DNA of 40,507 nt, taken from the NCBI GenBank assembly GCA_021782315.1, contig JAJXVG010000003.1, positions 16,267 through 56,773 on the forward strand. Reading direction: 5' to 3'. Position numbers and translations under genes: made by a program. Of this stretch, positions 1 to 40,507 are shown piece by piece (position 1 is the stretch's first letter; every line of letters starts with the position of its first letter). The DNA comes from Pseudomonadota bacterium. GTDB lineage: Bacteria > Pseudomonadota > Gammaproteobacteria > Burkholderiales > Rhodocyclaceae. The notes under the pieces were generated by a model. That model did no database searches. It had not been told where the DNA came from and saw only the letters and a list, made by a program, of their open reading frames with translations.

Positions 1-723
1 CTCGGCCATGTACTCGAAGAAGTTGCGCAGGTTCATCGTGCGCGGCGGCACGATGCCCTTGTCGGCGCTCTTGAGACCATTGAAGAACGCCAGGGCGCCC
101 CAGGTGACGAACGCGACGACGACCAGGCTGATCACCGGATCGAGCCAGAACCAGCCGGTCAGCATCATCGTCACGCCGGACAGAACGACGCCGAGCGACA
201 CTGCCGCATCGGCTGCCATATGCAGATAGGCACCGCGAATGTTCAGGTCGCCGCGGCTTCCCCGCACGAACAGCCAGGCCGAAAGACTGTTGATGACAAC
301 CCCGATGGCCGCCACCACGGTGACCGTCAGCCCGGCCACTGCGGGCACCTGGAAAAACCGTTGGCAGGCCTCCCAGGCAATGGCACCGCAGGCGATCAGG
401 AGAAACGCGGCATTTCCCAAAGCGGCGAGAATGGATGAACTGCGCAGCCCGTAGGTGAAGCGTCCGCTCGGCGCCCGTTTGGCCAGGATGGCCGCCCCCC
501 AGGCCAGGACAAGCCCGAGCACATCGGAAAGATTGTGACCGGCATCGGCCATCAGGGCCGTGGAATTGGCCACGAAACCATAGGCGAACTCGACGACGAC
601 GAAAACCGTATTGAGCGCGATGGCCAACAGGAAAGCCCTGCCGTAATCCGTCGGAGGGGCGTGATGGTGTCCGCACCCTCCGGAAACCGGTAAATCGTGA
701 GAGTGAGCGTGGTCGTGCGCCAT
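1..723 (-). CDS. Cation diffusion facilitator (CDF) metal efflux transporter, His-rich N-terminus, DmeF/CzcD-like; C-terminus runs off window
   Basis: Reverse-strand reading from ATG at 723: MAHDHAHSHDLPVSGGCGHHHAPPTDYGRAFLLAIALNTVFVVVEFAYGFVANSTALMADAGHNLSDVLGL, typical CDF TM region with HNLSD motif. Open at left edge. Confidence 0.9.
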   Translation of the reverse strand, partial: MAHDHAHSHDLPVSGGCGHHHAPPTDYGRAFLLAIALNTVFVVVEFAYGFVANSTALMADAGHNLSDVLGLVLAWGAAILAKRAPSGRFTYGLRSSSILAALGNAAFLLIACGAIAWEACQRFFQVPAVAGLTVTVVAAIGVVINSLSAWLFVRGSRGDLNIRGAYLHMAADAAVSLGVVLSGVTMMLTGWFWLDPVISLVVVAFVTWGALAFFNGLKSADKGIVPPRTMNLRNFFEYMAE

Positions 724-736
724 AGAAGATCCGCCG

Positions 737-1006
737 TTATAGATACTTGGTGATTTCCTTGAACTCTCGGATCGTCTCCTTGGCCGTTTTCGGCCCTTCG
801 TGAACGGAGTTTTCAAGGCAATGGTCGATGTGGTCGTGCACCAGTTTTTTCTTGGCGTTGGTGATCGCCTTCTCGACAGCTTGCAGTTGCTGGGCGACGT
901 CCAGGCAGCCGCGCCCTTCCTCGAGCATGCCGACGATGCCCTTGAGGTGGCCCTGGGCACGTTTCAGGCGTTTCAAAATATCGTCGTGGGATATGTGTGA
1001 GCTCAT
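737..1006 (-). CDS. Metal-sensing transcriptional repressor, CsoR/RcnR/FrmR (DUF156) family
   Basis: MSSHISHDDILKRLKRAQGHLKGIVGMLEEGRGCLDVAQQLQAVEKAITNAKKKLVHDHIDHCLEN; family-typical RxxGQ(H)-like helix, Cys35-equivalent and HxxxC; directly upstream of the CDF gene. Start could be 1015. Confidence 0.88.
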   Translation of the reverse strand: MSSHISHDDILKRLKRAQGHLKGIVGMLEEGRGCLDVAQQLQAVEKAITNAKKKLVHDHIDHCLENSVHEGPKTAKETIREFKEITKYL

Positions 1007-1212
1007 CGAGCACATCCTATCCCCCCGGGGAGCATATTGCAAAGAAGCCTCTTCATCGCGCCCGCCTTTTCGAGATGAGGGCAGGACACCGCCAGCCCCC
1101 CACAAGCCGTCGACGCAGCGATGCGTGCCCCCGGAGCTGATTCTAGCCGCGGCAGGCCGTCATCTGCCTTGGTACGCAAGGTGGCTTCGGCAAGACTTTG
1201 CTTGCACCTTCA

Positions 1213-1246
1213 ACAATCGTTATGTAGCATAATAAATAACGATTGT
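1213..1246. promoter_or_regulatory. Perfect inverted repeat (11-bp arms, 12-bp spacer) upstream of porin; possible operator
   Basis: ACAATCGTTAT-GTAGCATAATAA-ATAACGATTGT in an AT-rich stretch of an otherwise GC-rich region. Confidence 0.5.
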
Positions 1247-1412
1247 AAAAATACGTAAAATAGCCTTGGCAAAAATAGCAAATACTTAATTTTCAATGCT
1301 TTAATTATAAAGCAGCAGGCCTCGCCCATGCCCTCCATATCCTGTTCAGGAATATAGCGATGCGCCTGTGGCCAGATTTCGTTGTAAATAACATTGTCAA
1401 AGGGATCGGAAA

Positions 1413-2696
1413 ATGAACCGGAAAATGGCTCGATATGCACTTAGCGCTGCAGCGATGACGACATCGATTGCGGCCCATTCGGGGAACAACATCGAATTGT
1501 ATGGCGTACTCGACGTTGGCATCGCCAACGTCGAGCATTCGTTGGGATTTGACCCATATCACCCGGTTGGCGTCATTCCCTATGCCAATGCGACCGGCAC
1601 CAGTTCCACCACGGGCATGTTCAACGGCGGCCTGTCCGACTCGCGCTGGGGCGTGCGCGGAAGCGAGAGTATCACCAACGACCTGAAAGCTTCATTTGTT
1701 CTCGAATCAGCCTTCAACGTCCCGAGCGGAAGGACCTCCAACGCTGCCGCCTCGATGGCGAACAACACCGCCAGAGGTCCGAACATGAGTGCGGATAGCG
1801 CAATATCCGGCCAGTTGTTCAGTCGCCAGTCCTGGGTCGGACTCGAGTCCAACTCCCTCGGACAGATATCTTTCGGCCGTCACCAAAGCTTCTTTTTGGA
1901 CAATATCGCGGAATTTGATCCGATGCTGGGATCCCAGATATTCTCGCCGATCGGATTCTCCGGCACCTATGGCGGCGGCGGCAATACCGAGGACAGTCGA
2001 GTGGATAACAGCATTCGATACAAGAACAGGTTCGGCAATTTCCGTATCGGCGCCCTGTATAAACTGGGCGGCATCGCAGGCAACACGGATGCGCAAAATG
2101 CGTTCCAATTCAATTCGGTCTATGAACTGGGTGATCTAGCCCTGGTAGCCGGCTACCAGAAATTCAACGATGCCTTCAGCGCAAGCAACGGGGCAAGCAT
2201 AGGCACCCTTAGCGTCACGGCAAACGACACCACGGCCTACATGCTCGGACTCAAGTACGGGATGGGTCCCGCAACGATCCGCCTTGGCTACGAAAGAGAG
2301 CAATTCACCAACCCTTCGAATCCTTCTGCGGACGCGATTACCAATTTGTTTGGCTTTCCGGTCAGCGGTTCGGTTAACGTCACCCCATTCAAATTGCAAA
2401 AGAATCTCGATGTTTATTGGGGCGGTTTGAATTATGACGTGACGGGCGCCTTGACATTGTCTGCCGCTTATTACCAAGTCAATCAGAATGACTACTCGGG
2501 AACCGGTTGCAGCACATCCTCTTCGAAATGCCAGGGAAAATCGAAGTTTTATTCGCTTTTGGCTGATTACAAATTTTCCAAGCGCACAGACATCTATGCA
2601 GGCGCCATGGACAATTCAGTCAGTGGCGGACTCGGTTTCGACTATGCCTACACGAGAAACCTGATCGTTGGCACGGGCCTGCGTCACAAATTCTGA
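1413..2696 (+). CDS. Gram-negative general porin (betaproteobacterial OmpC-like trimeric porin)
   Basis: Signal peptide, 'ELYGVLDVGIANVEHS', 'SRWGVRGSE', 'RQSWVGLESNSLGQISFGRH' and C-terminal '...TGLRHKF' (terminal Phe). Confidence 0.92.
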   Translation: MNRKMARYALSAAAMTTSIAAHSGNNIELYGVLDVGIANVEHSLGFDPYHPVGVIPYANATGTSSTTGMFNGGLSDSRWGVRGSESITNDLKASFVLESAFNVPSGRTSNAAASMANNTARGPNMSADSAISGQLFSRQSWVGLESNSLGQISFGRHQSFFLDNIAEFDPMLGSQIFSPIGFSGTYGGGGNTEDSRVDNSIRYKNRFGNFRIGALYKLGGIAGNTDAQNAFQFNSVYELGDLALVAGYQKFNDAFSASNGASIGTLSVTANDTTAYMLGLKYGMGPATIRLGYEREQFTNPSNPSADAITNLFGFPVSGSVNVTPFKLQKNLDVYWGGLNYDVTGALTLSAAYYQVNQNDYSGTGCSTSSSKCQGKSKFYSLLADYKFSKRTDIYAGAMDNSVSGGLGFDYAYTRNLIVGTGLRHKF

Positions 2697-2703
2697 GTCG
2701 GCC

Positions 2704-2730
2704 GAGCGGCCAAGCCCCCATTGGCCGCTC
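2704..2730. terminator. Hairpin between convergent porin and chemoreceptor genes
   Basis: GAGCGGCCAA-GCCCCCA-TTGGCCGCTC, 10-bp perfect stem; no T-tract, so intrinsic termination is uncertain. Confidence 0.4.
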
Positions 2731-2752
2731 CCTGGCGCCAGCCCCCTGCCGT

Positions 2753-5467
2753 TTAGAACGCCTCCCAGTCTCCCTTTTCGTCCACAAGAAGTGATTGGGA
2801 GACTTTCTTCTGCCAAGCCGTCGCCGGATGCGGCCTCGTCGGGCCGGATAATTTCGGCAACTCTCTTGATGCGCGCGATGGCGTATCGAGCGCAGCGTTT
2901 TCCACCAACTTGAAACTATCCACCGCTGCCACAAGGCTGCGTGCCTGCTCCTCCAGGCTTTCGGCCGCCGCCGCGGCCTCCTCGACCAAAGCCGCATTTT
3001 GCTGCGTGACTTCATCCATTTGGCTGACCGCCTGCGTAACCTGCTCGATACCTGAACTCTGCTCCCGGCTGGCACCGGCAATATCGGTCACCAATGCAGC
3101 CACCTTCTGAAATGACGCGACAACGTCACTCATCGTACGGCCGGCCTCCTGCACCAATTTCCCACCGCCATCCACCTTGCTGACCGACTCGGCAATCAGC
3201 ACCTTGATTTCCTTGGCGGCTGCTGCGCTGCGCTGAGCCAGATTGCGAACTTCGGTTGCGACGACGGCAAATCCACGCCCCTGTTCGCCCGCCCGCGCCG
3301 CTTCCACCGCGGCGTTCAGCGCCAGAATGTTGGTCTGGAAGGCGATACTGTCGATGACACCTATGATGTCGGCGATCCTGCTCGAACTGCTCTGGATATC
3401 ACCCATGGTCGACACGACCCGCTCGACCATGGCGCCGCCACGCGTCGCCAGTTCGTTGGAAGCACGCGCCAACTCATTGGCGTATCGTGCGTTCTCGGCA
3501 TTCTGCTTGACCGTCGCGTTCAACTCCTCCATCGAACTCGCCGTTTCCTCCAGGCTGCTTGCCTGCTCTTCAGTGCGGCTCGACAAGTCCTGATTACCCG
3601 CAGCAATTTCCTTGGAGGCCGTGTTGATCGCTTCGGCCGCCTCCTTGATTTGTGTGACGACCTCCCGTAAGCGCTCCACGGTAGCATTGGCATCGTCCTT
3701 CAGACGACCAAGTATGCCCTCGTAGTTACTGTCGATGGTGCGCGTCAGATCGCCGCGAGCGACGAGATTAAGCACGTCCGAGGTGGCATTTAGCGCTTCT
3801 TGCGTATTGTTTAGCAGGATATTGATGCCTTGGCCAAGGTTGGCAAAGAAACCTTCCTTGTCGCGCGTGTCTATACGCGCACCGAATTCACCTTTGGCGG
3901 CCGCATCGACAATCTGCTCCACCTCTTGCTCGACACGAACCTCGGCGGTACGGTCCAGCCATTCGGCCACCGACCCCAGACGCTCCCCTTGCGCGTTGAT
4001 CACGGGGTTGGCCGTGACTGTCATGTGCCTGTCCCCAACGATCAGCTTGGCCGTATAAGGGCTGGTGAACGTGTCGAGCAACTTGGCCTGATGGGCGGGG
4101 ACCTTGTGGAAGCTGTCGATATTGACGCCGACCAGACGGTCTGCATCGAATTTGGGTAACTGTCGGCGGATTCCCTCTTCGGCCCCCTTGAGGATGCGCT
4201 GCACCGATTTGTTGGTGTAGATAATATTGCGCTCGGCATCGGCGATCATGACGCCCGTGCTCACGTTGTCCAGGGCAATGCGAATGCGCAGATTGGCATT
4301 TGCCGTGACACGTTCGTTGTCGATACGGTCCCGCAATTGCTCCTGCATGGTCTTCATGTCGGCCAGCAGGCTATGCCTATCCCCCGGGCGCAAATGGATT
4401 TCGTTGTCGAGTTTGCCCTCGGCAATGGCACGCGCCACCTGTACCGCCTTTTCGGGCTCCCCACCCAACTGACCGAGAATGCCTCGGATCAATTTAAAGG
4501 CGGCAAACACGGTTAGGATGATGGCAAGCACCGCAAACGTCGTATAAATGATCACCAATCGGCGCGCTTCACCAAGCAAGCCCTCGGCGGCGCCTGTCAG
4601 GTCATCCGCAAGACGGTTCTCGACATCCTTGAGGAGGTCGATTCTTTCCGTCGATTTGGCAAACCAGTACTTGGCATCCATCCCCAAGGAAGGCTCGTAC
4701 ATCTTCTCCAGCGCGAGTTTCTTGATTTTCTGCACCTCGTCAACGGCAGGCCCGGACACTTTGTTCTTGAAAAAAGCGAGCTGATCGGGACTGGCGTAGA
4801 CCTGGAATACTTTGAGCCAGAGATCCTGAGCCGAAGCGACCGAAAGGAAGCGTATCAACATTTCTGGCGCGAACCTGTCGGCGCCCAGTACGTTCGACAA
4901 GGTCGCCCGCTCGATACCGGCCGATTCTTTGCCCTGGAGCAGACTGCTATAGGCGGAAGCAAGACGGGTAATACCCGCATCATGGGAGAGTGATGCGGTC
5001 TGACCGACGACAGCCAACAAGCTGCCGATGGTGCTCGTATAATAGGCGATGGCGTCCGGGCCGCTAATGGCAAGTCCGCTTACCGCCTGCCGCTTGGCCG
5101 CCAGGTCGCTCATCCGCCCGACCGCCGTTGCCAGATTGTCTTGCAGGCCACCACCGTAGGCTGCTGCATTGAAGCCGACGAGTTGCCGCTCCAGTTCCAT
5201 CCTGCGCCTATCCACTTCTGCGCGCTGCTTTGGCAGCTCTGCTGCGAAATTAGCCCCTTTGCTGCCGATAAAGCCGGCACTCATGCCGCGTTCCTTTTGC
5301 ATCTCGTGGACTAGCGCACCGATCCCCGCCGATGTCGTCGTCAACTCGGCCAGCGAGCTCATTTCCTTCATCTGGCCGACCTTCTCGACGCTTGCACGCG
5401 CAGCGAAGAGAAGCAGACCCAACAAGGGGATCAGTACCAGCATGAGAAGTTTGTTCTTGAGGCCCAT
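2753..5467 (-). CDS. Methyl-accepting chemotaxis protein with periplasmic NIT (nitrate/nitrite-sensing-like) domain, HAMP, PAS, additional HAMP-like segments and MCP signalling domain
   Basis: MGLKNKLLMLVLIPLLGLLLFAARAS...; 'HEMQKERGMSAGFIGSKG' NIT motif; 'IAFQTNILALNAAVEAARAGEQGRGFAVVATEVRNLAQRSAAAAKEI' MCP hairpin. Confidence 0.92.
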   Translation of the reverse strand: MGLKNKLLMLVLIPLLGLLLFAARASVEKVGQMKEMSSLAELTTTSAGIGALVHEMQKERGMSAGFIGSKGANFAAELPKQRAEVDRRRMELERQLVGFNAAAYGGGLQDNLATAVGRMSDLAAKRQAVSGLAISGPDAIAYYTSTIGSLLAVVGQTASLSHDAGITRLASAYSSLLQGKESAGIERATLSNVLGADRFAPEMLIRFLSVASAQDLWLKVFQVYASPDQLAFFKNKVSGPAVDEVQKIKKLALEKMYEPSLGMDAKYWFAKSTERIDLLKDVENRLADDLTGAAEGLLGEARRLVIIYTTFAVLAIILTVFAAFKLIRGILGQLGGEPEKAVQVARAIAEGKLDNEIHLRPGDRHSLLADMKTMQEQLRDRIDNERVTANANLRIRIALDNVSTGVMIADAERNIIYTNKSVQRILKGAEEGIRRQLPKFDADRLVGVNIDSFHKVPAHQAKLLDTFTSPYTAKLIVGDRHMTVTANPVINAQGERLGSVAEWLDRTAEVRVEQEVEQIVDAAAKGEFGARIDTRDKEGFFANLGQGINILLNNTQEALNATSDVLNLVARGDLTRTIDSNYEGILGRLKDDANATVERLREVVTQIKEAAEAINTASKEIAAGNQDLSSRTEEQASSLEETASSMEELNATVKQNAENARYANELARASNELATRGGAMVERVVSTMGDIQSSSSRIADIIGVIDSIAFQTNILALNAAVEAARAGEQGRGFAVVATEVRNLAQRSAAAAKEIKVLIAESVSKVDGGGKLVQEAGRTMSDVVASFQKVAALVTDIAGASREQSSGIEQVTQAVSQMDEVTQQNAALVEEAAAAAESLEEQARSLVAAVDSFKLVENAALDTPSRASRELPKLSGPTRPHPATAWQKKVSQSLLVDEKGDWEAF

Positions 5468-5599
5468 TTTTTTCTCCAGCCACAACCGCTATCGTTTTTC
5501 AAAGAATTTACCGCCGTCGCATTTCACAAAAATTCAGCAGCGCACGGCACTTCGTCAATTATTGCATTTTTCGAAAATGGCACCAGCTTTTCACTGGCC

Positions 5600-6003
5600 T
5601 GGCAATCGGTTTGAACAGCCTCGCAGCGCGCGTCAAGGTAGTTGTCGCCTCGGTCCTGCAAGCAACGCCTGAGTACATAGGCGTTGTCATCGCTGACCCG
5701 CGGGCGCCAGTACGAAGGTTTGGCCCCCAGCCAGTTGAGCATCGCCAGCACTGTCGTGGCTTTCAAGGTCGAGCCGTTTCACCCTGCAGTACCTGCTTGA
5801 CGACCGAAGCGGCAATGCCCTCGGCCAATATCATCCGGCGTACCAGATGGACGGAACGGTCGGCGTGATCACTTTCGTGCGCCTCCCTGCCGACGATCTT
5901 GCGGCTATAGAGTTCGAGAATCAGGTAAAGGGGGAAGCAGCAGCCCATCACCTGCGCCGGCAGCCAGTTCTGTCTCTTCGCTGTCGAACGACCAAGGAAA
6001 TTG
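5600..6003 (-). pseudogene. Remnant of IS3-family transposase (OrfB integrase core), fragmented
   Basis: Two frames carry 'YLILELYSRKIVGREAHESDHADRSVHLVRRMILAEGIA' and 'ATTVLAMLNWLGAKPSYWRPRVSDDNAY', recognisable rve/IS3 OrfB segments; the expected HSDNGSPMKG segment is disrupted and the C-terminus is lost. Confidence 0.75.
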
Positions 6004-6058
6004 ATTTTTATCCACGGGCAACCATACTGATCACTATGGATAAAGAGGAAATTGCCTG

Positions 6059-6349
6059 ATGATTACCCAAACAAGTACCGTGACCTTCCGGCAGAATCTT
6101 GGCGAGATGTTGAATCGGGTGCAGTACCGCCACGACAGCGTGGTGATCAACAAGGATGGCAAGCCGGTGGCCGCATTGGTCGATGCTCGCCTGTTTGAAC
6201 GGATTCGCCGGATGCAGGGACGGTTTGATGCCCTGTGCCTGCGCATCGAGGGCGTCTTTGCCGGTATCCCTGAGGCGGATGGTCTGGCCGAAATAGGGGC
6301 GGCTGTCGCGCTGGAGCGTAGCGAACATCGCGCATCAACTTCGCGCTGA
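6059..6349 (+). CDS. Type II antitoxin, Phd/YefM family
   Basis: MITQTSTVTFRQNLGEMLNRVQYRHDSVVINKDGKPVAALVDARLFERI; immediately followed by PIN toxin. Confidence 0.82.
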   Translation: MITQTSTVTFRQNLGEMLNRVQYRHDSVVINKDGKPVAALVDARLFERIRRMQGRFDALCLRIEGVFAGIPEADGLAEIGAAVALERSEHRASTSR

Positions 6350-6351
6350 CC

Positions 6352-6786
6352 GTGACCAACACATTACGCGTCGTGCCGGACAGGAACGCGCTGCTCTCCG
6401 GCATCGCGTATCCCGGCAGCATTTCCGGCAAGATCATGGCCGCTTGGTGGCACGGCTCCGTCGAGGTGCTGCTGTCGTCGTTCATTCTTGATGAATTGCG
6501 CCGCGTGCTGCCGCGACTGGCTAATCTGCACAATTTGTCAGCGGCCGAGATCGACGATCTGGTAGATATCCTGGCCATCCAGGCTGAGATCATTGATCCA
6601 CTGCCGGTCGATGATGCCGAACTGCGTGACGCGAATGATCAGCCGGTGTTGGGCACACTGCTGGCAGCCAGTAACCTGGAAGGTGCCGGCTATCCGCTTA
6701 CCGGCGACAAGGACTTGCTCGCCCTGGCCGAGCGCTACCCGATTGTGACGCCGGCACAGTTTTGGGCGATGCACGGCGGATTGTAG
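6352..6786 (+). CDS. PIN-domain putative toxin (COG1569-like)
   Basis: GTG start; 'RVVPDRNALLSGI..', 'FILDELRRVLPR', 'PLTGDKDLLALAERYPIVTPAQFWA' PIN acidic residues. Confidence 0.8.
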   Translation: MTNTLRVVPDRNALLSGIAYPGSISGKIMAAWWHGSVEVLLSSFILDELRRVLPRLANLHNLSAAEIDDLVDILAIQAEIIDPLPVDDAELRDANDQPVLGTLLAASNLEGAGYPLTGDKDLLALAERYPIVTPAQFWAMHGGL

Positions 6787-6907
6787 GGCTGTCTCATACC
6801 AAATCCGTTGCCGGTCCGGGTTTTGTGCTGCATCGCGTAGCGTCAATCGGCAATATCTCGGTCGCGATTTTCCACGAATCTCCATAAGCCCTTGTAAACG
6901 TAAAAAG

Positions 6908-6936
6908 TTGGCGTAGACGCGCGGTCTGTGTATAAT
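6908..6936 (+). promoter_or_regulatory. Sigma70-type promoter for tRNA-Lys operon
   Basis: TTGGCG (6908-6913) - 17 nt - TATAAT (6931-6936), 16 nt before tRNA 5' end. Confidence 0.65.
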
Positions 6937-6952
6937 TCGGCCTCCCTAAGGC

Positions 6953-7028
6953 GGGTCGGTAGCTCAGTCGGTAGAGCAGCGGACTTTTAATCCGTTGGTC
7001 CCGAGTTCGAATCTCGGCCGACCCACCA
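6953..7028 (+). tRNA. tRNA-Lys (anticodon TTT)
   Basis: GGGTCGGTAGCTCAG...GGACTTTTAATCC...GGTTCGAATC-type T-arm, encoded CCA; acceptor GGGTCGG/CCGACCC. Confidence 0.96.
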
Positions 7029-7044
7029 GCCTTTTTGGAAATGT

Positions 7045-7120
7045 GGGGCGCTAGCTCAGTTGGTAGAGCAGCGGACTCTTAATCCGTAGGTCGACAGTTC
7101 GAATCTGTCGCGCCCCACCA
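7045..7120 (+). tRNA. tRNA-Lys (anticodon CTT)
   Basis: GGGGCGCTAGCTCAG...GGACTCTTAATCC...GTTCGAATC..., acceptor GGGGCGC/GCGCCCC, encoded CCA. Confidence 0.95.
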
Positions 7121-7137
7121 AAAAATTCAGGCACTTA

Positions 7138-7168
7138 GCCTCGGTTGCCTGCCGAGGCTTTTTGTTTT
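7138..7168 (+). terminator. Intrinsic terminator of tRNA-Lys operon
   Basis: GCCTCGG-TTGCCTG-CCGAGGC followed by TTTTTGTTTT. Confidence 0.88.
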
Positions 7169-7363
7169 ATATGCTTCATGCAGGCGCTGTGTAGGTTTTT
7201 CCGGTCAATCCGGGGCAAAGGCTTGCGGACGAGGAATGGAGCAGTCGGCAACTCATCTGGCTCATCACCTTCGCAGACTCAAGCCCCTCGCAACACAATA
7301 TCTCGAATCAGAAGACCATAACGAAAACAGCGCCCGGACTGCGACCGGAACACAGCCTCAACT

Positions 7364-7403
7364 CAAGCAAGAAGGCCAATCGTTCGATTGGCCTTCTTGC
7401 TTG
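7364..7403 (-). terminator. Long hairpin, likely terminator of the proQ-like gene
   Basis: CAAGCAAGAAGGCCAATCG-TT-CGATTGGCCTTCTTGCTTG, perfect 19-bp arms, just 3' of the minus-strand ProQ ORF. Confidence 0.65.
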
Positions 7404-7423
7404 TCCTGCACCGCATTATTCGC

Positions 7424-7855
7424 TTATTTGCGTCCGAATTTCTCGGCAAGCTGATTGAGTTTTTCCACTCGACGCTGTTCGGCCTTGGCTTCAGCCTCGG
7501 CCGCCTTGCGCTGCTCGGCCTGTTTCCTGAAACGCTCGCGCAGTTGCTCCGAGGCGTGCTGGCGATTTTCGTCGGTGACCTCGTCGGCTGGCGTACCGTC
7601 GAGATTGAGACGCACCGTGCCCTTTTCCATTTCCTTCAGGTAACGGGTCGAAATGGTGTGACTGCGCATGGCGAGACGCAGGGATTTTTTGCTCAACTCC
7701 GGCAACAGGGCAAATACCTGCTTGTCGATGCCGATTGCCAGCGGGCTGAAGTTGCGGAAGACATCAAATCGTACCTGCAAATCCTTGAGCAGGGCCCGGG
7801 TATCGGTTGGCTTGTCGGTAGTTGCTTCGGGGGTCGCTTCGGTGGTCGTCATCAT
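7424..7855 (-). CDS. proQ: ProQ/FinO-domain RNA chaperone
   Basis: 'ALLKDLQVRFDVFRNFSPLAIGIDKQVFALLPELSKKSLRLAMRSHTISTRYLKEMEKGTVRLNLDGTPADEVTDENRQHA' ProQ/FINO core with basic/Ala-rich tail. Confidence 0.88.
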   Translation of the reverse strand: MMTTTEATPEATTDKPTDTRALLKDLQVRFDVFRNFSPLAIGIDKQVFALLPELSKKSLRLAMRSHTISTRYLKEMEKGTVRLNLDGTPADEVTDENRQHASEQLRERFRKQAEQRKAAEAEAKAEQRRVEKLNQLAEKFGRK

Positions 7856-7921
7856 GGAACATGTATCTAGTCGAGTCGCGAAGGTTAGCACGAAGGGGCC
7901 GCCGCAGGCTCGAATCGGCAA

Positions 7922-8797
7922 TCAGACACCGTTACTGCGAAACCAGGCGAGCATGCGCCGCCAGCCGTCCTCGGCCTCTTCCCGGCGATAGCTCGGTCGA
8001 TAATCGGCGTGGAAAGCATGGGGCGCATTGGGGTAGACATGAATTTCAGACGCCCGAGCCGCAGCACTTCCCTGCGTCAGACGTTTTTTCATTTCTTCAA
8101 CCGTCGTCAGCGGAATACCGGTATCCAGGCCACCGTAGAGTCCGAGGACCGGCGCTTTCAATTCGCCGACCAGTTCGGCCGGATGCGTCGGGTTCAAGGC
8201 GCTGGCGGTACCGACCAGTTTGCCGTACCAGGCGACCCCGGCCTTTACGGCAGGGTTGTGGGCACTGTACAGCCAGGCGATACGACCGCCCCAGCAAAAT
8301 CCCGTAATGGCCAGTCGACTGGTGTCCGCGCCCTGGGCGGCGGCCCACTTCACACATGCATCAAGATCGCCGATCACTTGGGCGTCCGGTGTCTTGTTGG
8401 TGATTTTTTCGAGGATCTCCGGAATGCCTTCGATCAGACGAGGATCGCCTTGGCGCGCGAACAATTCGGGAGCTATGGCGCAGTACCCCAATTTGGCCAG
8501 GCGCCGGCAAACGTCTCGAATGTACTCGTGGACGGCAAAAATCTCCGAAACGACCAGGACCACCGGCGGCTTGGTCAAACCTCCGGGCACCGCCCGATAG
8601 GCTTGCATTTCGCCGTCATCGACCGGCACGCCGACCAAGCCGGCCAAGATGCCGGTTTCATCCGTCCTGATGGCGGTCTGCGCCATCACGGGTTGGGTGG
8701 CCAGCGCGAATCCGGCCCCCAGGGTGGTGGCAATAAAACTTCGGCGATCAAAGGACTGGGCGGGGAAGAGGCTGTCGAGTTCGGGCTCTGTTTTCAT
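7922..8797 (-). CDS. Dienelactone hydrolase family protein with Tat-type signal
   Basis: 'FDRRSFIATTLGAGFALATQPVMAQ' twin-Arg signal; 'GFCWGGRIAWLYSAHNPAVKAGVAWYGKL' DLH nucleophile elbow; 'VYPNAPHAFHADYRPSYR'. Confidence 0.93.
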   Translation of the reverse strand: MKTEPELDSLFPAQSFDRRSFIATTLGAGFALATQPVMAQTAIRTDETGILAGLVGVPVDDGEMQAYRAVPGGLTKPPVVLVVSEIFAVHEYIRDVCRRLAKLGYCAIAPELFARQGDPRLIEGIPEILEKITNKTPDAQVIGDLDACVKWAAAQGADTSRLAITGFCWGGRIAWLYSAHNPAVKAGVAWYGKLVGTASALNPTHPAELVGELKAPVLGLYGGLDTGIPLTTVEEMKKRLTQGSAAARASEIHVYPNAPHAFHADYRPSYRREEAEDGWRRMLAWFRSNGV

Positions 8798-9048
8798 GGC
8801 TGTCTCCTGGGTGGACTCAGGGCGAATATATAGCCATATCAGCCGCGAAAGCTAGCTGTCTCTACCGCAAGACTCTCCCGACAAGCAAAAGAAGAGGACA
8901 CGGCCGCCTTATTTCCGCCCCCTGTCCGAGCGACTTTACCTGGCAAGAAGGACGGGCTTGTGTCACAGTCTCGCAAGCTGACTTCGGTATCGCCCGACCC
9001 TGCTCCCATATCGATTCTGCTTCTTGGTTTCCATTGACGGAGAACAAC

Positions 9049-9468
9049 ATGTTCTGGATTCTTGTAAGCCTTATTGCAATGGTCGCGGCGGGGTATTTTT
9101 TCAAGTGTAAAAAACACGCGGACAAGGCATCTCCTGCGTCGCCCGAATCTGGGCTGACTCAAAAAAAACCGATTTGGGGAAAACGTATCGTCGTTCCGAC
9201 CCACGGCACGCCGTGTATGGCCGCCAGGGCATCGCTCGGGCAGAGCTTCGAATTGGACAAGCTGCCAGTTTTACCGCTTGCCGCTTGCACCTGCAAGCCC
9301 AGTTGCCTTTGTCATTTCGAATCGGTGACCGAGAAACGAGACAATACCGAGCGGCGCAGCGGAAACGAGCGCCGGCCGGCCCTCCGCTTCGACCCGAAGG
9401 CAAGCCAGCGGCGCAGCGGCCATGACCGCCGCAAGAAAAATCAGGACCCCTTCTCGTCCGCGCTCTGA
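9049..9468 (+). CDS. Small membrane-anchored hypothetical protein with Cys cluster and duplicated RRSGxE/DRR motif
   Basis: MFWILVSLIAMVAAGYFFKCKK (single TM), 'CTCKPSCLC', 'RRSGNERR' and 'RRSGHDRRKK'. Confidence 0.6.
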   Translation: MFWILVSLIAMVAAGYFFKCKKHADKASPASPESGLTQKKPIWGKRIVVPTHGTPCMAARASLGQSFELDKLPVLPLAACTCKPSCLCHFESVTEKRDNTERRSGNERRPALRFDPKASQRRSGHDRRKKNQDPFSSAL

Positions 9469-9569
9469 GGCGGCCCGGCATCGGCCGGGGCACGGCCGCG
9501 ACGGAAGCCCGCCATGCCTTGCCTTCACCGGCGAGGCCCCTGCGCTATTATCTGGCGCTGCCTCGTCGA

Positions 9570-10043
9570 TTACCCCGAGCGCCGACGCCACAGGCGAAAG
9601 GCCAGAAAACAGACGAGAAAGACATTGAAGGCCAGGACCAGCGAGGTAATGGCCGATGGCCTGTGCAGCAGGTGGCCGATCTCGAAAGGCACGTAGAGGC
9701 CACCCGAGAGTGCCCCCAGCCACTCGCCCCAGGCCCTGTCGTTCCATAGCCCGTAGCTTTCCAGCCAGCGGGTCGAAACATAGCCGGCCGCCAACAGTTC
9801 CAGCAAATGCAGGTCGGTATTGGGCAGGAGATCGGCGTAGTGCAACAGGACGGTCGGGTAGCGCGCTTCCGGGTTCAAATGAAAGCGTCCGATCAACTCT
9901 ATTGCCAGGTGGCGAACATCGTGATGCATCAGGTCAAGCAGGCCGACGATGGCGGCCAGCGCGGCCAACCCCTTGATCGCCTCGAAGACGGCAATCGCAC
10001 GCAGGGTGCGGCGAATGGAATCTTGCTGCGGAATCATGGACAT
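9570..10043 (-). CDS. DUF2127 family membrane protein
   Basis: 'RTLRAIAVFEAIKGLAALAAIVGLLDLMHHDVRHLAIELIGRFHLNPEARYP....LLAAGYVSTRWLESYGLWNDRAWGEWLGALSGGLYVPFEIGHLLHRPS'. Confidence 0.85.
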   Translation of the reverse strand: MSMIPQQDSIRRTLRAIAVFEAIKGLAALAAIVGLLDLMHHDVRHLAIELIGRFHLNPEARYPTVLLHYADLLPNTDLHLLELLAAGYVSTRWLESYGLWNDRAWGEWLGALSGGLYVPFEIGHLLHRPSAITSLVLAFNVFLVCFLAFRLWRRRSG

Positions 10044-10050
10044 CCTCTCC

Positions 10051-10395
10051 TCACCGTGGCGAATGTCCTTCCAAGTCCATGCTGTCATATAGCAATCGGA
10101 GCACATCAATCACTTCGCGCCCCTGAATGCTGCCGACGCGGAACATAACAAAGTGTCGCCCCTTGCGCCCGTTTCGAGCCACATGGAGCGTATGGATATT
10201 GTTCCCGATTTCGGGACGCTCCTTGACCCCGATTATCGCGGAGCCGGCGTTCAGAGCCTTTAGCGCGGATGACAAGGTATCGGCATAACTCCGCGCCTGC
10301 ACAGAACCGAAATTCTCGACCGTCCAGCGCAGAATTTGACGGAAATCCGCCTCGGCAGCCGCCGATAGGCGAACCGTCCAAAAACGCTCACCCAC
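10051..10395 (-). CDS. RelE/ParE family toxin
   Basis: 'VRLSAAAEADFRQILRWTVENFGSVQARSYADTLSSALKAL...VIDVLRLLYDSMD'; GTG start overlaps antitoxin stop (TAGTG). Confidence 0.87.
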   Translation of the reverse strand: MGERFWTVRLSAAAEADFRQILRWTVENFGSVQARSYADTLSSALKALNAGSAIIGVKERPEIGNNIHTLHVARNGRKGRHFVMFRVGSIQGREVIDVLRLLYDSMDLEGHSPR

Positions 10396-10673
10396 TACGC
10401 GCCAATCACTTTGGAAGTCAGTGTTGCCAGATGCTGACCAAGCACATCCGAGGACTCAAAACTACGGAAGTTGCCAGCTTCGATGTCTGCAATGCCGACG
10501 TTGGCAGCATCGCGCAACGCCAATAGACGCATTTCATCTTCGGACTCCCGGCGTTCAACCAGCCGCAGTCCTTCGCGCAATACCTCACTGGCATTCTGAT
10601 AACGCCCGGAGGTGACTAGCTGCTCAACAAAATGAGCTTGATGGTCGGTAAGAACAACGTTTCGAGTTGGCAT
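10395..10673 (-). CDS. ParD-like antitoxin
   Basis: 'MPTRNVVLTDHQAHFVEQLVTSGRYQNASEVLREGLRLVERRESEDEMRLLALRDAANVGIADIEAG', ParD N-terminal RHH. Confidence 0.9.
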   Translation of the reverse strand: MPTRNVVLTDHQAHFVEQLVTSGRYQNASEVLREGLRLVERRESEDEMRLLALRDAANVGIADIEAGNFRSFESSDVLGQHLATLTSKVIGA

Positions 10674-10736
10674 GGGAACCTCAGCAGCCAGGATTTCATA
10701 TTGGCATACTATGCCATAAACCCAAGCGTAGCGAGA

Positions 10737-12188
10737 CTACATCAGCACGATGTCGTATTGCTCGGGCGAATAGCTGGGTTCGGATTGCAGTGAAACCGGC
10801 TTGCCGATGAAATCCGAGAGCATGGCCAGTGACTGCGACTCCTCGTCGAGAAAGAGATTGACCACGGCCGGCCCGGCCAGGATGCGGTATTCGCGGGCAT
10901 TGAACTGACGGGCCTCGCGCAGCAGTTCGCGGAGAATTTCATAGGCGACGGTACGTGCCGTCTTGACCTCGCCCCGCCCGCCGCAGGTCGGGCAAGGCTG
11001 GCAGAGGACGTGGGCCAGCGATTCGCGCGTCCGCTTGCGGGTCATTTCGACCAGGCCGAGCGCGGTGAAGCCGTTCACCGTCAACCGGGTGTGGTCGCTG
11101 GCCAGCGCCTTGTTGAATTCATCGAGAACGGCCTTCTTGTGCTCCTCGTTTTCCATGTCGATGAAATCGACGATGATGATGCCGCCGAGATTGCGCAGGC
11201 GCAGCTGGCGGGCGATGGTCACCGCCGCCTCGAGATTGGTCTTGAAGATGGTGTCGTCGAAATTGCGGACACCGACGAAACCGCCGGTGTTGACGTCGAT
11301 CGTCGTCATCGCCTCGGTCTGGTCCATGATCAGGTAGCCGCCCGACTTGAGGTCGACGCGGCGGGCCAGGGCCTTCTGGATTTCGTCCTCGACGCCGTGC
11401 AGGTCGAACAGCGGGCGCTGGCCGGTATAGTGTTCGAGCAGGGGCATGACCGCCGGCGTGTACTCCTGCGCGAAAAGGGTCAGCTTCTGAAAATTCTCCC
11501 GCGAGTCGATGAACATGCGCGTCGTTTCCGGATTGACGAAATCGCGCAGGACGCGCTGGCCGAGAGACAGTTCCTGGTAGAGCAGGGTCGGTGGCGGCAA
11601 GGTCCTGGCTTTTTCGCGGATGTCGGCCCAGGTTTTCCGCAAATAGGCGATATCGGTGGCGAATTCCTCATCGCTGGCGCTTTCGGCCATGGTCCGGACG
11701 ATAAAGCCGCCCGGTTCGTCATCCGGCACCAGGCGGGTGATCTTGTCGCGCAGGATTTCGCGCTCTGCCTCGGATTCGATCCGCTGCGAAATGCCGATGT
11801 GCTTTTCCTGCGGCAGGTAAACCAGCATGCGGCCGGCGATGGAAACCTGCGTCGACAACCTGGCCCCCTTGGTGCCGATCGGGTCCTTGACGACCTGCAC
11901 GAGGATGCTCTGCCCGTCGTGCAGGACCTTCTCGATCGGCCTTTCGGTGGCCGTCTCGCGCGGTTGCCAGATATCGGCGACATGCAGGAAAGCGGTCCGT
12001 TCCAGACCGACTTCGACGAAGGCGGACTGCATGCCGGGCAGGATGCGGCAGACCCGTCCGAGATAAACATTGCCGACCAGACCACGGCTGGCCGTGCGCT
12101 CGATATGCAACTCCTGGACGACGCCTTGTTGCATGACTGCAACGCGCGTTTCCTGCGGCGTGAAATTGATCAGGATTTCTTCGGACAT
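10737..12188 (-). CDS. rng: Ribonuclease G
   Basis: 'EEILINFTPQETRVAVMQQGVVQELHIERTASRGLVGNVYLGRVCRILPGMQSAFVEVGLERTAFLHVADI', 'GGYLIMDQTEAMTTIDVNTGGFVG', 'CPTCGGRG'. Confidence 0.97.
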   Translation of the reverse strand: MSEEILINFTPQETRVAVMQQGVVQELHIERTASRGLVGNVYLGRVCRILPGMQSAFVEVGLERTAFLHVADIWQPRETATERPIEKVLHDGQSILVQVVKDPIGTKGARLSTQVSIAGRMLVYLPQEKHIGISQRIESEAEREILRDKITRLVPDDEPGGFIVRTMAESASDEEFATDIAYLRKTWADIREKARTLPPPTLLYQELSLGQRVLRDFVNPETTRMFIDSRENFQKLTLFAQEYTPAVMPLLEHYTGQRPLFDLHGVEDEIQKALARRVDLKSGGYLIMDQTEAMTTIDVNTGGFVGVRNFDDTIFKTNLEAAVTIARQLRLRNLGGIIIVDFIDMENEEHKKAVLDEFNKALASDHTRLTVNGFTALGLVEMTRKRTRESLAHVLCQPCPTCGGRGEVKTARTVAYEILRELLREARQFNAREYRILAGPAVVNLFLDEESQSLAMLSDFIGKPVSLQSEPSYSPEQYDIVLM

Positions 12189-12223
12189 AGTCTCTACAAT
12201 GCGCTGTTTTGCTGCATTCTACT

Positions 12224-13498
12224 ATGCCCAAAGCTCCCGAACTTCTTGCCCCTGCCGGCTCCCTCGAGATGATGCGCACCGCCTTCGACTTCGGCGCCGA
12301 CGCCATCTATGCCGGTCAGCCGCGCTACAGCCTGCGCGTGCGCAACAACGAATTCGGCAGCATCGACAAACTGGGCGAAGGGATAGAAGAGGCGCATGCT
12401 CGCGGCAAGCAGTTTTTCGTCGTCAGCAACATCATTCCCCATAATGCCAAGCTACCGACCTATCTCGCCGACATGGCGCCGGTCGTCGCGCTGAAGCCCG
12501 ATGCCCTGATCATGTCCGATCCCGGCCTCATCGACATGGTGCGCGAAACCTGGCCGGAACAGGTCGTTCACCTGTCGGTGCAGGCCAATACGGTCAACTG
12601 GGCGGCCGTCCGTTTCTGGCAGAAGATGGGCGTCCAGCGCATCATCCTGTCGCGCGAACTGTCGCTCGACGAGGTCGCCGAAATCCGCCAGAAATGCCCG
12701 GACATCGAACTCGAAGTCTTCGTCCACGGCGCGCTGTGCATCGCCTATTCCGGCCGCTGCCTGCTCTCCGGCTACTTCAACCACCGCGACCCGAACCAGG
12801 GCACCTGCACCAACTCCTGTCGCTGGGATTACAAGGTGAGCACCTCGGACGGCCAGCCGGCGAAAATGGTCAGGAACGAGCAGGAGATCCTGATCGAAGA
12901 AAAAATGCGACCGGGTGAGCTGATGCCGATCGAAGAGGACGAACACGGCACCTACATCCTGAATTCCAAGGATCTGCGAGCCATCGAGCACGTCCATCGC
13001 CTGGTCGACATCGGCGTCGATTCGCTGAAAATAGAAGGTCGCACCAAGAGCCCGTATTATGTTGCCCGGACCTCGCAGGCCTATCGCCAGGCGATCGACG
13101 ATGCCGTCGCCGGTCGCCCGCTCGACCCGGCGCTCCTGCGCGAACTGGAGGGTCTGGCCAACCGCGGCTACACCGACGGTTTTCTGCAGCGCCACCACGA
13201 CACCGACTACCAGAATTATCTGCGCGGCAACTCGGAATCGGACCGCAGCCTGTACGTGGGCGACGCCGTCGGCTTCGACGCCACGCGCGGCCTGATGGAA
13301 ATCGAGGTCAAGAATCGCTTCGCCACCGGTGACCGGCTCGAATGCGTGCACCCCTCCGGCAATCGCACATTCACCCTGGCCCGCATGGAAAACAGGCAAG
13401 GGGAGGCCGTCAGCGTGGCGCCCGGCAGCGGCCACCGTGTCTGGATCGATTTGCCGGTCATGTACACCGATTCCTTCGTCGCACGTTTTGTCGACTAG
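12224..13498 (+). CDS. tRNA hydroxylation protein TrhP/YegQ-like (peptidase U32 family)
   Basis: 'MPKAPELLAPAGSLEMMRTAFDFGADAIYAGQPRYSLRVRNNEF', 'ELEVFVHGALCIAYSGRCLLSGYFNHRDPNQGTCTNSCRW'. Confidence 0.93.
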   Translation: MPKAPELLAPAGSLEMMRTAFDFGADAIYAGQPRYSLRVRNNEFGSIDKLGEGIEEAHARGKQFFVVSNIIPHNAKLPTYLADMAPVVALKPDALIMSDPGLIDMVRETWPEQVVHLSVQANTVNWAAVRFWQKMGVQRIILSRELSLDEVAEIRQKCPDIELEVFVHGALCIAYSGRCLLSGYFNHRDPNQGTCTNSCRWDYKVSTSDGQPAKMVRNEQEILIEEKMRPGELMPIEEDEHGTYILNSKDLRAIEHVHRLVDIGVDSLKIEGRTKSPYYVARTSQAYRQAIDDAVAGRPLDPALLRELEGLANRGYTDGFLQRHHDTDYQNYLRGNSESDRSLYVGDAVGFDATRGLMEIEVKNRFATGDRLECVHPSGNRTFTLARMENRQGEAVSVAPGSGHRVWIDLPVMYTDSFVARFVD

Positions 13499-13563
13499 AA
13501 AATGTCACGAAACAGCCCAAACTTAATTTTGTGCACCGCAGCAACCAGTGTAAACTCAAGCCT

Positions 13564-14688
13564 ATGAGCAAAACAGCCAACCGCATGCCGCTGATCGACG
13601 CCATGAAGGCGATCGCCGCCCTGCTCGTCCTGCTCAATCACTTTTCCTCCTACGGCCCGCTGGCCGAAGCGTCGCGCGAAGCTTTCCCGGCCATTTCTGG
13701 GTGGTTTTTCGATTACGGTCGCATGGCGGTCCAGATCTTTCTCGTCATTGCCGGCTTTCTCGCGGCACGCGGCCTGTCGGCCCAGGGCCAGGCGCTGACC
13801 GTCTCGCCGCTGCCCCTGATCTGGAAACGCTACCTGCGCCTGGCCATACCCTATCTCGCCGCCATCGGCCTGGCCATCATCGCTTCCGCCGTCGCCAACC
13901 AGTGGCTGGACGATGAGGCCATTCCGGCCCGCGCCACCTTCAGGCAATGGCTGGCCCATGCCGCCCTGCTGCACAGCCTGCTCGGTTTCGATTCGCTGTC
14001 GGCCGGTGTCTGGTACATCGCCATCGATTTCCAGCTCTTTGCCCTGATGGCGCTTCTGCTCTGGATCGGCCGCCGCAATGTCGTCGCTCCGGGGCTGGTG
14101 CTGGGCATGACCGTCGCCTCGCTTTTCTGGTTCAACCGCGACGCCAGCCTCGACAACTGGGCCATCTACTTTTTCGGTTCCTACGGACTGGGCGCCGCCG
14201 CCTGGTGGGCCTCCGACCGCCAGCGGCTGTCGGCCTGGCTCGGCGTCCTGCTGACAGTCGCCGTTGCCGCCCTGATCGTCGATTTCCGCCTGCGCATCCT
14301 GCTCGCCCTGGCCGTGGCGCTTACCCTGGGCTTCAGTCGCCGCAACGGCCTGCTCGAGGTCTGGCCCGACTTCCGCCCCCTGGCCTTCCTCGGCCGGATT
14401 TCATATTCGCTCTTCCTGGTCCATTTCCCGGTCTTGCTGCTGGCCAACTGCGTCTACGCGCAGCTCAACCTGTCGTCTGCCGCATCGGTGGTCATCGGCC
14501 TGAACCTGGCCATCGCCACCAGTATCGGGGTGGCCACGCTGTTCTACCGTTGGGTTGAAAGCCCGGAAGCCAGCCGGCGCATCACGACCGCCCTCGGCTG
14601 GTTGGCAAACAGCCTGCAGGCCCTGTCGCTATGGGCGGCGAGACGGGCCCGCCGCGTGGCGCGCCGCGCCATACTCGGTCGGGTATGA
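13564..14688 (+). CDS. Acyltransferase 3 family membrane protein (OafA/YrhL-like)
   Basis: 'MPLIDAMKAIAALLVLLNHFSSYGPLAE', 'YLRLAIPYLAAIGLAI', 'FLGRISYSLFLVHFPVLLLAN', multi-TM. Confidence 0.9.
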   Translation: MSKTANRMPLIDAMKAIAALLVLLNHFSSYGPLAEASREAFPAISGWFFDYGRMAVQIFLVIAGFLAARGLSAQGQALTVSPLPLIWKRYLRLAIPYLAAIGLAIIASAVANQWLDDEAIPARATFRQWLAHAALLHSLLGFDSLSAGVWYIAIDFQLFALMALLLWIGRRNVVAPGLVLGMTVASLFWFNRDASLDNWAIYFFGSYGLGAAAWWASDRQRLSAWLGVLLTVAVAALIVDFRLRILLALAVALTLGFSRRNGLLEVWPDFRPLAFLGRISYSLFLVHFPVLLLANCVYAQLNLSSAASVVIGLNLAIATSIGVATLFYRWVESPEASRRITTALGWLANSLQALSLWAARRARRVARRAILGRV

Positions 14689-14715
14689 ACCAGGTGTAGT
14701 GCCACACTCTCTCCA

Positions 14716-16674
<1,959 letters not shown>

Positions 16675-16778
16675 CTCGTCTCCAGGATCTCTTGTCGCCG
16701 GCCCGATCGGGCTGAATATTCAAAGATATCAGGAATTGCCGGGAGCAAACTGTCGTCGACCGGACACTTCCGCCGGCC

Positions 16779-16940
16779 AGTGTAGTGTTGCACTCTTGAT
16801 GGCACAGTTAAAACTGAAGGATTTTTGGTCAGGGCAAGGCGCAAACCACAGCGATACCCAGTGGTATCGCGAGGATTTGCAACGCCGCCATGGCCGAAAA
16901 GACAAGGTTTTAAGTGCCAGAGAGCGTGCAACACTACACT
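16779..16940. repeat. MITE-like non-coding palindromic element (~162 bp) with terminal inverted repeats
   Basis: AGTGTAGTGTTGCAC (16779-16793) vs GTGCAACACTACACT (16926-16940), perfect 15-bp TIRs; central GCGATACC-CAGT-GGTATCGC (16851-16870) and GCAAA/TTTGC (16841-16845/16876-16880) are symmetric about essentially the same centre. Confidence 0.75.
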
Positions 16941-17012
16941 AGAATTGACGCCGCACCACTGGACGGACAAACTCGCCGCCTTGCCATCCCCCCGCCTTAC
17001 GCGCCGAAACCC

Positions 17013-17825
17013 ATGTCGCTCGCCTGGAACCTGAAAATCCTGATCAGTACGCTTCTCCTGCCGCCCGGCAACGGCCTGCTGCTCATCGCCCTGGCCGGCG
17101 CCTGGCGCCGTCGGCGCTGGGCCTTCGCCCTGGCCGCCTGCGGCGGTGCCCTGCTCCTGGCGCAAAGCCTGCCCTTCGTGGCCGGCCGGCTGATCGCCAC
17201 CCTGGAAGAACAGAATCCGCCGCTCGCGACGACGCGGCCGGCGGCCGACGCCATCGTCATTCTCGGCAGCGGCCTGCTCACCGCCGCCGCGGAATACGGC
17301 GGCGACACGGCCAACGAACGCACCCTGCTCCGCACCCGTTACGGCGCCACCCTGGCCCGCCGCTACGGCTTGCCGGTGCTGGTCAGCGGCGGGCGCCTGC
17401 CGCCAACCCGCCGCACCGAAGCCGAGGTCATGGCCGGCATCCTGCAGGACGAATTTGGCGTGGCCGTCCGCTGGCAGGAAGCGGCTTCAATGGACACTGC
17501 CGAAAATGCGGTCTTTTCGGCCGCCATGCTCAAGGCCGCCGGCATCCGGCGCGTCCTCCTCGTCACCCAGGCCTTCCACATGCCGCGCGCCCGACGGTTT
17601 TTCGAACAGGCCGGACTGACGGTGGTTCCGGCCCCCACCGCCTTCGCCGGCCGACCCGGAACAAGCTGGCAGTTCGCCGATTTCCTGCCCCAGGCCGCCG
17701 CCCTGCACAGGTCGTATTACGCCCTGCACGAATGGCTGGGGCTGGCCTGGATGGCACTGAGCCCAAAACGATGCGGCCAGTTCAGCGGCGTCTGTCCACC
17801 GGAAAATCCGGATACCCGACCGTAG
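17013..17825 (+). CDS. YdcF/ElyC/SanA-like DUF218 membrane protein
   Basis: 'AIVILGSGLLTAAAEYGG...NERTLLRTRYGATLARRYGLPVLVSGGRLPPTRRTEAEVMAGIL...SMDTAENAVFSAAMLKAAGIRRVLLVTQAFHMPRARRFFEQAG'. Confidence 0.9.
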   Translation: MSLAWNLKILISTLLLPPGNGLLLIALAGAWRRRRWAFALAACGGALLLAQSLPFVAGRLIATLEEQNPPLATTRPAADAIVILGSGLLTAAAEYGGDTANERTLLRTRYGATLARRYGLPVLVSGGRLPPTRRTEAEVMAGILQDEFGVAVRWQEAASMDTAENAVFSAAMLKAAGIRRVLLVTQAFHMPRARRFFEQAGLTVVPAPTAFAGRPGTSWQFADFLPQAAALHRSYYALHEWLGLAWMALSPKRCGQFSGVCPPENPDTRP

Positions 17826-17833
17826 CGCCCGCC

Positions 17834-18886
17834 ATGCATCTCTTCGTCGACATTTCCAGCCACGGCTTCGGCCACCTCGCGATCACGGCGCCTGTCCTCA
17901 ACGCGCTGGCCAAGGCCTGTCCGGATTTCCGCCTGACGGTCAGAAGCGCGCTGCCGGCCGCCATGCTGCGGCAACGGATCGTGGTTCCCCATGAGATCAT
18001 TCCCGCCGCCAGCGATTTCGGCTACATCATGGTCGACGCCACCCGCATCGACCTGGCGGCGAGTGCCGCCGCCTATCGCCGGGCACATGGCGACTGGCCG
18101 ACCCGGGTCGCCGCCGAAGCGCGTTTCCTGGCCGGACTCGATCCCGACCTTGTGTTGACCAGCGTCAGCTACCTGCCGCTGGCAGGGGCGGCCGTGGCCG
18201 GTATTCCGGCCTGCAGCCTGTGTTCGCTGAACTGGGCCGATCTCTTTGCCCATTTTTTCGGCGACAAGCCCTGGGCCGGGCCCATCCATGCCGAAATGCT
18301 CGCCGCCTACCGTTCGGCCCGCAGCTTCCTCCGCGTCACCCCGGGCATGGCCATGGGCGATCTGGGCAATGTCACGCCGCTCGGACCGATCGCGGCATTG
18401 GGCACAAGACAGGACCTCGCTCTCAAGGGCGACAAGGCGGTCATGGTCGCCATGGGCGGTATCGCCCACCGTCTGCCGGTCGAAGACTGGCCGCGCCTGC
18501 CCGGCATACGCTGGCTGTTGCCTGCCGCCTGGAACTGCCGGCATCCGGATGCCATCGCCTGGGAATCCTTCGGCCTCGGTTTTACCGATCTGCTCTCCTC
18601 GGTCGATGCCATCGTCACCAAACCCGGTTACGGCACCTTCACCGAAGCCGCCTGCAACGGCATCCCGGGCATTTACCAGCGACGCGAGGACTGGCCGGAA
18701 CAGGACTGCCTGATCGACTGGCTGAACTGCCACGGCGCCTGTCTCGAAATCGCCCCCTCGGCACTGACCGTCGGCTTGACTTCAAATGATCTTGACAACG
18801 TTCTAAACCGTGTCGTTTCGCCACGCCCGGAAGCAAATGGCATCGATGGAGCCGCCCAAGCCATTCTTTGCCATGCCAATGCATAA
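17834..18886 (+). CDS. GT-B fold glycosyltransferase-like protein (MurG/GT28-like)
   Basis: N-term 'MHLFVDISSHGFGHLAITAPVLNALAKACPDFRLTVRS'; C-term 'LLSSVDAIVTKPGYGTFTEAACNGIPGIYQRREDWPEQ' donor-binding-like loop. Confidence 0.75.
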   Translation: MHLFVDISSHGFGHLAITAPVLNALAKACPDFRLTVRSALPAAMLRQRIVVPHEIIPAASDFGYIMVDATRIDLAASAAAYRRAHGDWPTRVAAEARFLAGLDPDLVLTSVSYLPLAGAAVAGIPACSLCSLNWADLFAHFFGDKPWAGPIHAEMLAAYRSARSFLRVTPGMAMGDLGNVTPLGPIAALGTRQDLALKGDKAVMVAMGGIAHRLPVEDWPRLPGIRWLLPAAWNCRHPDAIAWESFGLGFTDLLSSVDAIVTKPGYGTFTEAACNGIPGIYQRREDWPEQDCLIDWLNCHGACLEIAPSALTVGLTSNDLDNVLNRVVSPRPEANGIDGAAQAILCHANA

Positions 18887-18921
18887 ATATTTACCTGACA
18901 AGCGCCCTTAAATCCCCCATT

Positions 18922-18941
18922 TTGTGCGGGATTTGGCACAA
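18922..18941. promoter_or_regulatory. Short inverted repeat at NRPS gene start
   Basis: TTGTGC-GGGATTTG-GCACAA immediately before the ATG at 18948. Confidence 0.35.
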
Positions 18942-18947
18942 TTCGGC

Positions 18948-21900
18948 ATGCCTGAAATTAGTCCCATGCCCGCCCTGCCCAGCCGCCTGTGCGGCCCGGA
19001 AACCCCCGATCTCATTCGCAACGAAGTACTGGCCGACCTCTTCGAGGCCACTGCGGCTCGAATACCCGAAAAAATCGCACTGATTTTCGCCGAACGCGAA
19101 CTCAGCTACACCCAGCTCAACGCTGCCGCCGACCGTGTCGCCTCCCGTCTGATCGCCGCCGGCGTGCGGCCCGGTCAGATCGTCGGCCTCTGGCTGCCGC
19201 GCGGCATCGACCTGCTCGTCATGCAGCTCGGCATCGCCAAGAGTGGCGCCGCCTGGCTGCCCTTCGACGCCGACACGCCGGTCGACCGCATCAAGGTCTG
19301 CCTCGACGATGCCGACGGCGCCGGCCTGGTCACCGTCGCCGACATCGGCGCTCTCGGCCGCCGCTGCTGGCTCGCCGCCGACCTCCTGGCGCCCCACCCC
19401 GAGCCGCTCCTGCGCCGCCGGGACAGCGCCCCGACCGACCCGGCCTATGTCATCTACACCTCCGGCTCGACCGGCAAGCCCAAGGGCATCCTGATCAACC
19501 AGGGCGCCATCTGCCACTTCCTGCGCAGCGAAAACGCCGTTCTCGGCATCGCCGAGGAGGACCGGGTCTACCAGGGCTTCTCGGTCGCCTTCGACATGTC
19601 CTTCGAGGAAATCTGGATCAGCTATCTGGTCGGCGCCACGCTCTGGCTCGCCCCCAGGGAGGTTGCCACCGACCCCGAGGCGCTGCCCGCCGCCCTGATC
19701 GACAACCGGGTCAGCGTGCTGCACGCCGTGCCGACACTGCTCGCCCTGTTCACTTGCGACGTGCCCGGCCTGCGCCTCATCAACCTCGGCGGCGAAGCCT
19801 GCCCGCAGGCCATCGTCGAACGCTGGGCCCGGCCCGGCCGCCGGGTGTTCAACACCTACGGGCCGACCGAGGCCACGGTCTCGGCCAGCCTGGCCGAACT
19901 GCAGCCCGGCCAGCCGGTGACCATCGGCCGGCCGCTGCCCAATTACGGCCTGCTGGTCATCGACGCCGCGGTCGAAAACGGCCTGCGCCTGCTGCCCCAA
20001 GGCGAAACGGGCGAACTCTGCATCACCGGCCCGGGCGTCGCCGCCGGCTATCTCGGCCGCCCCGACCTGACGGCCGAAAAATTCCTCGCCAACCCTTGGC
20101 CGACCAGCGGGCACGAGAGCCGCCTGTACCGCACCGGCGACCTCGCCCGCATCGACGAACAGGGGCAGATTCATTGTCTGGGACGCACCGACGACCAGGT
20201 CAAGATTCGCGGCTTTCGTGTCGAACTGGGCGAAATCGAAGCCGCCCTGACCCGCCAGCCGGGCGTCGGCACCGCCGCCGTCATCCTCCGCCAGGATGAA
20301 GGCATCGAACGTCTGGTCGCCTATCTCATCGCCGATTCCGGCGAAGCGACCTCCAGCCCGGCACTGCGCGGTGCCTTGGTAGCGGCCCTGCCGCCCTACA
20401 TGGTGCCTTCGCATTTCGAAATGCTGGATGAAATGCCGCGCCTGACCTCGGGCAAGATCGACCGCAAGGCCCTGCGCACCCGCCCCCTGGAACTGCCGGC
20501 GGGCGCCCCCGGCGATTCGGACAGCCCCGAGACCCCGGCCGAGGAAATCCTTTTTGCCGCGCTGGCCCGCCTTTTCCCCGGCCAGGTGATCAGGCGCGAG
20601 GCCGATTTCTTTACCGATCTCGGCGGGCACTCCCTGTTTGCCGCTCGCCTCGCCTCCTCGCTGCGCCAGGAAGCTCGCTTCGCCGGTTTTTCGGTGCGCG
20701 ACATCTACGTCCACCGCCGCATCGGCCTGATCGCCGAAGCGCTAGGCGCCACGGCCGAAGTAAGCTTCGATGCCGGCGCCAGCGAATGGTTGCCGCCGCC
20801 GGCCCATAGACGCTGGCTGTGCGCCATCGCCCAGGCTTTCGTCCTGCCGCCGCTGGTCGGCCTGCGCATGGGTCAGTGGCTGGCTCCCTTCTTCACCTAC
20901 CATTATTTCACCGGCGATCCGGACGACTCGATCCCTCTTGCGGTAGCCATCTCGGTTAGCGTTTTCCTGGTCGCCACCCTGCTCAGCTTCATTTTCGCCA
21001 TTCTCGGCAAATGGCTGATCGCCGGCCGACTGAAAGCGGGCAGCTACCCGCTGTGGGGCCTGACCTATTTTCGCTGGTGGTGCGCCAGCCGGTTGATCGA
21101 AGGTGCTCCGGCATACATGTTGAGCAACTCGCCGCTCAACATCTGGTGGCTGCGCGCACTGGGCGCGCGAATCGGCAACGAGACGATCATCGGCAACGTC
21201 ACCCTGCGGGCCCACGACCTGCTCGATGTCGGCAACGGTGTCAGTATCGGCAATGCAGTGAATCTCGAGAACGCCCGGGTCGAACGGGGCCAGCTCCACC
21301 TCGGCCCGATCGGGCTGGCGGACGATGTCTGCATCGGCTCCTACGCGGTGCTCGAAGGCCACACGGCAATGGACCGCTACGCGCACCTGGAAGCCCAATC
21401 GGCCCTTGGCGAAGGGCTGGCCATTCCGCCACGGCGGATATGGCTCGGCTCGCCGGCACGCGATGTCGGGGAGTTCGACCCCGCCTCCGTCCCACCCCGG
21501 CCGGAGGTCTCGGAAACCCGCCTGGCGCGCGAAGGCCTGTTTTACGTTTTGGGCATGCTGGCGACCGCCGCCCTGTTTTTCATGCCGGTTTTCCCGAGTT
21601 TCATGCTGGTCGACTGGCTGGACAACGAACCCAACTCCCTCCCCTTCCCCCTGCAACTGTTCAAGTACTTCGCCCTGGCCTTCCCCGGCACGGCGGTGCT
21701 CATCGTCGGCACCATCCTCAGTTCGGCCATCCTGCGCTGGACCCTGATGCCCAGGTTGCAGGCCGGCAGCTGGCCGGTCCACAGCCGCGTCTATTGCAGC
21801 CGCTGGCTGGTCAACCAGATCCAGGAATCCAGCCTGAACATCCTGCACGGCATCTACGCGACGGTTTACGCGCCCTTCTGGTATCGCCTGCTCGGCGCCA

Positions 21901-22934
21901 AGGTCGGCCGCGACGCGGAAATCTCGACCGCCCAGGGGTTGGTTCCCGACCTCCTGACGCTGGGCGACGAAACCTTCATCGCCGACGCCGTAATGCTCGG
22001 TGACGAGGAGGTCGATGCCGGCTGGATGACGCTCAAACCGACGGTCATCTCGCGGCGCAGCTTCGTCGGCAACGGCGCCTACATCCCGGACGGCACCGTG
22101 CTACCGGAAAACGTGCTGATCGGCGTCCAGTCGAGGGCGCCGGCCAACGAACGCATTAAGTCCGGCGATACCTGGCTCGGCTCCCCACCGATCAATCTGC
22201 CGGCCCGCGAGCAAACGGCCGGCTACCCGGAAGCGCTCACCTTCCGCCCCTCCCGGCTACGTCGCCTCGGTCGCGCCCTGGTCGAAGCCTTCCGCATCAT
22301 TTCGCCGCACGCGCTGGTCATCGCCGTCGGCTACACCGTCGTCCTCAACGTCATGCCGCTCACCGATGCCGGCCGCTGGCAGGATGTCTTCACCTTGCTG
22401 AGCGTGGCCGGCGTCCTTTTCGGCATCAGTACCATCGTATTTGTCGCCGTGCTCAAATGGCTGTGCATCCGGCGCTACAAGAAACACTCGGTGCCGATGT
22501 GGACCCCTTTCGTCTGGACCTCGGAGGCCATCACCAGCCTTTATGTCGGCATGGCCGTGCCCAACCTGATGAATTACCTGCGCGGCACCCCCTGGTTGCC
22601 GGTCGCCCTCAACCTGCTGGGTTGTCGTATCGGTCGCGGCGTTTATCTCGATACCACCGATGTCACCGAATTCGATTGTGTCCGGATCGGCGACTACAGC
22701 GAACTCAACGGCCTGGCCTGCCCGCAGACCCATCTCTTCGAAGACCGCGTCATGAAAATAGACATGGTCAGCATCGGCAAGCGGGTTTACGTCGGCCCGA
22801 GGACGACGGTGCTGTACGGCGCCGTGGTCGGCGACAATGTGCGCCTCGGCCCCCTGTCGCTGGTCATGAAGGGGGAAAGCCTGCCGGCCGGCTCGCGCTG
22901 GCACGGTTGCCCGGCCGCTCCGGCCGTCCGCTGA
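18948..22934 (+). CDS. Pls/PosA-family non-ribosomal peptide synthetase: adenylation domain - PCP - polytopic membrane module with three LbH (hexapeptide-repeat-like) blocks
   Basis: A3 'VIYTSGSTGKPKGIL', A5 'NTYGPTEATVSAS', A8 'GRTDDQVKIRGFRVELGEIEAAL', A10 'SGKIDRKAL', PCP 'DFFTDLGGHSLFAARLAS'; then three TM-pair + LbH repeats (e.g. 'LGARIGNETIIGNVTLRAHDLLDVGNGVSIGNAVNLENARV'). No canonical C or TE domain. GTG at 18924 and ATG at 18966 are alternative starts. Confidence 0.93.
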   Translation: MPEISPMPALPSRLCGPETPDLIRNEVLADLFEATAARIPEKIALIFAERELSYTQLNAAADRVASRLIAAGVRPGQIVGLWLPRGIDLLVMQLGIAKSGAAWLPFDADTPVDRIKVCLDDADGAGLVTVADIGALGRRCWLAADLLAPHPEPLLRRRDSAPTDPAYVIYTSGSTGKPKGILINQGAICHFLRSENAVLGIAEEDRVYQGFSVAFDMSFEEIWISYLVGATLWLAPREVATDPEALPAALIDNRVSVLHAVPTLLALFTCDVPGLRLINLGGEACPQAIVERWARPGRRVFNTYGPTEATVSASLAELQPGQPVTIGRPLPNYGLLVIDAAVENGLRLLPQGETGELCITGPGVAAGYLGRPDLTAEKFLANPWPTSGHESRLYRTGDLARIDEQGQIHCLGRTDDQVKIRGFRVELGEIEAALTRQPGVGTAAVILRQDEGIERLVAYLIADSGEATSSPALRGALVAALPPYMVPSHFEMLDEMPRLTSGKIDRKALRTRPLELPAGAPGDSDSPETPAEEILFAALARLFPGQVIRREADFFTDLGGHSLFAARLASSLRQEARFAGFSVRDIYVHRRIGLIAEALGATAEVSFDAGASEWLPPPAHRRWLCAIAQAFVLPPLVGLRMGQWLAPFFTYHYFTGDPDDSIPLAVAISVSVFLVATLLSFIFAILGKWLIAGRLKAGSYPLWGLTYFRWWCASRLIEGAPAYMLSNSPLNIWWLRALGARIGNETIIGNVTLRAHDLLDVGNGVSIGNAVNLENARVERGQLHLGPIGLADDVCIGSYAVLEGHTAMDRYAHLEAQSALGEGLAIPPRRIWLGSPARDVGEFDPASVPPRPEVSETRLAREGLFYVLGMLATAALFFMPVFPSFMLVDWLDNEPNSLPFPLQLFKYFALAFPGTAVLIVGTILSSAILRWTLMPRLQAGSWPVHSRVYCSRWLVNQIQESSLNILHGIYATVYAPFWYRLLGAKVGRDAEISTAQGLVPDLLTLGDETFIADAVMLGDEEVDAGWMTLKPTVISRRSFVGNGAYIPDGTVLPENVLIGVQSRAPANERIKSGDTWLGSPPINLPAREQTAGYPEALTFRPSRLRRLGRALVEAFRIISPHALVIAVGYTVVLNVMPLTDAGRWQDVFTLLSVAGVLFGISTIVFVAVLKWLCIRRYKKHSVPMWTPFVWTSEAITSLYVGMAVPNLMNYLRGTPWLPVALNLLGCRIGRGVYLDTTDVTEFDCVRIGDYSELNGLACPQTHLFEDRVMKIDMVSIGKRVYVGPRTTVLYGAVVGDNVRLGPLSLVMKGESLPAGSRWHGCPAAPAVR

Positions 22935-22935
22935 G

Positions 22936-23523
22936 ATGACGATTGAGCCGCTGCCGGTTCCGCGCTGGCCGGCTTGCCGTGATCCGGGCCGGGATCTGCT
23001 GGTCGTCGCCGTCGATACGCCGGACAGCGCCATGCGCGATGTGGCCCGCCGACTGGTGCGCGCCGTCCTGCGTGAAATCCTCGGCCCCCTCGAATTCGTT
23101 TCCCGCCCCGGCCAAGCCATTCGTCCGGTCAATCGGGAAAGCCCGGTCGGCATTTCAGTCAGTCACGAAAACGAATGTTCGCTGGTCGCGGTGAATTTCT
23201 CGGGCCCGGTCGGCGTCGATCTGCTGCGCCTGCCAGACCGGCCGGACTGGCAGGCTGAAATTCCGGCCCTGGCCGAAACCTATCTCGGCCCGGGCGACGC
23301 AAGGGAAATCGCCGGCCGGCCGTCGCATGAACGGGTGGCCTGTTTTGCCCGTGCCTGGACCCGGCACGAAGCCCGCCTCAAATGCCGTGGCCTCGGCCTG
23401 GAGGAGTGGGGCGCCGCTCTGGAGGAGCTGTTGTCACCCTGCCGCGTCCGACCGCTGCTGCTGCCAGCCGGTTACGTCGGCGCCGTCGCCACCCTCAGAG
23501 TGGCCGAAATCCCAGCTCTTTGA
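22936..23523 (+). CDS. 4'-phosphopantetheinyl transferase superfamily protein
   Basis: 'VGISVSHENECSLVAVNFSGPVGVDLLRL' and 'CFARAWTRHEARLKCRGLGLEEW' match Sfp-type P1/P2/P3 motifs; starts 1 nt after NRPS stop (TGAGATG). Confidence 0.87.
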   Translation: MTIEPLPVPRWPACRDPGRDLLVVAVDTPDSAMRDVARRLVRAVLREILGPLEFVSRPGQAIRPVNRESPVGISVSHENECSLVAVNFSGPVGVDLLRLPDRPDWQAEIPALAETYLGPGDAREIAGRPSHERVACFARAWTRHEARLKCRGLGLEEWGAALEELLSPCRVRPLLLPAGYVGAVATLRVAEIPAL

Positions 23524-24103
23524 GCAGTTCGCCGGTTTCGCAAATGGGCAGCCCCATGACCCCGGTGTAGCTACCGGACAGGTGTTCGACAAATAGTCCG
23601 GCCCGGCCCTGGATACCGTAGGCGCCGGCCTTGTCCATCGGTTCGCCGCTCATGACGTAGTGACGGATTTCGTCGTCGTCGATTCTGCGAAAGCGGACCT
23701 CGCTGGTCGACAGGCGATAGATCGTCCGCCCGAGGTGATTGATCGCAACGCCGGTCAGCACGCGATGAGTCTGCCCCGACAGGCGACGCAGGATGGCGAC
23801 GGCATCGCTCATGTCGACCGGTTTGCCGATGATTTCACCGGCAAATTCCAGCGTCGTGTCGGCTGCCAGCACCGGCCGCATCGGCAGGCGGCGTTCCTCC
23901 ACGATCTTCAGGCCATGGACGGCCTTGGCCCGCGCCACACGCTCGACATAGACAAGGGGATCCTCGTTCGGCTTCGGTGTTTCGTCGGTTTCGCTATCGG
24001 TTCGCATGCCGTCGCGAAAAACGATGGTATCGAAATCTATGCCGATCTGGTTCAACAGTTCGCGACGGCGTGGGCTGCGCGAGGCGAGATAAAGACGCAT
24101 CAT
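23495..24103 (-). CDS. Maf family nucleotide pyrophosphatase
   Basis: 'MMRLYLASRSPRRRELLNQIGIDFDTI', 'PVLAADTTLEFAGEIIGKPVDMSDAVAILRRLSGQTHRVLTGVAI', 'EPMDKAGAYGIQGRAGLFVEHLSGSYTGVMGLPI'. Confidence 0.95.
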   Translation of the reverse strand: MMRLYLASRSPRRRELLNQIGIDFDTIVFRDGMRTDSETDETPKPNEDPLVYVERVARAKAVHGLKIVEERRLPMRPVLAADTTLEFAGEIIGKPVDMSDAVAILRRLSGQTHRVLTGVAINHLGRTIYRLSTSEVRFRRIDDDEIRHYVMSGEPMDKAGAYGIQGRAGLFVEHLSGSYTGVMGLPICETGELLKELGFRPL

Positions 24104-24570
24104 CCCTCCCGATGGTATGGATGGTTTTTCAGGACGCTGACGGCACGATACAACTGCTCGCACAATAGCAGGCGGGCCATGCCATGAGGCAGGGTCAGGC
24201 TGGACAGCCGCAGGCTGTCGTCGGCCTGACGCTTGAACTCCTCGTCAAGGCCATCGGCGCCGCCGATCAGCAAGGCGATGTCGCGACCATCCTGCATCCA
24301 GCTTTCGAGCCGTCTCGCCAGCTTGAGGGTGGTCAGGTCGTCGCCCTTTTCGTCGAGCACGACTATCCTGCACCCGCCGGGCAGCGCATCCCGAATGCGG
24401 CTTTTTTCGGCATTCAGCAATTGTTCGCGGGTCTTCGAACCGCGCGGCTCGGGCTTGATTTCGGTAACGCTGGCCGCCAGTTCGCGGGGCATGCGCTTCA
24501 GGTACTCGGCGCAACCTTCGTTAACCCAGCCGGGCTGGCGATGGCCGACGGCAAGTACGGCCAGCTTCAT
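24100..24570 (-). CDS. rlmH: 23S rRNA (pseudouridine1915-N3)-methyltransferase RlmH
   Basis: 'MKLAVLAVGHRQPGWVNEGCAEYLKRMPRE...VVLDEKGDDLTTLKLARRLESWMQDGRDIALLIGGADGLDEEFKRQADDSLRLSSLTLPHGMARLLLCEQLYRAVSVLKNHPYHREG'. Confidence 0.97.
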   Translation of the reverse strand: MKLAVLAVGHRQPGWVNEGCAEYLKRMPRELAASVTEIKPEPRGSKTREQLLNAEKSRIRDALPGGCRIVVLDEKGDDLTTLKLARRLESWMQDGRDIALLIGGADGLDEEFKRQADDSLRLSSLTLPHGMARLLLCEQLYRAVSVLKNHPYHREG

Positions 24571-24932
24571 TCCTGCCTGGCCTGCTCCACTGCCTTGCGG
24601 CGCTGAGCCGGTGTCGCCTGCCACAGTTCCTCAAGATTGTAATACTGGCGCACATTGGGTTGCATGACGTGCACGACGATGTCGCCGAGATCGACCAGGA
24701 CCCATTCGCCGCCATCTTCGCCTTCGGTCGAGACAATCTCGCCGCCGGCCTCCTTGACCTTGTCCTGGACGTTCTGGGCCAGTGACTTGACCTGGCGGTT
24801 GGAGTCGCCGGTGGCGATGACGATGCGATCGAACATCGAGGTCAGCTTGCTGGTATTGATGACTTCGATGTCCTTGCCCTTGATGTCTTCGAGGGCGGCA
24901 ACGACGATTTTTTGGAGCTTGCGGATGTCCAT
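24567..24932 (-). CDS. rsfS: Ribosome silencing factor RsfS
   Basis: 'MDIRKLQKIVVAALEDIKGKDIEVINTSKLTSMFDRIVIATGDSNRQVKSLAQNVQDKVKEAGGEIVSTEGEDGGEWVLVDLGDIVVHVMQPNVRQYYNLEELW'. Confidence 0.97.
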   Translation of the reverse strand: MDIRKLQKIVVAALEDIKGKDIEVINTSKLTSMFDRIVIATGDSNRQVKSLAQNVQDKVKEAGGEIVSTEGEDGGEWVLVDLGDIVVHVMQPNVRQYYNLEELWQATPAQRRKAVEQARQE

Positions 24933-25645
24933 CAGGTGCTTTTATAGAGTTGGTGAATGTCAATATAGTCGAGAACGGCATCGGGCAGCAAATAGCGCGC
25001 CGAAAGGCCGTTGCCCAATAGATTGCGGACCTGGGTGGCCGAAATCGCCAACTGGGTCATGGCAAAGGTGACGATGCCGCCGGCCGGCGAGCATTTCAGC
25101 CCGCCGACATCAGCCAGGTAACGAGTATGGAACTCACTTGCCAGGTCCCGCGGCAAACAGTCGGCTTCGACCGGAAAACCCGGCCGATGCGAAACCGCAA
25201 TATGGGTCAGCGCAAAAATATCGCGCCAGCGGTGCCAGTCGGAAAATCCGGCAAAGGCGTCGGCGCCGACGAGCAGCACGAAGGGCTGTCGGTCGCCCAG
25301 TTCGCGGCGCAGCCGCTCCAGCGTCTGCACGGTGTAGCTCGGCGCCACCGAAGCCACCTCGCCGGAGTCGACCGAGAAGCGGGTGTTTTTTTCCGTGGCC
25401 CGGACGACCATCTCCAGGCGTTGCCGGGCCGTGACCTGCGGCGCCACCCGATGCGGCGGCTGGCCGGCCGGAATCCAGCGCACGCCGCCGAGGCCGAGTT
25501 GGGCGATCGACTCTTCCGCGAGCCGCAAATGACCGTAGTGGATGGGGTCGAAGGTTCCGCCAAAAAGGCCGAGGGGTGGATTCGAAATTTCAGGCAATTT
25601 CGGAAACGCCGAAAATGTCGCGGTAGCTGGCGTAGAAACTGGCAA
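24932..25645 (-). CDS. nadD: Nicotinate-nucleotide adenylyltransferase NadD (start uncertain)
   Basis: 'LGLFGGTFDPIHYGHLRLAEESIAQLGLGGVRWIPAGQPPHR', 'ISATQVRNLLGNG'; ORF start is TTG, true start may be internal. Confidence 0.93.
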   Translation of the reverse strand: MPVSTPATATFSAFPKLPEISNPPLGLFGGTFDPIHYGHLRLAEESIAQLGLGGVRWIPAGQPPHRVAPQVTARQRLEMVVRATEKNTRFSVDSGEVASVAPSYTVQTLERLRRELGDRQPFVLLVGADAFAGFSDWHRWRDIFALTHIAVSHRPGFPVEADCLPRDLASEFHTRYLADVGGLKCSPAGGIVTFAMTQLAISATQVRNLLGNGLSARYLLPDAVLDYIDIHQLYKST

Positions 25646-26363
25646 ACACGGTCGGTGCGATGATCAGCACCATCGGAACGGTCAGCGCCGCCGAAATGAA
25701 AGCGGCCGCATCCGGAAAGATCAGGAGCAGAACGACGAGCAGGAGCCCGGGGGCGAGTCCAGCCAGCAACAGGATGCCCAGGCCATAGGCGAGGAAAGGC
25801 CGCCAGTTCATCCAACAGGCGACAAAACTGAAGAAGAGCGCCCGGCCAAGCGACAGGCGATGCCAGGCGGCGAGGACCGGCGCGAACCAGTAGGCCATCA
25901 TAACCGGCGTCATGGCCAGCAGGACGAAAAGGGTCGGCCAGAGGAAATCGGCATCCTCCAGGGCAGCCCGCTCGGCACGGCTGCCCGCCGTTATGTAGCG
26001 GAGCATGTCGCCGCCGTCGAGCAGGGTGGACAGGCCGAGGATGCCCAGGGTACAGCACAGGTAGAGGGCGCCGAGCGCAAGCAGGGTCCGGCCATTTTCC
26101 TTCATGCTGCCGAACAGAGTCTGGACGCCGGTCGGCTGGCCGCGCTCGACCTGCCTGGCGGCCTGCATCAGGCCGACGGACAAGCCGGGAACGGCCAGTG
26201 AAGCGGCCAATGCGCCGATGACCGGCAGAACGTTGAGAAAAATGACCGTAAACCAGTAGGTTACAACCAGCATGCCAAGCACCGGCGGATTGCGCCGAAA
26301 GATGGCAAAACCGGTCAGAAGCCAGCTCCAGCCGGCAGCAGGAGGCAGTTTTTGCGCCCGCAC
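25590..26363 (-). CDS. BPSS1780-family membrane protein (copy 2)
   Basis: GTG start 'VRAQKLPPAAGWSWLLTGFAIFRRNPPVLGMLVVTYWFTVIFLNVLPVIG...FASFYASYRDIFGVSEIA'; parallels the adjacent paralog. Confidence 0.75.
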   Translation of the reverse strand: MRAQKLPPAAGWSWLLTGFAIFRRNPPVLGMLVVTYWFTVIFLNVLPVIGALAASLAVPGLSVGLMQAARQVERGQPTGVQTLFGSMKENGRTLLALGALYLCCTLGILGLSTLLDGGDMLRYITAGSRAERAALEDADFLWPTLFVLLAMTPVMMAYWFAPVLAAWHRLSLGRALFFSFVACWMNWRPFLAYGLGILLLAGLAPGLLLVVLLLIFPDAAAFISAALTVPMVLIIAPTVFASFYASYRDIFGVSEIA

Positions 26364-26364
26364 G

Positions 26365-27111
26365 TCAGCTGCCCACGAAAATATCGCGGTAGGATGCGTA
26401 GACCGCGCCGGAAAATACCGGCAATAGTAGCAATAGGCCCATGCCGAGCGGCAGCATGGCAAAAAACAGGGCGACGAGCAGGAAGGTGCCGAAAATGGCC
26501 ATCGGCAGGAAATTCTTGGCGCCTGCGGCAAAGCTGGCTTTCATCGCGTCGAGCGGCTGCATGTCGTGGAAGAAGACAAGGGCCGGCGCAAACCACGTCG
26601 CCATGATGACCGGGATCGACAGCGTCAGGACCAGCAGACCTGCCAGCATGACGCCGCCCAGGGCAATGCCGAAGCCGGCAACCTTGCCGGTCACGGCGCC
26701 GCCGAGCACGCCGCCGGAGACCAGCATGAAGGCGATGAAGGCAATGCCGAAAATGCCGACGGCAAAAAATACGCCGACCATGACCAGTTGCCCCGCGTTA
26801 TGGCGAAAACCGGCGAACAAATCGGCGATTTCGGGCTCTTCGCCCTCGGCCAGGCGCCGACACAGCTTGATCATGCCGGCACCGAACAACGGAACCAGCA
26901 AATGGGCGGCAATCTGCCCGAACAACGGCACGATGGAAATCGCCATCAGGATGACCAGCAGGAGAATGGTGCTGCCGATCCAGATACCCGGATTGGCCAG
27001 GAACATCGTCCAGCCCTGACGCAGCCAGTCGAAACAGGCGCCGGGATCGACTTCACGGCTTTCGCCGGTAAACCTGGAAGGGACCAGGGGGAAAAGGGGA
27101 GTTTCGCTCAT
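26365..27111 (-). CDS. BPSS1780-family membrane protein (copy 1)
   Basis: 'REVDPGACFDWLRQGWTMFLANPGIWIGSTILLLVILMAISIVPLFGQIAAHLLVPLFGAGMIKLCRRLAEGEEPEIADLFAGF...AVYASYRDIFVGS'. Confidence 0.82.
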   Translation of the reverse strand: MSETPLFPLVPSRFTGESREVDPGACFDWLRQGWTMFLANPGIWIGSTILLLVILMAISIVPLFGQIAAHLLVPLFGAGMIKLCRRLAEGEEPEIADLFAGFRHNAGQLVMVGVFFAVGIFGIAFIAFMLVSGGVLGGAVTGKVAGFGIALGGVMLAGLLVLTLSIPVIMATWFAPALVFFHDMQPLDAMKASFAAGAKNFLPMAIFGTFLLVALFFAMLPLGMGLLLLLPVFSGAVYASYRDIFVGS

Positions 27112-27120
27112 GCCCGGATG

Positions 27121-28047
27121 CTAACGGGGCAAAGCTTCCGGAGCAAGGCGAAAACGCGTCAACATGCTGCGGAAATGTTCTGGATTCTTGATTGTTACCA
27201 CTTCCCCGGCCCTGGGTCGATGCCGTGCCTCAAGGCGAAGCAGCCAGAAACGCAGGGCGGCCGCCCGGCGCATCGCGGGCCAGGCCTCGATTTCGACTCC
27301 GCTCGGCGCGCGCAGGCCGGCATAGCCGGCAAACAGGGCCGACAGCGCTTCGTCATCGGCGCACCAATCGTTGGCGACGACCGCCAGATCGAACAGCCAG
27401 GCATCCTCGCCGGCAAAGTAGAAGTCGAGCACGCCGGTCAGGCGGCCGGAAGCGTCCCACAGCACGTTGTCGCGAAACAGGTCGGCATGGATGACGCCTC
27501 GGGGCAGGCGGGAATAGTTCTGGGCTGACTGGAAAAGCAGTTCGTCGGTCAGCAGTTCGCGCTCACCGGCAGAGAGCAGCGGCAGCAAGGTCTCGCCGAC
27601 AGCCTGTCGCCAGGTCGCGCCGCAGGGGTTGGGCAGGGCTTGCGGCATGTCGGCGGCAACCAGATGCAGGCGGGCGAGCATCTCGCCGACGGCCCGACAA
27701 TGGGTCGCGCCGGGTATTTCCACGGCATCGCCCGGCAGGCAGCTGAGCAGTGCTGCCGGCTTGCCGGCCAGCCAGCGCCAATGACGCCCGTCGTCGCCGA
27801 CCTGCGGTTGAGGACAGGGAATTCCGTGTTGCGCCAGCCGATCCAGCAGGGCCAGGTAAAAATCCAGTGCCGGAGTATCGATGTTTTCGAATACCGTCAG
27901 CACGAAACGCCCGCCGCCAGTCGTGACGAAATAGTTGGAATTCTGCATGCCGGCCGCGATGCCGGCATGATCGATCAACTCGCCGAGGCCGTAAGGCTGC
28001 AGCCAGTCAAGCAGTTCCTCACGTCCGACAACTGTATAGACGGACAA
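27121..28047 (-). CDS. thrB: Homoserine kinase (APH-fold ThrB type)
   Basis: 'MSVYTVVGREELLDWLQPYGLGELIDHAGIAAGMQNSNYFVTTGGGRFVLTVFE...LPRGVIHADLFRDNVLWDASGRLTGVLDFYFAGEDAWLFDLAVVANDWC'. Confidence 0.95.
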   Translation of the reverse strand: MSVYTVVGREELLDWLQPYGLGELIDHAGIAAGMQNSNYFVTTGGGRFVLTVFENIDTPALDFYLALLDRLAQHGIPCPQPQVGDDGRHWRWLAGKPAALLSCLPGDAVEIPGATHCRAVGEMLARLHLVAADMPQALPNPCGATWRQAVGETLLPLLSAGERELLTDELLFQSAQNYSRLPRGVIHADLFRDNVLWDASGRLTGVLDFYFAGEDAWLFDLAVVANDWCADDEALSALFAGYAGLRAPSGVEIEAWPAMRRAAALRFWLLRLEARHRPRAGEVVTIKNPEHFRSMLTRFRLAPEALPR

Positions 28048-28050
28048 AAC

Positions 28051-28380
28051 TTACCAGTTGAGGATGACCCACATCGGCGGCTTGACCGCCGGGTGATTGA
28101 TGTCGGCCTCGATGAAATTGCCGTCGCCCTGACGATCGATCAGATAATAGGCCGGCCCGACGCTCGGCGTCACCTTGACCATGTAAAGCTTGCCCTTGAT
28201 GCGATACTCCTCGCGAGTTTCGCTCTCGCGCTTGACGATAGTGACCTGGGGTTCGAGGGCTTCGTCGAAGGCCTCCATACCCGGCGGCGGAGGCGGCACG
28301 GCCGGCAGCGGCTGGAGGTCGTTCTTTTGCGCCCAGGCAGGCAGCGCGGCAAGCAGCAGAATGGGAAGAAGGCGGCGCAT
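28051..28380 (-). CDS. DUF2782 domain protein
   Basis: Signal peptide, 'ALEPQVTIVKRESETREEYRIKGKLYMVKVTPSVGPAYYLIDRQGDGNF'; sits upstream of thrB. Confidence 0.85.
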   Translation of the reverse strand: MRRLLPILLLAALPAWAQKNDLQPLPAVPPPPPGMEAFDEALEPQVTIVKRESETREEYRIKGKLYMVKVTPSVGPAYYLIDRQGDGNFIEADINHPAVKPPMWVILNW

Positions 28381-28410
28381 GATCGAGTCCTCGATGTAGA
28401 TAGCCTGATT

Positions 28411-29139
28411 TTACAGGTTGAGCAGCATCTCGTGTTCGTTCGGCAAGGGGCCGAAGGGACGAGCTTCGTAATGTTTGAAAATGGCCTCGACGACCAGAGC
28501 GGGTTCGTCGATCATCTGGATCAGGGCCATGTCCTCCTCGCCGACCATGCCCTCGGCGACGAGCCGCTCCTTGAACCAGGCAATCATGCCGCCCCAGAAG
28601 GCCGAACCGACCAGGATCAGGGGAATCTTGCGCCCCTTGCCGGTCTGGATCAGGGTCAGCGCCTCCATCAGTTCATCCAGGGTGCCGAAGCCGCCGGGCA
28701 TGACTACGTAGGCGCTGGCGAAGCGGACGAACATGTACTTGCGGGCGAAAAAATGACGGAAGGTCTGCGAGATGTCCTGGTAGGGGTTGTTCTTCTGCTC
28801 GTGCGGCAGTTGGATATTCAGACCGACCGACGGCGACTTGCCGAAGAACGCTCCCTTGTTGGCCGCCTCCATGATGCCAGGCCCGCCGCCGGAAATGACC
28901 GAAAAACCCGAATCGGATAGCAGGCGCGCCGTCTGTTCGGCCAGCATGTAGTAGGGAGAATCCGGCCGGACGCGGGCGCTGCCGAAAATGGTCACGGCCG
29001 GCTTGATCGCCGCCAGGCGTTCGGTCGCTTCGACGAACTCTGACATAATGCCGAAAATACGCCACGACTCGCGGGCCGTCGTGCTTTTCAGAATGGCCTC
29101 GGTCTCCACTCCTGTCACCAGTTTTTCGCTTTCCGTCAC
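28411..29139 (-). CDS. LOG family / TIGR00730 Rossmann-fold protein
   Basis: 'VTIFGSARVRPDSPYYMLAEQTARLLSDSGFSVISGGGPGIMEAANKGAF', 'PGGFGTLDELMEALTLIQTGK'. GTG start at 29139; ATG alternative at 29046. Confidence 0.9.
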   Translation of the reverse strand: MTESEKLVTGVETEAILKSTTARESWRIFGIMSEFVEATERLAAIKPAVTIFGSARVRPDSPYYMLAEQTARLLSDSGFSVISGGGPGIMEAANKGAFFGKSPSVGLNIQLPHEQKNNPYQDISQTFRHFFARKYMFVRFASAYVVMPGGFGTLDELMEALTLIQTGKGRKIPLILVGSAFWGGMIAWFKERLVAEGMVGEEDMALIQMIDEPALVVEAIFKHYEARPFGPLPNEHEMLLNL

Positions 29140-29144
29140 TTCTC

Positions 29145-31865
29145 ATGCCTCTCTTGTTGTTGGTGGACGGTTCGTCCTATCTCTACCGCGCTTTCCATGC
29201 CCTGCCCGAGCTGCGCAACAAGGCAGGCGAGCCAACGGGCGCCATCTACGGCGTCCTGAACATGCTACGTCGTCTGGAGAGCGACTACAAGGCGGACTAC
29301 AAGGCCGTCGTTTTCGATGCCAAGGGCAAGACCTTCCGCGACGACTGGTATCCCGAGTACAAGGCGCACCGCCCGCCGATGCCGCCGGAAATGGTCAGCC
29401 AGATCGAACCGCTGCATGCCGCCATCAAGGCCGGCGGCTGGCCCCTGCTCATGGTCGACGGCGTCGAAGCCGACGACGTGATCGGCACGCTGGCGACGCG
29501 GGCCGCCGCCGACGGCATCGATACCCTGATCTCGACCGGCGACAAGGACCTGACCCAATTGGTCAATCCGCTCGTTCGCTGGTACAACACGATGAGCAAC
29601 GAACTGCTCGACGAAGCCGGCGTCGAGGCCAAGTTCGGCGTACGGCCGGGCAGGATCGTCGATTACCTGGCACTGGTCGGCGACACCGTCGATGGCGTGC
29701 CCGGGGTTGCCAAATGCGGGCCGAAGACGGCGCTGAAATGGCTGGCGCAATACGGTTCGCTCGATGAAATCGTCGCCCATGCCGATGAAATCGGCGGCGT
29801 CGTCGGTCAGAATCTGCGCGACCATCTCGCCTTCCTGCCACTCGGCAAGAAACTGGTCACCGTCGCCTGCGATCTCGCCGGCCTGCCGGCACCGACCGCG
29901 CTGACCGCCAGCCAGCCCGAGACGGCGGCGCTGCGCGAACTCTATACCCGCTACCAGTTCCGCACCTGGCTGGGCGAAATCGACGGCCCGGAAGCGGCCG
30001 CCGCCCTGCCGGCCCGCGACTCGGCGGCGCCGACAACCGCGGCGCCGGTCCGGCCGCTCGAAGTCCGTTACGAAACCATCCTCAGCTGGTCGCAATTCGA
30101 TGCCTGGCTGGCCCGCGTCGAAGCCGCAGAACTGACCGCGCTCGATACCGAAACGACCAGCCTCGACGCCTTCGCCGCCCGCATCGTCGGCATTTCCCTG
30201 TCAGTCACCCCCGGCGAAGCCTGCTACATCCCGCTCGCCCACATCGCCCCCGGCGTCGCCGACCAGTTGCCGCGCGACGAGGTGCTGGCCAGACTGACAC
30301 CCTGGCTTGTCGCCGACGACCGGAAAAAGGTGATGCAAAACGCCAAATACGACCAGCACGTCTTTGCCAACCACGGCATCGCGCTGGCCGGGATCAAACA
30401 CGACACCATGCTGGAGAGCTACGTCATCGAGTCCGACAAGGGGCACGACCTGGGTCAGCTGTGCAGCCGCCACCTCGACCTCCCCACCATCGCCTACGAA
30501 GACCTGTGCGGCAAGGGAGCCAAACAGATTTCCTTCGACCAGGTCGATATCGAGCGGGCAGCCACCTATTCGGCCGAGGACGCCGACGTCACCCTGCGCG
30601 TACATCACGTGCTGCACCCCCAATTCGCCGAAGAAGCAGGACTCGCGCGCATCTATCACGACATCGAAATGCCGGTCCGCCAGGTCATCTGGCAGATCGA
30701 GCGCAACGGCATACGGATCGACGCCGAGGTGCTGGCCCGCCAAAGCCACGAAATGGGCCGGAAAATCATGACCCTAGAAGGGCAGGCCTACGAGCTGGCC
30801 GGCCAGCCCTTCAACCTGGCTTCGCCCAAGCAGCTCGGCGAAATTCTCTTCGAAAAGCTGGGTCTGCCGGTCAAGAAGAAAACGCCGTCGGGCGCTCCGT
30901 CAACCGACGAAGAGGTGCTTTCCGAACTCGCCCTCGATTATCCCCTGCCCAAACTGCTGCTCGAACACCGCAGCCTCTCCAAGCTCAAGGGCACCTATAC
31001 CGACAAGCTGCCGCGCATGGTCAATCCGCAGACCGGCCGCGTCCATACCAGCTTCGCCCAGGCCGCCGTGGTGACCGGCCGCCTGGCTTCGAGCGACCCC
31101 AATCTGCAGAACATCCCGGTGCGCAGCGAGGAGGGTCGAAAAATCCGCACGGCCTTCATCGCTCCACCCGGCAGCAGCATCGTTTCGGCCGACTACTCGC
31201 AGATCGAACTGCGCATCATGGCCCACCTCTCGGGCGACGAACGACTGCTCGAAGCCTTCGCCCTGGGCGAGGACGTACACCGGGCCACGGCGGCCGAAAT
31301 TTTCGGCGTCACGCCGCTCGAAGTCGGCCCCGACCAGCGCCGGGTCGCCAAGAGCATCAACTTCGGCCTGATCTACGGCATGAGCGCCTTCGGACTGGCC
31401 CGCCAGCTCGGACTGGAACGCAGCGCGGCGCAAACCTATATCGACCGCTACTTCACCCGCTACCCCGGCGTTGCCCGCTACATGGAAGAAGCCCGCGAAA
31501 CGGCCCGCCAACACGGTTATGTCGAAACCGCCTTCGGCCGCCGCCTGTGGTTTCCGGAAATCGGTTCGAGCAACGGTAATCGCCGGCAGGGTGCCGAACG
31601 CGCGGCGATCAACGCCCCCATGCAGGGCACGGCAGCCGATCTGATCAAGCTGGCGATGATCGCCGTGCAGGACTGGCTGGACAAAGAGGCGCTGCAATCA
31701 CGCCTGGTCCTCCAGGTTCATGACGAACTGCTGCTCGAAGTGCCGGACGACGAATTGGCGGCGGTCCGAACCCACCTGCCGCGCCTGATGACCCAGGTCG
31801 CCGAACTCAAGGTGCCGCTGATCGTCGAACTCGGCGTCGGAGCCAACTGGGAAGCGGCGCACTGA
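29145..31865 (+). CDS. polA: DNA polymerase I
   Basis: 906 aa; 5'-3' exo N-term 'LLLVDGSSYLYRAFHALPELRNKAGEPTGAIYGVLNML', 3'-5' exo 'LTALDTETTSLD', polymerase 'SADYSQIELRIMAHLSGDERLLEAF', 'VLQVHDELLLEVPDDE'. Confidence 0.98.
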   Translation: MPLLLLVDGSSYLYRAFHALPELRNKAGEPTGAIYGVLNMLRRLESDYKADYKAVVFDAKGKTFRDDWYPEYKAHRPPMPPEMVSQIEPLHAAIKAGGWPLLMVDGVEADDVIGTLATRAAADGIDTLISTGDKDLTQLVNPLVRWYNTMSNELLDEAGVEAKFGVRPGRIVDYLALVGDTVDGVPGVAKCGPKTALKWLAQYGSLDEIVAHADEIGGVVGQNLRDHLAFLPLGKKLVTVACDLAGLPAPTALTASQPETAALRELYTRYQFRTWLGEIDGPEAAAALPARDSAAPTTAAPVRPLEVRYETILSWSQFDAWLARVEAAELTALDTETTSLDAFAARIVGISLSVTPGEACYIPLAHIAPGVADQLPRDEVLARLTPWLVADDRKKVMQNAKYDQHVFANHGIALAGIKHDTMLESYVIESDKGHDLGQLCSRHLDLPTIAYEDLCGKGAKQISFDQVDIERAATYSAEDADVTLRVHHVLHPQFAEEAGLARIYHDIEMPVRQVIWQIERNGIRIDAEVLARQSHEMGRKIMTLEGQAYELAGQPFNLASPKQLGEILFEKLGLPVKKKTPSGAPSTDEEVLSELALDYPLPKLLLEHRSLSKLKGTYTDKLPRMVNPQTGRVHTSFAQAAVVTGRLASSDPNLQNIPVRSEEGRKIRTAFIAPPGSSIVSADYSQIELRIMAHLSGDERLLEAFALGEDVHRATAAEIFGVTPLEVGPDQRRVAKSINFGLIYGMSAFGLARQLGLERSAAQTYIDRYFTRYPGVARYMEEARETARQHGYVETAFGRRLWFPEIGSSNGNRRQGAERAAINAPMQGTAADLIKLAMIAVQDWLDKEALQSRLVLQVHDELLLEVPDDELAAVRTHLPRLMTQVAELKVPLIVELGVGANWEAAH

Positions 31866-31872
31866 AGCGAAT

Positions 31873-32733
31873 TCAGGCGACCAGCCTGTAGTGCTTCTTG
31901 CTGAGCTCGAGACCGAAGCATTTTTCCACCTTGAGCATAAGCCAGTGGCGCCGTTCGCGCTTGCTCAGGCGGTACGCCGGGTCGGCCCGATAGATGCCGT
32001 CCGCCTCGGGTAGCCAGGCCTCGACGACGGCCGGGTGGCTTCCCGTGAATTGGCGGGCGATACGCCCGTCGAAGCGGGAATAGTCGATTGCCTTGTGCTG
32101 CTTGTCCCAGTATTGCTGCACCTGTTCGCTCTTCAAGTTCATCTGTGCCTCGCTCCTGACCCAGCCGTAGTGGTACATGGTGGCGCCGACCAGCGCGGCG
32201 CGCGGGTAACGCCCGACCTTGTTCTTGTCGAGCACCAGCCAGAACAGGCCGTCGGGCGCATAGGAACGGATGGAGTTCTTCAATATCCGCGGCGCCCGCC
32301 GATACCAGCCGGGGCTCCACAGATAGGTGTTCTTGTTGCCGTAGAAATGCAGGTAATCGAAGACCAGCGCCTCGACCGCCGGATTGTCCAGGTGCCTGGC
32401 CATCGACTGGCGGATCGTCTCCAGATCGTCCTCGTGGACCACTTCATCGCCCTCCAGATAAAAGACCCAGTCGCCGGTGCAATTGAACTGGGCGATCATC
32501 TTCTGCTGGCCATAGACATAGCCGCGATCCTTCATCTTGTCGCTCCACGCGGTGTGGACGATCCTGATCTTCGGGTCGCCGATGGCGGCTAGCATGGCCT
32601 CGGTGCGGTCTTCGCAGGGGCCGAGGGCGATGACGAATTCATCGACGATGGGCAGGATAGACCTGATCGATTCGACAAAGGGATAGCCCAGCATCTGGGC
32701 ATTCTTGAGAAAGGTGAAAGCGCTGATTTTCAT
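31873..32733 (-). CDS. Glycosyltransferase family 2-like protein
   Basis: 'MKISAFTFLKNAQMLGYPFVESIRSILPIVDEFVIALGPCEDRTEAMLAAIGDPKIRIV...WVFYLEGDEVVHEDDLETIR'. Confidence 0.85.
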   Translation of the reverse strand: MKISAFTFLKNAQMLGYPFVESIRSILPIVDEFVIALGPCEDRTEAMLAAIGDPKIRIVHTAWSDKMKDRGYVYGQQKMIAQFNCTGDWVFYLEGDEVVHEDDLETIRQSMARHLDNPAVEALVFDYLHFYGNKNTYLWSPGWYRRAPRILKNSIRSYAPDGLFWLVLDKNKVGRYPRAALVGATMYHYGWVRSEAQMNLKSEQVQQYWDKQHKAIDYSRFDGRIARQFTGSHPAVVEAWLPEADGIYRADPAYRLSKRERRHWLMLKVEKCFGLELSKKHYRLVA

Positions 32734-33860
32734 GGTTGAATTGTCCGCTGGGCAACTGGTGACGATTCCGCGTCGAGACCGGATGCGAACGAGCGAATCT
32801 GCTCGAAGATCACATCCGGATCGATCCGGTACAGGCATTCGCTTTTGCCGTGACTGTCGTCGCAGCCGGCCATCCCGCAGGCGACGCAGGGCATCTCGGC
32901 CTGAAAGAGCGTAATGTCGTCGTAGGTTTGAACCGCTTGATTGCCGGTGGCGCAAATACCGGACCGGTTCGACCACGGCGACCAGCGGACCGGCAGGGTC
33001 GGGCCGAAAACAGCGAATATCCGCTTGTTCTGGGCCGCGGCGATATGCATGTTGAGCGTGTCCATGCCGATATAGGCGGACGAAAGTTCGCTCAGGGCAA
33101 CATACTCGGCCAGGGTCGTCTCGCCGATGAAATCGAAGAGATTGGGCAGCACGGGCAGGGTCGATTTGATGCGCCGGTCGACTTCGCTCGCGGCGCCGGT
33201 CACGACCAGCGGGATGCCCAGGGAATCGAGCTTGCGGAGCAGTTCCTTGCGCAGCTCTTCCGGGTAGACCTTGTAGTCGTATTGCGCCGTCGGGTGGAAG
33301 ATGAAGAATTTAGAAATCCCCAGGCGACTCAGTTTTTCTCGCATCGCGTCGAGCGCCGCCGGCGTCGATTGCACCGACACCCGGACCGGGTCGGCGGGAA
33401 TTTCCAGGAAATCCAGGGCCGCCAGGTTTTGCCGCACCACGTGCCGGTCCGCTTCGGCCGGATAGCTGTAATCGAGCAGCCAGCGCTTCCACCAGGACTT
33501 GCGGCGGTCGCCGTCGACCGGGCTGATGGCGACCTTGCCGGCGAGCAGGGCATAGAGCACGCTTCTGTCGCTGGCCGTCAGGTTGATCGCCAGGTCGTAT
33601 CGCCCCCGAATTTTGCTCAGCAGGCCGAGTTCCGCCCGGATTCTCGCGAAGCAGGGCAGTTTTTTCCAGCCATAGGAATAGCTGTGGATTGTCCGGACAT
33701 GCGGCAGGATGCCGGCGATGCCGAGGGTATCGTCGTTGACCAGCAAATCGATCCGGCAATCGGCGTAAAACGAATGGATGGCCTCGATCAGCGGCGACGA
33801 GAGAAAGACATCGCCGTTCGACCGCTGGACGATGATGAGCACATGCCTAGGCCGGCTCAT
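32730..33860 (-). CDS. Glycosyltransferase family 9 (heptosyltransferase-like)
   Basis: 'PRHVLIIVQRSNGDVFLSSPLIEAIHSFYADCRIDLLVNDDTLGIA', 'SAYIGMDTLNMHIAAAQNKRIFAVFGPTLPVRWSPWSNRS'. Confidence 0.9.
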   Translation of the reverse strand: MSRPRHVLIIVQRSNGDVFLSSPLIEAIHSFYADCRIDLLVNDDTLGIAGILPHVRTIHSYSYGWKKLPCFARIRAELGLLSKIRGRYDLAINLTASDRSVLYALLAGKVAISPVDGDRRKSWWKRWLLDYSYPAEADRHVVRQNLAALDFLEIPADPVRVSVQSTPAALDAMREKLSRLGISKFFIFHPTAQYDYKVYPEELRKELLRKLDSLGIPLVVTGAASEVDRRIKSTLPVLPNLFDFIGETTLAEYVALSELSSAYIGMDTLNMHIAAAQNKRIFAVFGPTLPVRWSPWSNRSGICATGNQAVQTYDDITLFQAEMPCVACGMAGCDDSHGKSECLYRIDPDVIFEQIRSFASGLDAESSPVAQRTIQP

Positions 33861-35079
33861 AATTCTTGTAGAGAATGGCCGAGAAGAAGACGAAGAGCAG
33901 GGTGGTGTAATGGCCCAGCAGATAGGTGTCGCTGAGCATGATGACCATGAAGAGCAGGGGCATGCCGATGCCGACCGCCTGCCGGACGGGGTCGTCGCTC
34001 TTCAGCGCCTGTTTGATCTGGTTGCGGAAGATGGACAGGAAAATCAGCAGGCCGACCAGGCCCAACTGGGTGCCGACCAGCAGGTACATGTTATGCGGAT
34101 GGTCGGGAAGATCGATGCCCGGCGAATTCTTCTGATTGATCACGGCATAGGCCAGGCGAAAATCCCCGGTGCCGACGCCGAACAAGGGATGGTTCCTGAT
34201 GATCTCGAGGGAATTCAGGAAGTAGGTCAGGCGCAAGCCGACGGAACTGACCTGCATCTGCGCGACGTCCTTCCTCATTTCCTCGAAATGGCTGACCTGA
34301 TATACCGCCAGGTCGACCCGCTCATGAAATATCTGACTGCTGTTGTAGGAGAGCAGGAAAATCGCCGGGATAAAAACGCCGCAAAACAAGAGGGCCTTGA
34401 GCAGGTTTTTCTTGAAAAACTGGAAGGCGACCAGGGCAAGGACCAGGAAATACATGATCTGGCCGGCCCGCCCGCCGGTGATGAACATGTTCACCGTCAT
34501 GGTGCACACGAAAATTCCATAGGCGAATCGTTGCCATCTGCTCAAGGTCTCGCCGAACAGCAGGTTTTCCAGAAGCAGGTAGACGGCGAAGGCCAGGAAA
34601 GGGTTGTACGAGATGTGGGACATGAAGGGGGTCGGATTTTCCGCCGTCGCGCTGCCGAACGGTGGAATCAGCCCGAACCATATGGCGTACGACAACAGTT
34701 CCGACATCGAGATCGCCAGCAGGAAAGCCAGTATGTAGTACCTGACATGCTCCCGGCGCACGAAGGACATGAAGGTGGGCAACAGCAGGAATTTCCACTG
34801 CTTTTTCAGGATGACCAGTCCCCAGGCCAGGTCGGTCGTCCACAGCATGCCGAGGAGATGAATGGCGACAAAAATGAGAAAGGAGACGACCACCGGGTTA
34901 TTTCTGGCCTCCTGCCATTTTTCGGCGAAACGGCCTTCGAACAGCCAGAGCAGTATGATCAGGGCGGCGACCAGATTGCCCAGCGCAACATAGATGGGAA
35001 ATGTGAAGGCAAAAACCATCAACAGGTAGCTGCCGATATCCGCTACGTTCAGTCCGTTCTTCCGAATGCTTGCGCTCAT
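33847..35079 (-). CDS. O-antigen ligase family (WaaL/Wzy-like) membrane protein
   Basis: ~12 hydrophobic segments; 'SLEIIRNHPLFGVGTGDFRLAYAVINQK...DLPDHPHNMYLLVGTQLGLVGLLIFL' typical ligase loop (H-P-H-N). Confidence 0.9.
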   Translation of the reverse strand: MSASIRKNGLNVADIGSYLLMVFAFTFPIYVALGNLVAALIILLWLFEGRFAEKWQEARNNPVVVSFLIFVAIHLLGMLWTTDLAWGLVILKKQWKFLLLPTFMSFVRREHVRYYILAFLLAISMSELLSYAIWFGLIPPFGSATAENPTPFMSHISYNPFLAFAVYLLLENLLFGETLSRWQRFAYGIFVCTMTVNMFITGGRAGQIMYFLVLALVAFQFFKKNLLKALLFCGVFIPAIFLLSYNSSQIFHERVDLAVYQVSHFEEMRKDVAQMQVSSVGLRLTYFLNSLEIIRNHPLFGVGTGDFRLAYAVINQKNSPGIDLPDHPHNMYLLVGTQLGLVGLLIFLSIFRNQIKQALKSDDPVRQAVGIGMPLLFMVIMLSDTYLLGHYTTLLFVFFSAILYKNYEPA

Positions 35080-35344
35080 GTCGCGGGTCAACCCTAATTT
35101 GTCAAGTGGACAACCCGGCCTGCCACCAGGCCGTGATCGTCAAAAGATGCGGCGAAACCGATTCGCTGGCCAGGAACAGGCCCCGGCCATGCCGGCCCGC
35201 CGTCGAGCAGCCGGCCCCTTTGCAATCCGAACGATAGGAGACAGTCCGCCGAGCCGGGCAAGTATAATCCAGGCTTTCGGTCGCGCCTTGCCCGGCGACC
35301 GGGGCATTTTCCCTGCCAATCACTCGATTTACCAACCATTTCCG

Positions 35345-37081
35345 ATGAATTCACGCCAATTATATCAACGGCTTCTGACGCACATTCGCCCCTATCGCCT
35401 GCGCTTCATCTTGGCGGTGGTAACCATGGGCCTCGCCTCCGCGACCGAACCGTTCTTTCCCGCCCTGCTCAAGGAGTTGCTGGACAACGGTTTTTCCACG
35501 GCCCAGGGGAAATGGGACTGGCTCATCTATCCGTTGGGCATTATCGTCATTTTCATCGCCCGGGCGACCCTCAGCTTCGTCGGCGACTACCTGATGAGCT
35601 GGGTATCCCACGCCGTCATCTTCGAAATGCGGGAAACCATGTTCGCCCGCCTGATTTCGCTGCCGATCAAGTATTTCGGCGACACCATTTCGGGGCGGAT
35701 CATTTCCAAGGTCACCTACGACGTCAATAACGTCGCGGCCGCCTCCTCGGAAGCGCTCAGCAGCCTGATCAAGGATACCCTGTCCATCGTCGGCCTGCTC
35801 ATCTGGCTCTTCTACCTGAACTGGCAACTGACGCTGATCACCCTCGCCATGGCACCATTGATCGCCCTCGCGGTCACCGTCTTCAGCCGTCGTCTGCGCA
35901 AGGTATCGCGGGGCATACAGGATTCCTTCGGCGACATCACGCAGGTCATGCAGGAAAGCGTCGAGGGTTACAAGATCATCCGGATTTTCGGTGGGCAGTC
36001 CTACGAAAAAGAACGCTTCAAGGATGCCGTCATGAACCACCGGCACCTGCAGATGCGCGCCGTGGTCGCCGCCGGCGGCCAGAAGCCCATCGTCCAATTC
36101 TTCGGCGCCTTGCCACTGGCCATCATCATCGGCATCGCCATTTTCCAGGCCGGCGATGGACAGGGCAGCGTCGGCGGCTTCGTTTCCTTCATCACCGCCA
36201 TGGTCATGCTGCTCACCCCGATCAAGCACCTGACTGATGTCAATTCACCCATCCAGCGCGGACTGGCCGCCGCCGAAAGCATTTTCGCGCTGATCGACGA
36301 AAAACCGGAAGACGACCGGGGCACGCAGGAACTCGGACGGGCCAGGGGACAGGTCGAATTCGACCGGGTCGTTTTCTCCTATCCCGGCGCCGAGAGCGCC
36401 GCCCTCAAGGGAATCAGCTTCGACATCAGGCCGGGCGAGTGTATCGCCCTCGTCGGCCAGTCGGGAAGCGGCAAGACCACCGTCGCCAATCTGCTGCCCA
36501 GGTTCTATCACGTGGACAGCGGAACCATCCGCATCGACGGCCAGGCGCTCGAAGACATCAAGCTGGAAAGCCTGCGCAGCAACATCGCCCTGGTCAGCCA
36601 GGAAGTCGTCCTCTTCAACGACACGATTGCCGCCAATATCGCTTACGGCGCCATGCGCGGGGCCAGCCGCGAAGAGATCGAGGCCGCCGCGCAGGCCGCC
36701 TATGCCACGGAATTCATCGACAAATTGCCCGACGGCTTCGATACCGTCGTCGGCGAACACGGCGTCAAACTTTCCGGCGGCCAGCGTCAGCGCCTGGCCA
36801 TCGCCCGCGCCCTGCTCAAGAACGCGCCGCTCCTCATCCTCGACGAAGCGACCTCGGCCCTGGATACCGAGTCGGAACGCCACGTCCAGGCAGCGCTCGA
36901 CGAATTGATGCGCGGTCGCACGACGCTGGTCATCGCTCACCGCCTGTCGACCATAGAACGGGCCGACCGCATCCTGGTGCTGTCCGACGGCAAGGTCGCC
37001 GAATCGGGCAAGCATGACGAACTGCTCGCCCAGGACAGCCTGTACGCCCGCCTGCAACGCATGCAGCAGCTCAATGGATGA
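35345..37081 (+). CDS. msbA: Lipid A export ABC transporter ATPase/permease MsbA
   Basis: 'RQLYQRLLTHIRPYRLRFILAVVTMGLASATEPFFPALLKELLDNGF', Walker A 'LVGQSGSGKTTVANLLPRFY', 'LSGGQRQRLAIARALLKNAPLLILDEATSALDTESERHVQAALDEL'. Confidence 0.96.
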   Translation: MNSRQLYQRLLTHIRPYRLRFILAVVTMGLASATEPFFPALLKELLDNGFSTAQGKWDWLIYPLGIIVIFIARATLSFVGDYLMSWVSHAVIFEMRETMFARLISLPIKYFGDTISGRIISKVTYDVNNVAAASSEALSSLIKDTLSIVGLLIWLFYLNWQLTLITLAMAPLIALAVTVFSRRLRKVSRGIQDSFGDITQVMQESVEGYKIIRIFGGQSYEKERFKDAVMNHRHLQMRAVVAAGGQKPIVQFFGALPLAIIIGIAIFQAGDGQGSVGGFVSFITAMVMLLTPIKHLTDVNSPIQRGLAAAESIFALIDEKPEDDRGTQELGRARGQVEFDRVVFSYPGAESAALKGISFDIRPGECIALVGQSGSGKTTVANLLPRFYHVDSGTIRIDGQALEDIKLESLRSNIALVSQEVVLFNDTIAANIAYGAMRGASREEIEAAAQAAYATEFIDKLPDGFDTVVGEHGVKLSGGQRQRLAIARALLKNAPLLILDEATSALDTESERHVQAALDELMRGRTTLVIAHRLSTIERADRILVLSDGKVAESGKHDELLAQDSLYARLQRMQQLNG

Positions 37082-37607
37082 AACGGCAGCGGCCGTCGTC
37101 TTCCAGGCAGACCTGAAGCCGGCCGGCAAAGGGAATACGAAGGCTCCCCCACTCCCTGGCGGCCAGTTGCCGCCAGTGGGCGACCAGCACGCGGATCACC
37201 CCGGCATGGGTGACGACGACCGCCTCCGGCACAGCCAGCCCGGCGACGAAGGCCAGGGCCCGCCCCTGCACGGCACTCGGCGATTCCCCGCCCGGCGGCG
37301 CATAACCGGCCACATCGGCGGCCCAGGCATCCAGTTCGTGTCGCGGAATGGCATCCCATGCCATGCCCTCCCAATCGCCGAAATTCATTTCGGCCAGGCG
37401 TTCATCGATAGCCGGCCCGGGATGGAGCAGTTCCGCCAGTTGCCGGCAACGCCGCAACGGACTGCTCCACACCGGCAGACCGGGCGGCAGCTCGGCCCGC
37501 AAAGCGTCCGCCGCCGACCTGTCGAGGTCGGCCGGAACATCGAGTCGACCGTAGCAGATCCCCGCTTCGATCAGGGGCGGCGGATGACGGACCAGATGCA
37601 GGATCAC
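37071..37607 (-). CDS. cobC: Histidine phosphatase family, alpha-ribazole phosphatase-like
   Basis: '[61 protein letters not shown]...EMNFGDWEGMAWDAI'; in cob operon. Confidence 0.88.
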   Translation of the reverse strand: MILHLVRHPPPLIEAGICYGRLDVPADLDRSAADALRAELPPGLPVWSSPLRRCRQLAELLHPGPAIDERLAEMNFGDWEGMAWDAIPRHELDAWAADVAGYAPPGGESPSAVQGRALAFVAGLAVPEAVVVTHAGVIRVLVAHWRQLAAREWGSLRIPFAGRLQVCLEDDGRCRFIH

Positions 37608-38365
37608 CGCGGTCCGCTGGCCAGAAGACCGAGGTAGAAAGCGATCTCGCTCAGTTGCTGCGTCGCCCCCAGGCAGTCACCCGTATAACCGCCCAGCCAG
37701 CGCCTGAACAGGCCGGCCAGCCAGAGCGTGGACAAAGCGGCCAGCGCGCAGCCGAGCAGCGCCTTTTCGGGCGGCAGGAAGGCCAGCGCGGCGACCGGGC
37801 CAAGCAGGGCGAAAAGCAGGCTGCCTCCGGTGAGTCGGGTGGCCAGCGGCTTCGCCTTGGCGAGCGCGTCCTCGCGCACGTAATCCATCGTCGCCAGCAA
37901 GATCGTGGCGCAAAGGCGCGACAAGGCATGACCGGCCAGCAGGGCGACGGGCAGCAGGGCGGCGTCCAGCGCCGAGAGCAGCGTGAACTTGCCGAGCAGC
38001 GCCAGGCCCAGCGCGATTACGCCATAGCTGCCGACCCGCGAATCCTTCATGATTTCCAGGATACGCAGCTTTTCCCAACCGCCGCCGAGGCCGTCGGCGG
38101 TATCCGACAGGCCGTCCTCGTGAAAAGCGCCCGTCGCAAGAATGGTCGCCGCCATCGACAGCAGCACGGCCACGGCCTGCGGCCAGAACTGCGTGGCGCC
38201 GAGAAAAACCAGGCCGCCGATGGCGCCGACGATCAGCCCGACCACCGGAAAATAGCGGGCCGAGCGATTCAGCGCCTGGCTCGAATGTCCGACCCAGGCG
38301 GGCACCGGCAGACGTGTGAAGAAACGGACGGCGCCGAAAAAGCACGCCAGTTCGCGGCGGATCAT
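37604..38365 (-). CDS. cobS: Adenosylcobinamide-GDP ribazoletransferase
   Basis: '[26 protein letters not shown]...[20 protein letters not shown]...[41 protein letters not shown]'. Confidence 0.97.
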
Positions 38366-39414
38366 TCCTTCTCGGAAACGCCAGCCGACTCGAAACTGGC
38401 CATTTCGTTGAGGAAGTTCAGGGCGGATTGAACCAACGGGAAGGCCAGCGCCGCTCCGGTCCCTTCGCCCAGCCGCAAACCGAGATCGAGCAGGGGCTCG
38501 GCGCCGAGACCCCGCAATTGCGCGGCATGACCCGGTTCGGCCGAACGATGGCAGAAAACGCAATACTCGGTCAGCGCCGGCGCCAGCCGGGCGGCGGTCA
38601 GGGCGGCGGAACCGACGATGAAACCGTCGATGAGCAGGGTCATCTTCGCCGCCGCCGCACCCAGCATGGCGCCGACCATCATGGCCATTTCGAAACCGCC
38701 GAATTCGGCGAGCACGGCCAGCGGCTCGTTGTCGCCACCGGCGGAGCGATAACGCTGCAACGCGCTTTCCAGCAGCGCCTGCTTGCGGACCAGGCCGGCA
38801 TCGTCGAGCCCGGTGCCGCGACCGATGCATTCGGCCAGCGGCGTGCCGGTCAGGCAGTGGGTGATCAGCGAGGCTGCCGCCGTGTTGCCTATCCCCATTT
38901 CACCAAAACCCACTACATTGCAGCCGGCCGCCGCCAGCTTGCGGCTGATTTCGGCACCGCGCGCGACGGCCTGCGCGCATTGCCCGGCGCTCATCGCCGC
39001 GGTCTCGATGTAATTGGCCGTACCGGCCGCAATCTTGGCGTCGACCAAACCGGCTCGTTTGCCGAAATCGTGCGCCACGCCGGCATCGACAATGGTCAGC
39101 TGCAAGCCGTTCTGGCGCGCGAAAACGTTGATCGCCGCACCGCCGGCCAGGAAATTCTCGACCATCTGCCAGGTCACATCCTGCGGGTAGGCCGAAACCC
39201 CGGCCCGGGCGGCGCCGTGATCGCCGGCAAAAACCAGCAGTTGCGGCTGGCTGAAGGCCGGTTCGAGGCGTTGCTGGATCAGGCCGATCTTCAGGGCCGT
39301 ACGTTCAAGCAGGCCAAGCGCGCCGAGCGGCTTGGTCTTGCGGTCGATCTTGGTCCGCAGCGAATTTTCAATGCCCCGGTCGGGGGCGGCGATAACGAAG
39401 TCCAACGAATGCAT
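38362..39414 (-). CDS. cobT: Nicotinate-nucleotide-dimethylbenzimidazole phosphoribosyltransferase
   Basis: '[30 protein letters not shown]', '[57 protein letters not shown]', '[22 protein letters not shown]'. Confidence 0.97.
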
Positions 39415-39423
39415 CCGATTCTC

Positions 39424-39488
39424 CAAAAAGAAAAAGGGCTCCGCGACGAGACTTGGCGAAACCATCGCCAAAGCCGGTCGCGAAACCC
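39424..39488 (-). terminator. Intrinsic terminator between riboswitch aptamer and cobT RBS (expression platform)
   Basis: Minus strand: GGGTTTCGCGAC...(inner CTTTGGCGA/TTCGCCAAG)...GTCGCGGAGCCC-TTTTTCTTTTT; 12-bp stem including two G-U pairs, T-tract 39435-39425. Confidence 0.8.
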
Positions 39489-39508
39489 TGTCCACAGGCT
39501 TCCCAAGA

Positions 39509-39651
39509 GGATTCGACACGTCTTCTGGCTTTCGGATCAGCCGGATTGCCGCGCCTTCCCGGCTCTCACCAGTGGCTTGCTGCGGCATCCGTTCCCGATT
39601 ACAGCGGCGGGCCCGCCCCGGATTCACACCGGGTTCCGTTTCGTCGAATCG
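39509..39651 (-). ncRNA. Cobalamin (B12) riboswitch
   Basis: Minus strand: GATTCGAC...CCCGGTGTGAATCCGGGGCGGGCCCGCCGCTGTAATCGG...GCCACTGG...AGCCGGGAAGGCG...GCCAGAAGACGTGTCGAATC; perfect 8-bp P1 and B12-box; upstream of cobT. Confidence 0.93.
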
Positions 39652-39704
39652 GGACGAATTATCCGACTTGCCGGGACGGTGCGCAATCACCTACAGTGCC
39701 GGAC

Positions 39705-40277
39705 ATGAAAGAACTGATCCTCGGCGGTGCACGATCCGGCAAGAGCCAACTGGCCGAACGGCGCGCCCGCGATACCGGCGGCAAGGTCGTCTATGTCGCC
39801 ACCGCCCAGGCGCTCGATGGCGAAATGGTCCGCCGCATCGCCCACCATCGCGAACGCCGGCCGGCCGACTGGGGCTGCGTCGAAGAACCCCTGCACCTCG
39901 CCCCCCGCCTGCGCGAATTGGCCGCGCCCGACAGTTGCCTGCTGGTCGATTGCCTGACCCTGTGGCTGTCGAACCTGCTGTTCACCGGTCGGGCGGCCGC
40001 CCAGGCCGAGGCCGGGGACGCCGTGGACTGCCCCTTGTTTCGCCACGAAATCGACGCCTTGATCGAAGTCCTGCCGCAATTGCCCGGCCGCATCATTCTC
40101 GTTTCCAACGAGGTCGGCTGGGGTATCGTGCCCATGCACCCGGTATCGCGCCTCTTCGCCGACGAACAGGGGCGACTGAACCAGCGTGTCGCGGCGGCCT
40201 GCGACCGGGTCACCCTGGTCGCCGCCGGCCTGCCCTTGAATCTGAAGCAGGCCGGCCTCCGGAAAGCGCCGTGTTAA
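39705..40277 (+). CDS. cobU: Bifunctional adenosylcobinamide kinase/adenosylcobinamide-phosphate guanylyltransferase
   Basis: 'MKELILGGARSGKSQLAERRARDTGGKVVYVATAQALDGEMVRRIAHHRERRPADWGCVEEPLHL', 'DCLTLWLSNLLF', 'VSNEVGWGIVPMHPVSRLFADEQGRLNQRVAAACDRVTLVAAGLPLNLK'. Confidence 0.97.
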   Translation: MKELILGGARSGKSQLAERRARDTGGKVVYVATAQALDGEMVRRIAHHRERRPADWGCVEEPLHLAPRLRELAAPDSCLLVDCLTLWLSNLLFTGRAAAQAEAGDAVDCPLFRHEIDALIEVLPQLPGRIILVSNEVGWGIVPMHPVSRLFADEQGRLNQRVAAACDRVTLVAAGLPLNLKQAGLRKAPC

Positions 40278-40393
40278 TCCGGAAAACCAGCGCAAACCAG
40301 CGGCCGGGACCATGCCGCTTTTTCACCTGCCGCCCCCATTGCCCGGACGGCCAGACGGGTTATGCTTCTGACTGACAACAGGGGAGACCGAGC

Positions 40394-40507
40394 ATGCACA
40401 AACTGCTGGATATCCTGGCTTCTGGCGTCCACGACGCCAAGAACCAGCTCTTCATCGCCGAATCGATGATCGCCGCCAGCGAAGCGGCGCAAGGCATCGC
40501 CATGGGC
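40394..40507 (+). CDS. N-terminus of a probable sensor histidine kinase (partial)
   Basis: 'MHKLLDILASGVHDAKNQLFIAESMIAASEAAQGIAMG', HDxKNQL phosphoacceptor-like motif; runs off the window. Confidence 0.5.
   Translation, partial: MHKLLDILASGVHDAKNQLFIAESMIAASEAAQGIAMG

Follow-up and report, generated by a model that had tools for sequence, protein, structure and literature searches.

A PosA-type NRPS-like synthetase and its adjacent phosphopantetheinyl transferase in a Rhodocyclaceae genome, with a predicted short poly-L-ornithine product

Genes and features of the locus

The window, by which we mean the whole stretch of 40,507 nucleotides that was analyzed, contains four forward-strand genes, encoding a DUF218 (YdcF/ElyC-like) membrane protein (17013..17825; PF02698, 120 bits), a GT-B fold glycosyltransferase/epimerase-like protein (GT; 17834..18886), assigned from its predicted structure, a Pls/PosA-family NRPS-like synthetase of 1328 aa with an adenylation (A) domain, a PCP and a membrane polymerization domain (18948..22934; TIGR02353 and TIGR01733), and a 4'-phosphopantetheinyl transferase (PPTase) of the Sfp/ACPS superfamily (22936..23523), identified by PF01648, synteny and conserved motifs. 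The gaps between them are 8, 61 and 1 nt, and the arrangement of four same-strand genes with short gaps described in an earlier note on this DNA was thus confirmed.

Two start codons were considered for the synthetase, ATG at 18948 and GTG at 18924. The ATG is kept in the related loci L006-L009 and is preferred as the probable start, while the GTG, missing from several of these loci, was ruled out for its lack of conservation. A 22-nt block, GGATTTGGCACAATTCGGCATG, at 18929-18950 runs into this start codon and is near-invariant in the window and in L006-L009; it has no second occurrence in the genome when as many as three mismatches are allowed, and is missing from L010-L012. The block is a possible regulatory element, and a sigma-54 promoter was rejected on inspection because the spacing is off by one and the GG is lost in L007. 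Elsewhere in the window, a cobalamin riboswitch (39498-39663, reverse strand) lies upstream of two genes that share its strand, one CobT-like (38362-39690) and the other CobS (37604-38830), and a tandem tRNA-Lys pair with anticodons TTT and CTT is located at 6953-7120.

Architecture and predicted product of the synthetase

Profile searches placed the synthetase well within TIGR02353 (812 bits, cut-off 423), with a full-length match covering model positions 2-695 of 695, and gave a TIGR01733 match of 399 bits. The A domain (19041..20456, forward strand) was delimited with PF00501, PF13193 and an alignment to the PDB 8g95 chain, its AMP-binding domain scoring 240 bits. The PCP was recognized by the motif DLGGHSL, and a motif search of the translation placed the 4'-phosphopantetheine attachment motif LGGHSL at 20619..20636 (+). 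Domain and motif searches identified this single A domain and PCP without a C or TE domain, and a profile search of the genome, which is 89% complete, detected no condensation domain (PF00668) in the synthetase or elsewhere. The remainder of the protein is the membrane polymerization domain (20829..22916, +; TIGR02353, residues 636-1331), in which hydropathy analysis resolved six hydrophobic segments arranged as three pairs in the C-terminal half of the protein, within residues 624-697, 862-935 and 1110-1177. Between these helix pairs lie left-handed beta-helix segments (Hexapep PF00132 and a weak LbH match); a structure model of this domain reached a pLDDT of 60, a low confidence that is too weak for a fold search. 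Taken together, the TIGR02353 score, the LGGHSL motif and the three helix pairs bear out the earlier reading of a Pls-type layout, an A domain, PCP and polytopic C-terminal module lacking condensation and thioesterase domains, and the locus belongs to the known Pls/PosA family rather than to a new pathway.

The nearest solved chains to the synthetase are PDB 8G95-8G98, the A domain of PosA from Acinetobacter baumannii, with which the A core shares 247 of 395 residues (63%). At PosA positions 217, 218, 221, 260, 280, 304, 312 and 313 the synthetase carries D M E H N T V S, with no difference from PosA at any of the eight. This code is common to 79 of 81 synthetases (the window and its 80 nearest loci), the remaining two differing only by Thr304Ser; the comparison loci are nearest matches by design and the count therefore describes the clade, not the family. 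The more distant class members L157, L158, L160 and L161 have the codes DLEDISVV, DFECIAVT, DAESITVI and DAESITII, respectively, and since these substrate codes differ, other polymers are likely there.

PosA of A. baumannii makes delta-poly-L-ornithine, of 7-12 units in vitro; D217A and E221A abolish its activity, T304A and S313A lower it, and Met218 tunes substrate size, with M218A raising lysine use (PMC10522769). The combination of 63% A-core identity to PosA and the same eight code residues makes short delta-linked poly-ornithine the best prediction for the product, although the substrate code alone would be no proof that ornithine is the substrate. The earlier proposal of a cationic or other isopeptide homopolymer or short oligomer accordingly holds in its general chemistry: a cationic isopeptide homo-oligomer is likely, and the eight-residue code identity narrows the proposal to ornithine of the PosA type.

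An alternative to this prediction is an enzyme of the same class using a different cationic monomer (lysine, diaminobutyrate or an arginine-like residue) or making a mixed oligomer. PosA itself modestly activates lysine, and homologues with divergent codes prefer other substrates (PMC10522769); set against this, the full match to the PosA code includes the size-limiting Met218, at which position lysine enzymes have Ala and Dap/Dab enzymes Phe, and we regard a different or mixed monomer as unlikely.

The PPTase and the neighboring genes

The PPTase exceeds the PF01648 cut-off (34.9 against 25 bits). Its S-x-SH, G-x-D and W-x-x-x-EA-x-x-K motifs are conserved, the latter two in 45-46 of 46 relatives, and it has a His at the usual Lys position of the W-x-x-K-E-A motif. 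Although it sits in one unit with the synthetase, the PPTase has changed far more quickly: its identity to a given set of relatives is 51-58%, where the synthetase keeps 88%.

Examination of the window and 80 relatives showed a PPTase of the same subgroup directly 3' of the synthetase on the same strand in 62 of 81 loci, in agreement with the earlier suggestion of a dedicated PPTase. The other 19 (Collimonas, several Undibacterium and others) have no adjacent PPTase, though the contig had room for one; considered together with PosA, a single-gene unit activated by added Sfp, these loci show that the pairing of synthetase and PPTase is not obligatory. The gene content of the window's genome points in the same direction as the synteny. 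Only one A domain in this 89% complete assembly passes the TIGR01733 cut-off, a profile search of the same assembly found no other NRPS, and only two ACPS-family genes were present, the second of which matches nearly the whole model and is presumably AcpS. Because the genome is 89% complete, a further PPTase or NRPS could be missing from the assembly, and this content may be taken as suggestive rather than final support for the pairing. On this combined evidence the PPTase is the probable dedicated partner of the synthetase and, among its neighbors, appears to be the only real one.

The GT and DUF218 genes follow a different pattern. No Pfam family reached threshold for the GT gene; a comparison of its predicted structure (mean pLDDT 72) with known folds gave matches to GT-B glycosyltransferases as well as UDP-GlcNAc 2-epimerases (TM about 0.6, best E 3e-11), which indicate a fold and not a function. 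The earlier note had joined all four genes into one pathway, in which the GT and the DUF218 protein would add sugars to the polymer or attach it to the envelope. The common strand and short gaps favor such a unit, as does the position of the GT directly upstream of the synthetase in six Azonexaceae-type loci (L006-L010 and L012), the only ones within L006-L085 where the two adjoin. Across 151 genomes of the same family, however, GT matches (E up to 0.001; one of them, in G121, over 47 residues only) occur in 45 and a synthetase over cut-off in six (G000, G007, G074, G087, G094 and G125), with both in only two, G000 and G125, and on different contigs in the latter. In the same-genus genomes G112 and G062, and in G003 (L116-L118), maf and rlmH come after the GT with no synthetase, and the adjacency of GT and maf without a synthetase recurs in more distant members of the family.

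One of these junctions retains a trace of the pair. The short gap between GT and maf in L116, the locus of G112, holds a 3' PPTase remnant at about 1384-1486, where the synthetase and the bulk of the PPTase gene are gone. The scrap is 56% identical over 36 residues to the end of the L006 PPTase (tblastn E 1e-7) and ends in the same ...YVGAVATKAA stop; the gap DNA aligns to L006 with a score of 56, where 300 shuffles reached no more than 23, and gave no alignment above chance with the other relatives. The persistence of this scrap indicates that the synthetase-PPTase pair was once present in G112 and was then deleted, the GT surviving, and it rules out the junction as a never-occupied site.

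The DUF218 gene is absent from most loci and lies near the synthetase only in L007 and L009 among the relatives L006-L085, the contigs of L006 and L008 stopping too early to show it. In both L007 and L009 an enoyl-CoA hydratase separates it from the GT. At this position the window lacks the hydratase, of which a 92% identical copy lies on another contig, and since the gene present in the relatives is missing here, the tight spacing of DUF218 and GT reflects a local rearrangement. Thus the neighborhood survey gave a divided answer on the four genes, which rarely co-occur as far as the GT and DUF218 are concerned, in contrast to the frequent presence of the PPTase. Judged from synteny, the GT and the DUF218 gene are chromosomal neighbors and no part of the pathway; the co-occurrence counts and the deletion scar speak against a glycosylated or envelope-linked polymer, which was rejected, and we consider a four-gene pathway very improbable. 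The GT-B protein stands apart from the pair in most genomes, and there is similarly little chance that it was recruited in Azonexaceae to decorate the ornithine oligomer; if true, such decoration would yield a kind of glycosylated cationic isopeptide that has yet to be described.

Interpretation and comparison with known systems

We consider it likely that the synthetase and its own PPTase form a two-gene unit, predicted to make short delta-linked poly-L-ornithine. In this scheme the PPTase would load 4'-phosphopantetheine onto the serine of LGGHSL, and the A domain would adenylate L-ornithine and then load it onto the PCP. The bases shown here are domain content, code identity, purifying selection, co-conservation of the PPTase and, in one relative, a deletion that removed both genes but left the flanks intact; the substrate, linkage and chain length of the product are inferred from PosA. 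Work on PosA points to antifungal activity or an effect on biofilms, and by analogy either may be a role for the oligomer. A decaying or unexpressed locus, for which the patchy distribution and the deletion in same-genus G112 might speak, has very little probability given a full-length, stop-free synthetase frame and a dN of 0.07-0.08 against a dS of 0.53-0.67 relative to L006, L007 and L009 (dN/dS 0.11-0.14), ratios by which the synthetase is under purifying selection.

These results locate the PosA-type enzyme for poly-ornithine across a wide range of Beta- and Gammaproteobacteria, remove a misleading inference of glycosylation drawn from neighboring genes, and provide a simple pair of genes that can be expressed together and used to probe the role of the oligomer in environmental bacteria. 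Most loci bring their own PPTase, where the founding PosA study used added Sfp. In open-licence papers we found no description of frequent PPTase linkage to PosA-type synthetases, and nothing on PPTase-linked poly-lysine synthetases or on poly-ornithine in pseudomonads; the frequently linked PPTase is a useful addition to the picture of the PosA-type family.

With the Sfp, AcpT and HetI types of PPTase the window enzyme has in common the ACPS-superfamily domain and the S-x-SH, G-x-D and W...EA..K motifs; it falls below the AcpT and HetI equivalog cut-offs, and its subgroup is the one linked to the synthetase. Pls, the epsilon-poly-L-lysine synthetase of Streptomyces albulus (A domain PDB 7WEW), shares the TIGR02353 family and overall layout with the window synthetase, but has Ala where the latter and PosA have Met, and its A-domain score is far lower (268 bits, compared with 538 bits for PosA). 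PosA of A. baumannii has the same A-PCP-membrane layout and the same three pairs of membrane helices; it differs in that its operon consists of one gene and that Sfp was supplied for its activation in vitro, whereas the window synthetase has a PPTase gene 1 nt downstream.
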